DNA from: Alkalinema sp. FACHB-956 | GTDB lineage: Bacteria; Cyanobacteriota; Cyanobacteriia; Leptolyngbyales; Leptolyngbyaceae | NCBI RefSeq assembly: GCF_014697025.1 | Contig: NZ_JACJRC010000001.1 | Coordinates: 124,001 to 188,000 of the forward strand | Reading direction: 5' to 3' | DNA: 64,000 nt | Shown: positions 1 to 64,000 of the stretch, in pieces | Layout: the number at the start of each line of letters is the position of its first letter | How positions within the stretch are numbered: position 1 is the first letter of the stretch | The notes under the pieces: generated by a model | The model's database searches: none | Seen by the model: the letters and a program-made list of their open reading frames with translations, nothing else | What the model was told of the DNA's origin: nothing | Position numbers and translations under genes: made by a program

Positions 1-161
1 ATATGGATTGGGCTAGTGCAGATTTGCTGGCAGGTTCAGCCCATTTAATGCGGTATTTAGTGCAGAAAGGTAAGTTACAATCGCTAACGTTTCATCCCTA
101 TCAATTTCCTAACCTACCTAACTTGGGGAAATTACCAGATACACTAACGATTACGGCGTAA
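1..161 (+). CDS. 3' end of an unidentified protein gene (partial)
   Basis: An open frame enters from the left edge and stops with TAA at 159-161. The visible C-terminal part is about 53 residues and ends LPDTLTITA. Its composition is protein-like and the stop is followed at once by a strong hairpin, so I read it as the true end of a gene. I do not recognise the family from this tail, and the start lies outside the window. Confidence 0.5.
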   Translation, partial: MDWASADLLAGSAHLMRYLVQKGKLQSLTFHPYQFPNLPNLGKLPDTLTITA

Positions 162-183
162 GCAATAATAAACAACCAACACA

Positions 184-227
184 AAACCTGTACGATCCCC
201 TTTTTGAGGGGCTAGTCGTACAGGTTT
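184..227. terminator. Strong hairpin, probable bidirectional terminator
   Basis: The 12-base arm at 184-195 (AAACCTGTACGA) is perfectly complementary to 216-227, with an inner CCCC/GGGG pairing around a T5 loop. It lies between the partial gene on the plus strand and the dsbA-like gene on the minus strand, so it sits at a convergent junction and could stop transcription from both sides. Confidence 0.75.
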
Positions 228-239
228 CGGTGCAATTGA

Positions 240-296
240 TTGTGTAGGAAAATGATTGCGCAGGAAATTGATTGCGCAAGAAATTGATTGCGCAGA
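240..296. repeat. Short degenerate tandem repeat, about 16-bp unit
   Basis: Three to four imperfect copies of a unit like ATTGATTGCGCAGGAA lie between the terminator and the end of the dsbA-like gene. They are non-coding. This is one of many short tandem duplications in the spacers of this window. Confidence 0.7.
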
Positions 297-322
297 AAAA
301 TGTGCAGACAATCGATCGTGCT

Positions 323-1126
323 TTATGGGGCTTTAGCCAAAACCAATTGCTCTAAGTTCGGTAACGGAACCGCACCCGAGAGCGTTTCCCCATTGATGAA
401 AAAGAACGGAGTTCCTTGAATTCCCAGTGTGTCAGCCATTTGTTGATCTTGATCAAGCACTTTGGCAAACTCTGGAGAATTCCGGTGCTGATTGAACTGA
501 GTGAGATCGAGCCCTAACTGTTGAGCAAGCTCAAGGTAGAGTTTTTCACCCAGTTCACTTTGACGTTCAAACAACAGATCGTGATATTGCCAAAACTTCC
601 CCTGCTGCTGAGCAGCCCAAGCGGCTTTTGCGGCGGCGATCGCTTCTGGATGAATCGAAGTTAAAGGATAGTGTTTATACACTAAGGTCACTTGCCCTTG
701 ATGTTGCTCCATAAACTGCTTCAGGATTTTATGCGCTTCCGCACAGTATGGGCACTGAAAATCTGCAAATTCGATTAACAACCGTTTCTGATTGGGTGCC
801 CCTTTGGTTGGAGAGTGACCAATTACATTTGCAGGATTTTTCTGGATTTCCTGCTGGAATTGTTGTTTGACTGCCTCCTGTTTTTGTTGTTTTTGTTGTT
901 CTTCAACCTGTAGTGCTTCTCGAATGATGCTGGGATTGCGACGAATGATATTCAAAACCTGCTGTTCTAAGCCAGGATTGATGGCTCGATCGTTATTGCT
1001 GGGGGTGGCAAGGGTGCTGGATTGGGTCTGAAAGATCCCCACAATGAGCGCAATACCGATCGCGACGATTCCCAAACGAGGGATTGTCCGATTCAACCAA
1101 CGACGTAGGGTGTATAGCATTGTCAT
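323..1126 (-). CDS. DsbA-family thiol:disulfide oxidoreductase, membrane-anchored
   Basis: The protein has 267 residues. Residues 15-32 form one hydrophobic segment (signal anchor), followed by a Gln/Lys/Glu-rich helical linker (about 50-100) and a thioredoxin-fold DsbA domain from about 113. The active site CPYC is at 125-128 after IEFADFQ, and the cis-Pro loop GTPFFFING is near residue 240. The organisation fits the DsbA/BdbD-like oxidoreductases (DSBA_Thioredoxin_4 type) that introduce or shuffle disulfides outside the cytoplasm. It lies downstream of, and on the same strand as, a 20-cysteine exported protein, a plausible substrate. The start is ATG at 1126 or the third codon (ATG, 1120). 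The 23-bp upstream repeat overlaps the first ATG, and no clear Shine-Dalgarno is seen. Confidence 0.88.
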   Translation of the reverse strand: MTMLYTLRRWLNRTIPRLGIVAIGIALIVGIFQTQSSTLATPSNNDRAINPGLEQQVLNIIRRNPSIIREALQVEEQQKQQKQEAVKQQFQQEIQKNPANVIGHSPTKGAPNQKRLLIEFADFQCPYCAEAHKILKQFMEQHQGQVTLVYKHYPLTSIHPEAIAAAKAAWAAQQQGKFWQYHDLLFERQSELGEKLYLELAQQLGLDLTQFNQHRNSPEFAKVLDQDQQMADTLGIQGTPFFFINGETLSGAVPLPNLEQLVLAKAP

Positions 1127-1190
1127 GAGTCAGGATTACTAAAGGTCATGAGTCAGGATTACTAAAGGTCATGAGTCAGGATTGCTAAGG
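1123..1190. repeat. Three tandem copies of a 23-bp unit upstream of the dsbA-like gene
   Basis: Units 1123-1145, 1146-1168 and 1169-1190 (unit begins TCATGAGTCAGGATTACTAA) are head to tail; the third copy has one substitution and one deletion. The first unit contains the start codon of the minus-strand dsbA-like gene, so the array forms its entire 5' leader. There are no spacers, so it is not a CRISPR array. Confidence 0.9.
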
Positions 1191-1254
1191 CATCGAGCAG
1201 AAAACTAGATGCCATTGCAAACAAGATGCGAACGAGACTATGACGCGATCGGGG

Positions 1255-2298
1255 CTATTTCGGGGCATCACACACCCGTCTGCCATAGGCACTGATCACT
1301 TGGGAAATTCCCGTTGGGTCAAAGCCAGCCATTGCCCGCAGCATTTCCTCTTCATTGTTAGCATTGGCAACTTTATTCATCCGCATCGCAAAACTAATGC
1401 CCTCTGCGGTATTCTCAATGGCCTTAAATTCCTTAGTCGCTTTCACCGCAGTCCAAGAGGTCTTCAGTGTATTCACCATCTTGGCAACTTTTCCTGCCCC
1501 TTGAGCCGAGTTCACCGCCGCAGAGGCTCCCCCTGACGAACCCAAGGAGGCAATATTGGCGGCCAAACTGAGGGTGCTCATGACCTGATTGGCTGTGACT
1601 TCAGCACAAAACTTGGCACTGGAAGCACAGCCCGCCCCACAAGCAACATATCCAGTGGGACATTGCCCCCAACAGACAGGGCCGATCCCTTCATAGTTCG
1701 TACGGCAAGCAGAGTAACAGAGTCCTGCATCCCCTTGCAGGTTAGGCTTACACACCAAGGGCTTGGGATCCCCAATAATGACTTTTTTGGCACAGGATAA
1801 ATCAATCCCAGGATTCAATCCCAGGGCTGAACAATCGGGTTGATTGGGGCGGCAGATATTGCTCCCAAACGCGCTGTAACCCGTTCTGCATTTGGGGTAA
1901 ATAATGGCTCCATTTTGCTCACAGCCTTGGGGATTTTCCGCAGCGCAACGCGCCCGTGCTCCATCCAAGCTGAAGGCTTTGTCTCCAAACTTCCAGGGAT
2001 ACCCAGCACCTCGCCCATATTCGGTCGCGCGGCAGAACAGTCCATCATCCCGCATCCCGGAGGGACAGACGGAATGACAATCAAACCCAACACGGGTGGT
2101 ATTGGCGGGGCACTGGCTGTAACTTAAAGCCCCAATGGTCACCCGTCCGTCTCCCGCTTCCGTGGGGATGGTGCCGACTCCCCGTCCATAGGAGCTTTTC
2201 CAGCAAAAATCATCAGCTCCGAGGGCTGCCGACGAGAAAACTCCGATCAATAAGGGAACGATGGATAACTTGGTTGTAAGACGCCCTAAATTTTTCAT
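1255..2298 (-). CDS. Exported cysteine-rich protein of unknown function
   Basis: The protein has 347 residues. A clear Sec signal peptide (residues 1-28, cleavage after SAALGA) is followed by about 200 residues with 19 of the 20 cysteines, in recurring patterns such as CPxGYxxCGxxC and CRxGY. After that comes a Cys-poor, Ala-rich helical tail (about 240-340). The even cysteine number and export signal predict a disulfide-stabilised secreted or periplasmic protein. The CPxGYxxCGAxC pattern recalls cysteine-rich secreted proteins I associate with oomycetes and other protists; that is memory, not a search. The gene is upstream of the DsbA-like gene on the same strand with a 128-bp gap, which suggests a substrate-foldase pair. 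A possible -10/-35 region lies in the AT-rich 2299-2400 stretch. Confidence 0.75.
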   Translation of the reverse strand: MKNLGRLTTKLSIVPLLIGVFSSAALGADDFCWKSSYGRGVGTIPTEAGDGRVTIGALSYSQCPANTTRVGFDCHSVCPSGMRDDGLFCRATEYGRGAGYPWKFGDKAFSLDGARARCAAENPQGCEQNGAIIYPKCRTGYSAFGSNICRPNQPDCSALGLNPGIDLSCAKKVIIGDPKPLVCKPNLQGDAGLCYSACRTNYEGIGPVCWGQCPTGYVACGAGCASSAKFCAEVTANQVMSTLSLAANIASLGSSGGASAAVNSAQGAGKVAKMVNTLKTSWTAVKATKEFKAIENTAEGISFAMRMNKVANANNEEEMLRAMAGFDPTGISQVISAYGRRVCDAPK

Positions 2299-2781
2299 GA
2301 TTTATAGAAATAAGGGGGTACAGGAAAAGCTAATTGCCTCACTAATATTTCGCTCCAGAAACTTACAGCACCTCGCTCTTATCTGGTTTGTTTAACTAGT
2401 GGGATGCCTGAAATTTATGGAGGGGATTTCTAGCAAGAAAAATCCCATTGTTGAGTCATCATTCCTAACTCAACAATTCCCGGAATGTATCTTTTATGGG
2501 AAAAATAACTGATCACTGATACCACTATGAGATTAACCAGTTCAGTTGTAGAAACACCATCGAAGTTTGTGATCTTAAGCCTGAAACTTTATAGTTTTTT
2601 TTATCCTTCTCTCGATTCATTAATTGGTCGAAATCAGGAGCCGATCGCTTCAGTTAAATACTCCGTTCGTTTATTAAATTAAATGTAAACTTGTTCACCC
2701 TCCTCGCGTAATTGCCGTACGCTACCAAAAAAAGATTGTGTTCTATGCTTGTGCGTTTTCCTCGTATTACTTGTGCTCTTA
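2299..2781. other. Intergenic region between divergent genes, no gene seen
   Basis: This is 480 bp of AT-rich DNA between the minus-strand Cys-rich gene and the plus-strand NB-ARC gene, so promoters for both should lie here. Short open frames present are poor in composition and overlap the NB-ARC start. I see no RNA gene or hairpin I can support. Confidence 0.5.
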
Positions 2782-4323
2782 ATGATGTCCAATACTCCAA
2801 TGCCCCAAACTCCAACGCCTTCAACACAAACGCCTTCAACGCAAACGCCCCAAACGCAACGACGACATCGGAAAATTGCCATTCTGAGTCCTCAAGGCTT
2901 CCACAGACTGCAAACGGCGATCACTCAATTGAGTGGTGGGCATCCTGACGCAAAATCTGTCACGTTAGAAGTCTTAAGTGAAAAGACTGGACTCTCCACC
3001 CATACCCTCAGTAAAGTTCATGCAAGGCAAGTGAGTGTCGATCGACGCACCTTGTTTCGCTATTTCAGTGCCTTTAACTTGACCTTAGAAAAGGAAGATT
3101 ATATCTGTCCTTTTGAGATTGAACCCATTCCGATCGATCAGCCTTTTGTAGAGAAAAACTTTGTAGATCACCCTTCTCAGGGACTGCAAAATGATCGAAT
3201 GGCTACTTCACCGTATTCTGTGAATTGGGGAATTGCACCGGATGTTTCTACGTTCTATGGTCGCAGTACAGAACTAGCAACTTTGACCCACTGGATTAAC
3301 CACCATCATTGTCGCGTTGTAACGCTTGTGGGGATGGGTGGAATTGGTAAGACTTGGCTCGCCACCAAATTGGCGGAACAGATACAATCGCACTTTCAGA
3401 TCGTTCTTTGGCGTAGTTTAAAACCGATTTCACGATCGACTCCACTGTTGCCATTTAATCACTTTCTTGATGATTTAATTCATCACTTTGCGCCCTATTC
3501 TACCAGCCCAGCCCCATCAGAACCGTTAGGGATCAAGATGCGATACTTGACGGATTGCTTCAATCGGTTTCGCTGTCTGGTCATCCTCGATAATATTGAG
3601 TCGATCGCTAAACCCCGGAGCGCATTTTCGGTTTCGAGCCAGCCTAGTCTGTTGAGGAATGGAGTCAACGATGAAGCGACTCGTGAAGCGACCTGTGAAG
3701 CTTACAGTTATTTCCTTCGGCAATTCGCGATCGGGCGACATCAAAGCTGTGTGATTGCAACCAGCCAGATTGATCCGCAGTTACACTGGGCGGTGTCCGA
3801 TCATCTATTCGGGATCAACTCCCTACGACTGCAAGGCTTAACCTTAGTAGATATTCAACAGATGCTACAACCGATCGGGCAGTTCCAAGGCACGACTCGA
3901 GACTGGCATGATCTCGTGAGCTTTTATAATGGTCATCCTCAAGTTTTGTGTATGGTTGCTCGTGTGATCCAACATCTATTTGGGGGAAATATCGCAGATT
4001 TCCTACAGAACAAGGCACTATTGTTTGCTGATCTACAGGATTTTTTAGATCAGCAACTGGGGGATGTATCTGATTTGGAACAGGGAATCATCAAGATTTT
4101 AGCGGATCAGAATCAGCCGCTTTCCTTTGGGGATCTCCAACAGCGTCTATCTCCTAGCATTTCCAATACTGCACTTTTAGAATCCCTCAAGTATTTAAAG
4201 TCACGTTCTCTGATTGAACAAACGACGGCTCACTTTTCCCTTCCCTCCATGTTGGTTCACTATCTGCGATCGCAATACGGAATGGGAACACCGTATGAGA
4301 ACACGATGGAGGCTGCCTGTTAG
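2782..4323 (+). CDS. NB-ARC (STAND) ATPase with N-terminal helical domain, no sensor repeats
   Basis: The protein is about 513 residues from ATG 2782. Translation could begin at 2749, but that adds a hydrophobic stretch unlike the family. The N-terminus holds a Thr/Pro/Gln-rich 15-bp tandem repeat (2815-2859). Next is the helical domain common at the front of cyanobacterial NB-ARC proteins (ILSPQGFHRLQTA ... TGLSTHTLSKVHARQ), then an NB-ARC domain with Walker A GMGGIGKTWLA near residue 185, a CLVILDNIE Walker B, a CVIATSQ sensor-like motif and a winged-helix region. Family members usually carry WD40, TPR or pentapeptide repeats after this; here the protein ends soon after the winged helix. 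It may be a truncated sensor, a stand-alone regulator, or a member using a partner protein for sensing. Confidence 0.78.
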   Translation: MMSNTPMPQTPTPSTQTPSTQTPQTQRRHRKIAILSPQGFHRLQTAITQLSGGHPDAKSVTLEVLSEKTGLSTHTLSKVHARQVSVDRRTLFRYFSAFNLTLEKEDYICPFEIEPIPIDQPFVEKNFVDHPSQGLQNDRMATSPYSVNWGIAPDVSTFYGRSTELATLTHWINHHHCRVVTLVGMGGIGKTWLATKLAEQIQSHFQIVLWRSLKPISRSTPLLPFNHFLDDLIHHFAPYSTSPAPSEPLGIKMRYLTDCFNRFRCLVILDNIESIAKPRSAFSVSSQPSLLRNGVNDEATREATCEAYSYFLRQFAIGRHQSCVIATSQIDPQLHWAVSDHLFGINSLRLQGLTLVDIQQMLQPIGQFQGTTRDWHDLVSFYNGHPQVLCMVARVIQHLFGGNIADFLQNKALLFADLQDFLDQQLGDVSDLEQGIIKILADQNQPLSFGDLQQRLSPSISNTALLESLKYLKSRSLIEQTTAHFSLPSMLVHYLRSQYGMGTPYENTMEAAC

Positions 4324-4365
4324 CAGAATGCCTAAGCTACCCGTAGCTGCAATTTAAATCAACAC

Positions 4366-4409
4366 AAAATAAGGTACGGATCTCTTTTAGAGCGTAATCC
4401 GTACCTTAT
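4366..4409. terminator. Convergent-gene hairpin terminator
   Basis: The arm at about 4369-4381 (ATAAGGTACGGAT) is perfectly complementary to 4397-4409, with a 15-base loop. It sits between the convergent NB-ARC gene and ppc and probably terminates both. A 14-bp tandem duplication (AATTGCGGTGAGTC) follows at 4425-4452. Confidence 0.75.
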
Positions 4410-4461
4410 CTCGATAATTTAGCCAATTGCGGTGAGTCAATTGCGGTGAGTCAACCGTACA

Positions 4462-7400
4462 TCAGCCTGTATTACGCATTCCCGCAGCAATCCCGTTGAT
4501 TGTCAGTAGTGCTCCTCGCAACAGTTCACCTTTGCTATAGCGCGATCGCATCATGCCTGTGGCAGAACTGCTCTTGTGTTGCCGCAGACGTTGCAGCAAT
4601 GATACTTGCAGGAATCCCAACGGAACGATCGTGCCATTGCGGAGCTGTACCGATCGTTGCAGCTCGGGATCGCCATCCAGCAATTTCTTATGCCCGGTAA
4701 TGGTCAGTACCACATCCCGTGTCAGGTGATATTCCTGGGCAATTTGTTCGAATAGCCGCTCAAACCGTTCCCGATCTTCTGGGAGGGATAACTGCTGGAC
4801 ATAGTGCTCTGCAATTTGCAAATCCACCTTGGCCAAGGTCATCTCCACCTTAGAAATCACCATCTTAAAGAAGGGCCATTTCACATAGAAATAGCTCAGG
4901 AGTTTGAGATGATCTTCCTTCTCATCCAAAAATTCCTGCAAAGCCGTTCCCACCCCGTACCAAGCAGGTAACAAAAAGCGGCTTTGCGTCCAGCTAAACA
5001 CCCAAGGAATGGCCCGTAAGCTGCCTAAATCTTTCTTCCCTCCCCGACGGGCCGGACGGGAACTAATTTGCAGTTGGCTGATTTCCTCGATCGGTGTGAC
5101 CTGATGGAAAAAGTCGATAAAGTCGGGCTGCTCATAGATCAACTTGCGGTAATGGCCGCGCGACTTCGCCGCCAATTCCTCCATAATTTGCTGCCATTCT
5201 TCGATTTCATCGAACTTCGTCCCCAGCAAACTCCCTTGTAGCACCGCCGTAGAAGCCGTTTCCAAGTTATACAGCGCTAACTCCGGTAGGGAATACTTGG
5301 ACGCCAAGACTTCACCCTGTTCCGTGATCTTGATGCGGCCATTCATGCTCGGCCCCGGTTGGGCCAAGATTGCCTCGTAGGCAGGGCCACCGCCACGACC
5401 CACCGATCCCCCTCGCCCGTGGAAGATGCGCAGCTCCGCATTGTAACGCTGAGCAATCTGTTGCAAGGCTTGCTGGGCCTTGTGAATTTCCCAATTGCTA
5501 CTGAGGAAGCCGGAATCCTTATTACTGTCGGAATACCCCAGCATCACTTCTTGGATCACGGGACTATCCCCATCGGCAGCTTGGCTGCTGGCCAACATAC
5601 TGCGATAGAACGGTAATTCCAGCAGTTCGGTCATCACCTTGGGGGCTTTCTGCAAGTCTTCCACGGTTTCAAACAGCGGCACCACTTGCAAGGTACTGGC
5701 GTTATTGGCGGGATCATACAGTCCTGCTTCCTTCGCCAACAGCAAGACTTCGAGCAAATCGCTGACATCGTGGCTCATGCTGATGACGTAGGACTTGCAA
5801 ATGCCCGTGCCAAATTCCCGCTGGATGGCTCGCACCATGCGCAGGGTTTCGATCGCTTCCTTGGTCTTGTCGCTGAAGGGGAGTTCCCGAGGCACCAGAG
5901 GCCGACGGGTTTTAATTTCCTGGGTCAGGAAGGCCACCCGTTCTGGCTCAGACATCTCGTTGTAGGACTTGGGCAGAATTTGCAGGTACTCCACCACTTC
6001 TGCGATCGTGTCGGAGTGGCGGGTACTTTCCTGGCGGATGTCCAAGTGGGTCAGCATAAAGCCAAAGATTTCGGCCTGACAGATCAGGTAATCTAAATCC
6101 CGACAGCTTAATCCGGTTTCGCTGAGATTTTTTTGAATCAGCCGCAGTTCTGCCAGAAACTCATCTCCGGACTTGTAGTAAATGGCCTCATCCCAGTCGG
6201 TATTTTCCGGCTGTTGCCAATCGCCGTTGAACAGTTCCTGGTTGCGCTCCTGGGTATTTTCCAGGCGTTTGTGAATGTAGGCCAGCTTGAGGCGGTAGGG
6301 TTCCTGGCGATAACGAATGGCCAAGCGATCGTAGACCTTGGGCAACCGGACGCGATCCTGCTCTAGGGACTCTAACAAGTCCGGCATCACATCACTCCAA
6401 TGCAGGGACAGACTGAGCAAGTCAATCAGTCGCTTCACTGACTGCATATATTTTTCTAGCACCAAGCGCCGTTGGTAGCAGGCCGTCTGCCAGGTGACCT
6501 GGGGCGTTACGGAGGGGTTGCCATCCCGATCGCTGCCCACCCAAGAACCAAAGCGGCAGAAGTTATAGCGCGGCAACTGCATCTGCGGAAAGGATGCGGT
6601 TAAGGACTGCTGCAACCGCTGGAAGAGCAGAGGCATGGCATCGAACAGCACTTCCTGGAAATAGTGCAGGGTGTAATCCACTTCGTCCAGAACCGTCGGC
6701 TTGAACTGGTGCAGTTCATCGGTACGCCACCACAGGCGAATTTCCTCCATTAGGCGATCGCGTAAGCCTTGGGCTTCCCAGGATGTGGCAGCATGGGGGC
6801 CACTGCTTTCCGCCCGATCGAGTTCCCGCAAGAGTTTGGCGATGCGGCGTTGCTTGTCACGAATCGTGTGCCGGACGATCTCCGTGGGGTGGGCGGTAAA
6901 CACGAGCCAAACTTCTAAGCGATCGACCAGTTTTTGAATCTGTTGAGGTGGCACATTCAACTTCTTCAGCCGAGGAAAGAGCCACTGAAAGGTGCCAACC
7001 CCGCGCCGACTGGCCTGCGGATGCTGGGATTTTTTATGCAACAGGTCAGACTCCAGACTGTTGTAGGAGTGGGGGGTTTCTCCGACGGTTTCCAAATCCC
7101 AGTAGCTACCCACTTCATCCGCCTCGACCACCTCTTGCGCTGCGCGGTACTGAAGCTGCTGATCGCGTTGCTCGTAGTGCTGCTCCACAATATTGATTAA
7201 CTGAAAGTAGAGGGCAAAGGCGCGGGCTGCCCGGATTGCCTCATTCAGTTCTAACTGTTCCACCACCTTCAGGGCATCGGAGGCTTCGGAATTAGCCGCC
7301 TGTCCTTCGGGGGAACATAGATCGAGCAACTGATTCAATAAGTCTACGAGGGCCTGTCCACACTCCTGCCGCAAGACTGACTCCCACAAGTCCTCGACCA

Positions 7401-7527
7401 TTTTGAGGCGATGGCGCAGAAAAAGTTCTGAGGTCATGACAGCCACGTCCTCCAAAACATTCTCTGAAACAGTCATTGCAGGGAGCTGGGTGGACAACTC
7501 ATCGGATGATGGGCGAATCGAACTCAT
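4462..7527 (-). CDS. ppc: Phosphoenolpyruvate carboxylase
   Basis: At 1021 residues this is the usual length for the cyanobacterial enzyme. It carboxylates PEP with bicarbonate to oxaloacetate, the anaplerotic entry to the TCA intermediates, in the cytoplasm. All signature regions are visible: [13 protein letters not shown] (catalytic His), [15 protein letters not shown], the second active-site segment [19 protein letters not shown] with the glycine-rich loop [15 protein letters not shown], and the C-terminal AAGMRNTG, equivalent to the conserved QNTG end. The plant-type N-terminal phosphorylation motif is absent, as expected in bacteria. The start at 7527 gives a slightly long but normal cyanobacterial N-terminus ([10 protein letters not shown]). 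It is monocistronic, with a convergent terminator downstream. Confidence 0.98.
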
Positions 7528-7623
7528 AGCGGCAGTTTCAGCAGAGATACTTCATCATTGTATGGGCTTACGTGTCTTTCTCCAGTCATTGCAGGGGAGG
7601 GAGACACGATTCATCAGCCAACT

Positions 7624-8070
7624 TCAGCCCATTCCCGATGGGGAGGAATCTGAGGAAGACACGGGCGTGGGATCGTTTGCGGTGGGTTGAAAAAAGTCCA
7701 AGTTTGGCAAGCGATCGCCTCGAAATAACTCCTCGCTCAAAAGACCGAAGGATTGCAGCCCCTGAGACAGCATTCGTCCACCTTTGAGGAGGGTGAGCAA
7801 AGATAGGGTCGCGGTAGTGACGATTAAATCGGATCCAAATGATCGTCTATCCCGCTCCGAGGAGATTGAATTGAATGGTACGCGGTGGGAACTTTGCATA
7901 GGGCGACAACTTCCAATAAACCGGGCGATGTTCCTCAAGACTGTATTCAGCAATACCAGATTCAGCAAGCCCGAAGTTCTGGGATTGCTAAGGGCATTGA
8001 TTCCAACTGAACGGAAACAACCTAACAACTTTGGAATTTCCACTTGAAAATTCCAAAGTTGCCACTGCAA
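7624..8070 (-). CDS. Possible small protein; only the C-terminal two-thirds looks coding
   Basis: A minus-strand frame upstream of ppc runs for 148 codons. The last 70 residues (about 7624-7836, containing LSLLTLLKGGRMLSQGLQSF and LLSEELFRGDRLPNLDFF) have regular amphipathic character and look like a real protein, whereas the first part looks random. No ATG, GTG or TTG precedes the convincing part closely, so either an unusual start is used, the gene is decayed, or the frame is fortuitous. I do not recognise the family. Confidence 0.35.
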   Translation of the reverse strand: MQWQLWNFQVEIPKLLGCFRSVGINALSNPRTSGLLNLVLLNTVLRNIARFIGSCRPMQSSHRVPFNSISSERDRRSFGSDLIVTTATLSLLTLLKGGRMLSQGLQSFGLLSEELFRGDRLPNLDFFQPTANDPTPVSSSDSSPSGMG

Positions 8071-8522
8071 TCTTGCGACTTGAAATTACGACTTAAATAA
8101 ATTGCGACTTAAATAAGGTAGCTGAAAACTGTAACTGAAAAGAAGTTGCGCAGAAATTGCGGCTGAGGTGAGTGATGCAGGTTAACTGCTGGGCTAGGTT
8201 GCCACTGAGTTAAGTTGCTGAGGGCATCAGCGATTTGAGATCCCTTCTTCCCTAGATTACAGCAGGATCCACTAGCGTCTTTATGGATCCTGCTACTGCT
8301 GGAATGCACGGTAGAATGCGAGGAGCCATGGGAGCAAATTACCTCAATTCGATCGATTGAACGATGGGATTCTGAGATCGAATTGAAACAAGGGTGTATC
8401 ATCTGTTGAAAACGGCAAGTGTTCCTCAGGAGCACTATCTGTAGGGTCGATCTGCCAAAGAACAAACTGGCTATAGGGTCAGATCGCTACTCCCATTCTG
8501 TTCAACCGAGTCGTTAGTTGCG
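8071..8522. other. Intergenic region with a 10-bp perfect hairpin
   Basis: An inverted repeat at 8261-8270 / 8285-8294 (AGCAGGATCC and its complement, 14-base loop) lies about 230 bp upstream of the DUF1574 gene. A short direct duplication of GACTTAAATAA occurs at 8088-8116. No T-run follows the hairpin, so its role is open. Open frames over this stretch have no protein character. Confidence 0.5.
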
Positions 8523-11500
8523 ATGTTAAACCTACCTGAGCGCCCCTCCCTCCGCAAAGATTCTCAAGGGCTTTCCCCGCTACCCCTGGGAGAATGGCTG
8601 TCGCGTGTGTTGGAAATGCCCCAGGATGCTGTCCAGGTACGGCTACGGGGGAATAGCCTCTACATTCTCTGCCAGGGAAATCCCTGCCCGCCCCAAGCTC
8701 AGGTGCGTCAACAATTAATCGCCGCGATCGCCCAATCTCGGTTTGAAAGTTTATTGCCTTCGGATAGTCCAATCCTGCATCGGGTTGTGGTCTATGGTCG
8801 GGCACTAGGGGATCAAAAGCCGCGCTGGGCAGACACCTTGGAAATCTCCCAGATTGGTGAGCTTTGGGCCAAACAGCAACCAGCGCAAGCACCAGCACAA
8901 CCACCGGCGCAACACGCGCCCAGAGGCAAGTCGTCGTCTCGATCGGCTCAAGTTCCGCCGTCGCCGCCCGCACCTTGGGATCTCTCCCCCATCCCTTCCC
9001 AGCCTCCTGAGCCCGTCTCCTCTGCAATGCCTTCCTCGGAGCGGGTTTCGGTGCCGCCGTTGCGCCCCAAGGCAGCCCCGCAGTCCCTCAAGTCCCTCGC
9101 CGAAAGTGGTAAGCCCACGGCGATCGCCCACTACCTCAGCCAGCACTTAAGCCAATACAACATTGCCGTCCGGGTTAAGGCCAAGCCCATTGCGACCGAT
9201 CGATCGCCCATTCCCAGTGCCCTCGTGACCCAACGCCTCTGGGTAATGTGCGAATCCTCCTATAGCGTGGACGCCAGTTTGATCGCAGAAGCGATCGCCC
9301 AACGCCTGCGGGAACTGAAGCTTGACCAATTCCAAGATGCGATCGTGCTGGGGCAAGTCCAGGGAGAAGCCGAACCCGATTGGACGCTGCGCGTGAATTT
9401 GACTCCGGCGCAAGAGATGCTGCGGCAGTGGGGGCAGTGGGGCGATGCCGCTGCTCTGACCCAATTACTCAACCAGCGGGTCACCTACGCCCAAATTTCC
9501 CTACAGGTTGATCAAACAACCCTGCATATCCACTGTGCGGGCCACCGTGCTGCACCGGATCAAGGTCTGACGGTTGCAGCGATCGAACAGGTGCTCTCCC
9601 CCTTGGCTCCCCGTGGCCTGCATGGTGCCAGCATCTACGGGTTGGAGGCGCAGGCATCCCCGCAGCAGGCCACCTGGGTGCATTGGCTGGAACTCCCCGC
9701 TGCCAATCAGGTGGATCTGGCAGAATCAGCCAATTCCCTGGCACAACGGGGGGACTTGGGCGCGATCGCCTACCTGCTAACCCGACGACTGAATCCGGAT
9801 CTGGCCCAATATCTAGCGACGGGCGGCATTCATTTGCAAGTTCGGCAGCGGGATTCGATTTTGCATATCATGGCGGACTCCCTCCACTGCCCGCCCCAAA
9901 AGCCCACTGTGGCAACGCTAACCCAGTTTTTCCGCGAGGTGCCTGTACCGGGCCTGACGGGGCTGTGTTTCTATGGTCGCCGATCGGGTCAGTCCCAACC
10001 GAGCTGGCGGCGGGGGGTTGATTTAGGAGCCAAGTTGCGGGTTGTGCCAGAAGCAACCCCAGATTTTGCAGCCTCCGATGCCTACGTGGGTGATCTGCTG
10101 TCACCGCCGGGAGCCTTGGTCTGGATTCCCCGCAAGGAGCGGCAGTCCTGGAGCCAGCGTTGGGAAAAATGGTCGGCGGTGATCCAAGATGGTTTGATTC
10201 GATCGACCCTGTTTAGTCCCGTGGTCACGACCCAGCAGCTGGTTCCCGACAAAACGGTGGCAACGGATAGTCGCCTTGCCTTGGTCTGGGGGTTACTGGG
10301 CCTTTGCGTAGCCATCTCCGCCGACTGGAGCCTGGGAATACTGTCCAAATCACAGCCCCAGGATTTAGGTCAATCCTTCGCTCGGAGCCAGCCTGAATTA
10401 AAAACTGAAACAGTGCAACTGCCCAGCCTCAGCCTGAACAAATCCAAATCCCCCACGGATAGCACCTTCAATGCCTCTGGATTTACCCAGGAAGGCCCTG
10501 GAATGATCACCGCTGCCAAAACGGATCCCACGCTGACCAGGATCAATCCGGATCTCCCCGCTGCCCCCCTCCAGGCCAAGGCGATCGTGGATCCTAAGGA
10601 ATCTCCCTACCCCAGCTTGAATGCGGAACAGTTGGATGAGCGGTTGGCGCTGTATCAGCAGTCTGTCAAGCGATCGGGGGTGCCGGATGTGCTGATTGTG
10701 GGAAGTTCGCGGGCCTTGCGCGGCATCGATCCCACGGCTCTACAGGATGCGCTGGCCCAGGAAGGCTACCCCAATGTCAAGGTCTTCAACTTTGGGGTCA
10801 ATGGGGCGACGGCACAGGTGGTGGATCTGTTGCTGCGGCGATTGATTGCCCCCAACCAGTTACCCAAGTTGGTGATTTGGGCTGATGGCGCACGGGCGTT
10901 TAACAGTGGTCGGGTGGATATTACGTATAACGCGATCGCCGTTTCCGAGGGATTCAAGCAACTGCCCCCCGTGGCCCTGCCGGCGATCGCTCAATCAGAA
11001 GCAGCCTCTCCAGCTCCCACAGATCCCGAGGCCGCCAGTGCTGCGCCCAAAGCCCATCTCAAAGAGGCTTACCAAACCTTCGATAAACAACTGGCGGAGG
11101 GACTGGGGCGATTATCCGCTGCCTACGACGACCGATCGACCCTACTCACCGCATTGCAAACCCGTCTACTGGGCGGAAGCCAGCCCTCCCCAACGGAAAC
11201 CTCGCAGGACGCGAATCAAAGTTTGCTGATTCCCTCCAGTGGACGAGGCTTAATCGATATCAACGGGTTCTTGCCGTTGTCCAATCAGTTTAATCCCACC
11301 ACCTATTACCAAAAGTACACTCGGGTGTCTGGCACCTTTGATGGGGACTATGAGTCCTTCCAATTGCCGGGTAAGCAGGAAGATGCGCTCAAAGCGATCG
11401 TGGATTATACCAAGGCTAAAAAGGTTTCCTTAGTTTTTGTGAACCTGCCGTTGACGCTGGAGTATTTGGATGTGCATCGGCGGGAGTACGAAGAGACCTT

Positions 11501-11798
11501 CCAGCAATACATGACGGAAAAGGCCACAGCTTGGGGCTTTACCTATCGCAATTTGGCCTACCAGTGGAAGACGAAGAATGATCTGTTTTCCGATCCTAGT
11601 CACTTGAACCGCTACGGAGCCTATGTCGTGTCCCAGGCGATCGCGCGGGATGCCCTCATTCCTTGGTCCAAGAAAGCTCCCAGCCAGCGACCTTCTGGGG
11701 GCGCAACTTCTGGGGGCGTAACTTCGAATGTGCAGTCTAATCCTCGATCGGGGACTGGAGAGAGTCCCAGTGGCTTATCTTCTAATCTCGATCGGTAA
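8523..11798 (+). CDS. Large DUF1574-type protein: four N-terminal repeats, one membrane segment, SGNH-hydrolase-like domain
   Basis: The protein has 1091 residues. The N-terminal half has four diverged copies of a roughly 100-residue domain (about 20-118, 190-303, 304-403, 404-510). Each carries a beta strand pair of the form LxIxCxx and ends near a YGR/YGL...W motif. Linkers are rich in Pro, Ala and Gln. One transmembrane helix is near 585-605 (WGLLGLCVAISA). The C-terminal part (about 700-1050) resembles DUF1574/SGNH esterases: block I VGSSRALRGIDP (Ser in GSS) and block V DPSHLNRYG (Asp-His). Hence the likely topology is cytoplasmic repeats and an extracytoplasmic hydrolase or acyltransferase-like domain. 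Substrate is unknown. Proteins of this type often relate to acetylation of envelope polysaccharide, which is inference here. A 15-bp duplication (SGGAT/SGGVT) lies near the C-terminus at 11693-11722. Confidence 0.75.
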   Translation: MLNLPERPSLRKDSQGLSPLPLGEWLSRVLEMPQDAVQVRLRGNSLYILCQGNPCPPQAQVRQQLIAAIAQSRFESLLPSDSPILHRVVVYGRALGDQKPRWADTLEISQIGELWAKQQPAQAPAQPPAQHAPRGKSSSRSAQVPPSPPAPWDLSPIPSQPPEPVSSAMPSSERVSVPPLRPKAAPQSLKSLAESGKPTAIAHYLSQHLSQYNIAVRVKAKPIATDRSPIPSALVTQRLWVMCESSYSVDASLIAEAIAQRLRELKLDQFQDAIVLGQVQGEAEPDWTLRVNLTPAQEMLRQWGQWGDAAALTQLLNQRVTYAQISLQVDQTTLHIHCAGHRAAPDQGLTVAAIEQVLSPLAPRGLHGASIYGLEAQASPQQATWVHWLELPAANQVDLAESANSLAQRGDLGAIAYLLTRRLNPDLAQYLATGGIHLQVRQRDSILHIMADSLHCPPQKPTVATLTQFFREVPVPGLTGLCFYGRRSGQSQPSWRRGVDLGAKLRVVPEATPDFAASDAYVGDLLSPPGALVWIPRKERQSWSQRWEKWSAVIQDGLIRSTLFSPVVTTQQLVPDKTVATDSRLALVWGLLGLCVAISADWSLGILSKSQPQDLGQSFARSQPELKTETVQLPSLSLNKSKSPTDSTFNASGFTQEGPGMITAAKTDPTLTRINPDLPAAPLQAKAIVDPKESPYPSLNAEQLDERLALYQQSVKRSGVPDVLIVGSSRALRGIDPTALQDALAQEGYPNVKVFNFGVNGATAQVVDLLLRRLIAPNQLPKLVIWADGARAFNSGRVDITYNAIAVSEGFKQLPPVALPAIAQSEAASPAPTDPEAASAAPKAHLKEAYQTFDKQLAEGLGRLSAAYDDRSTLLTALQTRLLGGSQPSPTETSQDANQSLLIPSSGRGLIDINGFLPLSNQFNPTTYYQKYTRVSGTFDGDYESFQLPGKQEDALKAIVDYTKAKKVSLVFVNLPLTLEYLDVHRREYEETFQQYMTEKATAWGFTYRNLAYQWKTKNDLFSDPSHLNRYGAYVVSQAIARDALIPWSKKAPSQRPSGGATSGGVTSNVQSNPRSGTGESPSGLSSNLDR

Positions 11799-11833
11799 TG
11801 GTTGCATTCCGTTAACGGTTGCATGGTCTCAAT

Positions 11834-12490
11834 CTACGCTTTCCAAAAGTCGGTAATGCTGTAACCCGCTTCCTGGAGCATCGTCCGCAATAGGGGCATA
11901 CACAGGCCGATGACATTGGTATGGCACCCCTCAATTTTTTCGACAAATACGCTGCCTTTTCCTTCGATCGCGAAGCACCCCGCACAGTTTAGGGGTTCCC
12001 CCGTCTCCACGTAGGCGGTAATTTCCGCGTCACTGGGATTGGCAAAATACACCTTGGTGACCTGGTATTTCACCACCTGGAAGCTGGGTTGGAGGTGATC
12101 TGGATTGCGGTAGGCTCCGGCCAACACATGGCCTGTAAAGAGTTCGCCCACTTGGCCACGCATCTGTTTCCAGCGTGCGATCGCTTCCTCAGGACTATCG
12201 GGTTTGCCGTGGATTTCGCCACCGATCGCCAAGACCGAATCGCAGCCCAACATGACTCCCGGTTGATCGCTAAAAAAGCCCCCCGGCGCGCTGCCTCGGT
12301 TCAACCAGAGTTTTTGTAAGCTGGCGTTCAGTTTTTGGCGAGCCAGTTCCTGAACCAGCTCTGCGGGGTCGGTGAGTTGAATCTGATCTTCATCAAACGC
12401 ACTGGGGTAGACAAAGGGATCAATCCCTGCAAGCTGCAATAGACGGCGACGGGCAGGGGAGGCAGAGGCCAGAACAAAGGGAATCGGCAT
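11834..12490 (-). CDS. maf: Maf-like nucleoside triphosphate pyrophosphatase
   Basis: The protein has 218 residues, full length for the family. The N-terminal Maf signature [16 protein letters not shown] is followed by a [16 protein letters not shown] active-site region and a conserved [14 protein letters not shown]-like segment. Maf proteins hydrolyse modified or canonical nucleoside triphosphates to the monophosphate and pyrophosphate and act in the cytoplasm as house-cleaning enzymes. The start at 12490 places the signature at residue 4, as usual. It lies downstream of psbP on the same strand but is separated from it by a hairpin terminator. Confidence 0.93.
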
Positions 12491-12559
12491 AGAAGCAAGC
12501 AGTCAAACGATGGAATTCAAACAAGCTGGTCAAGAATTTTGACAGCCTGGGGTCGGTGT

Positions 12560-12640
12560 CCAGGTGCCCAGGAGCAGTGACCAGGGATAGTGCCCAGGAG
12601 CAGTGCCCAGGAATAGTTCCCAGGGATAGCGCCCAGTACC
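12560..12640. repeat. Degenerate tandem repeat in the maf leader
   Basis: Four to five imperfect copies of a unit resembling CCCAGGAGCAGTG or CCCAGGGATAGTG lie between maf and psbP. It is non-coding. The copies differ at several positions, so it is older than the perfect repeats elsewhere in the window. Confidence 0.6.
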
Positions 12641-12680
12641 GTTAACCCTTTTCATCATGACGCAAAATCACCCAGCAAAA

Positions 12681-12709
12681 GCTCGATCAAGGAAATCCCC
12701 CGATCGAGC
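12681..12709 (-). terminator. Rho-independent terminator of psbP
   Basis: GCTCGATC at 12681-12688 pairs with GATCGAGC at 12702-12709. On the minus strand the stem is followed by TTTTGC. The position, 100 bp past the psbP stop and before maf, fits a terminator. Confidence 0.65.
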
Positions 12710-12760
12710 CAAAATTCTAATCTTCAGACTGGCTATCGCACCAAACCTCGTACCGTCGCC

Positions 12761-12818
12761 AGTGAAATTAGTTGCCGAAATTAGTTAACAGTGAAATTAG
12801 TTGCCGAAATTAGTTAAC
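12761..12818. repeat. Two copies of a 29-bp unit overlapping the psbP stop codon
   Basis: Units 12761-12789 and 12790-12818 (beginning AGTGAAATTAGTTGCCGAAA) are direct repeats. The second includes the last codons and the TAA stop of psbP, so the 3' end of the gene was copied into the spacer. Confidence 0.85.
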
Positions 12819-13454
12819 GTTGAACGATCGCACCGATTTTTCCAGCAGGGCTTGCATGGTTTCCCAGCGATCCTCCGGCGTCGAAGCATTAAAGGTAAAC
12901 AGCTTACCGCGACTGACCACTGCACTAGCCAAATTGTGACGCTGTTGACCGTTGGGCAGCTTCACCAGGTATTCCAACAGGTAATAGGCTTTGTCCCCCA
13001 GTTGGGTTTCTTGGGCGTTCACCAATTCCGCTGTCCGGCCCGATCCTTCCGGTGCCAGGGCATTCTTGCCAATTTGATACCCCACATCCGTCGGGCTGCC
13101 CAAATCTTGTAATTTTTTCTGGCCTGGGACTGGATTAATGACAACACTGACATTTTCAGTCTGCTCAATAATGTCGTGGAGAACAATATCAGCGTTGGAG
13201 ACCTTCACTTCTACCCAACCCGTGGGATAGAGGAAGCGGTAACCATCTAAACTATCCGAAAAACTTTGCAGTCCGTTCACCCCTACCGCAGCACAGCCTT
13301 GGACGCAAAGCGTCACAATCAGACAGAGGCTGAGTACTAATTGCCGGGAGACTAATTGCCGGGAGACTAATTGCCGGGAGACTGGCCAGGCTACTAGCCG
13401 GGATACATTTTGAAACAGGTGCCGAGACAGGTTGAGTAGCTGCTTTGTGACCAT
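12810..13454 (-). CDS. psbP: PsbP-family photosystem II lipoprotein (CyanoP-like)
   Basis: The protein has 214 residues. Residues 55-214 form a PsbP domain (DGYRFLYPTGWVEVKV, DIVLHDIIEQTENVSVVINP, FTFNASTPEDRWE). It belongs to the thylakoid-lumen proteins associated with photosystem II assembly or the oxygen-evolving side. A lipobox VQGC puts the acylated Cys at residue 54, as in cyanobacterial PsbP, which are lipoproteins. The n-region is unusually long because a 15-bp unit is repeated three times in frame (VSRQL, residues 25-40). A later start is not obvious, so the expanded leader appears to be used. The gene is monocistronic, with a hairpin terminator downstream. Confidence 0.93.
   Translation of the reverse strand: MVTKQLLNLSRHLFQNVSRLVAWPVSRQLVSRQLVSRQLVLSLCLIVTLCVQGCAAVGVNGLQSFSDSLDGYRFLYPTGWVEVKVSNADIVLHDIIEQTENVSVVINPVPGQKKLQDLGSPTDVGYQIGKNALAPEGSGRTAELVNAQETQLGDKAYYLLEYLVKLPNGQQRHNLASAVVSRGKLFTFNASTPEDRWETMQALLEKSVRSFNVN
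13337..13381. repeat. In-frame 15-bp tandem repeat (3 copies) in the psbP signal peptide
   Basis: Three identical units CTAATTGCCGGGAGA occupy 13337-13351, 13352-13366 and 13367-13381. They encode repeats of QLVSR and add ten residues between the start and the hydrophobic core of the signal peptide. Confidence 0.95.
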
Positions 13455-13705
13455 CGCTGAAACTAGGTGCCTCGATCGAGGTAAACAACGTTTTCTATTC
13501 TCCCATGTCCTCGAAGAAAGATTTTCGGTCAGGCTATCCCGATTCCGGTAGAATGCTGCTGGAAGTTAAGCAAGATGTGTAATCAGCGCGGTAGAAACCC
13601 GATGATTCTGCCCATGCTAAGAACAAATCTTTGTGGCAATCGTCATGAGAGACGCCTGCTATAAGATCATCCTCTACCGCCCGTGTGAGTATTTCTGTGA
13701 GCGTA

Positions 13706-14311
13706 ATGCAGTTGAACAATCCCTCTGCTCCATCCACGCCGATCATCCTCGAGACTTTGCCCCATCCGCCTTTACCGGATGGAGTTTGTCCCCGTCGGAC
13801 GCGATCGCAGATTGATCTGCTGTTATTAGCGATCGAGGCGTTGGACCTAACCGGTTCTGAGGCAATCCTCATCGTGGCACGGGATCTAGAGCTAACCAGC
13901 GTGATTCCCGATCGGGTCACCCTATGGCGGCTCCGGAGTACAAATCCTATGCGTCGCACCAATCAGCGGCGATCCTTGGCGGTCGTAGAGGCTAAAGCAC
14001 TCGTCGTCATTTTGTGCAACCTGGCACGGCGGTTGACCGTTGTGGTGCGACAACACCTGCTGACCTATCATCAGCTCCTAGACAAACAACAGCCGCCCAC
14101 TGATGACTTTTACCTCGCAGCTTATTTAGAGCGCTTTCGAGCCCATTTTCGATCGCGGATGAATCCTCGGCGGGCAGCGGTGTTAGCCTACAGCACCGAC
14201 GAAAGCTTGAACCAGCTCGCCCTGGAATTATTAGGTCAATTGTTATTTTGCACAGGCACCTCTGGAATGCAGCGGTTGTGGATTAGCCTGTTTGATGGAG
14301 AAGTGGCATGA
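13706..14311 (+). CDS. DUF3038 family cyanobacterial protein
   Basis: The protein is 201 residues from ATG 13706; a GTG at 13685 is a less likely start. RRTRSQIDLLLLAIEALDL is typical of DUF3038, a cyanobacterial family of unknown function. The rest is mainly alpha-helical with no signal peptide or membrane segment. The stop overlaps the start of the following DUF4335 gene (ATGA at 14308-14311), so the two are translationally coupled. I know the two families as neighbours in other cyanobacteria, which suggests a common process. Confidence 0.85.
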   Translation: MQLNNPSAPSTPIILETLPHPPLPDGVCPRRTRSQIDLLLLAIEALDLTGSEAILIVARDLELTSVIPDRVTLWRLRSTNPMRRTNQRRSLAVVEAKALVVILCNLARRLTVVVRQHLLTYHQLLDKQQPPTDDFYLAAYLERFRAHFRSRMNPRRAAVLAYSTDESLNQLALELLGQLLFCTGTSGMQRLWISLFDGEVA

Positions 14312-15813
14312 GTACAATTCAGCGGCAATATAGCCTACCCAACTGCACCCTCATTTTGGAGGGCTTTCGGGATATGGCCAATTTCAATCCCGCCGAGTTA
14401 CGTCCCGTAATGTCTTTGCTGCTCAATGCAGAATGCCACTTGGAAGGGATCCAGACACCTCTGGTGGGAGGCCGGGAATTTTTTGAAAGTTTAGTGACGG
14501 CTGTGAGTCTCTATGCGCAGGAATGCCTGAGCGGAGTTCCCCTGCCCCATCACCTTTACAGCGATAAGACTGGGCTGGTACAGATCAAGCGAGTGGGGCC
14601 AGATACCCACCAACTCACCTACCGGGTTGAGCCCTCTGAAGCGGGAACGGCCTCGGAACCCAGGGTGGTTAATTTAACGACGGTGCAGTTGTTTGATCTC
14701 GTGGAAGCGATCGATCAATTTGTCGCCGATACGCAAACGCTGCCGTTTTGGTCGTTGAACTTGGCTCCAGTGCCCAAGAAATACGCCCCTCGGGAAATTG
14801 GGGTGAAGCAGGCGCTTCCAGCGGCGATCGGGGTGTCGAGTTTGGCCTTGGCGGGGGCAGCATTATTTGCGATGCCCACCCCGGAGTTTCGCCAGCCCCA
14901 AAACTTCAAGCCCGGCAGTCAACCCAGCCCCACGGCGTCCGCCAGCGCTAGCCCGTCGCCCAGTCCTTCCAGTACAGCACCGGACTTATCGCAACTGGAA
15001 ACGGCGCTGGATAAGGTTCCGCCCATTACCGATCCTGAAGAAATTGCCAAGTTGCAGGCAGGCTTAGAGGAAAAACTGAAGTTGCAGTATTCGGTGGCGG
15101 CGCAGGTGCCCGAAGCGTTGGTCTATCGAGTCAGTGTAGGCAAAGATGGCAACATTGTGGGCTACAAGGATCAGAACGAAGCGGCTCTGAAAAATTCTGC
15201 GAAAACGCCGTTGCCCAGTTTGCTGGTTAAACCCGTACCAGGACAGCCCGTCGCGGAGGCGATCGCCCAGTACCGGGTGACATTCCAACCCGATGGATCC
15301 TTAGAAGTCATCCCCTGGGAAGCGGTAACAGCAGCTAGCCCGAGTCCCAGTCCTAGCGAAAGTCCCAGTGGCAGTCCTAGTCCCAGTCCTAGCGAAAGTC
15401 CCAGTCCCAGCCCTAGCGAAAGCCCCAGTCCAACGCCCAGCCCAGAGGCATCCGCGAGTCCTTCTCCCACGGCTTCCGCAGAATCCGGCGAAGTCACAGA
15501 AATTACGGCTTCTGCTGAGGTAGAGACCCTCCAACCTAAGTTGAGGGAACAGGTGGTTAAGGCTTGGACGGATCCGCTGACCTTTAATGATGATTTGCAG
15601 TTCCGTGTACGGGTAGACAAGGCGGGCAACATTCTCGATTTTCAGCCCCATAACCGCGCTGCCCGAGACAATGTGAATGTGACCCCCCTGCCTCGTCTGG
15701 GCAAAGAAGCCACCTCGGATCAAACGCCCTCCCAGTCCTTTGCGACCTTTAAGGTTGTGTTTCGACCCAATGGACGGCTAGAAGTGAGTCCTTGGCATGG
15801 GTATATCAACTAG
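14308..15813 (+). CDS. DUF4335 family protein with membrane segment and Ser/Pro linkers
   Basis: The protein has 501 residues. The N-terminal DUF4335 domain (about 1-160; RQYSLPNCTLILEGF, LLLNAECHLEG) is followed by one hydrophobic segment (about 173-190, IGVSSLALAGAALFAM). Two similar roughly 80-residue extracytoplasmic domains come next (about 225-340 and 395-500, each with VDKAGN/VGKDGN and VxFxPxGxLEVxPW). Between them lies a long SPSPSPSES-type linker (about 347-390), a low-complexity spacer. Its translational coupling to DUF3038 implies the two act together. Molecular role is unknown. Confidence 0.85.
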   Translation: MSTIQRQYSLPNCTLILEGFRDMANFNPAELRPVMSLLLNAECHLEGIQTPLVGGREFFESLVTAVSLYAQECLSGVPLPHHLYSDKTGLVQIKRVGPDTHQLTYRVEPSEAGTASEPRVVNLTTVQLFDLVEAIDQFVADTQTLPFWSLNLAPVPKKYAPREIGVKQALPAAIGVSSLALAGAALFAMPTPEFRQPQNFKPGSQPSPTASASASPSPSPSSTAPDLSQLETALDKVPPITDPEEIAKLQAGLEEKLKLQYSVAAQVPEALVYRVSVGKDGNIVGYKDQNEAALKNSAKTPLPSLLVKPVPGQPVAEAIAQYRVTFQPDGSLEVIPWEAVTAASPSPSPSESPSGSPSPSPSESPSPSPSESPSPTPSPEASASPSPTASAESGEVTEITASAEVETLQPKLREQVVKAWTDPLTFNDDLQFRVRVDKAGNILDFQPHNRAARDNVNVTPLPRLGKEATSDQTPSQSFATFKVVFRPNGRLEVSPWHGYIN

Positions 15814-15976
15814 GTGAAATCTTCTCCTGGAATTCCCAGAGCTTCCTTCTGAATCGACTCTAGGCAGTTGAGTTACTATCAAGTTAACGATCGTTGAGGG
15901 TGCCTCCATCCTCATGGTGGATTTTGGCAGCATTTTGTGCGATCGTTCATGTTGACCCCATCACCTCTAAGTTTCT

Positions 15977-16351
15977 ATGGAGCAGCCTTCATTGCCCACC
16001 GAGGTCATTCTCCAGGCATCCCAAAAATCCTTGGGGAATGTCTACCTCGATTGGGTCCCTCAACCGGGAGCCTACCTCAACCTCGAAGGTCAGACCTATA
16101 CGGTGCTAGAACGACGCCATCGCTATCAGTTCAAAGCAGGACGGTATCGTCTCCATAAGATTGCGATCTACGTACAAAGTTCGGCTTGCCCAGAGGAACG
16201 GAGCTTGGTTGATGGGCGGTGGGTGATGGGAGACGCAAGCTGCCAATACAATGCGCGATCGGAACTCCTGCGGTGTGCGGTAAATGCCTTTGGGCCTTGT
16301 CAAGGGTGCCAGTTCTACACCCCTCGGGACTCACGATCGCCATTGGGTTGA
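15977..16351 (+). CDS. Small conserved cyanobacterial protein, DUF6464-like
   Basis: The protein has 124 residues. The core GNVYLDWVPQPGAYLNLEGQ and YTVLERRHRYQFKAGRYRLH is a compact beta-rich domain I recall as conserved in cyanobacteria (DUF6464). Four cysteines cluster in the C-terminal half (CPEER, CQYN, LLRCAVN, CQGCQFYTP), which could bind a metal. Function is unknown. It starts with ATG at 15977 after a 160-bp spacer from the DUF4335 gene and may be transcribed alone. Confidence 0.75.
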   Translation: MEQPSLPTEVILQASQKSLGNVYLDWVPQPGAYLNLEGQTYTVLERRHRYQFKAGRYRLHKIAIYVQSSACPEERSLVDGRWVMGDASCQYNARSELLRCAVNAFGPCQGCQFYTPRDSRSPLG

Positions 16352-16403
16352 GTTGGACTGGGTACGGCTGAATGGGGCGTGATCGTTGCATGGACGCGAT
16401 CGC

Positions 16404-17273
16404 TTAATCCATGAGGGATTTATGGTTGAACATATATTCTCCATCCAGAGTTTCATGTTCAATCACGAAAACATTGGAGTAGAGATTGGCGATAATTTGC
16501 TTGCCCTGTTGGGTGAGGGAAAGATACCGCAGGCCATCTTGAATATAGGGATATACCCCTTTCCAGTAGAAACGGGGGTAGTTTTTCCGCAGATCTCCGG
16601 GATTACGGTAGCCCAGCAATTTGTTGACTCCGGTTTCTTCAAACTCGTAGAACAGGGCGCTGATTTTCTTGAGATAGCGGGGATCGCTCAGTTGTCCAAT
16701 TAGATCGGATCCGCGAATCAACCCAGGATAGTCATCGGTGGTTTGATGGTCTTCCGCCGAGGGTACCGGGAAGCGTGTCAGTTCAATATTGCGCTTGATG
16801 GCTTCGGCATCGATCAGGCGATGGTTGCCAAAGCGCTCGTCAATAAACAGTTTGGCCCGATCGACATGGTAGGGGGTCAGGGCAGCATCGGTCGCCCCGT
16901 GGGGTAGTTGGATCATTTCTTCGCCAATGCCGGTGGCATACCAGCCATGGCGATCGGCGCGGCAGACACCCTTGACATAACCAATGTCGTGGCAGACCAG
17001 AGAAATAATAAAGTGCAGCCAGTCTTCACAGGAAACGCCCCCTTCCCGAATTTGTCGGCCTCGCAGGACTTCTTGGCCGACTAAGGTAACGAGAATTGAG
17101 TGCTCCACATTGTGGTAGAGAGCATCACTATTGGCGACATTTTCCATCGCCATGGCACCCACCCAGCCAATGATTTCTTCATAGTCACATTTGAGGCCGC
17201 CGTAGGTGCGTCGGTAGCCCTCGCGCAACTTTTTTACAAAGTCGTCAATTAGTAGCTCAGTTGCATTAAACAT
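16404..17273 (-). CDS. HD-domain metal-dependent phosphohydrolase-like protein
   Basis: The protein has 289 residues. The HD superfamily ligands are visible: NVEHSILV (His, about residue 57) and SLVCHDIGYVKG (HD pair, about residue 94), followed by a further His in DRHGWYA and an Asp downstream. It is soluble with no sensory or GYP motif, so it is not a c-di-GMP phosphodiesterase of the usual kind. Similar HD metalloproteins are widespread in cyanobacteria and uncharacterised. A tandem 25-bp duplication (about 17293-17345) occupies its 5' leader, next to the tRNA gene. Confidence 0.83.
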   Translation of the reverse strand: MFNATELLIDDFVKKLREGYRRTYGGLKCDYEEIIGWVGAMAMENVANSDALYHNVEHSILVTLVGQEVLRGRQIREGGVSCEDWLHFIISLVCHDIGYVKGVCRADRHGWYATGIGEEMIQLPHGATDAALTPYHVDRAKLFIDERFGNHRLIDAEAIKRNIELTRFPVPSAEDHQTTDDYPGLIRGSDLIGQLSDPRYLKKISALFYEFEETGVNKLLGYRNPGDLRKNYPRFYWKGVYPYIQDGLRYLSLTQQGKQIIANLYSNVFVIEHETLDGEYMFNHKSLMD

Positions 17274-17412
17274 TCCGTATAGCCGTATAGCTAGGTGCTA
17301 GGTGATGTTCCTATTGTTCCCCGTGGGTGATGTTCCTATTGTTCCCAGAAATTTCTTAGACAAATGGTGTCCCAATAAAATTTGAATTTGGTATAATCTG
17401 ATGAGCAGCGAC

Positions 17413-17483
17413 GCGGGTATAGTTTAGTGGTAAAACGAAAGCTTCCCAAGCTTTAGTTGCGGGTTCGATTCCCGCTACCCGCT
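17413..17483 (+). tRNA. tRNA-Gly (anticodon CCC)
   Basis: The 71-nt cloverleaf has acceptor stem GCGGGTA / TACCCGC, D-arm GTTTAGTGGTAAAAC and anticodon stem AAAGC/GCTTT with loop TTCCCAA, giving anticodon CCC. The T-arm is GCGGG-TTCGATT-CCCGC and the discriminator base is T. CCA is not encoded. It decodes GGG. A T-rich stretch follows. Confidence 0.95.
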
Positions 17484-17662
17484 TTTCCCTAAATCCCTTT
17501 TGGGCCTAACCTTTCAATGGGTTCTAGAGTTTTCACTGAACTGTTGACTGGTACATACATCCTGCTTGAGGGTCTTTTGAAGCTACCCTCCAGTAAAGCT
17601 TGGGGGAAGTTGGGGGCAATTCAGGTCGAGTAGAAGCACAATCTTGCAGCTAATCCCTTTGA

Positions 17663-17863
17663 GGGGATGGAAAATCGGATGCCGAAATATCGCTCGCTTA
17701 TCCAGGAGAAACCAAGCCCAACGCCGTCACAGAAGCAGCGCGAGAATCGGTTCTAGCCGTATTGCGATCGGACGAGCGACAAGGCATGACCTATCCAGCA
17801 ATTTTCATTATGACAAATCAACATCACAAATCAACTGGAGTGAGGCGGGACTTGCAACTCTAG
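17663..17863 (+). pseudogene. Possible remnant of a small protein gene without a start codon
   Basis: Between a TGA at 17660 and a TAG at 17861 one frame reads protein-like sequence for about 65 codons (EISLAYPGETKPNAV, ESVLAVLRSDERQGMTYPAI). The only ATG codons are late (from about 17787). Overlapping frames look random. I do not recognise a family. The rest of 17484-18069 shows no gene. Confidence 0.3.
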
Positions 17864-18069
17864 TCCTTTAAATCATGAAGGTGAGCCAAGGATCCCCACT
17901 CTCGAACTGTAGGTTGCGCGGAGATGCTTCAGATGCATCTTGCTGATCGTCTGAAGTTGCTGGAATTGCAGCCGATCGACCGATCATGGATAGTAAATCT
18001 CGGTATCGTACAAGTTGGAGAGTGTGTGTGAGTCCCAATCAGAAGAGAAATGCTGATCCAGCGACCTCT

Positions 18070-19605
18070 ATGAAGCGTAATGTTTTCGCAAGCCGAATCC
18101 TGTTGACTTGGCGACACTTGTTAGGAGAGGCGCGGACACGCATCTTGCTTTGTTATGTGGGTTTGACTTTAGGCCTAGTGGTGGTGGCCTTACCGCTGAT
18201 GCAGCAGCGGGTCTTTTCTAAAGTGGATGCGCGGGTCAGGGAGGATTTAGAAGAAGAAGTTGAGGACTTTAATCGGATTTTACGGGGTGATTTGGATGAG
18301 GCCGATCGACGGGAGCTAGAAAATATCGTTGAAGATGGACGTCCACCATTTACGACCCGACCGCAAACTAAGCGCGAGGTAGAAACGATCTTTGAGCTGT
18401 ATCTGAATCGGCGGGTGCCAGAAGATGATACGTTTTTGATTGCCATTATTAACGGGGAGTTTTATAAGTCGAGTCCTAGAGCTTTACCGACAACGCTTGA
18501 CCCACAACAGGGTTTGGTAAAGGGCTGGAGTAGTCTTAAGAATTTCAAAAGGGGGAAGTTAGAACACCACGATTCCGCCTTAGGTAGCCTGAAATATATG
18601 ATCCAGCCTGTGGTGGTTGATGGCAATGTGATGGGACTGTTGGTGGTCGTCCATGGTGTCAATGGGGAACGGCAAGAGGCGATCGAAGCTTTGAGTGGCG
18701 TGATTCAGGTGTTGGGTGGGTTATTGTTTCTGGTGCTGGCGATCGCTTGGTGGCTGTCGGGGAAGCTGCTGTCGCCCTTGCGGGATTTGGTGAATACGGC
18801 GCATCAGATTAGTGAAGCCGATTTGAGTGCGCGGTTGCCTGTAGATGGCAATGGCGAGATCGCAGAATTAGCAACGACGTTTAATGACATGATGGATCGC
18901 CTAGAATCCGCATTTGCGACCCAGCGGAATTTTATTAATGATGCTGGGCATGAGTTGCGAACTCCCTTGACGATCGTGCAGGGGCATTTGGAACTGATGG
19001 GCAATGACCCGATGGAACAATCGGAAACCCTGGCTTTGGTGAATGATGAACTCGATCGCATGGGGCGCTTAGTGAATGATTTAATTTTGCTGACGAAAGC
19101 GGAGCGGCCTGATTTTCTGCAACCGGAGCAAGTAGATTTGCGAATCTTAACGGAGGAATTGCTAACAAAAGCAACGGCCTTGGGCGATCGCAATTGGCAA
19201 CTGGATCGGGTGGCACAGGGCAGTGCCTTTCTCGATCGGCAGCGCATGACGGAAGCTGTGATGAATTTGGCGCAGAATGCCGTACAGCATACAGAACCAG
19301 GGGCGGTGATTGCGATCGGGTCGAGTCATAATGGGCGCTCGCTGCGAATTTGGGTGCGGGATACGGGAGAAGGTGTGAGCACTGAAGATCAACAGCGGAT
19401 TTTTGAGCGATTTGCGCGGGCGGCAAGGAGCCGACGACGATCGGAGGGGTCGGGCTTGGGGCTAGCGATCGTGCGGGCGATCGCCGAAGCCCACCATGGA
19501 GAAGTCCACTTAGTGAGCCAAATTGGCCAGGGGGCAACCTTCATGATTGTTGTGCCAATTTTAGCGAGTGTCACCTCATCGCCAATCCGGAAGCGACAAC
19601 TGTAG
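18070..19605 (+). CDS. Membrane sensor histidine kinase
   Basis: The protein is 511 residues from ATG 18070; an upstream ATG at 17986 adds an unlikely 28 residues. Transmembrane helix 1 (about 20-40, LLCYVGLTLGLVVVALPL) and helix 2 (about 215-235) enclose a periplasmic sensor region of about 170 residues. A HAMP domain, HisKA (NDAGHELRTPLTIVQGHL, phospho-acceptor His) and HATPase_c with N box (NLAQNAVQHT), G1 (DTGEGVS), F (IFERFARA) and G2 (GSGLGLAIV) follow. It phosphorylates a partner response regulator. The OmpR-type regulator 80 bp downstream is the obvious partner, and a second receiver protein follows. The signal sensed is unknown. Confidence 0.93.
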   Translation: MKRNVFASRILLTWRHLLGEARTRILLCYVGLTLGLVVVALPLMQQRVFSKVDARVREDLEEEVEDFNRILRGDLDEADRRELENIVEDGRPPFTTRPQTKREVETIFELYLNRRVPEDDTFLIAIINGEFYKSSPRALPTTLDPQQGLVKGWSSLKNFKRGKLEHHDSALGSLKYMIQPVVVDGNVMGLLVVVHGVNGERQEAIEALSGVIQVLGGLLFLVLAIAWWLSGKLLSPLRDLVNTAHQISEADLSARLPVDGNGEIAELATTFNDMMDRLESAFATQRNFINDAGHELRTPLTIVQGHLELMGNDPMEQSETLALVNDELDRMGRLVNDLILLTKAERPDFLQPEQVDLRILTEELLTKATALGDRNWQLDRVAQGSAFLDRQRMTEAVMNLAQNAVQHTEPGAVIAIGSSHNGRSLRIWVRDTGEGVSTEDQQRIFERFARAARSRRRSEGSGLGLAIVRAIAEAHHGEVHLVSQIGQGATFMIVVPILASVTSSPIRKRQL

Positions 19606-19686
19606 TAGTTTGCTCTCAGAGTATAAATACGTGTCGGGTATAAGCTTTGTTGGCTTTGTACCGATCACCCCGCGACCGATCGTCCT

Positions 19687-20361
19687 ATGCCCCATATTTT
19701 GATTGCCGAAGATGAACCTCGAATTGCAGCCTTTATTGAAAAGGGTTTAAAGGCCAATGGCTATAGGGTTGACATTGTCGAGGATGCGAATTTGGCGATC
19801 GAAATGGCACTCCGGGGTAATTATGACTTACTGATATTAGATTTGGGTTTGCCGGGGAAGGATGGACTGGAAGTGCTAGAAGCGCTGCGGGGACAGGGAT
19901 TTCAAGCACCGATCGTAATTGTGACGGCGAGGGATGATATTCAGGATAAAGTGGCGGGTTTTGAAGGGGGGGCCAATGATTATCTAACTAAGCCCTTTCG
20001 ATTTGAGGAATTGTTAGCGCGGATTAAGGTGCGATTGCGCGAGCGACCCCCAGCAGCGACCCCCTCGGAATCGGTGCTTTTAGAAGTGGGGGATTTGGTT
20101 TTGGATCTGCGAACGCGCCAAGTCAAGGTACGGGAGACATGGGTAGAGTTGCCATCGCGGGAATTTACGCTGGCGGAAATGTTCTTTCGGAATCCAGGGC
20201 AGGTTTTGACACGGGAGCGCTTGCTCGATCGGGTCTGGGGCTATGACTATGATCCAGGCTCGAATGTGGTGGATGTGTATGTGGGTTACCTCCGCAAAAA
20301 GTTGGGTAGCAAGGTCATTGAAACAGTCAGGGGCGCTGGGTATCGCCTGAAACGGCCTTGA
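19687..20361 (+). CDS. OmpR/PhoB-family response regulator
   Basis: The protein has 224 residues. The receiver domain (1-118) has acidic pocket ED at 9-10, phospho-acceptor Asp in LLILDLGLPGKDGLEVL, the Thr in VTARD and Lys in LTKPFRFEELLARI. The C-terminal winged helix (about 132-224, RVWGYDYDPGSNVVDVYVGY) binds DNA. It is a transcription factor, likely phosphorylated by the kinase just upstream. Its targets could include the glycan cluster that starts 1.1 kb downstream; that is inference from position only. Confidence 0.95.
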   Translation: MPHILIAEDEPRIAAFIEKGLKANGYRVDIVEDANLAIEMALRGNYDLLILDLGLPGKDGLEVLEALRGQGFQAPIVIVTARDDIQDKVAGFEGGANDYLTKPFRFEELLARIKVRLRERPPAATPSESVLLEVGDLVLDLRTRQVKVRETWVELPSREFTLAEMFFRNPGQVLTRERLLDRVWGYDYDPGSNVVDVYVGYLRKKLGSKVIETVRGAGYRLKRP

Positions 20362-20538
20362 GGCAAGGCTTGGCAAAGCCGTCAGCCATTCTAAGAAAAT
20401 TCTCATACATTTCGGGATCCTCTGATAGGGATAATAGGAGCGGTATTCTCGTTCCTGGATGAATTTTTGCGTCTCCCTCCATGACAACAACATTTGTTGG
20501 GACAGGATCGCCCTATGTATGAAGCCTGTAGGATTTGA

Positions 20539-20901
20539 ATGAACCGTATTTTGCTTGCTGAAGATGAAGTGCGTTTGGCGGCCTTTGTAGAAAAAGGACT
20601 AGTCAGAAATGGCTTTGTGGTGAGGATCGCAGAGGATGGTGAAATGGCGTTAGACCTACTGCGCAAGGAGGAATTTGACCTATTGCTGTTAGATGTTGGT
20701 TTACCGCTGAAGGATGGCTGGGCGGTACTAGAGGAAATGCAGCAACAAACGAAAAAGGTGCCTGTAATTGTCGTAACGGCCATGAGTGATAATGGTAACC
20801 ATGCTCAGGCATTGGCAATGGGCGCACATGATTTTGTGATGAAGCCATTTAAGTTTAGCGAATTGTTAGTCAAGATTCAGGCTCTTTTAAATGCTGAATA
20901 G
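20539..20901 (+). CDS. Single-domain response regulator (receiver only)
   Basis: The protein has 120 residues. It is a complete receiver domain with ED near the N-terminus, phospho-Asp in LLLLDVGLPLKDGWAVL, VTAMS and KPFKFSELLVKI, but no output domain. It is clearly a paralogue of the receiver half of the preceding regulator (MNRILLAEDEVRLAAFVEKG against PHILIAEDEPRIAAFIEKG). This suggests duplication followed by loss or absence of the DNA-binding domain. It may act as a phosphate sink or bind another protein in the same pathway. Confidence 0.93.
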   Translation: MNRILLAEDEVRLAAFVEKGLVRNGFVVRIAEDGEMALDLLRKEEFDLLLLDVGLPLKDGWAVLEEMQQQTKKVPVIVVTAMSDNGNHAQALAMGAHDFVMKPFKFSELLVKIQALLNAE

Positions 20902-21463
20902 AAGCGATTGGGCTAGGTGATTTTGGGAGCACTGAGAGGGGGTTGGAAAAGTCTCTAAGGGCGCGCCCCTGCGATAGCATCACGCCCCTGCGATAGCATC
21001 CAGTTGTGATTAAAAATCATGGCTGGATGATGTGATTAATGATAACTTTTCAAACATTCTCTAAAAAATAATCCAATAGGATGAGAAACGTTTCATCTAA
21101 CTGGCAAGCGATCAATTGAGATCGGCCAGTCCAAAAGCTGCGTACCAAGTTTCAGCGTGCTCAATGCCCTAGAATCCGTTGACAGTTCAAGGTTGAAAAC
21201 CTTACTGGCATTGTGTTTGAGAAGATTAACAGCCAGACAGCATCCGAGAGCCGCTACGATTTCGAGGGATGATCGTTATATTTTGAGTAGCAATCTTTAC
21301 GTTACGAAAAAGTTCCCGATTTTCGTGAGATATATCTCATCAACTTTTCATGTTTGCTTAACTCTTCTATAAGAAAGTGAACACCATAAGAGCGCGCAAC
21401 TGAATTTGATAGTTGAGACCCCATTCAGATTACGCCCCAAATTAACTATGCGGAGTTCGTTCT
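20902..21463. other. Long upstream region of the glycan cluster, with repeat and hairpin
   Basis: This is 560 bp without a convincing gene. It contains two 18-bp copies (period 19) of CGCCCCTGCGATAGCATC at 20964-21000. They run directly into a perfect hairpin: CATCCAG 20997-21003 pairs with CTGGATG 21023-21029, with an inner TGAT/ATCA. The remainder is AT-rich and should contain the promoter of the 10-gene cluster starting at 21464; no operator is recognised. Confidence 0.55.
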
Positions 21464-22933
21464 ATGCGTGTTTGTGTCATCGGAACTGGATATGTAGGCT
21501 TAGTGACGGGTGTTTGTTTAGCCAAACTGGGACATAACGTTATTTGTGTCGATAACAATGTGGAAAAAGTCGCCTTGATGCAGTCTGGGCGATCGCCGAT
21601 TTATGAACCAGGATTAGAGCAATTAATGCAAGAAGTGGCTTCAGCAAATCACTTGAGCTTTACAACAGATCTGGCCTTAGGGGTGGCCCATGGTGACATT
21701 CTCTTCATCGCAGTTGGGACTCCAGCTTTACCGACGGGTGAAAGCGATACACGCTACGTAGAAGCGGTCGCCCGTGGCATTGGCGAATATCTCAACGGTA
21801 GCTACAAAGTAATTGTGAACAAATCAACGGTGCCGATCGGTTCAGGCGATTGGGTTCGACGGATTGTGCTGGATAGTGTCGCAGAACGACAGGAAAGCAT
21901 TGCTGGATTTGATATTGTCAGTAATCCAGAATTCCTCCGGGAAGGTTCCGCTATCTACGATACCTTTAATCCCGATCGCATTGTCCTGGGTAGCAACAGC
22001 CAACGGGCGATCGCCATAATGCAGGAACTCTATGCACCATTAGTGAATCGTAAGGTGGGTGAATATCTTGCACCCAATCATACGAACCCTGTGCCAGTCG
22101 TGATTACTGATTTGACCTCGGCGGAAATGATCAAATACGCTGCGAATGCGTTTCTCGCCACGAAGATTAGCTTTATTAACGAAGTGGCGAATATCTGCGA
22201 TCGGGTTGGTGCAGATGTGACACAGGTCGCTCAGGGTATAGGGTTGGATTCCCGCATCGGTACCCAGTTTTTGCAAGCGGGAATTGGGTGGGGGGGGTCT
22301 TGCTTTCCCAAGGATGTTTCGGCGTTAGTCCATACGGCGGCAGATTATGGCTATGAAGCGCAGGTGCTCAAGGCGGCGATTGCGACCAATCAAAACCAGA
22401 AATTATTGGCCTTAGAGAAACTTCAGCAGGTTTTGAAGATTCTCAAAGGGAAAACGATCGGGCTGTTGGGCTTGACGTTTAAGCCGGATACGGACGATTT
22501 ACGCGATGCACCAGCCTTGGAATTGATTGAACAGTTACAGCGATTGGGAGCCAAGGTGAAGGCTTATGATCCGATTATTCCAACCAATTCTCAACATCCT
22601 GGTTTGCAAAATGTGCAGCAGGTGTCAACCCCTGCGGCTTTGGCGATGGGTTGTGATGCCTTAATTTTGGTCACGGATTGGCAGGAGTTTCAGAGGCTCG
22701 ATTATGCCCGGTTGGGTGAGTTGATGGAATCCCCGATTTTGATTGATGGGCGTAATTTTATCAACCCTGATCAAGCGGTAGAGGCGGGGTTTTATTACGT
22801 GGGTGTGGGCCGATCTGGTCAGTTGGTCGGGCAGATGGGGCGAAATGGTGCATTAAATGATGCATTATCTGGAACCATCCATCCGACGGAAATGAATGCA
22901 AGCTACATCGTTATCGATTCATTTATTACCTAA
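21464..22933 (+). CDS. UDP-glucose/GDP-mannose dehydrogenase family protein (UDP-glucose 6-dehydrogenase-like)
   Basis: The protein has 489 residues. The N-terminal Rossmann fold VIGTGYVGLVTG (NAD+), AVGTP motif, middle-domain NEVANICDRVGADV, active-site GWGGSCFPKDV with catalytic Cys, and C-terminal domain with LTFKPDTDDLRDAP are all present. The reaction is oxidation of UDP-glucose to UDP-glucuronate with two NAD+. A tail of about 40 residues beyond the usual end (GTIHPTEMNASYIVID) is extra. It is the first gene of a co-directional glycan cluster. Together with the epimerase at 30719 it could supply UDP-glucuronate and UDP-galacturonate. Confidence 0.93.
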   Translation: MRVCVIGTGYVGLVTGVCLAKLGHNVICVDNNVEKVALMQSGRSPIYEPGLEQLMQEVASANHLSFTTDLALGVAHGDILFIAVGTPALPTGESDTRYVEAVARGIGEYLNGSYKVIVNKSTVPIGSGDWVRRIVLDSVAERQESIAGFDIVSNPEFLREGSAIYDTFNPDRIVLGSNSQRAIAIMQELYAPLVNRKVGEYLAPNHTNPVPVVITDLTSAEMIKYAANAFLATKISFINEVANICDRVGADVTQVAQGIGLDSRIGTQFLQAGIGWGGSCFPKDVSALVHTAADYGYEAQVLKAAIATNQNQKLLALEKLQQVLKILKGKTIGLLGLTFKPDTDDLRDAPALELIEQLQRLGAKVKAYDPIIPTNSQHPGLQNVQQVSTPAALAMGCDALILVTDWQEFQRLDYARLGELMESPILIDGRNFINPDQAVEAGFYYVGVGRSGQLVGQMGRNGALNDALSGTIHPTEMNASYIVIDSFIT

Positions 22934-22941
22934 CGATCGCT

Positions 22942-24183
22942 ATGAAATTAATGGTTTATTCCCACGATGCGTTTGGGTTAGGTAACGTTCGTCGAATGTT
23001 GGCGATTTGTGAACACCTGCTTGAAACCATTCCGCATCTCTCAATCTTGTTACTCTCTGGTTCGCCAATGCTTCAGAGCTTTCGCTTACCCAAGGGACTC
23101 GACTACATCAAATTGCCCTGTCTCAATCGCAGTGAATCGGGGGAATTGACGAGTAAATATTTGGGTACGGATGTTGAGACGACTTTGAAGCTGCGATCGG
23201 ACATTATGCTCGCAGCAGCCCGGAGTTTTCAGCCAGATATGATGTTGGTGGATAAGAAGCCATTTGGCTTGCGGGAGGAGCTGACAACGACGATTCGCTA
23301 TCTCACATGTACTCAACCGCAGACGAAGTTTGTGCTGCTATTGCGCGATATTCTAGATGCACCAGAAAAAACAATCAAGGAATGGCAAGATCACAATTAC
23401 TTTAGTGCGCTGGATTTGATTTACGATCGTATCCTCGTTGTGGGAATGCCGGAAGTGTTTGATCTCCGCCAGGAATATGCATTTCCCGTCGATGTGGCCA
23501 ACAAAGTGGAGTTCTGTGGTTATCTGCGGAAGAAACCCGGTCAGGTCGATCGCGGGAAACTCCGTCAACAGTTGGGCATCAGTCGTGATGAAAAACTGGT
23601 GCTCGTAACCCCAGGGGGGGGTGAAGATGGGATTCAGTTGATTCAAAATTATCTGACGGGCCTCACGACGCGATCTCCAACCTTCCGCAGCTTAATCGTC
23701 ACAGGGTCAGAAATGAATCCGAGTGTTAGAGATACCCTGAATCAAATGGCGCAGAACGAGCCATCCGTGCAGATCATGGAGTTTACCAATGATTTGATGA
23801 GCTACATTGATGCAGCCGATTTGGTGGTTTGTATGGGGGGCTATAATACGATTACGGAAGTGCTATCCCAGGCAAAGCGGACGATTTCTGTGCCTCGGAT
23901 TAAACCCGGTCATGAACAGTTGATGCGCGCTAATCGAATGCAAGAATTTGGACTGTTGCGATATCTGCATCCTAGCGAATCCACTCCAGAGAAATTATTT
24001 GAGACAGTTGAAACAGAGTTACAGCAGGCGCGATTGACAGCAGTTGAACGGCTGGATTTGCAAGGTTTACCCAAAGTCACCCAAGCAATTTCGCGAATGT
24101 TATTTGGTGAGCCTGCCCGATCGGTGATTAGTCATTCAATCTTAACGCCCCCAAGTCCAAAAATTCAGCCTGTGATTCAGTAG
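22942..24183 (+). CDS. COG4671/MurG-like glycosyltransferase (first of a pair)
   Basis: The protein has 413 residues. MVYSHDAFGLGNVRRMLAI at the N-terminus, LLLSGSPMLQSFRLPKGLDY, MLVDKKPFGLREEL and the C-terminal nucleotide-sugar site CMGGYNTITEVLSQ with PGHEQLMRANRM identify a GT-B-fold transferase of the COG4671 group, related to MurG/GT28. Donor and acceptor are unknown. It starts 8 bp after ugd and is followed 8 bp later by a similar transferase, so all three are in one operon. Confidence 0.88.
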   Translation: MKLMVYSHDAFGLGNVRRMLAICEHLLETIPHLSILLLSGSPMLQSFRLPKGLDYIKLPCLNRSESGELTSKYLGTDVETTLKLRSDIMLAAARSFQPDMMLVDKKPFGLREELTTTIRYLTCTQPQTKFVLLLRDILDAPEKTIKEWQDHNYFSALDLIYDRILVVGMPEVFDLRQEYAFPVDVANKVEFCGYLRKKPGQVDRGKLRQQLGISRDEKLVLVTPGGGEDGIQLIQNYLTGLTTRSPTFRSLIVTGSEMNPSVRDTLNQMAQNEPSVQIMEFTNDLMSYIDAADLVVCMGGYNTITEVLSQAKRTISVPRIKPGHEQLMRANRMQEFGLLRYLHPSESTPEKLFETVETELQQARLTAVERLDLQGLPKVTQAISRMLFGEPARSVISHSILTPPSPKIQPVIQ

Positions 24184-24191
24184 GTGAAGTG

Positions 24192-25355
24192 ATGAAACGT
24201 TTAATGTTTTACTGCCAGCATATCCTTGGAATGGGACATCTGGTCCGTAGTATGGAAATTGTCCGAGGTTTGACTCAGGAGTTTCAAGTTTGTTTTATTA
24301 ACGGTGGAGAAATTATCAACGGATTTGATATTCCGGCGGGTGTGGAAGTTGTTAATCTACCTGCAATTAAAACGGATGCGGAATTCCGCGCTTTACAAGT
24401 GGTGGATTCAGATTTGGATTTGGCCGCAGTGGAAGCAATTCGTCGCGCTCAGTTGCTCCAGGTTTATCACCAGTTTCAACCGGATGTATTGATGATTGAG
24501 CTATTTCCCTTTGGGCGACGCAAGTTTTCGTTTGAATTAATTCCTTTACTGGATGCGATTCAAGCGGACGATCGCAAAACAAAGGTGGTCTGTAGCTTGC
24601 GGGATATTGTGGTCACGAAGCAAAATCGTGAAAAGCATGAGCAGAAAGTCTGTACCTTAATCAATCAGTATTTTGATTTGCTGTTGATTCATGGCGATCC
24701 AAAATTCCAACCGATCGAGGAAACTTTCTCCCGCATCAAGGATTTACAATGCCCGGTTTACTACACAGGTTACGTGGTGCAGCCCCAGCCTGTTGAGTCT
24801 GCAACTCTGCCCATTCAAGAACCGATAATTTTAGCCACGATCGGGGGTGGTCGATTTGGACATGAATTATTGGATGCAGTGGTGGCAGCGGCTCCAGCCC
24901 TGGAAACCCTAATTCCTCACCAAATCCAAGTCTTCACAGGCCCTTTCTACCCGGAGGAAAAACTGCAAGATTTGCAATGGAAGGCTACAAACTGTGGCAA
25001 TTTGCGAGTCGATCGCTATACGCCCAATCTGCTTCAGTACATGCAGCGAGCTGATCTCTCGATTAGTATGTCTGGCTATAACACGACACTCAATGTTCTC
25101 ACTACGGGTGTAAAAGCGATGTTAATGGCATTTACAGGCAATGATGATCAAGAACAGCGGATGCGATCGCAAAAGCTGGCAGCAATGGATTTGGTCACGA
25201 CGATTCAGCCAGAAGATTTAGCAGTCGATCGATTTGTAGCATTAATCCAAAGCTGCCTCCAGAAGCCCCAACAAACGGTGCAATTTGATTTTGATGGGGT
25301 GGCGAAGACGGCTAGCTTGGTGCGATCGATGTTTGAAATGCAGCAGGTGGCTTGA
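24192..25355 (+). CDS. COG4671/MurG-like glycosyltransferase (second of a pair)
   Basis: The protein has 387 residues. The start ATG at 24192 follows an AGGTGAA ribosome site. MLFYCQHILGMGHLVRSMEI-like N-terminus (read MFYCQHILGMGHLVRS), FINGGEIINGFDIPAG, and SMSGYNTTLNVLTTG near the C-terminus match the same GT-B fold as the preceding gene. The two are diverged paralogues, so each probably adds a different sugar. It is cytoplasmic or membrane-associated, with no membrane helix. Confidence 0.87.
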   Translation: MKRLMFYCQHILGMGHLVRSMEIVRGLTQEFQVCFINGGEIINGFDIPAGVEVVNLPAIKTDAEFRALQVVDSDLDLAAVEAIRRAQLLQVYHQFQPDVLMIELFPFGRRKFSFELIPLLDAIQADDRKTKVVCSLRDIVVTKQNREKHEQKVCTLINQYFDLLLIHGDPKFQPIEETFSRIKDLQCPVYYTGYVVQPQPVESATLPIQEPIILATIGGGRFGHELLDAVVAAAPALETLIPHQIQVFTGPFYPEEKLQDLQWKATNCGNLRVDRYTPNLLQYMQRADLSISMSGYNTTLNVLTTGVKAMLMAFTGNDDQEQRMRSQKLAAMDLVTTIQPEDLAVDRFVALIQSCLQKPQQTVQFDFDGVAKTASLVRSMFEMQQVA

Positions 25356-25473
25356 AGTCGATCGGGCTTTCCGACAAGTGATCGCCCCCCATCCGCCAGT
25401 CTTGGTTTTTGGGGGCTAGCCAGAAATTCAACGATAGTCCAGCCAAGTCAACGATTCCTAATCTCTGAATACC

Positions 25474-26688
25474 ATGAGCAAGAAAATTTGTATTACGACC
25501 CTAGAATTTCCGCCCGATGTTGGTGGCGTGGGAGAATCCGTGGCACGGATTGCAAAATTGTTGACGCATGAAGGCTATGAAGTGCATGTGGCTGTGTTTC
25601 GATCGAAACAGCGCCTTGTTCCTCAGGGGGTGCATCGCCCTGCTAGCTGCACTTCGACGGAGCAAGATGGCATTCACGTTCATCGGATTAAATCAGCTGC
25701 AAGGGAAGGGACTCCGGAGATTCAAGACTTTTTCAGTGAAGTTGCATTTTACTTAAAGCAATTACATCAACAACATCACTTTGACTTGTTCCATGGCTTC
25801 TTTCTGACTGAAACGGGCTTTGTCACGACGTTATTGGCGAAGGAATTAAATATTCCCGTAATTAACAGCATTCGCGGTAGTGATTTGCATAAGCATCTTT
25901 TCAACCCGAAAAATCATGGGCAAATTGCTTGGATCCTCAGGAATTCCGATTGGACAACCTATGTTAGCCAAGATTTGCAGCAACGGGCGATCGCCATCGA
26001 ACCCAGCGTTCAGTACAAGTCCTCAGCGTTCTTGAATTCGATCGTACCGATTGAATTTGAGAATTTACCCAAACCAGCTTTGATGCAAGATCTGCCGGGG
26101 GTTGTGATTGGTTCTAGCGGACGCTTTCGAGACAAAAAAGGGATTGAATATCTCCTCGAAGCCTGTGCAGGTTTGAGCCAAGAACTTGATCTGACTTTGC
26201 TGCTGATTGGTGATTTTGTGGAGAAAGAGCGGGATTACTGGAACCAACAAATTGCGACTAGTGGCATCGGCGATCGGCTCAAGGTCACAGGCATTCTCAG
26301 CCGTGCTGAGACCCTATCCTATCTGCCCCATCTCGATATTTACGCGATTCCCTCGCTGCATGATGGTTGCCCGAATGCCATGCTAGAAGCGATGTTAGCC
26401 GGTTGCCCGATCGTGGGTAGCAAGGTTGATGCGATCGGTGAAATTTTGGCAGACGGGGCTTCTGGTATTGCTGTCAATCCTGGTGATAGTCAAGATTTAG
26501 CCCAGGCAATTCGGCAATTGGCTGTGAATCCAGCACAGCGATCGAAGTTAGGAATTGGGGCAAGGCAGAAGGTACTCACTGATTTAGCCCCCAAGATTGA
26601 AAAAGAGAACTGGCTGACGGTTTATCGCCAAGTACTGATCGATTCAGCCGATGATTTGCAGTCAGTGCCGGAATTAGCCGTGATTTAG
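25474..26688 (+). CDS. GT4-family glycosyltransferase
   Basis: The protein has 404 residues. The N-terminus TTLEFPPDVGGVGESVARIA and C-terminal GT4 features GSSGRFRDKKGIEYLLEA, IPSLHDGCPNAMLEAMLAG (EX7E-type) and VDAIGEIL are clear. GT4 enzymes are retaining transferases using nucleotide sugars such as UDP- or GDP-sugars. A 118-bp spacer precedes it, so a secondary promoter is possible. Its position between COG4671 transferases and a GT2 supports assembly of one oligosaccharide. Confidence 0.93.
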   Translation: MSKKICITTLEFPPDVGGVGESVARIAKLLTHEGYEVHVAVFRSKQRLVPQGVHRPASCTSTEQDGIHVHRIKSAAREGTPEIQDFFSEVAFYLKQLHQQHHFDLFHGFFLTETGFVTTLLAKELNIPVINSIRGSDLHKHLFNPKNHGQIAWILRNSDWTTYVSQDLQQRAIAIEPSVQYKSSAFLNSIVPIEFENLPKPALMQDLPGVVIGSSGRFRDKKGIEYLLEACAGLSQELDLTLLLIGDFVEKERDYWNQQIATSGIGDRLKVTGILSRAETLSYLPHLDIYAIPSLHDGCPNAMLEAMLAGCPIVGSKVDAIGEILADGASGIAVNPGDSQDLAQAIRQLAVNPAQRSKLGIGARQKVLTDLAPKIEKENWLTVYRQVLIDSADDLQSVPELAVI

Positions 26689-26736
26689 AAGCATCAGCTG
26701 CAATCGTATTCATTAAAATTCAACTAGGATTCCATC

Positions 26737-27756
26737 ATGTCTACAACACAACCGAGAGTTACGATCGTTATCACCCCCCGTGAACGTTTCAGCTTTACCC
26801 AACAAAACCTGGAAAGCATTTACCAAGACACGCTGATTCCCTTTGAACTCATTTACGTTGATGGGGGTTCGCCGGAATCGGTTAAAACTTACCTGCAGGA
26901 ACAATCCCAAGCAAGAGGTTTCCAACTGATTCGTACCGAGCAATATCTCGCGCCCAATCAGGCCAGAAATTTGGCGATTCCCCATGTCTCAACGGAATTC
27001 ATGCTATTCGTTGACAACGATGTTTTGGTTAGCCCCAACTGGTTAGAGCGATTACTGAAATGCGCGGATGAGACGGCTGCAACGGTTGTGTGCCCCCTGA
27101 CTTGCATTGGGAAGAAAGTCAATGAAATTATTCACTTAGCGGGGGGTGAAGCCCACATCTACGAAGAAGCCCAAGAGGATGGCAGCATTGCTCGGAAGGT
27201 GCATGAAAAGCATTATTTCGTGAATCGCCCCGTAGCAGAGGTGAAAGATCAGCTACATCGTAAGCAATGCGAATTTGCTGAGTTCCACTGCATGTTAGTC
27301 AAAACGGAGATTTTCCAAATCCTGGGTCTACTGGATGAAAAACTGCTCAGCACCCGTGAGCATATCGACTTCTGTATGTCCGTCACCAACGCAGGCGGTA
27401 CGATTTACTGTGAACCCGATTCCGTTGTCACCTATGTGCCAGAATTGCCACTGAATTGGGCCGATATTTCATTCTTCCTATTGCGCTGGAGTGATGCCTG
27501 GGAGTTGTCGAGTCTCGAGCATTTCCAACAAAAATGGAATCTCACCAAAAAAGACAAGTACTTCAAGAAACGCTACAAGCGTCTGGGCCATCGCCGCCAT
27601 AATGCCTTTCTCCGGCCTCTTGTACGTCGCATCAACCCCCTGCCTGAGAATGTTTGGATTGAGCAACAGGCGATCAATGTGGAGCGTTGGGTGAATCATC
27701 GAATTACCGATCGTTACATCAAAAAGTACAGCCAAACATCCCAATCCCTAGTGTAG
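26737..27756 (+). CDS. GT2-family glycosyltransferase
   Basis: The protein has 339 residues. A GT-A fold is visible: TIVITPRERFSFTQQNLESI, FELIYVDGGSPESV, NQARNLAIPHVSTEFMLFVD with DND (metal-binding DxD equivalent), and EFAEFHCMLVKTEIF near the acceptor site. It is an inverting transferase. The C-terminal 60 residues are basic (KKRYKRLGHRRHN) and may bind membrane. It has no transmembrane helix, unlike processive synthases, so it likely adds single sugars. Confidence 0.9.
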   Translation: MSTTQPRVTIVITPRERFSFTQQNLESIYQDTLIPFELIYVDGGSPESVKTYLQEQSQARGFQLIRTEQYLAPNQARNLAIPHVSTEFMLFVDNDVLVSPNWLERLLKCADETAATVVCPLTCIGKKVNEIIHLAGGEAHIYEEAQEDGSIARKVHEKHYFVNRPVAEVKDQLHRKQCEFAEFHCMLVKTEIFQILGLLDEKLLSTREHIDFCMSVTNAGGTIYCEPDSVVTYVPELPLNWADISFFLLRWSDAWELSSLEHFQQKWNLTKKDKYFKKRYKRLGHRRHNAFLRPLVRRINPLPENVWIEQQAINVERWVNHRITDRYIKKYSQTSQSLV

Positions 27757-27761
27757 ATTGT

Positions 27762-27882
27762 GCTCCCCCTAGCTCCCCTAATCTCTTTCGGAGAGGCTTT
27801 GCCAACACCAGGGGGGAACCGAATTCAAAGTCCCCTTTTGTTCTAGCGCAGCAGCGCGTAGCGCGGGGATTTAGGGAGATCA
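27762..27882. repeat. Cyanobacterial CCCCT-type inverted-repeat element (MITE-like)
   Basis: The sequence between the GT2 and ABC exporter genes starts CCCCCTAGCTCCCCTAATCT and ends GGGGATTTAGGGAGATC, imperfect inverted arms, with an AAAGTCCCCTTTT segment inside. It resembles the element at 60411-60514 and similar intergenic palindromes common in cyanobacteria. It accounts for the misleading upstream extension of the exporter reading frame. Confidence 0.6.
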
Positions 27883-27941
27883 CAAATGGGGGCAAGCAAC
27901 GACTGACTGAGTATGTATTCCCATTTACCCTGATGTTTCCT

Positions 27942-29762
27942 ATGAACCGCGATCGTAAAAGCATTCGCGCCGCCCTCCCCGGACTCCAACGCATCCTGCA
28001 ACGCTTTGGCCCCCAAATCAAGGCTCAACGGGGATTACTGGCCATTGCCTTTCTCTCACTAATGGCAGAAATCGGGTTGCACTTGCTCGAACCTTGGACA
28101 TTAAAGTTCATCTTTGACTATGTGCTGCTCGATCGCTCCGGCGGCAAAATCCTCCCCAGTTTCCTCCAAGGCTTCTCGCCACTGACATTAATCTCAGGCT
28201 TGACTGCGATGATGTTAGTCGTGATTACGCTGCGGGCGATCGCGGCCTACCTGAGTGTTGCCAGCATGGCTCAAGCCGCCATCAATATCCTGACCCAAAT
28301 TCGGGCACAGCTTTATAGTCATATTCAAATGCTGTCGCTCTCTTTCCACCATCGCAATCGCAGTGGGGATTTGCTCGCCAGGGTGACCTCTGACATTGAT
28401 CGCCTACGCGACACCACCGTAATGGCTTTTATGCCGCTCCTAGCGCATAGTTTAACGCTGCTGGGGATGATGTTTGTGATGTTTTGGATGCATTGGGAAT
28501 TGGCCTTAATGGCAATTTCCGTAGTGCCCTTATTCCTGTTCTTAACGGCAAGATTGAGTCACAAGATTCGCAAAGAAGTGAAGCAACAGCGGCAATGGGA
28601 AGGGGCCATGAGTGCCACCGCTGCCGAATCGATCGGGTCAATCAAATTAGTCCAAGCCCTATCACTCGAATCTATTTTAGAAAACACATTCCTAGAGCAT
28701 AACCATTTCAGCCTCAGTGCCAATATTCGATCGCAAAAATTAGCAGCGGCTTTAGAGAGATCGGTGGAGCTGATGGTCGGTGCAGCAACAGCGTTTGTAC
28801 TTTGGCGCGGGGTGCAATTGGTTTTAGGAAATGTGCTGACTCCTGGAGATTTGCTGGTTTTCGTGAACTATATGCGGATTGCTTTCAAGCCAATGCGCCA
28901 ATTGGCTAAATACACGGGGCAAATTGCCAAGGCAACCGCTTCTGGCGAACGCATTCTGGAAGTTCTCGATACCCAACCGGAAATTCAAGACAGCCGAGGC
29001 GCGATCGGGGCTCCCCAGTTCCAAGGAGAGGTGCGATTCCAAAATGTTAGCTTTGCCTATGCCAATCAATCCGATACGCTCCAAGGGATTAGTTTGGTGG
29101 TTAAACCGGGGCAACAAATTGCACTGGTGGGCACTTCCGGCGGTGGTAAATCCACGCTGATTAGCTTACTGCTGCGATTGTACGACCCAACCACAGGGCA
29201 AATCCTAATTGACGGCCACGATTTACGGGAATATAAACTGCAATCATTACGCCAGCAAATGAGCATTGTCATGCAAGATAGTTTATTATTCGCGGCATCA
29301 GTGCGGGAAAACATTGCCTATGGTGCGCCTGGAGTTGCAGAGGAAGACATAATTCGTGCTGCGAAATTAGCCAATGCCCATGAGTTCATTCTGCGCCTAC
29401 CGGAAGGCTACGATACCGTGCTGGGTGAGCGAGGGGCGACGTTATCGGGGGGACAGCGGCAGCGCATCGCGATCGCCCGTGCTGCGGTTCGACCTGCCCC
29501 GATTTTGATCCTGGATGAACCCACGACCGGGCTAGATCAAGAAAACGAACATCAGGTAACGCTGGCTCTAGAGCGCTTGATGCGCGGACGCACGACCTTT
29601 TGGGTGTCCCACAATCTCAAAGCGATTCAACAGGCTGATCAAATTCTCTATATCGAGCAGGGCGAAATCGTTGAGCAGGGCACCCATCAATCCTTGATGA
29701 ACCTAGGTGGGCGCTATGCGGCGATGGTGGCATTGCAAAATGCGTTACCCGCGATCGTGTAA
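27942..29762 (+). CDS. MsbA-type ABC exporter (fused membrane and ATPase half-transporter)
   Basis: The protein is about 606 residues from ATG 27942; ATG 27933 is also possible. A longer frame upstream runs through the intergenic repeat and the end of the GT2 gene and is not credible. Six transmembrane helices (about 25-310) are followed by an ATPase with Walker A GTSGGGKSTL, signature LSGGQRQRIAIARA, Walker B ILILDEPTTGLD and switch His WVSHNLKAI. Homodimers of this type flip lipid-linked glycans or lipids across the inner membrane. Within this cluster it is the likely exporter of the assembled glycolipid. Confidence 0.93.
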   Translation: MNRDRKSIRAALPGLQRILQRFGPQIKAQRGLLAIAFLSLMAEIGLHLLEPWTLKFIFDYVLLDRSGGKILPSFLQGFSPLTLISGLTAMMLVVITLRAIAAYLSVASMAQAAINILTQIRAQLYSHIQMLSLSFHHRNRSGDLLARVTSDIDRLRDTTVMAFMPLLAHSLTLLGMMFVMFWMHWELALMAISVVPLFLFLTARLSHKIRKEVKQQRQWEGAMSATAAESIGSIKLVQALSLESILENTFLEHNHFSLSANIRSQKLAAALERSVELMVGAATAFVLWRGVQLVLGNVLTPGDLLVFVNYMRIAFKPMRQLAKYTGQIAKATASGERILEVLDTQPEIQDSRGAIGAPQFQGEVRFQNVSFAYANQSDTLQGISLVVKPGQQIALVGTSGGGKSTLISLLLRLYDPTTGQILIDGHDLREYKLQSLRQQMSIVMQDSLLFAASVRENIAYGAPGVAEEDIIRAAKLANAHEFILRLPEGYDTVLGERGATLSGGQRQRIAIARAAVRPAPILILDEPTTGLDQENEHQVTLALERLMRGRTTFWVSHNLKAIQQADQILYIEQGEIVEQGTHQSLMNLGGRYAAMVALQNALPAIV

Positions 29763-29769
29763 GGAGTCC

Positions 29770-30702
29770 ATGATGACCACTCGCGTTATTCTCCTTCGCC
29801 ATGGCCGCAGTAATTACAACGAATTGGGGGTATTCCAAGGCAGTTGTGATGATTCTGTTTTAACTGAAACGGGTCTGGCCATGGCGGGAAAAACCGCAGC
29901 TTACCTGGCTCAGTTTCCCATTGATACCATTTACACCAGCTCCTTACAACGCGCCAAGCAAACAGCATATATTGTATCTTGGCAGCAGTCAGAAAAACTC
30001 CATCCCAGAGCGTCCGAGGACTTACAGGAAATCCATTTACCCGCTTGGCAAGGACTACGTTATCAGTTTGTCCGTGAGCAGCACAGTGATGCATATGCCA
30101 TCTGGAAAGAAACGCCCCAGGATTTTGCCATGCTTGATCCTTCTGGGAACCCTTTTTATCCAGTGCGAGAGCTATTTGAGCGATCGCTGAATTTTTGGCA
30201 AGCAACGATTCCTAATCACCCGAATCAAACGATCGTGGTTGTCAGTCATGGCGGTACGATTCAGGCATTGATTGCGACAGCATTAGGATTGCAAGCAGCC
30301 GTTTTTCATCGAATGCAGCAATCGAATTGTGGCCTTAGCGTCTTGAATTTTCCCACAGGACTTAATGGCCCAGCCCAACTCGAATCGCTCAATCTCACTC
30401 AGCATTTAGGCGAAACTTTACCTAAGCTGAAAGAAGGCAAACAAGGAACTCGTGAGCTACTTTGGGCAAGTGATGAAGGTCATCCCCCGATCGAGATAGC
30501 ACTTCCCGCACTCCCCGGCCTACAGACTCATCTCCAAACCTGCTCAACTGCAACCATTCGATCGTTGCTCCAAAGGACACTAGGTAATTCTTTCTATCAT
30601 GCTTCTTGCTGCATTCAATCAGGTACCTACTGTATTCTTCACCGTCCAAAATCCCTGAAACATAGCATTATTCAGGCCATTAATTGGTTACCTCAGATGT
30701 AA
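29770..30702 (+). CDS. Histidine phosphatase (phosphoglycerate mutase-like) family protein with C-terminal extension
   Basis: The protein is 310 residues from ATG 29770, with AAGGAG seven bases upstream. The catalytic motif LLRHGRSNYNELGVFQG has the phospho-accepting His, SSLQRAKQTA and VSHGGTIQALI supply the second His. A tail of about 90 residues beyond the usual domain (after LNLTQHLGETL) is unrecognised. The gene starts 7 bp after the exporter stop, so it is part of the operon. A role in dephosphorylating a sugar or lipid intermediate is plausible but unproven. Confidence 0.88.
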   Translation: MMTTRVILLRHGRSNYNELGVFQGSCDDSVLTETGLAMAGKTAAYLAQFPIDTIYTSSLQRAKQTAYIVSWQQSEKLHPRASEDLQEIHLPAWQGLRYQFVREQHSDAYAIWKETPQDFAMLDPSGNPFYPVRELFERSLNFWQATIPNHPNQTIVVVSHGGTIQALIATALGLQAAVFHRMQQSNCGLSVLNFPTGLNGPAQLESLNLTQHLGETLPKLKEGKQGTRELLWASDEGHPPIEIALPALPGLQTHLQTCSTATIRSLLQRTLGNSFYHASCCIQSGTYCILHRPKSLKHSIIQAINWLPQM

Positions 30703-30718
30703 TTGAAAGGAGTAAATC

Positions 30719-31780
30719 ATGACTCAATCACAGATGACCGACACAATTGCGATCGGCAAAATCCTGGTGACGGGGGCGGCGGGTTTTATTGGGTTCCATT
30801 TGACTAAGCGCTTACTCAACGATGGCTATCAAGTGTATGGCATTGATAATCTGAATGATTACTACGATGTCAACCTGAAGCAGGCTAGATTATTACAACT
30901 GCAAGGGCACGATCGCTTTGAATTCCAGCAAATGGACTTAAGCGATCGAACCGCAATGCTAACTTTATTTGAAACCCAGCAATTTGAGGCGGTTGTTAAT
31001 CTGGCGGCGCAAGCAGGTGTGCGCTATTCCTTGGAGAACCCTTGGGCTTATATCGATAGCAACGTCACAGGCTTTGTCAATCTCCTGGAAGGCTGCCGCA
31101 AACAACCCATTAAACACCTGGTTTTTGCTTCCTCGAGCTCCGTCTATGGTGCCAATATCAAAGTCCCCTTTGCTACTTCAGACACCGTGGATTATCCAGT
31201 TTCTCTATATGCAGCCACGAAAAAATCTAATGAATTAATGGCTCATACCTATAGCCACCTCTATGGCATTCCTACAACAGGTTTGCGATTCTTCACCGTC
31301 TATGGCGAATGGGGGCGACCGGATATGGCTTACTTCAAATTTGTCAAAGCAATCACAGAAGACAAATCGATCGATGTCTACAATTTTGGTGATATGTCTC
31401 GTGATTTTACATACATTGATGATATTATCGAAGGCGTAGTGCGTGTCCTGCAAAATCCGCCTAGCCAATTAGCGACAGATCTCAATACGAATGCCTGTTA
31501 TCGAATCTATAACATTGGTAATCATAATCCCGTTAAGCTTACCGATTTTATTAGTGCGATTGAAACAACCTTAGGACAGACTGCAAAGAAGCGTTTTTTG
31601 CCGATGCAACCAGGGGATGTGCCTTGTACCTATGCTGATGTTGATGATTTATTTCAGGATGTAGGTTTCAAGCCCACAACTGATATCCAAACTGGGATTC
31701 AAAAATTTGTTGATTGGTACTTGAACTACTACAATGCATCCTTTACTCTACCACCTTGTCAAACGATCGCTGTGGCCTAG
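30719..31780 (+). CDS. NAD-dependent epimerase, UDP-glucuronate 4-epimerase-like
   Basis: The protein has 353 residues. It is an extended short-chain dehydrogenase: GAAGFIGFHLTKRLL for NAD, IDNLNDYYDVNLKQARL (diagnostic of the UDP-glucuronate epimerase subgroup), catalytic SSSSVYG and YAATKKSNELMAH (YxxxK), then LRFFTVYGEWGRPDMA. The expected reaction interconverts UDP-glucuronate and UDP-galacturonate. With the UDP-glucose dehydrogenase at the cluster head it makes a two-step route from UDP-glucose. A GAAAGGAG ribosome site precedes it. Confidence 0.92.
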   Translation: MTQSQMTDTIAIGKILVTGAAGFIGFHLTKRLLNDGYQVYGIDNLNDYYDVNLKQARLLQLQGHDRFEFQQMDLSDRTAMLTLFETQQFEAVVNLAAQAGVRYSLENPWAYIDSNVTGFVNLLEGCRKQPIKHLVFASSSSVYGANIKVPFATSDTVDYPVSLYAATKKSNELMAHTYSHLYGIPTTGLRFFTVYGEWGRPDMAYFKFVKAITEDKSIDVYNFGDMSRDFTYIDDIIEGVVRVLQNPPSQLATDLNTNACYRIYNIGNHNPVKLTDFISAIETTLGQTAKKRFLPMQPGDVPCTYADVDDLFQDVGFKPTTDIQTGIQKFVDWYLNYYNASFTLPPCQTIAVA

Positions 31781-32294
31781 TCTACTCTTGCTATTTGGCC
31801 TCAGTTTAGCTGGTTATGCTGTGGAGCTATCGAGTGGAGTGACATTCTTTGACCGTCCGCCTGTGCTCGATCGTTCCCAAATTTCCAATCGTTCCGCTGA
31901 TGTTCCCAATGCCATTTACCAATTCACGATCGAGACACCTGGAAATGCTGGAGAAGGATTGCAAAAATTGGAATTTGAGCAAGTCGAAGGTGCCGAAACG
32001 ATTCGGTTTTTCCCTAATCGTGCAAAGGCATTCTTCGGGCGCAAAGACCGCTCCAAAGATACCATTCCAGTCCAATTGACTGAGGCAGATAATCGTTGGG
32101 TGCTCACCTTTGAAACGCCTGTTGAACCTGGAAAAACGGTAACCATTACCCTGCAAGCTAGACGTAACCCTAGCGTCGCAGGCACCTATTTTATTGGCGT
32201 AACTGCTTTTCCGGTGGGGGAACATCCCCAGAGACAATTTCTTGGTTTTGGCCGATTTCGGATTCAAGAAGGAAGAAGTAACGACGATCAATGA
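31734..32294 (+). CDS. DUF2808 exported protein
   Basis: The protein has 186 residues and overlaps the epimerase gene by 47 bp in another frame. A hydrophobic N-terminus (SLWPSLLLLFGLSLAGYAVE) acts as signal or anchor. The rest matches DUF2808 (GVTFFDRPPVLDRS, AIYQFTIETPGNAG, RFFPNRAKAFFGRKDR), an immunoglobulin-like cyanobacterial periplasmic domain of unknown function. Its stop overlaps the start of the porin gene (ATGA, 32291-32294), implying coupling and a joint envelope role. Confidence 0.88.
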   Translation: MHPLLYHLVKRSLWPSLLLLFGLSLAGYAVELSSGVTFFDRPPVLDRSQISNRSADVPNAIYQFTIETPGNAGEGLQKLEFEQVEGAETIRFFPNRAKAFFGRKDRSKDTIPVQLTEADNRWVLTFETPVEPGKTVTITLQARRNPSVAGTYFIGVTAFPVGEHPQRQFLGFGRFRIQEGRSNDDQ

Positions 32295-33886
32295 GCGGAA
32301 AACGCCAACACATTCACAGAATTCCTATAGTAGCGATCAGCTTGCTGTTGATGGAGAGTTTGCCTGCGATCGCGCAGCCGCACCAAACCCGCACTGAACA
32401 AATCATGGCGGAAACCTCCCTTGAACCAATCGATCACCCCGTCGAACCGTTTCTACTGGTTTCGCAACTGAGCGATGTGCGCTCCACGGACTGGGCTTAC
32501 CAAGCATTGCAATCTCTTGTCGAAAGACATGGCGTGATCGTTGGCTATCCGAATGGGACATTTCGGGGTAGTCGATCGATGCCTCGTTATGAATTTGCGG
32601 CGGGAATGAATGCGGCGTTCGATCGAATGAATGCCGATATGCAGGAGGAATTCGCCAAATATGCGACTCAAGAAGAACTCGAAGTCGTTCGCAAAATGCA
32701 GGAGGAATTTGCGCGGGAATTGGCAGCCGTTAAATCTGGACAATTCGGTTCGGACGAACGCTTAATCCAGACAATTGGCCGATCGTTTTCCCTCACTAGC
32801 AAACTCAACGGCGAAGCCATTTTCCAAACAAGTTTCGTTGGGGGTCAAAAACGGGCAGATGATAACGATCGGGGGCTCGATCGACAACTCACCCTTTCCC
32901 AGCGCAGCAAGCTGGAAATCACCACCAGCTTCACAGGCAAAGACTTACTCACCACTAGCCTCAAAGCCTCAAATCTCCCAAATCTTGCGCGGGCCAGCGG
33001 TACCGACATGATGCGTTTGGGTGTACAAGGTGATAGTAACAATCAATTAGAAGCGGATGAAATTAGTTATCGCTTCCGCATTGGTAAACCCATGACTGCT
33101 CGGTTGATTGCCGCCGGTGGTAGTCTGACCGATTTCGCCCAACCCCTGAATCCATTTTTAGATGATACGGGCGATGGGGCAATTTCTCGCTTTGCCCAGC
33201 GCAATCCAATTTTGCGTCAAGGTAATGGTGCGGGTGCGGGATTGAGCTATAAATTCAGCGATCAAGTTCGTTTAGGGATTGGGTATATTGGTGATGATTT
33301 AAATGATCCCAGGGTTGGATTCCGTAATGCGGGCTACGGCGCGATCGCTCAACTCACCGTTTCCCCCAGCGATAGCTTTGATATTGGCTTTGCCTACGTC
33401 CGTTCTTACAACACTCTCCGCACAGGCACAGGCAGCCGTCGCGCTAACGATCCCTTTGCAGGACGCAGCAATGCGATCGTCGGCAATTCCTTTGGGGTTC
33501 AAACCGCCCTCGCCATGAGTCCATCTGTGCATCTTTCCGGCTGGCTGGGCTGGACACAAGCCTATGCCAGTGATTTGAATAACGATCCAAAAGCGGACAT
33601 TTTCAATTGGGCAGTTACGCTGGCCTTTCCCGATGTTGGCGGCACAGGTAATTTATTGGGGTTTGCGATCGGTCAACCGCCAAAAGTTACGAGTAATGAG
33701 TTCTCCCATCGTGGGCAGGCAAATACCGATCGCGATACCTCGCTTCACTTTGAAGGCTTTTATCGTTGGCGGGTGAATGACAATTTGGCGTTGACTGCCG
33801 GTCTCTTGATCGTGACCAATCCTGAGCACGATCAAGGGAATTCGACTTTATATTCAGGCGTTTTGCGATCGACGTTCAGCTTCTAG
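32291..33886 (+). CDS. SLH-domain OprB-type outer-membrane porin
   Basis: The protein has 531 residues. A signal peptide (about 1-28) is followed by an SLH domain (about 58-115; LSDVRSTDWAYQALQSLVER, VGYPNGTFRGSR, MPRYEFAAGMNAAFDRM) that binds pyruvylated or amidated peptidoglycan-linked polymer. A short coiled coil (about 118-150) and an OprB-type beta-barrel from about 160 ending in phenylalanine (RSTFSF) follow. This is the standard cyanobacterial porin used for inorganic ions and iron. It is the last gene of the co-directional run. Confidence 0.94.
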   Translation: MSGKRQHIHRIPIVAISLLLMESLPAIAQPHQTRTEQIMAETSLEPIDHPVEPFLLVSQLSDVRSTDWAYQALQSLVERHGVIVGYPNGTFRGSRSMPRYEFAAGMNAAFDRMNADMQEEFAKYATQEELEVVRKMQEEFARELAAVKSGQFGSDERLIQTIGRSFSLTSKLNGEAIFQTSFVGGQKRADDNDRGLDRQLTLSQRSKLEITTSFTGKDLLTTSLKASNLPNLARASGTDMMRLGVQGDSNNQLEADEISYRFRIGKPMTARLIAAGGSLTDFAQPLNPFLDDTGDGAISRFAQRNPILRQGNGAGAGLSYKFSDQVRLGIGYIGDDLNDPRVGFRNAGYGAIAQLTVSPSDSFDIGFAYVRSYNTLRTGTGSRRANDPFAGRSNAIVGNSFGVQTALAMSPSVHLSGWLGWTQAYASDLNNDPKADIFNWAVTLAFPDVGGTGNLLGFAIGQPPKVTSNEFSHRGQANTDRDTSLHFEGFYRWRVNDNLALTAGLLIVTNPEHDQGNSTLYSGVLRSTFSF

Positions 33887-33908
33887 TTTGTATCCATGTT
33901 TAATCTCA

Positions 33909-34748
33909 CTAATGTCTGTACCGACTACGGCAAGGAACGTTCACCACGCGGCGGGGTAGGGTTTTGGAAATGGACGTATAGCGATCGACGATATCGACAT
34001 TGACTGTAAATTCACCGGATTCTAGGACGACGTTACCTCGCTTGATCTGGTAAGTCATCAGATTTTGGCCTTTCAAGACGGCTAAATGTTTGCTGTGGTG
34101 GTCATCGCCGGGAGATAGGTTGAAGCTTTCGGAACGGGATCCGGCATCGTATTCCCGATCGGTGTAAGGGGCGGGGCTACTGCCGATCGTTTGGTTACGA
34201 ATCACCACCCGCAGGCCGGAGGCCGGGGGAGTGCTGGGGGAAATAAAGAAGGCTCTTAGGCGGGGGGTGTTTTGGCGATAGGGGGCAACATTTTGGGAAG
34301 ACACCAGGACGGGTGGCCCATAGCTAGATTCATTGGAATAGCCTGACCAGAAGGGATCGTTCCAAGCGGAATCGTCGTGGTGATCGTAGTAATAATTGTC
34401 GCTCTTGTAACGGCGATCGCGGTCATGGCGATCGCGGTCATGGCGATCGCGACGATAGTTTTTATGATCTCGATTCCGAGGGCAATATTCTCTGCGGTAC
34501 TCGACACCTGTTTGTCGATAGATGGTTTCGTGGTTGACCCAGCTTTGGTACAGGGTGGCTTGGTTGAGTTGGGTGGATTGTTCAACTCGTAAGCCCACTG
34601 TGGAAGAAGTCTGGGGGATCCGATCGCTAGTGAAGTCTGTGGCGATTGCGGGGTGAGACTGCAACGTCAGGGGAAGCAGAACACTGAGCAGCGCCAGTGG
34701 AGAGAGGACTGGGCGGGGGAACTTGAGGGAGTGGGTTACAAGTTTCAT
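33909..34748 (-). CDS. Exported hypothetical protein with Arg/Asp/His-rich repeat
   Basis: The protein has 279 residues. A signal peptide ends near residue 36 (SHPAIATDF). A central low-complexity segment (about 100-135, RHDRD repeated, then YYYDHHDD) is encoded by a 15-bp tandem repeat that contains HIP1 octamers (34412-34450). The C-terminal 110 residues look like a beta-sandwich (LRVVIRNQTIGSSPAPYTDR, VLKGQNLMTYQIKRG, GEFTVNVDIVDRYTSI). Family is not recognised. It is convergent with the porin gene, 23 bp apart. Confidence 0.65.
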   Translation of the reverse strand: MKLVTHSLKFPRPVLSPLALLSVLLPLTLQSHPAIATDFTSDRIPQTSSTVGLRVEQSTQLNQATLYQSWVNHETIYRQTGVEYRREYCPRNRDHKNYRRDRHDRDRHDRDRRYKSDNYYYDHHDDSAWNDPFWSGYSNESSYGPPVLVSSQNVAPYRQNTPRLRAFFISPSTPPASGLRVVIRNQTIGSSPAPYTDREYDAGSRSESFNLSPGDDHHSKHLAVLKGQNLMTYQIKRGNVVLESGEFTVNVDIVDRYTSISKTLPRRVVNVPCRSRYRH

Positions 34749-34972
34749 AGCAACTAGCGAGGGGTATCACGGTTGATAGGATGGTATAGCACTAACCTTG
34801 ACCAAAATATGCACCCAAAGAATTGTGACCTGCGTCTTGACCTATTTCTATTGTGAATTTTCGATCGTGAATTGTGTTGCAAACCGTGTTGTGAATCGCA
34901 TTTTGGGCAAGGCGATGGGATTGGCTGACAACCGGGTATGGCAGAGTGGAAGTTTGAGGTTAATTTCTGGGG

Positions 34973-35839
34973 TTAATTTCTGAGGTGTTTGAGGGTGGCG
35001 GCAGCCCGATCGCGGACTTCTGGGTTGGTGTCTTTGAGCAGGGAGGTGATCTGAGGGATGGCAGATTTGGCGGGTTTGCCTAACCACTCCAAGGTGTAGA
35101 GGGTATTGATGCGGATGCCGGGGTTGGCATGTTTTAGCAAGGGCAGGATTTTGGGTAGGGCGGGTTTGGCGGATTCCCCAAGGCTACCCAGAACTTGGGC
35201 AGAGCCAAGGCTAACGACGAGATCAGTATCTTGCAGGAGGGAGATGAGGTGGGGGAGGACGGACTGGAGGTCACGATCGCTGGTTTTGAGGATGAGGTGA
35301 ACTTGGCCGAGGGCATAGAGTCCGGTTATGCGTCGATCGCTATCTGGGTCTTGCAGCAAGGTCAGAATTTCTGGCAGCGCCAATTTGGCTGCGTTTCCCA
35401 TCGACCCTAAGGCGTCTGCGGTGCCCCGGCGAACGTCACGATCGGAGTCTTTCAACAAGGGTACTAACTGGGGCACTGTGGATTGGGCCATGGTTCCCAT
35501 TTGGCCGAGGATATAGACGGCAGAAAACCGAAGGTTGGGTGCAGAATCTGTGAGTAAGGGAATGAGATAGGGGATGGCGGGTTGACCGATCGCGGCTAAT
35601 TTTTCACTGACTTCGGTCAGATCACTTTTCTGTTTTTTTAAGTCTTGAATTAATCGCTGAATTTTTTGGGTAATGTTTTGGGGACTTTTTTGGGTGGGAT
35701 GGACAGTGAGTTGTGGCTTGCTGGGGTGGGTGGATTGAGCGGTAACAGAGGCGGGATGGATGATGGGACTGCATCCGATCGCAAGCAGTAGATTAAATCC
35801 AAGGATTGAGAAGCGTTGTAGTTGAGTCTGTTTCAGCAT
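34973..35839 (-). CDS. Exported HEAT-repeat protein
   Basis: The protein has 288 residues. The N-terminal hydrophobic segment with Cys (GFNLLLAIGCSPII, Cys about residue 23) could be a lipoprotein signal with a weak lipobox or a plain signal peptide. From about 75 onward five to six HEAT/PBS-lyase-type repeats follow (AIPYLIPLLTDSAPNLRFSA, VRRGTADALGSMGNAAKLAL and so on). Such solenoids bind proteins. It is unrelated in position to the trypsin-NACHT-HEAT protein 2 kb away, although both carry HEAT repeats. Confidence 0.8.
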   Translation of the reverse strand: MLKQTQLQRFSILGFNLLLAIGCSPIIHPASVTAQSTHPSKPQLTVHPTQKSPQNITQKIQRLIQDLKKQKSDLTEVSEKLAAIGQPAIPYLIPLLTDSAPNLRFSAVYILGQMGTMAQSTVPQLVPLLKDSDRDVRRGTADALGSMGNAAKLALPEILTLLQDPDSDRRITGLYALGQVHLILKTSDRDLQSVLPHLISLLQDTDLVVSLGSAQVLGSLGESAKPALPKILPLLKHANPGIRINTLYTLEWLGKPAKSAIPQITSLLKDTNPEVRDRAAATLKHLRN

Positions 35840-36661
35840 GATTTGGCTTATTAGGAGTCCTACAGGTGTCTCTTTCGCTGGGTCTCTCCTGGGATCAGGA
35901 ACTTATGCACGGGATGATGTAGGAGAGTTGGGGAGTCGAGACTGAGGGGATGTTGATGCTATTTGAATTACTGAGAGAAATAGATAATTTAATAATATTG
36001 GGCAATGGGAATGCATGGTTTCTAGAGAGCACGATCGCAGGGCGGGTTGATAGCAAAATACACCGTCTAAATTTAGATTAATGCATACGATGAGTTGTTT
36101 TTCTAAGCCATTCATTGGATTCTATGCCAATGATAGTAGAATCTTTTTTGGATTAATCTGCTCTCACGATCGATGTTATTGAGAGGAATGCTGGTTTCAA
36201 CGAGGCTGGAATTGAAGGTTAGAAATTGAGTCTGAAAAGGGGCTGTGATCGAGTTTTTCCGTGGATGGGAAAAGATTTATATTTTTTTACTTTATACGGT
36301 TGACTTGGGAGGAGTTTATTCGTAGGCTGGTTTTTCATAGCGGTTGCCATGGACATCCTTCTTTAGCGAGATGGTTTGGTGTGAAGCATGGGGCCGCTGG
36401 GATCCTAAAAATTTAGGGCACTACCCTTTGTTGTTAGCGCAACTCCGGGTAGCTATTCCCCCTCGCTGAGTATGCAGCAAGGAGGCTTGTTGAGAATTTT
36501 AACATTCGATCGAGCCACTCTTGTTTGTGATGTCAAACGGGGTGGCTCTAAATTTTTGGGCTTCTTTAGACCCTCATCCCCGGCCCTTCTCCCACACGCA
36601 GGCGAAGGGAGCAAGATTGCAGTCGGGATGGGATTCACTACAAACAGGAGAAGCTCACATT
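35840..36661. other. Repeat-rich intergenic region
   Basis: This 820-bp stretch has no convincing gene. It holds a REP-like inverted repeat (GAGCCAC 36512-36518 with GTGGCTC 36542-36548, inner GTTTG/CAAAC). A cyanobacterial CCCTCATCCCCGGCCCTTCT-type repeat lies at about 36571-36613, and a palindrome CCTAAAAATTTAGG is near 36404. The mixture suggests an old accumulation site for small mobile repeats. Confidence 0.55.
36512..36548. repeat. REP-like nested inverted repeat
   Basis: Outer arms GAGCCAC/GTGGCTC and inner arms GTTTG/CAAAC enclose a short loop. It is non-coding, with no T-run in either direction, so a terminator role is less likely than a REP/MITE-type element. Confidence 0.5.
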
Positions 36662-36880
36662 ATGGCGAAAGGTTCTAGCGATCGGAGCGATCGTGCGGTT
36701 CAACCTGAGAAACAACGCTTGCAGATCCACTTAATCGGTCACAAAGAGTTTGTGCAGGACACAATTAATCAATTCCATGCCCATCGGATCGCAGACAGAA
36801 TTCACTGGAGTCAGCCGATGAAGATTGTCCATTCGGACGGGCAATACATCAGCATCCTCAGCAGAGAACGTCAGCGGTAA
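36662..36880 (+). CDS. Small hypothetical cyanobacterial protein
   Basis: The protein is 72 residues from ATG 36662 (MAKGSSDRSDRAVQPEKQRL). The core LQIHLIGHKEFVQDTINQFH resembles small cyanobacterial proteins of unknown function. It is charged and soluble. A short duplication (GCGGTAACACCTTA, about 36876-36903) covers its stop codon, and a hairpin terminator follows at 36911. Confidence 0.65.
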   Translation: MAKGSSDRSDRAVQPEKQRLQIHLIGHKEFVQDTINQFHAHRIADRIHWSQPMKIVHSDGQYISILSRERQR

Positions 36881-36910
36881 CACCTTAGCGGTAACACCTT
36901 GGTCACGGCC

Positions 36911-36950
36911 ATCTGACCAGTTATGGTTGCTCGTCTGTAGCTGGTCAGAT
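36911..36950 (+). terminator. Hairpin terminator
   Basis: ATCTGACCAG at 36911-36920 pairs perfectly with CTGGTCAGAT at 36941-36950, and TTTTAG follows. It is 30 bp past the stop of the small gene at 36662. Confidence 0.7.
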
Positions 36951-37009
36951 TTTAGAGCGACCCATCTTCGCCATTGTTTTACTCCCAGATTGATGTTTTA
37001 ATTCCAGAT

Positions 37010-37113
37010 TTACTCGATCGGGTAGGGCTGGAATTCGGCATCGCGACTGACAAAGGGTAAAGAATGGTTAATTGCTTGGGCAATGAGAAGCCTGTCAAAT
37101 TGTCTATATTTTT
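37010..37113 (-). pseudogene. C-terminal remnant of a PIN-domain (VapC-like) toxin gene
   Basis: Read on the minus strand this encodes FDRLLIAQAINHSLPFVSRD then AEFQPYPIE and a stop (37010-37012). The FDRLLIAQA motif and the following SxDxxF are the hallmark C-terminal part of VapC-type PIN ribonucleases, including two acidic residues. The N-terminal two-thirds is missing; the frame runs into the antitoxin remnant upstream. It is therefore a deleted toxin gene. Confidence 0.7.
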
Positions 37114-37262
37114 GGGATGAGGTTTCGGGTGGGTGAGTAGGGGAATTTGGCAGTGAGGTATTCAGCGTAATCAAGGATTTCGGTTTGGAGGTCGGGGGAG
37201 AGTTTTTCGAAAAGAGTTTGACTGCGGTGATGTTGGAAGATTGATTCTGAGAGAGTAATCAC
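37104..37262 (-). pseudogene. Antitoxin-like remnant upstream of the broken VapC
   Basis: A GTG at 37262 opens a 52-codon frame: ITLSESIFQHHRSQTLFEKL, SPDLQTEILDYAEYLTAKF, ending LIPKI and TAG. The LSPDLQTEILDYAEYL helix resembles DUF2281/VapB-like antitoxins paired with PIN toxins. It overlaps the toxin remnant by a few bases, in the usual antitoxin-toxin order, and both read away from the conflict module that ends at 37272. An internal deletion probably joined the two fragments. Confidence 0.55.
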
Positions 37263-37271
37263 GCTCGTAAT

Positions 37272-37679
37272 TTAAGTTTCTGGAAGTTGCTTACGGTTGC
37301 GATCGTAAATCTCATACAGCCGCTTGAGGACTTCGATCGGGATTCCTGCGATCGGAACGAACACTTTAGTAACTTCAACACCGCCTGCAAAAAGGACGCT
37401 GAAGATATCTTGCCAGCGTTGCCAATTTTTGGGGTTGTTTTGAGGCATGGTAGTAAAGCCATTAAGCAAGATTTCAAAAATTTCTGCGTCAGATTTATTG
37501 GGGTATTTGACACGTAGTTTCGACAGGAGTTGGGCAAGCTGTTGCTCGACTTTAGTGTTGGGTTCTGGGGCGTAGTTATGTTGAATACCAACTTGATCGC
37601 CCTGAATTGTAACGTCGCCAGTGTTGATGTTGCCGACTTGGTTAATGTGGAAAATTGGTTGGTTTTTCGGTTCAGTCAT
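37272..37679 (-). CDS. Small protein with NTGDVTIxGDQ motif, coupled to the NACHT system
   Basis: The protein has 135 residues. An N-terminal beta-strand motif FHINQVGNINTGDVTIQGDQ plus VGIQHNYAPE is nearly the same as the last 25 residues of the trypsin-NACHT-HEAT protein (YNIGQIGNLNTGNVTIHGDQ). A helical region follows with a Gly-Gly containing C-terminus (LFAGGVEVTKVFVPIAGIPI). I recall similar motifs in small cyanobacterial proteins near conflict NTPases. The gene begins 4 bp after the stop of the small HEAT gene. The shared motif suggests physical association with the large protein, possibly as adaptor or effector. Confidence 0.8.
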   Translation of the reverse strand: MTEPKNQPIFHINQVGNINTGDVTIQGDQVGIQHNYAPEPNTKVEQQLAQLLSKLRVKYPNKSDAEIFEILLNGFTTMPQNNPKNWQRWQDIFSVLFAGGVEVTKVFVPIAGIPIEVLKRLYEIYDRNRKQLPET

Positions 37680-37683
37680 GGGA

Positions 37684-37917
37684 TTAAGGGGGTGAGTTTG
37701 GGCAATGGTACCCTAGTTTTTCAAGGGCGATCGCGGCGTTTTGGCGGACGAGGGGTTCGGTGTTGTGGAGAGTGGCAATCAGCTGTGGAACGATCGCAGG
37801 ATGCCCAATTTGCCCTAAAGCTTCAGCGGCTTTGGCGCGGATGGCAGGAATGGGATCTTGCAAGTTAGTGCAGAGGGTATCCAGCCCTAGTTGTTGATGA
37901 GCGGGATTTTGAATCAT
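37684..37917 (-). CDS. Small HEAT-repeat protein
   Basis: The protein has 77 residues and is almost entirely two HEAT repeats (IPAIRAKAAEALGQIGHPAI, LVRQNAAIALEKLGYH). Its ATG overlaps the stop codon of the trypsin-NACHT-HEAT gene (ATGA), so it is translationally coupled. It might have split from the large solenoid or serve as a diffusible extension of the same recognition surface. Confidence 0.85.
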   Translation of the reverse strand: MIQNPAHQQLGLDTLCTNLQDPIPAIRAKAAEALGQIGHPAIVPQLIATLHNTEPLVRQNAAIALEKLGYHCPNSPP

Positions 37918-40900
37918 CGGTGTGACTCTCCGAGTTGATCGCCGTGAATAGTGACGTTGCCTGTATTTAGGTTGCCGATTTGCCCAATATTGTAAGTGAT
38001 TGGATGTGAGCCAGAATTATAACTAGGCTCGCCCTTCTGCGCAGCTAAATGGGCTTGAAAGATTTCATAGTTGTAGTATTTACAGTACTTCTGGATAGCG
38101 AGAATAATGTGTTGAGCCGCTTGACCTGAATGGGTGGAGATGAGGTTGAGCAGGTGAGGCAGATAGGGAGAAAGCACATCCACCTGCTCTTTTGCAAGCT
38201 GACCTAACACTGCTGCTACGTTCCCGCGTACAGATGATTTTTTTTCTTCTTCTAGGAGTTTGAGTAAACCCGGAATAGCAGTTTCAGAGCCAATCTGACC
38301 TAACGCTTTTACTACGTTCCCACGTACAGATGAGTCTTTTTCTTTTTCTAGGAGTTTGAGTAAACCCGGAATAGCAGTTTCAGAGCCAATCTGACCTAAC
38401 GCTTTTACTACGTTCCCACGTACAGATGAGTCTTTTTCTTTTTCTAGGAGTTTGAGCAAGCCCGGAATAGCAGTTTCAGAGCCAATCTGACCTAACGCTT
38501 CTACTATACTCCAATGAGCAGATGAGTTAGTATTTCCTAGCAATTTGAGTAAACTCGGAATAGCAGCTTTAGAGCCAATCTTACCTAATGATTGTGCGAC
38601 TCTCCATAATACAGATGAGTTAGTATCTTCTAGAAGCTTGAGCAAGTCTGGAACTGCTGCGTTACCACCAAGCTTACCTAAGGCATATATTGCAGCTTGA
38701 CGTACGGATAAGTCAGAATCTTTGGCCAGATAACGTAAATCTGGAATCGCTATTTCACTATCAATCTCACTTAGGGCATATACTGCAATCTCACGTACGA
38801 ATGAGTCAGGATCTTTAGCCAGATAACGTAAATCTGGAATCGCTGTTTCACTACCAATTTCCCCTAACGCACATGCTATACTCTTACGTACGAATGAATT
38901 AGGATCTTTAGCCAGATAACGTAAATCTGGAATCACTGTTTCACTACCAATCCTACCTAATACTGTTACTGCACTCTCACGCACAGATGAGTTGTCATGT
39001 TGTAGTAATTTAAGCAATTCCGGAATGGCTGCTTCAGAACCAATCTGGACTAAAGCTTCCACTACACTCCAATGTAAAGATGGGCAACCATATTCTAGTA
39101 ATTTTAGCAATCCGGGAATAGCCCTGTCAGAGCTAATCTGAATTAATGCGTCTACTACACTACAACGTACATAATAGTCATTGTATTCTAGTAGTTTGAG
39201 TAAATCTGGAATCGCTATTTTACTGCCAATCTTACCCAACGCTTTTGCTGCACTCTGACGTATATATAATTTATTATGTTGTAGTAGCTTTACCAAACTT
39301 GGAATGGCTTCTTCAGAATTAATCTCCCCTAACGCTTCCGCAACAGTCCAACGCACAGATGAATTAGTATCTGCAACTAGTTTTAGTAAGCTTGGAATTG
39401 ATGCTTCAGAACCAATCTTACCTAACGCTCGCGCTGCACTCTGCCTTACAGATGAGTCATCATGTTCTAGCAGTTTGAGTAAACCCGGAATGGCCTCTTT
39501 ACTGCTGATATTTCCTAACTCATTTGCTGCAATCTTACGTGCAGATGAGTCATCATGTTCTAGCAGTTTAAGTAAACCCGGAATGGCAGATTCAGAGGTA
39601 ATCTGGCCTATTGCCTTTGCTGCAATCCATTGTACATATGAATCAGCATGTTCTAACAGTTTGAGCAATCTTGGAATGGTATGTACTGATCTTGCGTCTC
39701 CCAAAAGCTGAAACTTTAACCAAGTAGGTGCCTGCAACCCCTCTACAAACTTGATAGTTTGAACCTGAAACTCTGACTTTACTTCGCCTGCTAATCTTGC
39801 ACCCAGCGTCCAATCCACATCTAACGCTATCTTCACCACACGCAGAGCTTGGGCTTCGTTGCCTTCTAACGCTAGCATTAGCGCTATTGGTTCTGTCCAT
39901 TTCAGATAGTTGAGGTAATCTTGTTTAAGTTGCTCATCAGTCAGAGTGGGCAATTGTCGTAGCAAATATTCTGCCGCGTAATATTCCTGGAATAACTGAT
40001 GATGAAACTCGATTTCTTCTGGTTTAGCTGCATCCTGTAGCAAATGATAGTTATACAAATCTTTCAGCCATAGTTTCGCTTTCGTCGGGGCATCAAGAAC
40101 TCCTCTCTGATGGAGCCAAGTTTCCAAAATTCTTTCGTTGTGACTTTTGGGAATGGTGAGCCAGGGTTCAAGGGGTGGCTGGAGATCAGCGGTTTGCACC
40201 TCGCCTTGAATCATGTAAAACGCCAAATACTGAAGAATCTCTGATTTGAACTCCCAGAAATTCTCAGAGACAGGGACGTATTCAATCTCTTTTTTAATGC
40301 GCTTGTAATCTCGATCGAACCACTGAAATAATTCCCCTCGATTTTTAGGAATTTGGTTAGTCTCTGGATCAAATACATCACAGAGCATTTTTAACAGGAG
40401 CGGCGTTTCAGCGATTTCCCTTAGGCGATCGCGCAACTGACTCAGCAACCGTTCCCCCTGCGCTGGCAAGTACTTGCCGACAAACTCCCGCATCTGGGGT
40501 TCCGACAGCGGCTTCATCTCCAACCGCTTGTCAATTCCCAAGTCACCACCCAAACTCAAATCCCGCGTCGTAAAAATCATCGGTACGGTCAAATTGTTTT
40601 CCCGAAACTGGGCAAGCGATCGCCGTAGCTCGTCCGTGGGAATTTCATTTATCCCATCCAGTAATAAGACCAAGCGCTCGTTCAATAACCACTCGTCAAC
40701 TTGCTCAGCCGTCACCCGCTGCTTCATCCGCCGAAATTCCGCTTGGATCAACTCAGGTACAGCGCGATCGCCCTTCAACTGCACCAAAACCGGAACCTGA
40801 CCTTCCTCTGCCAAAGTCACCACCAATTGCCGCAACGTCGTCGACTTCCCAGAACCTGGTCGCCCTGCCAACAGCACATGCTGCGGCTGTTCGCCCAGCG

Positions 40901-41714
40901 CATACTGCCGCAGCCCCACCAATACGGGCAACGGCGGCTCAACGGTTTTCTCTACTGGCCGTTCCTGGCCGTCATTTTGGGTTTGCCGCTCCACCGATCG
41001 TGCTTCCAACGGCAACAGCGCATCCGTGGGCGTATACAAATGGCGCTGCTGGGAATAGTAGCGGATTACGGCCTCTCTGTAGCGCTGAAATTCAATTCCA
41101 GTTTGTGGATTAATGACCCATCGCCGATCTTTTGCATGAAATTCACGCTGAAGTTTGCGCAATTCAGGTAACTGGTTCAAAATCTCACGAGTAAGAATTG
41201 CACCACCACCCAAATCTGAAGAACGATCGCGGGTAAATTTCACCATCCCGCACACCTTCCCCGTCCGCTGGTTCAGCAACGGTGCCCCACTCATCCCTGG
41301 ACGCACCTGTCCCAGATTAAACAAAATCGCCGGAATCTCGCCCCCAGTAATGCCATCACAGTTAAATGTGCGGGGTTCCCCCTGACGATCGCCCTCATCC
41401 GGATAGCCAAACAAATAGAGTGGATCGCGAGATTGAACATCCCCATCCAAATAGACACAGGGTGGATTGCAATCAACGGAGAAAGCCACTCGCAATAGCG
41501 CCAGATCGTAAGGATCAGGCCACGATCGCTCCACCACCGCTTCTAACGTTATTCCTTGCCAACCAACTTGTACTTGTTCCGGCGATCGCTGCACCACATG
41601 CGCACAGGTCAGAATCCACCCCGGAGCCACAAAAAAACCCGTTCCCCAACCCAATTGCCCAGGGATAGACAGTTTGACCGTACATTGCTGGAGCAGATCC
41701 TCAAGCTGACTCAT
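37914..41714 (-). CDS. Trypsin-NACHT-HEAT protein (predicted conflict-system NTPase)
   Basis: The protein has 1266 residues. Residues 1-180 are a trypsin-like serine protease with an intact triad: His39 (TCAHVV), Asp70 (DLALL), Ser142 (RPGMSGAPLL). At 280-450 is a NACHT STAND ATPase: Walker A AGRPGSGKST (283-292), Walker B LVLLLDGINEI (348-358) and FTTRD sensor. After a helical region come about 18-20 HEAT repeats (about 690-1210), two nearly identical in DNA (96-bp units from 38285 and 38381). The last 25 residues carry the NTGNVTIHGDQ motif shared with the protein at 37272. The architecture is protease effector, nucleotide switch, solenoid sensor. There is no signal peptide, so it acts in the cytoplasm. 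Activation of the protease on recognising an invader or stress signal is inference from known STAND proteins. Confidence 0.92.
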   Translation of the reverse strand: MSQLEDLLQQCTVKLSIPGQLGWGTGFFVAPGWILTCAHVVQRSPEQVQVGWQGITLEAVVERSWPDPYDLALLRVAFSVDCNPPCVYLDGDVQSRDPLYLFGYPDEGDRQGEPRTFNCDGITGGEIPAILFNLGQVRPGMSGAPLLNQRTGKVCGMVKFTRDRSSDLGGGAILTREILNQLPELRKLQREFHAKDRRWVINPQTGIEFQRYREAVIRYYSQQRHLYTPTDALLPLEARSVERQTQNDGQERPVEKTVEPPLPVLVGLRQYALGEQPQHVLLAGRPGSGKSTTLRQLVVTLAEEGQVPVLVQLKGDRAVPELIQAEFRRMKQRVTAEQVDEWLLNERLVLLLDGINEIPTDELRRSLAQFRENNLTVPMIFTTRDLSLGGDLGIDKRLEMKPLSEPQMREFVGKYLPAQGERLLSQLRDRLREIAETPLLLKMLCDVFDPETNQIPKNRGELFQWFDRDYKRIKKEIEYVPVSENFWEFKSEILQYLAFYMIQGEVQTADLQPPLEPWLTIPKSHNERILETWLHQRGVLDAPTKAKLWLKDLYNYHLLQDAAKPEEIEFHHQLFQEYYAAEYLLRQLPTLTDEQLKQDYLNYLKWTEPIALMLALEGNEAQALRVVKIALDVDWTLGARLAGEVKSEFQVQTIKFVEGLQAPTWLKFQLLGDARSVHTIPRLLKLLEHADSYVQWIAAKAIGQITSESAIPGLLKLLEHDDSSARKIAANELGNISSKEAIPGLLKLLEHDDSSVRQSAARALGKIGSEASIPSLLKLVADTNSSVRWTVAEALGEINSEEAIPSLVKLLQHNKLYIRQSAAKALGKIGSKIAIPDLLKLLEYNDYYVRCSVVDALIQISSDRAIPGLLKLLEYGCPSLHWSVVEALVQIGSEAAIPELLKLLQHDNSSVRESAVTVLGRIGSETVIPDLRYLAKDPNSFVRKSIACALGEIGSETAIPDLRYLAKDPDSFVREIAVYALSEIDSEIAIPDLRYLAKDSDLSVRQAAIYALGKLGGNAAVPDLLKLLEDTNSSVLWRVAQSLGKIGSKAAIPSLLKLLGNTNSSAHWSIVEALGQIGSETAIPGLLKLLEKEKDSSVRGNVVKALGQIGSETAIPGLLKLLEKEKDSSVRGNVVKALGQIGSETAIPGLLKLLEEEKKSSVRGNVAAVLGQLAKEQVDVLSPYLPHLLNLISTHSGQAAQHIILAIQKYCKYYNYEIFQAHLAAQKGEPSYNSGSHPITYNIGQIGNLNTGNVTIHGDQLGESHR

Positions 41715-41766
41715 GATGAACTCAGACCGGCTTTACTTGTTCTGGCTTTAGTTAGTACCGTGAGGA

Positions 41767-42048
41767 CTACTTGTAAACATCACCGCGAGCACCAATGACA
41801 GTAACCACATAGGTGTGAGCTTCTTGGTCTTCAATAAACAGCACCCGATACTTGCCCACTCGCAAACGAAGTTCAGGACGCCCCTTCAGTGGCTTAATAT
41901 CAAGCATTTCTGGCGCAGTAAGTAATGTATCCAAAGCTTCCACAATCCGCAATTGCTCATCAGGCTGCATACGTTCCAGATATTTTTGGGCAGGCTTCAA
42001 GACAACATACCGCCACCCACCCTGTTCATCAGCCACAATTGCCTCCAA
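41767..42048 (-). CDS. RelE/ParE-family toxin of a type II toxin-antitoxin pair
   Basis: The protein has 93 residues. WRYVVLKPAQKYLERMQPDE, IKPLKGRPELRLRVGKYRVL and the C-terminal TYVVTVIGARGDVYK are typical of the RelE/ParE fold, including the basic GRPELRLRVG segment. Its start overlaps the upstream antitoxin by 20 bp. ParE members act on gyrase and RelE members cleave mRNA on the ribosome; the sequence does not decide which. The pair sits between the Trypco1 gene and the trypsin-NACHT-HEAT gene. Confidence 0.9.
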   Translation of the reverse strand: MEAIVADEQGGWRYVVLKPAQKYLERMQPDEQLRIVEALDTLLTAPEMLDIKPLKGRPELRLRVGKYRVLFIEDQEAHTYVVTVIGARGDVYK

Positions 42049-42283
42049 ACAGTTTGCGCTTCAAGTCTACTGCCGTTATGCCTGGATCTCGTCCTGCCCA
42101 ATAATCTTGTAAAGCCGCTTCACTTTCAGCAAGCTCTGCCGCAGATACAAGTTCCTCCGTCTCATCAACTTCTACAAAATCAGAAAACTGTGCAGACAGA
42201 GCCTTCATCAAACGTGCTTGATCAACCAGAGGAAGACTTTTGGCCAGATTGAAAACTTCTTCGTAGGTCGGCATTGTTCTCAT
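42029..42283 (-). CDS. Antitoxin partner of the RelE/ParE toxin
   Basis: The protein has 84 residues, or 81 from the fourth codon ATG. It is acidic (EVDETEELVSAAELAESEAA) with an N-terminal helix PTYEEVFNLAKSLPLVDQAR, like small antitoxins accompanying RelE/ParE toxins. It overlaps the toxin gene by 20 bp, the usual order and coupling. It is probably autoregulated with the toxin as co-repressor, as is normal for the class. Confidence 0.82.
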   Translation of the reverse strand: MRTMPTYEEVFNLAKSLPLVDQARLMKALSAQFSDFVEVDETEELVSAAELAESEAALQDYWAGRDPGITAVDLKRKLFGGNCG

Positions 42284-42332
42284 CCAACTACAACTTTATG
42301 CTCAGTATAAAAGACAAATTCTGGCAGTTGCC

Positions 42333-42659
42333 CTATTTCCCCTCTTGGGATCCAGCCTCCCACTCCAGTGTAATCTCTAAATTGCCTTTGCCGGAACCTT
42401 TAACAATCACCGCTGTCAGTTGACCTGACTCAATCGCTAGCTCCATGCCAAACTTGACCGTCGCCTTCTTGGGCTTCACCTTCCGAATTGGCTCAGCAAT
42501 CATCTGCACCACCCCTTCGATCGCATCGGCTACGGGCTGAAACTGCTTGACATCAAAAGCAACATCTTCTCGCCCCGTACTGGCTACCTCCACTTTAACG
42601 ATCGCACCATTGGGAAGCTGCACTGGAACAGTATCACGACCAGACTCTGCAAAAGCCAT
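42333..42659 (-). CDS. Trypco1 (trypsin-co-occurring, CU044_2847-like) protein
   Basis: The protein has 108 residues. The sequence VPVQLPNGAIVKVEVAS, a central helix FQPVADAIEGVVQMIAEPI and the strands TVKFGMELAIESGQLTAVIV and LEITLEWE match the small Trypco1/CU044_2847 domain. That domain is named for its frequent genomic association with trypsin-like proteases in predicted conflict systems. Here a trypsin-NACHT protein lies two genes downstream, so the association holds. It may be an inhibitor, substrate or signal relay of the protease; role unproven. Confidence 0.88.
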   Translation of the reverse strand: MAFAESGRDTVPVQLPNGAIVKVEVASTGREDVAFDVKQFQPVADAIEGVVQMIAEPIRKVKPKKATVKFGMELAIESGQLTAVIVKGSGKGNLEITLEWEAGSQEGK

Positions 42660-42730
42660 AGGTAGAATTTCTCCGGTTTACAATCTTAGTAACAGACTTC
42701 TGACCAACCCACTGCCTGCGCTCCCAACCC

Positions 42731-44101
42731 TCACAACACCTGATTCGCTGCGATACAAGCCGCATACCAATCAAAACTCGCCTTCGGAATCCGCGCTTGG
42801 GTCTTGTAATCCACATAGGTAATCCCAAACCGCCGGGAATACCCCCACGACCACTCAAAATTATCCAACAAACTCCACAGAAAATAGCCCTGTACCGGAT
42901 ACCCCTCCCCGATCGCCCGATGCACCGCCTTCAACGACTGCCGCAAATAAAAAATCCGATCGGTATCCCACACCTCACCCGCAGGCGTCAACGTATCATC
43001 CGCCGCACAACCACTTTCCGTAATCCAAATTGGCAAATCAGGCCGCTGCAACGTGTCCCGAATATGACGAACACCCCAATACAAACTTTCCGGCACCACC
43101 TGCAACCATGGCATATGCAATTTAGGATATCCCTTTGGAATCGCTACAAACTCATAGCCTTTTGCATTGTCTGCTGCCCGTACATACGCTCCCGTATAAA
43201 TATTCAATCCCAGAAAGTCGATCGGTTGATGAATGATTTCTAAATCACTGGGCTGAATATCTGGAGCATTATTCCCCAATCCCACTAGAAATTCTGGATG
43301 ATAATTCCCCGTCAACGCTGGATAGAGAATCCCCCCCGTATAAAAATTATCCGGTAATGCCCGCTGTGCCGCACGAATATGCGTTTCTGTTTCCACGATC
43401 GGGACCGTCACCCCAGGATTATCCACCAGCGCCACCTGACAGGGTTGGGGCGAGGCCGCCCGAATCGCCTGACAGCCCAGCCCATGGGCCAACAACGCAT
43501 GGTGCGACGTTTGCCACACCTCCTTCCAAGTACTGACCCGCGTCCCCGGTGCGTGCTCTGGCCGCTTTCCCACGGCATAGCCCAGATGCGTAAAACAGGA
43601 AATTTCATTCAGCGTTATCCAGCGCGTCACCCGATCGCCCAAGGCACGCACCACGATCGCGGCATAGTCCGCAAAATCCTGCGCCATCTCCCGACTGCGC
43701 CAAGAGCCATAGCGATCCTCCAACGCCTGGGGACTGTCCCAATGGAATAGCGTAATGACGGGTTCAATCCCCTGTTCCAAGAGACAATCTACTAAGCGAT
43801 CGTAAAATGCCAACCCCTGGGCATTCACCGCACCCCTCCCCTCCGGCACAATCCGACTCCACGCCGTACTGAAGCGATAGTGCTTCGCACCCAATTGCCG
43901 AATTAACCCAACATCTTCCGTATAGCGATGGTAGTGATCACAAGCGATCGCCCCTGAACTACGATCCTTGATATGGCACCAGTGCTGACTGAACCTGTCC
44001 CACACACTCGGCCTACGCCCCTCCTCCTCCACAGCCCCCTCAATTTGATAGGCCGAAGTCGCTACACCCCATTGGAATTGTTGCGGAAATTGATAGGTCA
44101 T
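42731..44101 (-). CDS. GH1 beta-glucosidase
   Basis: The protein has 456 residues, the usual length for GH1. Signatures are FQWGVATSAYQIEGA at the N-terminus, acid/base Glu in RWITLNEISCF (near residue 165), nucleophile Glu in IWITESGCA (near 355) and the substrate-binding LLDNFEWSWGYSRRFGI close to the end. The enzyme hydrolyses beta-glucosides such as cellobiose in the cytoplasm. It is 51 bp downstream of a GPH-family symporter gene, which fits uptake and hydrolysis of the same disaccharide. Confidence 0.95.
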   Translation of the reverse strand: MTYQFPQQFQWGVATSAYQIEGAVEEEGRRPSVWDRFSQHWCHIKDRSSGAIACDHYHRYTEDVGLIRQLGAKHYRFSTAWSRIVPEGRGAVNAQGLAFYDRLVDCLLEQGIEPVITLFHWDSPQALEDRYGSWRSREMAQDFADYAAIVVRALGDRVTRWITLNEISCFTHLGYAVGKRPEHAPGTRVSTWKEVWQTSHHALLAHGLGCQAIRAASPQPCQVALVDNPGVTVPIVETETHIRAAQRALPDNFYTGGILYPALTGNYHPEFLVGLGNNAPDIQPSDLEIIHQPIDFLGLNIYTGAYVRAADNAKGYEFVAIPKGYPKLHMPWLQVVPESLYWGVRHIRDTLQRPDLPIWITESGCAADDTLTPAGEVWDTDRIFYLRQSLKAVHRAIGEGYPVQGYFLWSLLDNFEWSWGYSRRFGITYVDYKTQARIPKASFDWYAACIAANQVL

Positions 44102-44152
44102 TGCAGTGATTTCCCATTCCAGTTTCTAGATCCTTGGACATTACTTAATGGA

Positions 44153-45628
44153 TTACTCATCGGTTGGAGTTCCTTCTCCCAACGATCGCTGCTTGCGTTC
44201 ATGCAATTGCAACAAAATCTCGGCATGTTTCTCGCGAGTGATCGGATAGAAATAGGTCAATCCAATGCCGATCACCAATGCGAAGAATGGCAAAGGCGCG
44301 ATTGAAAAGCGAATCACATTTAAAACAGAATCCGGTTGAATTGGGAACGGTGTCACATCCGTGGGTTGCACATAGCCCGCCGCACCCAAACTTTGCAACA
44401 CCTGATTGACCGCCAATCCCAAACAAATCTTCTGCAAAAACACAATGAAACTGTAGAAAACCCCTTCTCGCCGTTGCCCTGTGTTTAACTCATCCAGCTC
44501 AATCACATCCGGCAACATTGACCAAGGAATTAAATAGGCAGTGGAGACCCCAAACCCCGCCATAACCGCCAAGAGATACATCAGAGTCACCTGTCCTGGC
44601 TGCAAGAAAAAGAGGCCAACTTGAGCAATCACCCACAAACTCATCCCCATGAAATATACCGCCTGTTTGCCATAGCGTTGGCTCACGGTATTCCAGACAA
44701 ACAGCATTGCCATGGCCGTCCCCTGCACAGCCAACAGGACTAAACTGACATTTTCCTGGGGTAGCCGCATCCAACTGCGCACATAGTAGGGAATGATTGA
44801 GGCCGTTAACTGCACGGCTAACCAAGAACAGAGATAAATTCCAACGACATAGCGAAAAGGGCCATTGCTAAAGGCAATTTTAATTTGCTGCAAAACTGGC
44901 ATGGAAACACTATGACCAATTTCCGGATCATCCTGAGCCGCTGCCTGAGCCTGTTTCCGCGTCCCCCAAATACACCAGTAAATCGGCAAGATTGAAATAA
45001 TCGAACAGATCCCTCCCAAAATTAGATATTGCGTTCCCTGATTCCCTGGAACCAGCTTGGAAACCACTAAGCTAATGATTAATGCAAGGATGCTGCCTCC
45101 GATCGAAAACGAAAAGCGAAAGCTATTTAAACTCGTGCGCTCATCATAATCCTGCGTCAGTTCCGCTGTCAGTGCTGTATAGGGCAGGTTCACCACTGTG
45201 TAGAACGCATTAAACAGGACAGAAATCGCTGTGTAATACCAAAAGAGACCCCATTGATTACTGGCGGGATCATCGCTAAAGTGCGGCACGAGCCATTGCA
45301 AAAAGAAGAAGAGCCCAAAGGGTACCGCCCCCCACATCATCCAAGGGTAACGGCGACCTTGTTTACTTTGGGTGCGATCGCTCAGGACGCCCACCATGGG
45401 GTCATTTACTGAGTCCCAAATTTTTCCGACCAATTGTGTCAATCCCGCTAGGGCTGGATTCAACCGTGCCACATCCGTCAAAAACGGCGATAGGTAGGAA
45501 ATCAGGATCATTGCCGTCACCGCAGGGCCAAAATCTCCCGCTCCGAAGGCCAGTTTGGTACTGAGGTTTAACTTTTGTGGTGAAGCTACCTGTGGTGAAG
45601 ACGCTGGGCGATCGGAAGGATTGTTCAT
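44153..45628 (-). CDS. GPH-family glycoside/pentoside/hexuronide:cation symporter
   Basis: The protein has 491 residues with about 12 transmembrane helices. The family motif WDSVNDPMVGVLSDRTQSKQ GRRYPW is present after helix 2 (read without the gap), and AYLIPWSMLPDVIELDEL is the second characteristic segment. It imports glycosides with Na+ or H+. It is divergent from the phosphoribosyltransferase gene and is first in a two-gene unit with the GH1 enzyme. Confidence 0.92.
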   Translation of the reverse strand: MNNPSDRPASSPQVASPQKLNLSTKLAFGAGDFGPAVTAMILISYLSPFLTDVARLNPALAGLTQLVGKIWDSVNDPMVGVLSDRTQSKQGRRYPWMMWGAVPFGLFFFLQWLVPHFSDDPASNQWGLFWYYTAISVLFNAFYTVVNLPYTALTAELTQDYDERTSLNSFRFSFSIGGSILALIISLVVSKLVPGNQGTQYLILGGICSIISILPIYWCIWGTRKQAQAAAQDDPEIGHSVSMPVLQQIKIAFSNGPFRYVVGIYLCSWLAVQLTASIIPYYVRSWMRLPQENVSLVLLAVQGTAMAMLFVWNTVSQRYGKQAVYFMGMSLWVIAQVGLFFLQPGQVTLMYLLAVMAGFGVSTAYLIPWSMLPDVIELDELNTGQRREGVFYSFIVFLQKICLGLAVNQVLQSLGAAGYVQPTDVTPFPIQPDSVLNVIRFSIAPLPFFALVIGIGLTYFYPITREKHAEILLQLHERKQRSLGEGTPTDE

Positions 45629-45714
45629 AGAAAGTGCCTAGAGACTCGCTATCCGTTGTATCATCCTTTGCGATTAATGCAGCAGTTGTGAAGGAAGGCA
45701 AAGGAAGGCGCGTA

Positions 45715-46251
45715 ATGGCAGACCTCTACGTCACTTGGGATGAATATCATCAAAAAATTGAGCAACTGGCCGCACAGATTTACCAATCCGGTTGGGAGTT
45801 CAATCAAATCCTCTGCCTTGCTAAGGGGGGGCTGCGGGTCGGCGATATCCTGGCTCGCATTTACGATGTGCCCCTTGCTATTTTGGCAACATCCTCCTAC
45901 CGGGGGGAAGGGGGTCGCAGCCGAGGGACACTTGTTTTTTCCCGCGATCTCACCATGACCACGCCCAATCTGGGCAGTCATATTCTCCTAGTCGATGATC
46001 TGGTGGATTCCGGCATCACGCTGAAAAAGACGCTGCCCTGGCTACAGTGCAATTATGGATTTTATGTGGAGGAAGTTCGGACAGCCGTGATTTGGTACAA
46101 AGCCTGTTCGATCGTCGCCCCAGACTACTACGTCGATTACTTGCCGGATAACCCCTGGATTCACCAACCCTTTGAACGCTATGAAATAATGGATCCTCAG
46201 GATTGCCTAGCAGCCTCTGGGACGAATTCCGCGCCCAATGCTGCCCCTTAG
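45715..46251 (+). CDS. Phosphoribosyltransferase family protein
   Basis: The protein is 178 residues from ATG 45715; an upstream in-frame start would overlap the divergent symporter gene. The PRPP-binding loop HILLVDDLVDSGITLKKT and an upstream GGLRVGDILARIY hood region identify a type I phosphoribosyltransferase. They most resemble the xanthine/hypoxanthine-guanine type used in purine salvage. The exact base is not determined. Confidence 0.88.
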   Translation: MADLYVTWDEYHQKIEQLAAQIYQSGWEFNQILCLAKGGLRVGDILARIYDVPLAILATSSYRGEGGRSRGTLVFSRDLTMTTPNLGSHILLVDDLVDSGITLKKTLPWLQCNYGFYVEEVRTAVIWYKACSIVAPDYYVDYLPDNPWIHQPFERYEIMDPQDCLAASGTNSAPNAAP

Positions 46252-46750
46252 CTTTCAGTGAACTGATTTAGATCACAGGGCTCCCAAAAAAGTTTGCTAC
46301 AATACATCCAATAGGCAACCGTAAAATTGCGGTAAATGCATCTATTGAAGCTTCTACCCCCAGCAAGTACTTCCGTTACTTTCCGTCTTAATCTCTATTC
46401 ACTTGCCCATCATTCACAGAGTTATCGATGGCTGTAATTGACTCACGATTGACATCATTGATATCGCGGACGATCGCAACCATCGGTGTTTCCAATCATC
46501 TACGATTACAGCCATCGTGCTTAAAGCTATCGGTGCTTAAAGCCTTAAAACTATCGATGCTTATAGCCATCAGTGCTTAAAGCCGTCAAAGTGTAGCAAA
46601 ATGTACTGGTTTTGCTTGGCAGTCTGTGGGTGAATGAAGGGGTGGGCAAGTCAATCTGAACAAACAAATGGCTTTTTAGACTAACAGATTTTTCTGTTGC
46701 GACATAAAAGTCAGGATATACATCCTTTTTCGTCAGTATTTAACGTGCAG
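46252..46750. other. Intergenic region with degenerate repeats
   Basis: No gene is supported here. Copies of a unit like CTATCGGTGCTTAAAGCC recur imperfectly at about 46505-46585. TTGCTACAATACATCC near 46300 resembles a -10 region (TACAAT). The downstream reading frame can be extended to a TTG at 46697, but ATG 46751 is preferred. Confidence 0.45.
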
Positions 46751-47272
46751 ATGATCGGGAAAAGCCAACAAGACTCTACAGATAACGCTCCAAAAAGCCA
46801 AGTGGCTCAGCGGTTGGGCAGCTACTTAGTGGAAGCCGGACTGATCACACCCGCCCAGGTTGATGTTGCTTTAAATGATCAACGCTTGATGGGTGAGATG
46901 CGCTTTGGAGAAGTGTTAGTCGCTCGCGGCTGGATCAAACAGCAGACCCTTGACTTTTTAATGCGAAAAGTTATTGGCCCGGAACAAAGAGCGGCTAAGC
47001 AACGGAGTCAAGCAACTCCAGCCGAAAATCGTCCAGGATCGGCTGCACCCACTCCCGTTCCACCCCCCGTTCCTCCTAAAACTGCGATCGACCCTGCCGT
47101 CACGGCCTCTTCTCAGCCGTTGTCCTTGGAAGTACCTGCCCGACAACCCTATCGATCGGCAGCAGTCATGGCCAAAATTCAAGCTGCTGGAGCCTCCGCC
47201 GAAACGCCAAACCATCGTAAAGCACTCCCATCTGTCCCGAACGATGAAGATGGGGTGAACTGGGTTGGATAA
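46751..47272 (+). CDS. MshEN / GspE-N-terminal-like domain protein
   Basis: The protein is 173 residues from ATG 46751. QRLGSYLVEAGLITPAQVDV and FGEVLVARGWIKQQTLDFLM match the N-terminal domain of type II secretion/type IV pilus ATPases (MshEN fold), several of which bind c-di-GMP. The ATPase itself is missing; instead a Pro-rich low-complexity tail follows. It may be a stand-alone nucleotide or protein-binding module linked to motility. It overlaps the next gene by 8 bp. Confidence 0.7.
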   Translation: MIGKSQQDSTDNAPKSQVAQRLGSYLVEAGLITPAQVDVALNDQRLMGEMRFGEVLVARGWIKQQTLDFLMRKVIGPEQRAAKQRSQATPAENRPGSAAPTPVPPPVPPKTAIDPAVTASSQPLSLEVPARQPYRSAAVMAKIQAAGASAETPNHRKALPSVPNDEDGVNWVG

Positions 47273-47564
47273 TTCTGGATTGGATAATTCTGGGTTGGGT
47301 CATCAAGGTTCCGAGCCCACCGTCTGGCAGTACAAACCCTGGTGGTGCCAGCCCTGGTCGATCGTTCTAACTGGGTTGACCCTCATCACCGGCAGTTGGT
47401 GGCTGCTGAGAATGCTTTGGGTAACGGTGTTGGTGGCAATCCCGATCGGTCTATGGATGGTTTATTTTGTGCTGATTTATCCCAAGCTAATGGCCCAAAG
47501 CGGCTTGCTGGAAGAAATCGCCAGTCAACATTCTGCTGGCGACCCAGATAGGAGTCAGGATTAG
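47265..47564 (+). CDS. Small membrane protein, DUF6737-like
   Basis: The protein is up to 99 residues. WQYKPWWCQPWSIVLTG leads into two transmembrane helices (about 31-50 and 52-72). I recall this motif in a conserved cyanobacterial family (DUF6737); function is unknown. The start is a TTG inside a 15-bp duplication (TTGGATAATTCTGGA) that supplies two or three alternative in-frame TTG starts. It overlaps the end of the preceding gene, so coupling is likely. Confidence 0.7.
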   Translation: MDNSGLDNSGLGHQGSEPTVWQYKPWWCQPWSIVLTGLTLITGSWWLLRMLWVTVLVAIPIGLWMVYFVLIYPKLMAQSGLLEEIASQHSAGDPDRSQD

Positions 47565-47569
47565 GCGGA

Positions 47570-48247
47570 TCAGTCCGGTGGAGTGTAACTCGCAACAACC
47601 CGCCCTGCGCCGCGCAATTGGGCAAAGTAGTTGCAACTGACGGGATGGCCCGTAGCCGAGAGTTCATCAATCCCAATGCCATTGCGGCCCTGATCCTTGC
47701 CTGAACTATGAATGTATTGGTTATCGCCCAAATACAGGCCAACATGGGTCGCTTTTTCGGGAGTACCAAAGAAAATGAGATCGCCGGGGATCACGTCCGG
47801 TAGCCCGATCGGCTGCACAAAGGCTTCCTGCTGATAGGCATCACGGGGGAGTTGAATACCCACCGATCGAAAGGCTGCCTGCATCAACCCAGAACAGTCA
47901 TAATTGGGAGCCACAGTCCCCCCCCAGAGGTATTGATTGGGCACTGCCATAGCCGCTTGGGCAAAGGCAATCACCTGGGGAATGCGATCGCGAATGGCTT
48001 CTGCTGTCAGGATGGGGGCTTGGTAGGGAGTATCATCGGGAACCAACTTTTCCCAGTCGATCGGATCCAGCCAGCCGGGATAACCATCTTCCACCAACTG
48101 CACCGCCAGTGGTACCATCGGTGGTCGCATCACCCCAATCACAGGCACCGTCAACCGCAACAGACGCCCTTGAGCCGCCTGGGTTGCCAACGACTTGAGG
48201 TTAGGGGAATCGTAGAGATTGAGATCGGCGATCGTGCGGTACTGCAT
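47570..48247 (-). CDS. NlpC/P60 (C40) cell-wall peptidase with SH3-like N-terminus
   Basis: The protein has 225 residues. The N-terminal half contains SH3b-like strands (YRTIADLNLYDSPNLKSLAT). The C-terminal NlpC/P60 domain has catalytic Cys in NYDCSGLMQAAF, His in THVGLYLGDNQ and third polar residue in YIHSSGKD. It cleaves peptide stems of peptidoglycan, probably gamma-D-Glu-diaminopimelate bonds. No clear signal peptide is present in the called protein. It is convergent with the preceding gene, 5 bp apart. Confidence 0.92.
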   Translation of the reverse strand: MQYRTIADLNLYDSPNLKSLATQAAQGRLLRLTVPVIGVMRPPMVPLAVQLVEDGYPGWLDPIDWEKLVPDDTPYQAPILTAEAIRDRIPQVIAFAQAAMAVPNQYLWGGTVAPNYDCSGLMQAAFRSVGIQLPRDAYQQEAFVQPIGLPDVIPGDLIFFGTPEKATHVGLYLGDNQYIHSSGKDQGRNGIGIDELSATGHPVSCNYFAQLRGAGRVVASYTPPD

Positions 48248-48475
48248 AGACGCTGGAATAGAGAACAGAACACAAAAACCAAGACGGAAACCAAGACAAA
48301 AAATAAGACGCTAAAAGTACCAGGCAGAGTGCCCGCTATTAACGGTTATCCCAATTAACGTTCTACTCATTAACGGTTTTATCCATTGACGGTTTTACCC
48401 ATTAAAAAGGTTTTACAATCCAAGACTGGACTTAAACTGTGCCAAAATCCACTATCTGACATTCATCCACTCATC

Positions 48476-49417
48476 ATGCCATTTTTCTCTAGAGACAATG
48501 CCCTACAAACCGCAGGGGAACAAATTCTAGAAAGGACTTGGAAAACCTTTCCCACTCTAGCGAGAAACCAAGTTGCAATGACTTGGCTAGTCTACGATCC
48601 CCCTACCTTTGTGAACACAGGCGGGGCGTTGACTCCGGCGGAATTTTGGCAGCGATCGGTGCGGGGCTTTAGTTACCGGGGCGTGGAGTGTATTTATCCG
48701 GCGAGTGTGGCCAAGTTGTTTTACCTCGTGGCTGCCCATGAATGGTTACAGCAGAACATGATGGCGGGATCGGCGGAACTCGATCGGGCCTTGCGTGACA
48801 TGATTGTTGATTCCAGCAACGATGCCACCAGCCTAGTTGTGGACCTTTTGACCGGCACCACCAGTGGCCCTGACCTTCCGCCTGCGCCGTTTGAAACCTG
48901 GAAACAGCAACGCAATATTGTCAATCGCTATTTGCAATCCCTGCAATGGGAAGAGTTTGCCACAATTAACATCTGCCAGAAGACCTGGGGAGATGGCCCC
49001 TATGGCCGGGAGCGGGCTTTCTACGGCGACAACCTGACCAACCGGAACATGCTGACTACCGATGCCACTGCAAGGCTGCTACACAGCATTGTGGGGGGAG
49101 TTGCGGTGTCGGCGGATCGATCGCAGCAAATGATGCGCTTACTGGCTCGATCGTTGGATCCTAGAGCACTGGCAGCGGATCCTGAAAATCAAGTGGTGGG
49201 GTTCATCGGCGGCGGGTTGCCCCCCATGGCACAACTGTGGTCAAAAGCGGGATGGATGAGCAAAGCAAGGCACGATGCTGCCTATGTGGAAGTTCCTGGC
49301 CAGTTACCCTTTCTCCTAGTCATCTTTACCGAAGGGCCAGAAAACAGTGCTAATGAGGCGATTTTGCCTTTCATCACCCAGCAAGTGGTCGATCAGCTGC
49401 CTAGCCTCCAATCCTAA
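48476..49417 (+). CDS. Class A beta-lactamase-like serine hydrolase
   Basis: The protein is 313 residues from ATG 48476; an upstream TTG at 48386 is less likely. Motifs of the penicillin-recognising fold are present: SxxK as YPASVAKLFYLVAAH, SxN as DSSNDATSLVVDL, and KAG near WSKAGWMSKARHDAAYVE. It is likely a cytoplasmic or unanchored hydrolase, since no signal peptide is seen. Drug resistance cannot be inferred; cyanobacteria carry many such homologues of unknown substrate. Confidence 0.88.
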   Translation: MPFFSRDNALQTAGEQILERTWKTFPTLARNQVAMTWLVYDPPTFVNTGGALTPAEFWQRSVRGFSYRGVECIYPASVAKLFYLVAAHEWLQQNMMAGSAELDRALRDMIVDSSNDATSLVVDLLTGTTSGPDLPPAPFETWKQQRNIVNRYLQSLQWEEFATINICQKTWGDGPYGRERAFYGDNLTNRNMLTTDATARLLHSIVGGVAVSADRSQQMMRLLARSLDPRALAADPENQVVGFIGGGLPPMAQLWSKAGWMSKARHDAAYVEVPGQLPFLLVIFTEGPENSANEAILPFITQQVVDQLPSLQS

Positions 49418-49420
49418 ATT

Positions 49421-49460
49421 TCTCGCAACTAGATTTCTCGCAACTAAATTTCCCGCAACT
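49421..49460. repeat. 15-bp tandem repeat (3 copies) in non-coding DNA
   Basis: TCTCGCAACT recurs at 49421, 49436 and, with one change, 49451, so the period is exactly 15 bp. It lies just after the stop of the beta-lactamase-like gene and is not translated. Confidence 0.85.
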
Positions 49461-49597
49461 CTGTTGCAGTCTCACCGACTAACAGAGCAGAAATTCACAG
49501 AGCAGAAACTGGGCAACAGGGAAGAACCTAGCGGACACATTACGAATTATGAAGCCGATCGTAACCGTTGATGAACATCCTATGAATTATCATCAAA

Positions 49598-49730
49598 ATA
49601 CAGAAAAAACAGCGCTAAGGTAACGCTGGATACATTCTTTACGATCTGAGACTAGCGATAATTACGGATGTGTCCTAGAGTCAAATCACCAAAATCACTA
49701 GCCTTCCGCAAGGGGGCTATTTTTTTATCT
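49598..49730 (+). ncRNA. Candidate small RNA ending in a terminator
   Basis: Within a 730-bp spacer there is a stem-loop CAGCG-CTAAGGTAA-CGCTG (49603-49621) and, about 80 bp further on, an imperfect hairpin TAGCCTT/AAGGGGGCTA followed by T7 (about 49698-49727). No protein frame spans it. The pair looks like a short independent transcript, but no known RNA family is recognised. Confidence 0.35.
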
Positions 49731-49879
49731 TTATTCACTGCTAATAGCTAATCGAAGATTTCCCCTAGCCTCATCTATCTAAAGATAGAGACCCAATTGT
49801 CTTCATTCTGCAACCTGTGCACAAAAAATTCACGTTCTAGTGGTAAAGCTTAACAGTTTTTTGGGGGAATGGGGGGATC

Positions 49880-50026
49880 CTAGGCGGTTTGTTTGGCGAG
49901 AGGATCCCAGCGGTCTTCAACGGGAAAGCTGATGCTGGGAATAGTTGCCAAAAAATAGCGTTGGCTAGAAAAATAAGGCGATTCCAACGTTTGTCTTGGA
50001 ACCGCCCAGATTCGTAAAAACCAGGT
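49880..50026 (-). CDS. Possible small or decayed coding frame
   Basis: A minus-strand frame ending at TAG (49880-49882) reads SPYFSSQRYFLATIPSISFP then VEDRWDPLAKQTA, which looks like a genuine protein C-terminus. Upstream it continues (TWFLRIWAVPRQTLE) to a TAA without an ATG; a TTG inside could start a 35-residue peptide. It could be a gene fragment. Family unknown. Confidence 0.3.
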   Translation of the reverse strand, partial: TWFLRIWAVPRQTLESPYFSSQRYFLATIPSISFPVEDRWDPLAKQTA

Positions 50027-50150
50027 TTATCCGCATCTGTTGAAAAGACTTGGCAGACTTAGCAGACTTGGTAAACTTGGCAGAGTGGGTAGACTTGGCC
50101 GCGATTTAGACATCGATCCCCTAAAACGACTCTTTTGCCATGACGGGTCG

Positions 50151-50729
50151 CTAATTGCTGACTTCAGATAGCTCCAGCACTCGGCTATCAAAATCCTTGA
50201 CCAAAAAATTTAAGGGGCGTTCTTGGCGGATTTTATACTTCAGTCCTAACGCCTGCACTCGCAGCAAAATTTGTTCTAAACAGTCCCGATCGAAGCAGAT
50301 ATGGCGATGTCGGCTGTTTTCCCCCATGCTAGCCCCAGAGATCACATGGACTTGTACATTCTTGCGTAGTTGATACCACAGGCCATCGTTCCCCGCTCCC
50401 CGTGCGGTCACACTACCTGGGGTACCCGCCAGATACAGGGGATTAATCCCAGCGGTGCCGAGGGATTGTTCGTAGTTGTAGTAGTAGTGCAGGGGAATCT
50501 CAGCGGTGCGCAAATTCAGCATTCCTTCATAGAACTGGCGAGCCACATCCAGGTCGGAAACCATCACGGTATAGACCTTCGGCGCACTGGTCAGAAATAG
50601 CCACATGGCCCCAGCATAGGCCGCCAGGAGCATAATCATAATCCCCTGGGTGGAAAAAATTCCATCTCCCATTGCTGACCAAATACTCGCGAAGAGGGGG
50701 GAAGACACTGCGATCGAGCTAAGAACCAT
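50151..50729 (-). CDS. Glyoxalase/VOC-fold protein with N-terminal membrane segment
   Basis: The protein has 192 residues. A hydrophobic N-terminus (about 1-50) includes one transmembrane helix (IMIMLLAAYAGAMWLFLTSA, residues about 28-48). A VOC domain follows (KVYTVMVSDLDVARQFYEGM, RHRHICFDRDCLEQILLRVQ, NFLVKDFDSRVLEL). His and Glu residues typical of metal-binding VOC enzymes are partly present. Substrate is unknown. A 19-bp tandem repeat (about 50783-50851) lies in its 5' leader. Confidence 0.8.
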   Translation of the reverse strand: MVLSSIAVSSPLFASIWSAMGDGIFSTQGIMIMLLAAYAGAMWLFLTSAPKVYTVMVSDLDVARQFYEGMLNLRTAEIPLHYYYNYEQSLGTAGINPLYLAGTPGSVTARGAGNDGLWYQLRKNVQVHVISGASMGENSRHRHICFDRDCLEQILLRVQALGLKYKIRQERPLNFLVKDFDSRVLELSEVSN

Positions 50730-51102
50730 GGATTGACTCGCCTGAATACTAGAGATTGAACAAGAATGAACTGGGCAACAATATTACACGGGCGTTACAG
50801 GATTACACGGGCGTTACAGGATCACACGAGCGATACACGGGCGTTACACGGAAAGCTGGTCAAAGTAGATTTTATTCTACCAAGCTTCTGAAGGAGCCGT
50901 GGGGAGGGGGGAGGGGTGGTTAGCCCAACTCCAACGCGATTAACCGACCCATCCGTCCTAGATCAGGTAGCAAAAAGACAGAAATCTCTGAAAAAATCTG
51001 TGTGCTTTTTGAAGCAGCCGTTTATGATAAGGGCGTGTTTCTGCTGGAAAGCTTGACAACTCGCTGTAAACTTGATCGTCTTGACTCTGTTAAGCACACA
51101 CC

Positions 51103-51723
51103 GTGTCGATTCCTACCTTTCCTGAGGCCAACCATCCCATTATCAAGTCCTTGTTTAAAAACAGCGATCAGGAACTCTTAGAACTTTTTCAGCGATATCC
51201 TGATGCAGGACAGTATTTCACGGCATTGTTTTGCCGTTACAGCCCGATCGTCTATCGGGTGGTGCAGCATTCTGCGCCCTCTCCGGTTCAGACTGATTAT
51301 TTGTTTGCATTGATTTGGCGACATGTATTTAATGAACTGTCGGGTTTAGATCTCCAAGTCTTTACCCAGCCCGGTGTCACCTTTCAAAGTTGGTTGCTGA
51401 ACGTCACGGCAGCCTGTATCAATGAATTGACCCCACCCCCCGTTGAGGAAATCCACTACGACATGCAGGCCGCATCGCCTCCCTTCTGGTGCTACCTCGA
51501 TCGGGCATTGGATGCAATGTCACCGGATTTGCGCTTGATGATTGTCATGGCGCAGACCTTCAATTGGAGCGAAACTCGGATTTCGGCCTATCTGCAAGCG
51601 GAGGGGGACATCATTCCCCCCTTAGAAGTTAAACAACGATTGCAGGAGGGCTATCGGCTCCTAGAAGCTCGTTTGCCGGAGGATATTCGGGTGATTTATC
51701 TCGGCAATAACCAGCCTGCTTAA
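51103..51723 (+). CDS. Sigma-70-like protein (ECF-type helical fold)
   Basis: The protein has 206 residues with a GTG start. The N-terminal region (DQELLELFQRYPDAGQYFTA, LFCRYSPIVYRVVQ) resembles sigma region 2, and the C-terminal part (LDAMSPDLRLMIVMAQTFNW, SETRISAYLQAEG) a weak region 4. It lacks a strongly conserved -10 recognition helix, so it may be a diverged sigma factor or derived protein. The family is common in cyanobacteria without known regulon. Confidence 0.65.
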   Translation: MSIPTFPEANHPIIKSLFKNSDQELLELFQRYPDAGQYFTALFCRYSPIVYRVVQHSAPSPVQTDYLFALIWRHVFNELSGLDLQVFTQPGVTFQSWLLNVTAACINELTPPPVEEIHYDMQAASPPFWCYLDRALDAMSPDLRLMIVMAQTFNWSETRISAYLQAEGDIIPPLEVKQRLQEGYRLLEARLPEDIRVIYLGNNQPA

Positions 51724-51930
51724 GCGGGCCTGGAAAAAGCCAGCTTGTAAAGAAGCCAGCTTGACCCGTGGACACAGGAGACGCTGGTTGCTTGGGCTGT
51801 GAGCCATGTGTTGCTTGGGCATAGCTGTGTGTTGCGTAGACGTGCGTGTAGACATGTGTGTAGACGTGCGTTGCTGATTGGCTCGATCGGGGAACGCTAT
51901 TAAGAGCGAATAGCGTATAGACCAGTCGTT

Positions 51931-51992
51931 CATAGCCCCCATAAATCTAGCTCTCATACACCTAGCCCCCATACACCTAGCCTCCATACACC
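51931..51992. repeat. 15-bp tandem repeat in non-coding DNA (about 4 copies)
   Basis: Units like ATACACCTAGCCCCC repeat every 15 bp (CCTA at 51961 and 51976). Other degenerate repeats (TGTGTGTAGACGTGCG type) fill 51790-51870. The whole 51724-52330 spacer shows no gene. Confidence 0.75.
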
Positions 51993-52330
51993 CAGACTGT
52001 ATTTTTCTTTAAATGCGGGATAAATGGGATGGTTGAAGGTTTATATACGAATAAATTTATGTACGAATGAAGTTGTAACGGATATAACTAAATCAAGAAT
52101 ATTCGTCATTTCCTGGAATTTCTAGCAACCAACGGTGATTTCAGGGGATGTCGTAGATCCTGCATCGCCCGGAGCAACGATCGAATACTTCGTTGACTCA
52201 GCATCCACTCAACTTCTCCACTCAACTTCATCGTTTCCCACATTTTCCGGAAGATTGACCTTCTGGAAGGTTGAAACCTTGAGTGATCGATCGAAAACTT
52301 GAGTTCCTGTTATTGCTTGGAGTCCCATGT

Positions 52331-53401
52331 ATGAAGCGGTTTTCTAATACATTTTCTGCCAGCATCCTGTCCCTTGGGCTTGGATTGTTGCCACTGGTGG
52401 GCCTGTTCATTGCGGTGGATCGGTCAATGGCAGGAGACTTAAACCGTCAACTGGCTATTCCGCTGAATAGTGGGACGTTAAATCGTGCTCGTAAGGCGGG
52501 CGATCGTTGGTTGGCTACAGGGGATCAGCAACAGCAGCAGGGCCAGGTGACAACGGCGATCGAAAGTTGGCAAAAGGCGCTAGAACTGTATCGTCAAGTT
52601 GTGGATCAAGAAGCGCAGGGGCTCGTGTATCGGCGACTAGCGAAGGCGTATTTGGAGCTGGGCCGAACGGTGGAGGCAGAGGATGCAGCCCGTCGAGCCT
52701 TGGGGTTTGCGCGAACGCTCAATGACTACCACAACCAAATCCTCGGCTATAACGATGTGGGACTACTCTTGATGAAGCGGGATCCGACAGAAGCGGAAAA
52801 AAGCTTTGCGGAGGGGGTGCGGATTGCCACGGTTTTGAAGGATACGCCGGGTTTGGGCACATCTCTCAGTAACTGGGGGTTGGCCGCTCAGGCAGCGGGA
52901 CAGTTTGCAGTGGCGATCGAGCGGTTACAGAAAGGGTTGCCTTACCAACGGATGGCCCTAGATTTTGCTGGGGAAAGCCGTTCCTACAAGGGATTAGGAG
53001 ATGCCTATCTAGCAGTAGGTGAGTCTCAAAAGGCGGCAGGTAACTACATTAGTGCCTTGGTGTTGGCAAGGCAATCCAAGCAACATGCTGTTGCATTCCA
53101 GGCATTGGAAGGCTTGGCGCGCGCCTACGATCGCTTAGGAGCCAATAATGCGGCGATAGAAGCCCTGCTCGATCGGGTGCGCTTGGCAGGACGGACACTG
53201 GAACCGGCGCAGGTTGTGCAGGCCTTGCAGACGATCGCAGAATACTACTATCAGAAAAAAGACTGGGCACTGACCGATCGGGTCTATAAACAAGCGATTC
53301 AGATTGCTGAGGCGAATCAGCTTGATAAAGATTTGCCCCAGTTGCGGAAATCCCTGGAAAACCTGCGGAATGAGTTTTATTTTCGCCGAGTTCGGCAGTA
53401 G
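52331..53401 (+). CDS. Exported TPR-repeat protein
   Basis: The protein is 356 residues from ATG 52331. A signal peptide (MKRFSNTFSASILSLGLGLL, cleavage near SMAGD, residue 34) is followed by six to seven TPR units (for example ALELYRQVVDQEAQGLVYRR, AYLELGRTVEAEDAARRALG). TPR solenoids mediate protein contacts in the periplasm or thylakoid lumen. The upstream GTG at 52283 adds a non-signal extension and is less likely. Confidence 0.82.
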   Translation: MKRFSNTFSASILSLGLGLLPLVGLFIAVDRSMAGDLNRQLAIPLNSGTLNRARKAGDRWLATGDQQQQQGQVTTAIESWQKALELYRQVVDQEAQGLVYRRLAKAYLELGRTVEAEDAARRALGFARTLNDYHNQILGYNDVGLLLMKRDPTEAEKSFAEGVRIATVLKDTPGLGTSLSNWGLAAQAAGQFAVAIERLQKGLPYQRMALDFAGESRSYKGLGDAYLAVGESQKAAGNYISALVLARQSKQHAVAFQALEGLARAYDRLGANNAAIEALLDRVRLAGRTLEPAQVVQALQTIAEYYYQKKDWALTDRVYKQAIQIAEANQLDKDLPQLRKSLENLRNEFYFRRVRQ

Positions 53402-53427
53402 TTTAAGCCCAACTCGTTATTAAGACC

Positions 53428-53862
53428 CTATTGACTGGGTAGAACGGAAATATCAACACCATGTTGAGTGAGGGTTGTAATCAAATTGGGATCCTCTTTA
53501 GACAGATGAATGAGAAACCGTTGCCCATCTTTCCGGGTCGCGATCGCTTGGGTTCGATCGCTGCTCACACTGACTTTTTCCACCTGTTTTGTTTCTACTT
53601 GCTGGATAAATTCACGATATTCCCAGGTTCCATCCACTGGAATGGAGGGTTTTGTACAGGCTGTAATGGCCAACACAGTGATGATTGAGCCAGTGATGAT
53701 TGAGCCAGTGATGATTGAGCCAGTGATGATTCGGCGAGAAAACTGTTGGGTTGCTTGCCAACCTTGCTTGAGTAAAATGCTTGGCAAAATTCTAGACAAA
53801 ATTCTAGACAAAGCGGTGGGTAAAGTTCTAGGCAAAATTCTGGGCGAGGCGATCGGCTTCAT
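53428..53862 (-). CDS. Lipoprotein consisting only of an FtsH periplasmic (FtsH_ext-like) domain
   Basis: The protein has 144 residues. A long n-region with repeated ILxRIL segments and a 15-bp in-frame repeat (GSIIT, four copies at 53676-53735) leads to a lipobox AITAC (Cys69). The mature part (WEYREFIQQVETKQVEKVSV, TRKDGQRFLIHLSKEDPNLI, LTQHGVDISVLPSQ) matches the extracytoplasmic domain at the N-terminus of FtsH proteases. No AAA or protease domain follows. It could bind FtsH partners such as prohibitin-like proteins or act as a decoy; this is inference. Confidence 0.8.
   Translation of the reverse strand: MKPIASPRILPRTLPTALSRILSRILPSILLKQGWQATQQFSRRIITGSIITGSIITGSIITVLAITACTKPSIPVDGTWEYREFIQQVETKQVEKVSVSSDRTQAIATRKDGQRFLIHLSKEDPNLITTLTQHGVDISVLPSQ
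53676..53735. repeat. In-frame 15-bp tandem repeat (4 copies) in a lipoprotein signal peptide
   Basis: The unit CAGTGATGATTGAGC occupies 53676-53690, 53691-53705 and 53706-53720, with a fourth diverging copy from 53721. Read on the minus strand it encodes GSIIT repeats just before the lipobox. Confidence 0.95.
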
Positions 53863-53917
53863 AGGGGTTTCTCATTAGACAACAGGAGATAACGGGAGAT
53901 AACGGGGCAAGCTTGCT

Positions 53918-54805
53918 TTACAGGTGAAGCAGGGAAATCACACAGGATTTTTCGCCAATTTGAACCGGCATCGCTTCCACGCGACAATCGATCGTGCCCC
54001 ACCCCAACGGCAGGCTTTCCTGGCCTTTTTGCGTTTGTCCGGTGGTTAGCGCTTGGGCAATGAGAGAGGTGTCATCGATCGATTTATCTCGGGGCAAAAA
54101 TCCCGCTTGCCAATCGGGACTGGTGACACGCCACCAAATTCTTAATTTAGGTGCATAGGTGGGGGCTGGCTGCTCCGCCGTGGTTCGGCGAGATTTTGCA
54201 GGCTTGCGTTCTGAGGGTTTGAGCGATCGATGCCAGACGACGAGGGCATGTTGTCCGGAGGCCAGTTCCACGAGGCGAATTAAGGTGGCGAGTAATGAAG
54301 TTTGATACAGGGCAGACAGCGATCGGGCAGAGTCTAAGGAAACCCCTAAATGATTGAGATGGGACGTAAATTGCGATCGGGGCATTAACAGTTCTGCGGC
54401 TCCCGCATCACAGAGCTTTTCCTTACGGGCTTCCTCCCAGGTGGGGATTTGGAGTTTCTGAGCTACGTCAGCTTGGGCATCAAAGAGCAGTTCCATGAGT
54501 TCGTGGCCTTCGGTGAAGCGTTGACGCACGATCGGGTCATCTTCTTTGATCAGAATTACCCCTTGATAACTATCTAAGAGAATGCCCTGCTGTTCATCGA
54601 GGGGAACCTTGAGGGGAATGGGCATCCCAAAGTGTTGATAAATCGCGTCTAAGTCCGTTGGCAAACGGTTAGATAAATTGGCTGACTCACGCAAAAACTC
54701 AACATAGTGAAATACATCTGCCTCTGTTTGGAGAGAACCATAGCGATGCAAGAATGCATAGCCGGGATGTTGGTAGCTCGGCGGCAGAGAACACACGAAT
54801 TTCAA
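53918..54805 (-). CDS. ImmA/IrrE-like protein with altered zinc motif
   Basis: The protein has 295 residues. The region RFTEGHELMELLFDAQ (95-111) followed by LCDAGAAELLMPRSQF is the ImmA/IrrE metallopeptidase signature. The canonical HExxH here reads H101-E102-L-M-E105, so the second zinc-binding His is Glu. A C-terminal domain of about 110 residues follows. Active members cleave repressors (DdrO, ImmR). This one may be inactive, or use Glu as ligand. It has no adjacent repressor gene, unlike typical pairs. Confidence 0.78.
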   Translation of the reverse strand: MKFVCSLPPSYQHPGYAFLHRYGSLQTEADVFHYVEFLRESANLSNRLPTDLDAIYQHFGMPIPLKVPLDEQQGILLDSYQGVILIKEDDPIVRQRFTEGHELMELLFDAQADVAQKLQIPTWEEARKEKLCDAGAAELLMPRSQFTSHLNHLGVSLDSARSLSALYQTSLLATLIRLVELASGQHALVVWHRSLKPSERKPAKSRRTTAEQPAPTYAPKLRIWWRVTSPDWQAGFLPRDKSIDDTSLIAQALTTGQTQKGQESLPLGWGTIDCRVEAMPVQIGEKSCVISLLHL

Positions 54806-54928
54806 CTCCAGGTTTGGGTAAGCGGTTTAGGTCGGTTTAGGGAACAGCGTACAAATAAAATCCCAAGTGAATAGATGGGTCGGTGCGTGGCAGGATCGGT
54901 GAAGGAGCAACCCTGCTCTTAGCATACA

Positions 54929-56209
54929 TTACAGGAAAGTCAGTAATGGCAATAAACCGAGAATCGCTAGTCCGATCAAGAGGCGGAAGCTCTGGCGGCC
55001 TGTGGACCGATCGGCAAAACTTAATGCATAAACACTTTTGGCAATATTATTACTCGAAGCTGCAATTAAAATCGCGGCACTGGCTACTGAGAGAGCCGTG
55101 GTTTTTCCTGCCGATTGCGTTAACCCTAAAATAAACGGGTCAACATCCGTGACGCCCAAAATTGCCGCTAATCCATACAGGCCCCGATCGCCCAAATACG
55201 TTGATGTGTAGTGGGTCACCACTGCAATGACCACAAATAACACCGCAAATAATAGTGCGGACTTCAGCTCTAAAGGATTTTGATTGGTTTCTTGACTGCT
55301 GGCAGAGGTCGCTGTTGCGGCAGTAGAATCCTGACGAATGAGCCAAAACCAGCCAACCCCAATCCCGATCGCGGCCAAAGCCAGTAACGGAACTAACAAC
55401 GATCGGGCCAACGGTTGGTTAAACAAATACAACAACAACGCAAATCGAAGGTACATCACCCCCGAGGCCATCAAAATTGCGCCGGGATAGCGCTGGGGGT
55501 GGGGATCCTGCACCGACTTTTTCGCCAAGGCCACCGTCGTGACGGTGGAAGAATAGGCTCCTCCCAACAATGCCAGAATCGCCAGCCCACCTCGCCCTTG
55601 ACTGACCCGTTGCAGCAAAAAACTGGCATAGGACACCGTGCTGACCGCCACAACCACCAGCCAAGTTTTAAAGGGATTAATGTCAAAGGGACTAAAGGAT
55701 TGATTGGGTAAAATCGGTAAAACGACGATCGTTAAAAACAAAAACTTGCCCAACGTCAAAATATCATCCGGCGAAAAGCGATGTACCAACCCTTCCAGCA
55801 CCGCCTTAAGTTCCAGCAGAATCAAACTGGTAATCACAAAGGTGCAGGCCACCCAGTAATGCTCATAGTAAACCAACGGCCCTACCAGATAGGTGCCCAA
55901 GGCGGTCATTTCCGTGGTTAATCCCGCCTCCTGGTTCGATCGACGAATTTTGTTCCAGTAGGACAGCATCATGAAGCCGCCCACCACAAACAACCCCACT
56001 GCTACAGGTAACCGATCCTGATTGGCCAGAAACGCCAAGCCATAGCCCAATAACCCAATCAGCGGGTAAGTTCGCACTCCCCCAAACACGTAGCGACCTG
56101 GCTCGGTCTTTTGTTCTTCCCGTTCTAAGCCAATCAGAAAGGACAGAAACACGACCAGACAAATTTTAAACACGTCGGGGGAAATGTAAGTTGCGATCGC
56201 AGACACCAT
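54929..56209 (-). CDS. MgtC/SapB family membrane protein with DUF4010 domain
   Basis: The protein has 426 residues. The N-terminal MgtC/SapB domain (VVFLSFLIGLEREEQKTEPG, GVRTYPLIGLLGY) has about four helices; the C-terminal DUF4010 part adds eight or so (GLAILALLGGAYSSTVTTVA, GVTDVDPFILGLTQSAG). Role is unknown, possibly linked to ion homeostasis. The stop of the AarF kinase gene to its right ends 4 bp from its start, so they form a unit. Confidence 0.9.
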   Translation of the reverse strand: MVSAIATYISPDVFKICLVVFLSFLIGLEREEQKTEPGRYVFGGVRTYPLIGLLGYGLAFLANQDRLPVAVGLFVVGGFMMLSYWNKIRRSNQEAGLTTEMTALGTYLVGPLVYYEHYWVACTFVITSLILLELKAVLEGLVHRFSPDDILTLGKFLFLTIVVLPILPNQSFSPFDINPFKTWLVVVAVSTVSYASFLLQRVSQGRGGLAILALLGGAYSSTVTTVALAKKSVQDPHPQRYPGAILMASGVMYLRFALLLYLFNQPLARSLLVPLLALAAIGIGVGWFWLIRQDSTAATATSASSQETNQNPLELKSALLFAVLFVVIAVVTHYTSTYLGDRGLYGLAAILGVTDVDPFILGLTQSAGKTTALSVASAAILIAASSNNIAKSVYALSFADRSTGRQSFRLLIGLAILGLLPLLTFL

Positions 56210-56212
56210 CCA

Positions 56213-58294
56213 TTAACGCCGGGTAGACAGTGAAGAGGATGACGGGGAAGGGGTTGGGGCCGGGGTGGAAAATGCCCGTTCCAACTCCGCAGGCGGTTCC
56301 GTCAGCAACACCTCTCGAATAAAGCGAGCCAAGGCCCGTTGGGCTAGCCCCGTTGCAATCTGCTGGCCCATCTGTTGCGCTTCCGATCTCATCACCAAGC
56401 GCGGTACAAGATTCAAAATCCGATTGGGGTCAAAGCCTTGGGTTTGCTGAAGAATCGCCCAGATCCGCTTGATATGCCCCAGGGTCGCTTCATTTTCACT
56501 CGACATTTGCGGCGACTCGACCGCAAAGCCAAACCGCGCTCCCACCGTGGCAGTCAGCCGTTGCCAAGCTGTCTGTCCCAAGGCATCCATACTGTTGATA
56601 ATCTCACTCACCAAGCGTTGACGAATAAATTCTCCCCGTTCTGAAAAGAGAAAATCGAGGGCTTGATCCAACGATCCACTGATGTCATATTCCATACTGC
56701 CTTTGGCATTGCGCAGCAGGTTTTCCAAGCGATTCCAACGGAAGCTATCATCTTTGAAGAGTAAGTCTTTCAGAGATGTGCGTAACTCAGGAGCCGGATC
56801 GGTCAGCAGTCGCTTGGCAATGTAGGGATAGGCTTCGCTGAGAACCTTAAATTCTGGATCGACGTTGATCGCAATTCCTTCCAGCGTCACCAGCGATCGA
56901 ATAATCAACGCAAAGTAAGCGGGTACGCGGAAGGGATATTCATACATCAGCGCCGAGAGTTTATCGGTAATCGCTGCAATATTGATATCCGAAACGCTGG
57001 CACCTAAGGCATCTTGGAAGACAACAGCAAAGGCGGGAATGATGGGGGTTAGATCCGTATCGGGCGACAGGAATTCTAGCTTAACGTAATCGTTGGCGAG
57101 TCCTTCAAAGTCACGGTTGACCAAATGGACGATCGCCTCAATCAGCCCATAGCGTTGGTAAGGCTGCATCTGGCTCATCATGCCGAAGTCCAGGTAGGCC
57201 AGCTTGCCATCGGGGGTGGCCAGTAGGTTGCCGGGGTGGGGATCCGCGTGGAAAAAGCCGTGTTCTAGCAATTGCCGCAGGGAACATTGCACGCCAATAT
57301 TGACCAAATAGGTGGCATCAATACCCTGTTCCGCCACTTCTTTTAAGTTGGTCAACTTCGTCCCTTCGATCCATTCCATCGTCAGGACACGGCGCTCGGT
57401 GTAATCCCAGTAAATCTTGGGAACGTAAATATCCGGCAGATAGCCATAGAGGTCGTTGAAGCGCTCAGCGTTGCGACCTTCCTGGGTGTAGTCCATCTCC
57501 TCAAAGATGCGTCCTGCAAACTCATCCATGATGCCGACTAAGTCGCTGCGAACTCGACTGAAGGTGCGCATGGCCCAGGCAGACAGCCCCCGCAGAATGT
57601 AGACATCCAGGGCAATACTGCGGGCTAGACCCGGTCGCTGCACTTTGACGGCGACTTTTTCGCCGGTTTTCAACGTGGCTTTGTAGACCTGACCGAGGGA
57701 GGCAGCGGCAACGGGGGCCGGGGAAATTTCGTCAAACAGATCGATCGGATCTTTGCCCAGTTCCTCCCGAATAAACTGGAAGGCAATTTCGTTGGGGAAG
57801 GGGGGAATCTGATCCTGAAGTTTGGATAGCTCTTCTAGAAAGACGGGGGGCACCAAGTCGGGGCGGGTGGAGACGGCTTGGCCAATTTTGATGAAGGCTG
57901 GCCCCAGTTTGGTCAGCAGTTCCCGCAGTTGAATGGCGCGATTGCGTTGCTCGGTAATTTTTTTGCCCTGCTGGCTGTCCGACCAGATGCCCACAGCATA
58001 GGTTAACAACGGCAGAAAGATTCCGATCGTCCGGCTCCACACCTGCCAATAGCGCGATCGGTAGTAGTTGGCGATCGCCTCCGGTTGATAGCGCAGGGGC
58101 AGGCCATTGTGATCGGTTCCAAAGTTGTGATCGGTTCCAAAATTCTCAGGAGAGCGATCGGCAACCTGGCTATCCTTGCCCCCAAAGGCTGTCCCTCCGA
58201 TCGGTAGGGACTCAGGAACAGTCGTGGCCTGGGTATCCACCGTGATGGTTGTGGATCCTGGCTGGGGCATGGCATCGGCAGGTCGATAATTCAT
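56213..58294 (-). CDS. AarF/ABC1/UbiB-family atypical kinase
   Basis: The protein has 693 residues. Conserved features include the KxGQ motif (FIKIGQAVSTRPDLVP), Ala-rich loop in place of a P-loop (AAASLGQVYKATLKTGEKVA), VQRPG, HADPHPGNLL and DFGMMSQM. A C-terminal extension with two hydrophobic patches is present. Family members act on quinone or isoprenoid lipid metabolism in chloroplasts and cyanobacteria. An 18-bp in-frame duplication (NFGTDH twice, about 58111-58140) lies near the N-terminus. Confidence 0.95.
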   Translation of the reverse strand: MNYRPADAMPQPGSTTITVDTQATTVPESLPIGGTAFGGKDSQVADRSPENFGTDHNFGTDHNGLPLRYQPEAIANYYRSRYWQVWSRTIGIFLPLLTYAVGIWSDSQQGKKITEQRNRAIQLRELLTKLGPAFIKIGQAVSTRPDLVPPVFLEELSKLQDQIPPFPNEIAFQFIREELGKDPIDLFDEISPAPVAAASLGQVYKATLKTGEKVAVKVQRPGLARSIALDVYILRGLSAWAMRTFSRVRSDLVGIMDEFAGRIFEEMDYTQEGRNAERFNDLYGYLPDIYVPKIYWDYTERRVLTMEWIEGTKLTNLKEVAEQGIDATYLVNIGVQCSLRQLLEHGFFHADPHPGNLLATPDGKLAYLDFGMMSQMQPYQRYGLIEAIVHLVNRDFEGLANDYVKLEFLSPDTDLTPIIPAFAVVFQDALGASVSDINIAAITDKLSALMYEYPFRVPAYFALIIRSLVTLEGIAINVDPEFKVLSEAYPYIAKRLLTDPAPELRTSLKDLLFKDDSFRWNRLENLLRNAKGSMEYDISGSLDQALDFLFSERGEFIRQRLVSEIINSMDALGQTAWQRLTATVGARFGFAVESPQMSSENEATLGHIKRIWAILQQTQGFDPNRILNLVPRLVMRSEAQQMGQQIATGLAQRALARFIREVLLTEPPAELERAFSTPAPTPSPSSSSLSTRR

Positions 58295-58399
58295 AGGAGA
58301 CGATCGCGTTTACTCGCTTTGTTAAGCATTGTAACAAGACTGAATCAGCCCTTACGTTTAGTAAATCACGTTCGTCTCAGGATGGCAGTCGGGTTTCGC

Positions 58400-60229
58400 C
58401 TACTCTTTGGGAGGGGATTCCTGTAAGGTTGCCGCAATGGAGTCTAGCCAGGATGCCCCATCCTGGGGATCCAAACGCAGGATTTGCACGGTCGGGTACC
58501 AGGGGGTCGTTAATTTTGTATTGCCCCAGACCCAATGTCCCGTCGTTGGCAGCACTAACCACACGGGTTTACCGAGGGCCGCTGCAAGATGAGCCGCTTC
58601 GCAATCGATGGTGAGCAGCCCGTCCAATGCCGCGATCGCCTGGATTAACTCGGCGCGATCGGTGCAAGTTTGCGGTGGAATTCCAGCCTGTTCCAGTTGG
58701 GCCTGCTCCTCGGCGGTGAGGTGGGATTGCAGGCTGACCCAGGGCTGGGAGGGTGGGAGGGCCGCTAAGAGTTGCGCTAGGGGGAACGCGCCGGGAGCAT
58801 TGGGGCTGTCTGCGGTACGGTTTGACCAGATTAGACCGATGGGTTTGAGGAGATTGGGGGGCGTTGGACGGGAGGGCAGGAGGGGGAAAGGGGGTAGCAG
58901 GGTAGGAGAGGGGGAGAAAGCATGGGGCAGACTTCCTAGGGGAATTTGGAGGGCGCAGTCGGGCACAGGATCGCCTTTGGCAATTACTTGGGTCAGGCCG
59001 GGAAGGTTGGCGAGTAGGGGAACGATCGCCCGATCGCATTCCACAATGACCTGGGCTCCTTGCTTGACCAGTTGGGGTAAATAGCGACTGCAAATCAGGG
59101 TTTGGCCTAAGTCCTGCTCGGCCCAGACCAGAATTTTTTTACCCGCGATCGCGCCACCGTCCCAGCGAGGAATTTTGCGGTGGCGGGGAATTTGCTGTTG
59201 CAGGTAGCTGGGGGCTTGCCAACGCCATTCGTATTCCGCAAAGCCTTCCGTTAGGTGACCGATCGCTAACAGGGCTTGGCTGAGCTGGAAGTGGGCTTGG
59301 GCAAAGTCGGGCTGGAGGTCGATCGCGGTGCGGAAACAGGTAATGGCGCTGGGCAGTTCTCCCTGGTCTTGCCAGAGTTGCCCCAGGTTGCTGTAGGCGG
59401 CGGCGTTATCTGGTTGGTAGGCGAGGGTCTGTTGCAGGTGGGCGATCGCTAAATTCGGCTGACCTTCGGCTTGCAGAATCAGGGCCAAATTCTGGTGGGT
59501 GGGGGCGTGGCGGGAGTCTAGTTTGAGGGCGAGGAGGTAGTGCACCTTGGCAGCGGCAAAGTCGCCGATCGATTGGTGCAGGTTGCCGAGGTTGAATTGC
59601 AGGTTGGGGTCGAAGGGTTGCAGTTCTGCGGCGCGGCGGTAATAGCCCAGGGCGGATTCTGGGTTGCCCTTTTCTTGCAGGGCATTGGCGAGGTTGATTT
59701 GGGCGGTGACGGCGTTGGGGGTGAGGGCGAGGCTCTGGCGGAAGGTGGCGATCGCGGCTTCCAGTTGGCCGAGGGATTGCAGCAGGGTGCCCAGGTTGGT
59801 CAAGGCTTGGGGGAAGTCCGGCTGGAGGGCGATCGCGGTGTGGTAAGCGTCTAAGGCGGCCTCTGGTTGCTCCAGCAGTACCAACAGGTTGCCGAGGTTG
59901 TAGTGGGCGGTGGCATCTTCCGGGGCCAGTTCCACGGCCTGTTGCAGGGCTTCCAAGGCGCTGGGGAGTTGCCCGATCGCCTGCAAGGCTACCCCCAAGT
60001 TGCGAAAGGCTTCGGCGTAGTTGGGTTGTACCTCTGTGGCGGCGAGGTAATGGACGATCGCTTCCCGCAATTCACCCCGCTGATAGTAGACGGAACCCAG
60101 CAAATTCAGCATGGCGGGGTGATCGGGGGCGATTTGGATGACTTGGCGCGCCATCCATTCAGCGCGATCCCAATTGCCCGACTGGAAGGCGGTAAAAGCG
60201 GCGTTAATGGCGTCAGGAACAGTCAGCAT
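58400..60229 (-). CDS. TPR protein with C-terminal glycosyltransferase-like domain
   Basis: The protein has 609 residues. About ten TPR units occupy residues 1-345 (for example AVELAPEDATAHYNLGNLLV, and AEGQPNLAIAHLQQTLAYQP). The following part (FAEYEWRWQAPSYLQQQIPR, KKILVWAEQDLGQTLICSRY, LDGLLTIDCEAAHLAAALGK, VWLVLPTTGHWVWG) resembles heptosyltransferase/GT9-type GT-B domains commonly fused to TPRs in cyanobacteria. Target may be a protein or polysaccharide. A Pro-rich linker (about 430-450) separates lobes. Confidence 0.88.
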   Translation of the reverse strand: MLTVPDAINAAFTAFQSGNWDRAEWMARQVIQIAPDHPAMLNLLGSVYYQRGELREAIVHYLAATEVQPNYAEAFRNLGVALQAIGQLPSALEALQQAVELAPEDATAHYNLGNLLVLLEQPEAALDAYHTAIALQPDFPQALTNLGTLLQSLGQLEAAIATFRQSLALTPNAVTAQINLANALQEKGNPESALGYYRRAAELQPFDPNLQFNLGNLHQSIGDFAAAKVHYLLALKLDSRHAPTHQNLALILQAEGQPNLAIAHLQQTLAYQPDNAAAYSNLGQLWQDQGELPSAITCFRTAIDLQPDFAQAHFQLSQALLAIGHLTEGFAEYEWRWQAPSYLQQQIPRHRKIPRWDGGAIAGKKILVWAEQDLGQTLICSRYLPQLVKQGAQVIVECDRAIVPLLANLPGLTQVIAKGDPVPDCALQIPLGSLPHAFSPSPTLLPPFPLLPSRPTPPNLLKPIGLIWSNRTADSPNAPGAFPLAQLLAALPPSQPWVSLQSHLTAEEQAQLEQAGIPPQTCTDRAELIQAIAALDGLLTIDCEAAHLAAALGKPVWLVLPTTGHWVWGNTKLTTPWYPTVQILRLDPQDGASWLDSIAATLQESPPKE

Positions 60230-60410
60230 TGCAGGAATTCACCCATCGAGAAGGAAGCTTGCGCTTTAAAATTAAAGGCGACTCAGCGGTTTTTGAGAGG
60301 TTGTTTTTGAGCGTTTTTTGGTACAAGGTGTTGAAAGAGGTTGTTACCAGGTTATTGGTCAAACCTTGAGTCGATCGTGGGATGGAGATTCTCGCTGGTG
60401 GCTGGGATTC

Positions 60411-60514
60411 GATCCCCCTAAATCCCCCTTAAAAAGGGGGACTTTGAATGTGTTTTTTCCGGTTCCCCCTTTTTTTTCCGGTTCCCCCTTTTTTAAGGGG
60501 GGCTAGGGGGGATC
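60411..60514. repeat. CCCCCT-type inverted-repeat element (MITE-like), 104 bp
   Basis: The arms start GATCCCCCTAAATCCCCCTT and end GGGGGGCTAGGGGGGATC. The inside contains two copies of TTTTTTCCGGTTCCCCCTTT-like sequence. Similar palindromes are abundant between cyanobacterial genes; the copy at 27762 is related. It has no coding capacity. Confidence 0.75.
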
Positions 60515-60736
60515 GAAACTTGAGCGATCGACGATGGCGATTCTGGTTCAATCCTTGTTTTTTGCGATATTCTGGCACAGTTGTGTCAGTTCAAGTGTAT
60601 TAATCTGGCTAATGGATATACAGTGGATTGTCGCTTGGCTCAGATTCCCCCGATCGCGGGCTGTTGCTGCCCAATCTTCTCAATTTATCCCTACCATTAA
60701 TTAATCCCCGCCTGTATTCTTTCCTTTAGCTTGCCC

Positions 60737-62596
60737 ATGTTGCTGTCCCTCAAGATCGAAAATTTTGCGCTGATTGATCAACTTGACCTGACCTTTGGGG
60801 CGGGGCTGAATGTGCTGACGGGAGAAACCGGGGCGGGGAAGTCGATCATTTTGGACGCGATCGATGCGGTGCTGGGGGGCAAGACCTCGGGGCGGGCGGT
60901 GCGCACGGGGGAGGAACGGGCGCTGATTGAAGGGCAGTTCCAATTGCGGCCAGAGTTGCAGGCTTGGTTGGGCCAGGAAGGGATTGAAGCGAACCCTGGG
61001 GCAACTTTAGTTTGCACGCGGGAAATTTTTGCCAGTGGCAGTGCTCGCAGCAAGTCGCGGGTGAATGGCGTGACGGTGAATCGCCAACAGATGGAAAGCC
61101 TGCGGGAACTGTTGGTGGAGATTACGGCCCAGGGGCAAACGGTGCAAATTGGGCAGGCGGGGGTGCAGCGGGACTGGCTGGATAGCTTTGGGGGGGAGAA
61201 GCTGCTGAAGCTGCGGGAGCGGGTGAGTGAGAAGTTTGCGGCTTATCAGCAAGCGGCGCGGACGCTGGAGCAACGGCAGCAGATGGAGGCTCAGCGCTTG
61301 CAGCAGTTGGATCTGTTTGAGTACCAGTTGAAGGAGTTAAATATTGCCAACCTCAGCGACCCGAATGAGTTGGAGGAGTTAGAAAATGAGCGCAATCGCC
61401 TCAGCCACAGTGTGGAGCTGCAACAGCAGAGTTATCTGATCTATCAAATGCTCTACCAGAATGAAACTGGGGGGGAAGCGTTGGCCTGTGCGGATCTGCT
61501 GGGGCAGGCGGAGCAACGGCTGCTGGATATGGTGGAGTATGACAGCCAGTTGCAGCCGATTTTGGATTTGGTGGCCAATGCCTTGGCGCAGGTGGAGCAG
61601 GCGGGACGGGAAATTAATCTCTACGGTGAAAATATTGAGGCGGATCCGCACAGGCTTCAGGAGGTGCAGGAGCGCATTGTAGAGTTGAAGGCGATCTGTC
61701 GGAAGTATGGGCCGACGCTGGCGGATGCGATCGCGCTTCAGGAGAATCTGCAAGCGGAGATGGACGTTTTGACGGGGGGTGGGCAATCGCTGGCGGATTT
61801 GGAGGCGATCGCCCAGGAACGGAAGGCGGCACTGGTGGAGGCTTGTGGTAAGTTAACCCAGTTGCGGCAGGCGGCGGCAGAAACGCTGGAAACGCAGTTG
61901 GTGGCGGAGTTGAAGCCGTTGGCGATGGAGAAGGTGAAGTTCCAGGTGGGGATTGCGCCGATCGCGGCGACGCCTGCGGGGGCCGATCGCATTACCTATC
62001 TGATTAGTCCGAATCCGGGGGAGCCGTTGCAGCCGTTGACGGAAATTGCGTCCGGTGGGGAAATGAGTCGATTTTTGTTGGCGTTGCAGGCTTGTTTTTC
62101 CCAGGTGGATGCGGTGGGGACGTTGGTGTTTGATGAGATTGATGCGGGGGTGTCGGGCCGGGTGGCGGGGGCGATCGCGCAGAAGTTACACCATCTCAGT
62201 TTGCATCATCAGGTGTTGTGTGTGACGCACCAACCGATCGTGGCGGCGATGGCGGATCAGCATTTTCGGGTGAGTAAGCAGGTGATTGATCCGGAGAATG
62301 CTGGGCAGCAGGCTAAGGATAACAGTAAGGTGGAGAATTTGCGAACGGTGGTGAGGATTCAGCCGTTGGATGAGGGGGAACGGCGGTTGGAGTTGGCGCA
62401 GATTGCGAGTGGGGATGTGGTGCAGGCTGCGAATGGTTCAGCTAAGGCGGCGATCGATTTTGCGGAGTCGCTGTTGACTCAGGCGGCGAATATTCGGGAT
62501 GGGCAGCAGGTGGAGGTGGTTGAAGTGGTATCGCAAACGGTGGTGAAGAAAGCGGGGAAACCGAAAAGAAAAGCTAATAAATCAAAGGTGGGTTAG
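60737..62596 (+). CDS. recN: DNA repair protein RecN
   Basis: The protein is 619 residues from ATG 60737 (MLLSLKIENFALIDQLDLTF). It is an SMC-like ATPase with Walker A LTGETGAGKSIILDAI, long central coiled coil (about 150-370), signature SGGEMSRFLLALQ and Walker B GTLVFDEIDAGVSGRVAGAI. It is recruited to DNA double-strand breaks. The C-terminal tail (after about 575, ending KPKRKANKSKVG) is lysine-rich. The last 137 bp before the stop are copied at 63864-64000. Confidence 0.96.
   Translation: MLLSLKIENFALIDQLDLTFGAGLNVLTGETGAGKSIILDAIDAVLGGKTSGRAVRTGEERALIEGQFQLRPELQAWLGQEGIEANPGATLVCTREIFASGSARSKSRVNGVTVNRQQMESLRELLVEITAQGQTVQIGQAGVQRDWLDSFGGEKLLKLRERVSEKFAAYQQAARTLEQRQQMEAQRLQQLDLFEYQLKELNIANLSDPNELEELENERNRLSHSVELQQQSYLIYQMLYQNETGGEALACADLLGQAEQRLLDMVEYDSQLQPILDLVANALAQVEQAGREINLYGENIEADPHRLQEVQERIVELKAICRKYGPTLADAIALQENLQAEMDVLTGGGQSLADLEAIAQERKAALVEACGKLTQLRQAAAETLETQLVAELKPLAMEKVKFQVGIAPIAATPAGADRITYLISPNPGEPLQPLTEIASGGEMSRFLLALQACFSQVDAVGTLVFDEIDAGVSGRVAGAIAQKLHHLSLHHQVLCVTHQPIVAAMADQHFRVSKQVIDPENAGQQAKDNSKVENLRTVVRIQPLDEGERRLELAQIASGDVVQAANGSAKAAIDFAESLLTQAANIRDGQQVEVVEVVSQTVVKKAGKPKRKANKSKVG
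62454..62590. repeat. Direct repeat, copy 1 (inside recN 3' end)
   Basis: This segment is identical to 63864-64000 except for one base (A at 62584, G at 63994). The offset is 1410 bp. Copy 2 continues to the window edge, so the true length may be greater. Confidence 0.98.
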
Positions 62597-62627
62597 AAGG
62601 GAGAGTGGAAGGGGCGATCGTAAAATC

Positions 62628-62713
62628 AACTAACGGTTCGCGTCACCAGCCGTAGGCTGACTTTGCTGCTCACTATCATAGCTCATCGGTCTGGTGCACG
62701 CGAATTGTTATGC
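62628..62713 (-). other. attC-like recombination site (86 bp)
   Basis: Read on the minus strand the order is GCATAAC (R''), unpaired AA, stem TTCGCGTGCACCAG, variable loop, CTGGTGACGCGAA, unpaired CC, GTTAGTT (R'). The arms pair except for a 2-base central spacer and one extra G, reproducing integron attC architecture: R box, unpaired central spacer, L box, extrahelical base and variable terminal structure. The first ten bases from TAAC (TAACAATTCG) equal those of the aadA1 site as I remember it. It lies just downstream of the cassette-like gene at 62868, which is the correct place. Confidence 0.55.
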
Positions 62714-62867
62714 TGTTTGCAAAAACAATTTTTCACATTTTACAGCGGATTGCGTAACGACAAGGAACAGATACAACGCCTGAATCCCGTTCTGCTGTGG
62801 GCTGCTGTATCGATCAGTCGAGCAAAGGGCTGTATATCAAGAATTCTGATTTCAGGAACGTGGATCG

Positions 62868-63233
62868 TTATAAGTCCGGAAAAAGTCCGTGCACTTCTTC
62901 AAGCAAAGTATTTGCAAAGTCTATAATTCGAGATATGCTTGAAGATTCCAGAGCATTAGGATCAGCCCAGAAACTTGACATTTTGTCACAATCTTGTGTT
63001 ATTGAATAATTAACTTTTCTATAAGCCTGAGCAGCGTCAGACCAAAGTCGAGAAAGATTGGCTTCATGCTCATAATCTCGATTGTTCATTCCCAAGCGCA
63101 CAATTTTACCAATATAAATTCTTGTTTCAGTTACAGCTTTTCGAATAATGGATGCTCGATCTTTGTCTGCGCTCTGAATTTTTGCCAAAGCTTCCTGAAT
63201 CTTATCTAAAACCTGAATAGCATCTTGAAGCAT
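62868..63233 (-). CDS. Hypothetical helical protein, possible gene cassette
   Basis: The protein has 121 residues, all-alpha in appearance (MLQDAIQVLDKIQEALAKIQ, IIRKAVTETRIYIGKIVRLG, IIDFANTLLEEVHGLFPDL). There is no signal peptide or recognised family. Its codons are clearly more AT-rich than recN beside it, a sign of foreign origin. It reads toward the attC-like site, 155 bp beyond its stop, and away from the integrase-like fragment, as an integron cassette would. Confidence 0.7.
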   Translation of the reverse strand: MLQDAIQVLDKIQEALAKIQSADKDRASIIRKAVTETRIYIGKIVRLGMNNRDYEHEANLSRLWSDAAQAYRKVNYSITQDCDKMSSFWADPNALESSSISRIIDFANTLLEEVHGLFPDL

Positions 63234-63301
63234 ATCTTACTAAGTCTTAATGCAAGTTGACAAAGTTAATATCCAGCTACATTACTTCTTGCTGGCGCAA
63301 G

Positions 63302-63308
63302 ATTTAAC
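63302..63308 (-). other. Core-site match GTTAAAT, candidate cassette boundary
   Basis: On the minus strand GTTAAAT fits the integron core GTTRRRY exactly, 69 bp before the start of the cassette-like gene. With the attC-like R' site at 62628-62634 it would delimit a cassette of about 674 bp. Another exact match (GTTGGAT) exists at 63469-63475, so either could be the attI-side point; a match by chance is possible. Confidence 0.3.
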
Positions 63309-63480
63309 GAATTTATAGTTAACCTTAACTAAAGCACTACAAGAAAACCTAATCTAGCTTGATTTCAAACACTGATAATTACAGCCCGTACTCTGCCCTC
63401 ACTAAGGACTGAGCAGCATAACTAGATTTATATGGATCTGAGCAGATAACTACCTGGATGGGACTGTTATCCAACTTACT

Positions 63481-63522
63481 CCGCCTCAATCCGGGATAAC
63501 GACATTATCCGGATTGAGGCGG
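63481..63522. repeat. Long perfect-type inverted repeat
   Basis: CCGCCTCAATCCGGGATAA (63481-63499) pairs with TTATCCGGATTGAGGCGG (63505-63522); only one extra G breaks the 18-bp stem. Further TTATCCGG copies follow at 63543-63550 and a GTTATCC precedes at 63466. It lies between the cassette-like gene and the integrase-like fragment, where attI and promoters of an integron would be. Confidence 0.85.
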
Positions 63523-63641
63523 ATAATTCCGGTTTGGGTACATTATCCGGTAGTTCACGGTTTCCAATAGCTAATTTTTGGGAAATCTTAAGAGCAGAGG
63601 TAGTGCTGCCCAGTCAACTTTATCCCTGATTAGCGTCATGG

Positions 63642-63737
63642 ATGACTGATTCTCCCAAATTGTTCGATCGCATCTATGAAACCTTCCAACTCAAGCACCT
63701 CAGCCCCAACATGGAGAATTGGTTGCGGTGTCAGTAG
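63642..63737 (+). pseudogene. Fragment resembling the N-terminus of an integron-type tyrosine recombinase
   Basis: A 31-codon frame MTDSPKLFDRIYETFQLKHL then SPNMENWLRCQ and TAG. The pattern KLxDRxxExxxLKHxSP aligns with the start of the SAM-like N-terminal domain of IntI-type integrases (in IntI1, [20 protein letters not shown]). The rest of the enzyme is absent, and a small deletion seems to have occurred around MENW. Orientation is divergent from the cassette-like gene, as in integrons. Similarity is by eye only. Confidence 0.45.
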
Positions 63738-63863
63738 TCCTGCGGGACACTAATGCTTCTCAGTCGTTAACGTAGTGCCAATCCAAACGCACTGTGGTTA
63801 AGCATTGGGAAAGCGTTGGAATAGTCGATACAGGCTTGGGATCTGGGCTAAGTTGGTTTTTAT

Positions 63864-64000
63864 TCGATTTTGCGGAGTCGCTGTTGACTCAGGCGGCGAA
63901 TATTCGGGATGGGCAGCAGGTGGAGGTGGTTGAAGTGGTATCGCAAACGGTGGTGAAGAAAGCGGGGAAACCGAAAAGAAAAGCTAATAAATCGAAGGTG
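63864..64000. repeat. Direct repeat, copy 2 (recN 3' end duplicated)
   Basis: This is a 136/137 match to the recN tail at 62454-62590, in the same orientation. It joins upstream sequence in an open frame: from 63776, after a TAG, the frame runs through VVKHWESVGIVDTGLGSGLS into the recN tail FDFAESLLTQ and is still open at the window end. Confidence 0.98.

Follow-up and report, generated by a model that had tools for sequence, protein, structure and literature searches.

A hairpin downstream of recN in Alkalinema sp. FACHB-956 as the probable attC site of a decayed integron

Within the window (the whole stretch of 64,000 nucleotides analysed here), the hairpin at positions 62628-62713 is very probably the attC that closes an integron gene cassette, in an integron that has since decayed; this reading comes from sequence comparison and predicted folding. 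The attC interpretation had been proposed in the initial annotation from the folding of the two arms, and it is supported by the covariance score of the site, by an intact IntI gene elsewhere in the genome, by the nearby attI region and integrase remnant, and by the matching ends of the cassette. The locus adds an attC of a known type to a group for which a covariance model is already published (PMC8352920), and its surroundings are unusually informative. Integrons in cyanobacteria have likewise been reported (PMC8618304), and PMC2426708 describes intI pseudogenes and duplicates within a genome as common.

Sequence and folding of the hairpin

The arms quoted in the initial annotation, TAAC-AA and CC-GTTA, are present exactly as given on the minus strand, read from 62713 down to 62628, and they form an imperfect palindrome with the R''-L''/L'-R' layout, as judged from folds and from the alignment to our covariance model. 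The AA/CC spacer is indeed unpaired on this strand; the single extra G that had been counted is an underestimate, the minus strand carrying two extra bases, a G and an A. The asymmetries ascribed to a bottom strand recognised by IntI do exist, on a strand that is the attC top strand; the bottom strand is plus, where the extrahelical base named as G is a C and where the spacer reads GG/TT and is closed as G-T pairs by the folding program. The attC core-box consensus is RYYYAAC and GTTRRRY, and the boxes of the hairpin, GCATAAC and GTTAGTT, each agree with it at 6 of 7 positions and keep AAC and GTT intact.

Both strands of 62620-62720 folded better than their shuffles, at -19.2 kcal/mol each (z of -3.89 and -3.62), and none of 200 dinucleotide-preserving shuffles was as good on either strand; for the 86-nt hairpin alone, on the plus strand, the figure was 0 of 1000. 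A spacer and extrahelical bases in one arm are attC features according to PMC8946536, and the hairpin has both. By BLAST against the genome (E up to 10) the hairpin is single-copy, the other eight matches being 14-29 nt long with E of 1.9-6.6, so the dispersed repeat that had been named as the counter-case did not appear. The sole Rfam match at gathering scores in the whole window was a tRNA at 17413-17483.

Covariance model search and controls

For the covariance model we aligned 32 attC candidates taken from further cyanobacterial genomes; the model is our own build, not the published one, with a short calibration, and contains nothing from the window's genome, the homologue of the hairpin in the relative G010 also having been left out. 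A pairing scanner supplied the candidates, run on the DNA upstream of intI in relatives and on one G010 contig with several attC-like sites. The 32 rows were picked and their strand set by hand; excluded were near-identical copies, the odd sites that recur in L105, and candidates of low resemblance in L091, L100 and L104. Among these sequences 88.1% of cells pair as attC, and slid registers reach 44% at most, a covariation that is partly by construction since the rows were hand-chosen from a scanner rewarding pairing arms. The scanner by itself is weak and does not decide the matter: on three mononucleotide shuffles of the window it listed 2, 4 and 0 candidates, the best with a score of 11.6 where the hairpin has 13.6, and it gave simple repeats in G010 a score of 14.

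Across the 64-kb window the model returned one match at E up to 10, which is 62628-62713 on the minus strand, at 60.9 bits and E 1.3e-13; the score, for which the initial annotation had pointed to such a model, thus lay far above noise. As a positive control, 33.9 kb of R388 were searched, giving two matches at E up to 10, at 31149-31205 and 31638-31706 (41.7 and 33.2 bits), that begin where dfrB2 and the ORF after it, two integron cassette ORFs, come to an end. From this position we take them to be the plasmid's attCs, the table of the record carrying no attC entries. As a negative control, 30 recN loci (the genome's own and those of 29 relatives) gave matches at E up to 1 only in the own genome and in the relative G002. 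Among 30 intI loci with 1.5 kb flanks, 17 contained a match at E up to 0.01, some of these overlapping the model's own rows, and 13 contained none.

Cassette, attI region and integrase remnant

Along the minus strand the order is integrase remnant, attI region, cassette, attC, and then recN from the other side (Table 1; coordinates beginning G000 refer to the window's genome). The attI region and the remnant lie 0.7-1.0 kb from the hairpin, in the orientation expected for an integron. Positions 63418-63708 are 93% identical to G000:C24:34079-34370, a stretch upstream of and into an intact intI, and by this homology 63422-63641 is the attI region. The remnant shares 20 of the first 22 residues of the intact IntI, as counted by eye, after which an internal deletion leads to the intI 3' end. 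As to the parts of a complete integron, the recN locus thus has attI and, beside it, a remnant in place of an intact intI.

Table 1. Coordinates of recN, the predicted integron features and the recN duplication
Feature	Position	Strand	Basis
recN	60731..62596	plus	Pfam RecF/RecN/SMC N-terminal domain
recN 3' end and flank, direct-repeat copy 1, ending at the attC crossover	62454..62635	plus	repeat search
Probable attC site	62628..62713	minus (top strand)	cmsearch and folds
attC R' box	62628-62634		coordinates from sequence
Predicted attC crossover	between 62634 and 62633		
attC spacers	62705-62706 and 62635-62636		coordinates from sequence
attC extrahelical bases of the bottom strand, both in one arm	C 62697 and T 62690	plus	
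attC R'' box	62707-62713		coordinates from sequence
Predicted gene cassette, 788 bp	62634..63421	minus	span between the predicted attI and attC crossovers
Cassette ORF, 121 aa, orphan	62868..63233	minus	reading frame
attI region (by homology), up to the integrase start codon	63422..63641	minus	homology to C24
Integrase remnant, 31 codons and stop	63642..63737	plus	frame comparison with the intact IntI
Remnant of intI 3' end and DNA just after it	63728..63775	plus	visual comparison with the C24 and C5 sequences
recN 3' end, copy 2	63864..64000, on to G000:C1:188045 past the window	plus	repeat search
Second attC, degenerate	G000:C1:188038-188124	minus	28.3 bits, E 0.0056 genome-wide

The intact integrase gene lies elsewhere in the genome, at G000:C24:34304-35263, and the TIGR02249 profile matches it at full length (G000:C24:34325-35263) with 453.7 bits against a cut-off of 265. 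Among solved chains its product is closest to 2a3v (IntI4; 305 bits, XerA reaching 115), and it is 52.8% identical to IntI1. Contig C24 also has an attI region, a cassette and an attC. Within the attI region of the window, at 63480-63523, we observed a perfect 15-bp inverted repeat, TCCGCCTCAATCCGG/CCGGATTGAGGCGGA, one arm of which is altered at the intact integron. A 55-bp sequence after the integrase remnant, 63775-63829, recurs on contig C4 (L092:9645-9699 and 11729-11778) near a weak attC.

The predicted cassette adjoins the attI region directly. Its 5' end and the R'' flank, compared as reverse complements, match over 9 nt, and those of the C24 cassette over 12 nt. For comparison, 50 consecutive attC pairs in the arrays of relatives, which are not all independent because some cassettes recur and between some of which undetected sites are possible, showed a mean end match of 7.3 nt and reached 9 nt in 17 cases; mispaired cassette ends matched over a mean of 4.4 nt and reached 9 nt in 2%. 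The unit therefore has the composition of a cassette, with an ORF followed by attC, predicted crossovers at both boundaries and matching ends, and such matches suggest a cheap test for true cassettes.

The ORF has no family in Pfam, PADLOC or NCBIfam; 387 further genomes of the class gave no relative, and the genome_contigs scan none that was confirmed; DNA resembling 62597-63870 was likewise absent from the plasmid collection. Two points speak against the attC reading: each core box departs from the consensus at one position, and the gap from the ORF stop to attC is 154 bp, compared with 5-22 bp at five of the genome's other sites. At six further sites, however, the gap is larger, ORF and attC overlap or the ORF is unclear, the ORFs having been called mechanically.

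Duplication of the recN 3' end and a second attC

The gene that we take to be recN, from its Pfam domain, ends 31 bp before the hairpin and 37 bp before the attC crossover. Its terminal segment, 62454-62635, recurs 1410 bp downstream, so the recN 3' end flanks the unit of cassette, attI and integrase remnant. The copies agree at 142 of 143 positions in the coding part and at 32 of 37 in the non-coding part; ungapped identity is 20 of 40 past the crossover, where both sides are attC-like, and 9 of 40 before the repeat. Both 3'-end copies end at an attC crossover, and the R' box of the second, degenerate attC reads GCTAGTT. From this arrangement we infer that a chromosomal integron was rearranged at its distal end. 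A further reading takes the 1410 bp from one attC crossover to the other, comprising the cassette, attI, the integrase remnant and a recN 3' end, as one composite cassette; it is disfavoured, because the ends of this segment match over 1 nt as against 9 nt for the 788-bp cassette. Published work reportedly exists on attG sites, and one paper is said to deal with unusual attI-type cassettes.

Just upstream of the second attC lies a 1760-aa Avs4-like anti-phage defence gene (L012:8213-13495, minus, equivalent to G000:C1:188213-193495). Its resemblance to Avs4 extends over the second half (PADLOC E 4.4e-177; NCBIfam 683 bits, below the cut-off of 1500), and the gene is possibly a very large cassette. 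A BLAST search for a second attI within the 11.7 kb beyond the start of this gene gave short matches only, the best being 23 nt (E 0.001) to the flank of the integrase contig, not to attI. The same region holds a 167-bp inverted repeat (L012:14640-14806 and 18246-18412), 97% complementary, rich in CCCCCTTTTTAAGGGGG and apparently dispersed; the ORF between its arms looks like leuS.

Other attC-like sites and their distribution

The model found at least 19 attC-like sites on 12 contigs of the genome, 15 of them with E <0.01 and four weaker (two on C4, the other two on C32 and C33 respectively; 24.7-33.4 bits), whose E values apply to a search of about 0.4 Mb, so that the weakest would be worse on a genome-wide scale. 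This count is a lower bound, since 150 of 1509 first-look candidates were scored, and it leaves aside two of the 17 rows obtained (E 3.3 and 4.2). On C20, C32, C33 and C42 attCs lie close to contig ends that have no exact overlap; given this position, some of them may belong to one broken array. Four different attCs (G000 C17:93750, C7:52476, C5:140667 and C33:163) share similar DNA from the crossover on, over 43-378 bp at 87-95% identity.

A second integrase remnant with attI-like DNA occurs at G000:C5:14656-14967 (L088), at 78% identity. By eye, its deletion seems to share its ends with that of the remnant in the window, and its downstream DNA resembles that of the intact C24 integron. Conceivably, the two integrase-deleted platforms, each with attI and the same internally deleted intI, would form a small family that goes back to a single deleted ancestor, has spread through the chromosome and captures cassettes by means of the intact C24 IntI. 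We consider this unlikely on present comparison, built as it is on two remnants with apparently equal deletions; were it true, the integron would be an autonomous element with non-autonomous copies.

Across the class, IntI scores above the TIGR02249 cut-off in 122 of 388 genomes, and a search of 96 relatives at E up to 1e-6 found no DNA like the attI and remnant region. A homologous attC, 80% identical over 83 bp, follows a brnTA pair in G010. An attC adjacent to recN was present at one of 29 relatives' loci (that of G002; flanks of up to 1.5 kb, some clipped by contig ends), a count that bears on an ancestral recN-anchored integron. In G002, which belongs to another genus, the attC (L026:3472-3557, 61.3 bits) lies 69 bp after recN in the same orientation; no 16-mer was common to the end of its contig and the two ends of integrase contigs set against it. 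The G025 genome has 25 kb between recN and intI, and its stretch 3782001-3802000 gave no attC match.

Alternative explanations and proposed mechanism

Within the attC reading, the site could be a fossil, of cassette origin and no longer recombined, a sub-case that differs only in present activity and that we hold to be a real possibility without quite favouring it. The integrase remnant alongside and the degenerate R' box of the neighbouring second attC are what such decay would leave; against it, the hairpin keeps its AAC/GTT ends, its spacer and both extrahelical bases, and an intact IntI gene exists in the genome.

It is very improbable that the hairpin is a plain transcription terminator common to recN and the convergent ORF, its bulges having arisen by chance. 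Such an element would suit a position 31 bp past the end of recN, where two reading frames converge, the good folding and the T bases that make up 5 of the 8 just past the stem on either strand, but it accounts for neither the E value of the attC model, nor the adjoining attI region and intI remnant, nor the matching cassette ends. A terminator scan did not return the hairpin and says little here, as it admits loops of 3-8 bases only. The attC hairpin may also have a second role as a terminator. A dispersed palindromic repeat of the REP or MITE-like kind, unrelated to integrons, is hardly credible, for although attC-like sites recur on the 12 contigs, they differ in sequence, the hairpin has no BLAST copy, all were found by the model that also finds the two sites of R388, and attI, the intI remnant and matching cassette ends adjoin the hairpin.

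If the hairpin is an attC site, its plus (bottom) strand would fold when single-stranded, and the integrase would bind at its R and L boxes, with the spacer and the two extrahelical bases as guides. It would then cut at the R box, at 62634/62633, and join the end to attI or to another attC, and the cassette could thereby be excised or re-inserted. Because the local integrase is broken, the site could be active at present only if the intact IntI served it in trans. The genome has a well-formed attC, an attI region and a dead integrase together at the recN locus and its intact integrase gene elsewhere, so that service in trans is directly testable.

Comparison with known systems

The hairpin resembles the attCs of cyanobacterial chromosomal integrons, as represented by the 32 candidates, in its length (86 nt as against 85-89), its AAC...GTT ends, its spacer, the two extra bases in the same arm and the presence of IntI in the genome; unlike those integrons, the window locus has one cassette only, and its adjacent intI is a deletion remnant. 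The sites of the R388 class 1 integron, after dfrB2 and the next ORF, are found by the same model and likewise lie at the ends of cassette ORFs, whereas they measure 57 and 69 nt and belong to a plasmid-borne integron with an intact intI1. The locus is also comparable to the CALIN elements and pseudo-integrons of PMC8618304 and PMC2426708, which share an attC without a working local integrase; in contrast to them, it keeps an attI region, a second locus seems to share its integrase deletion, and the unit is flanked by two copies of the recN 3' end.
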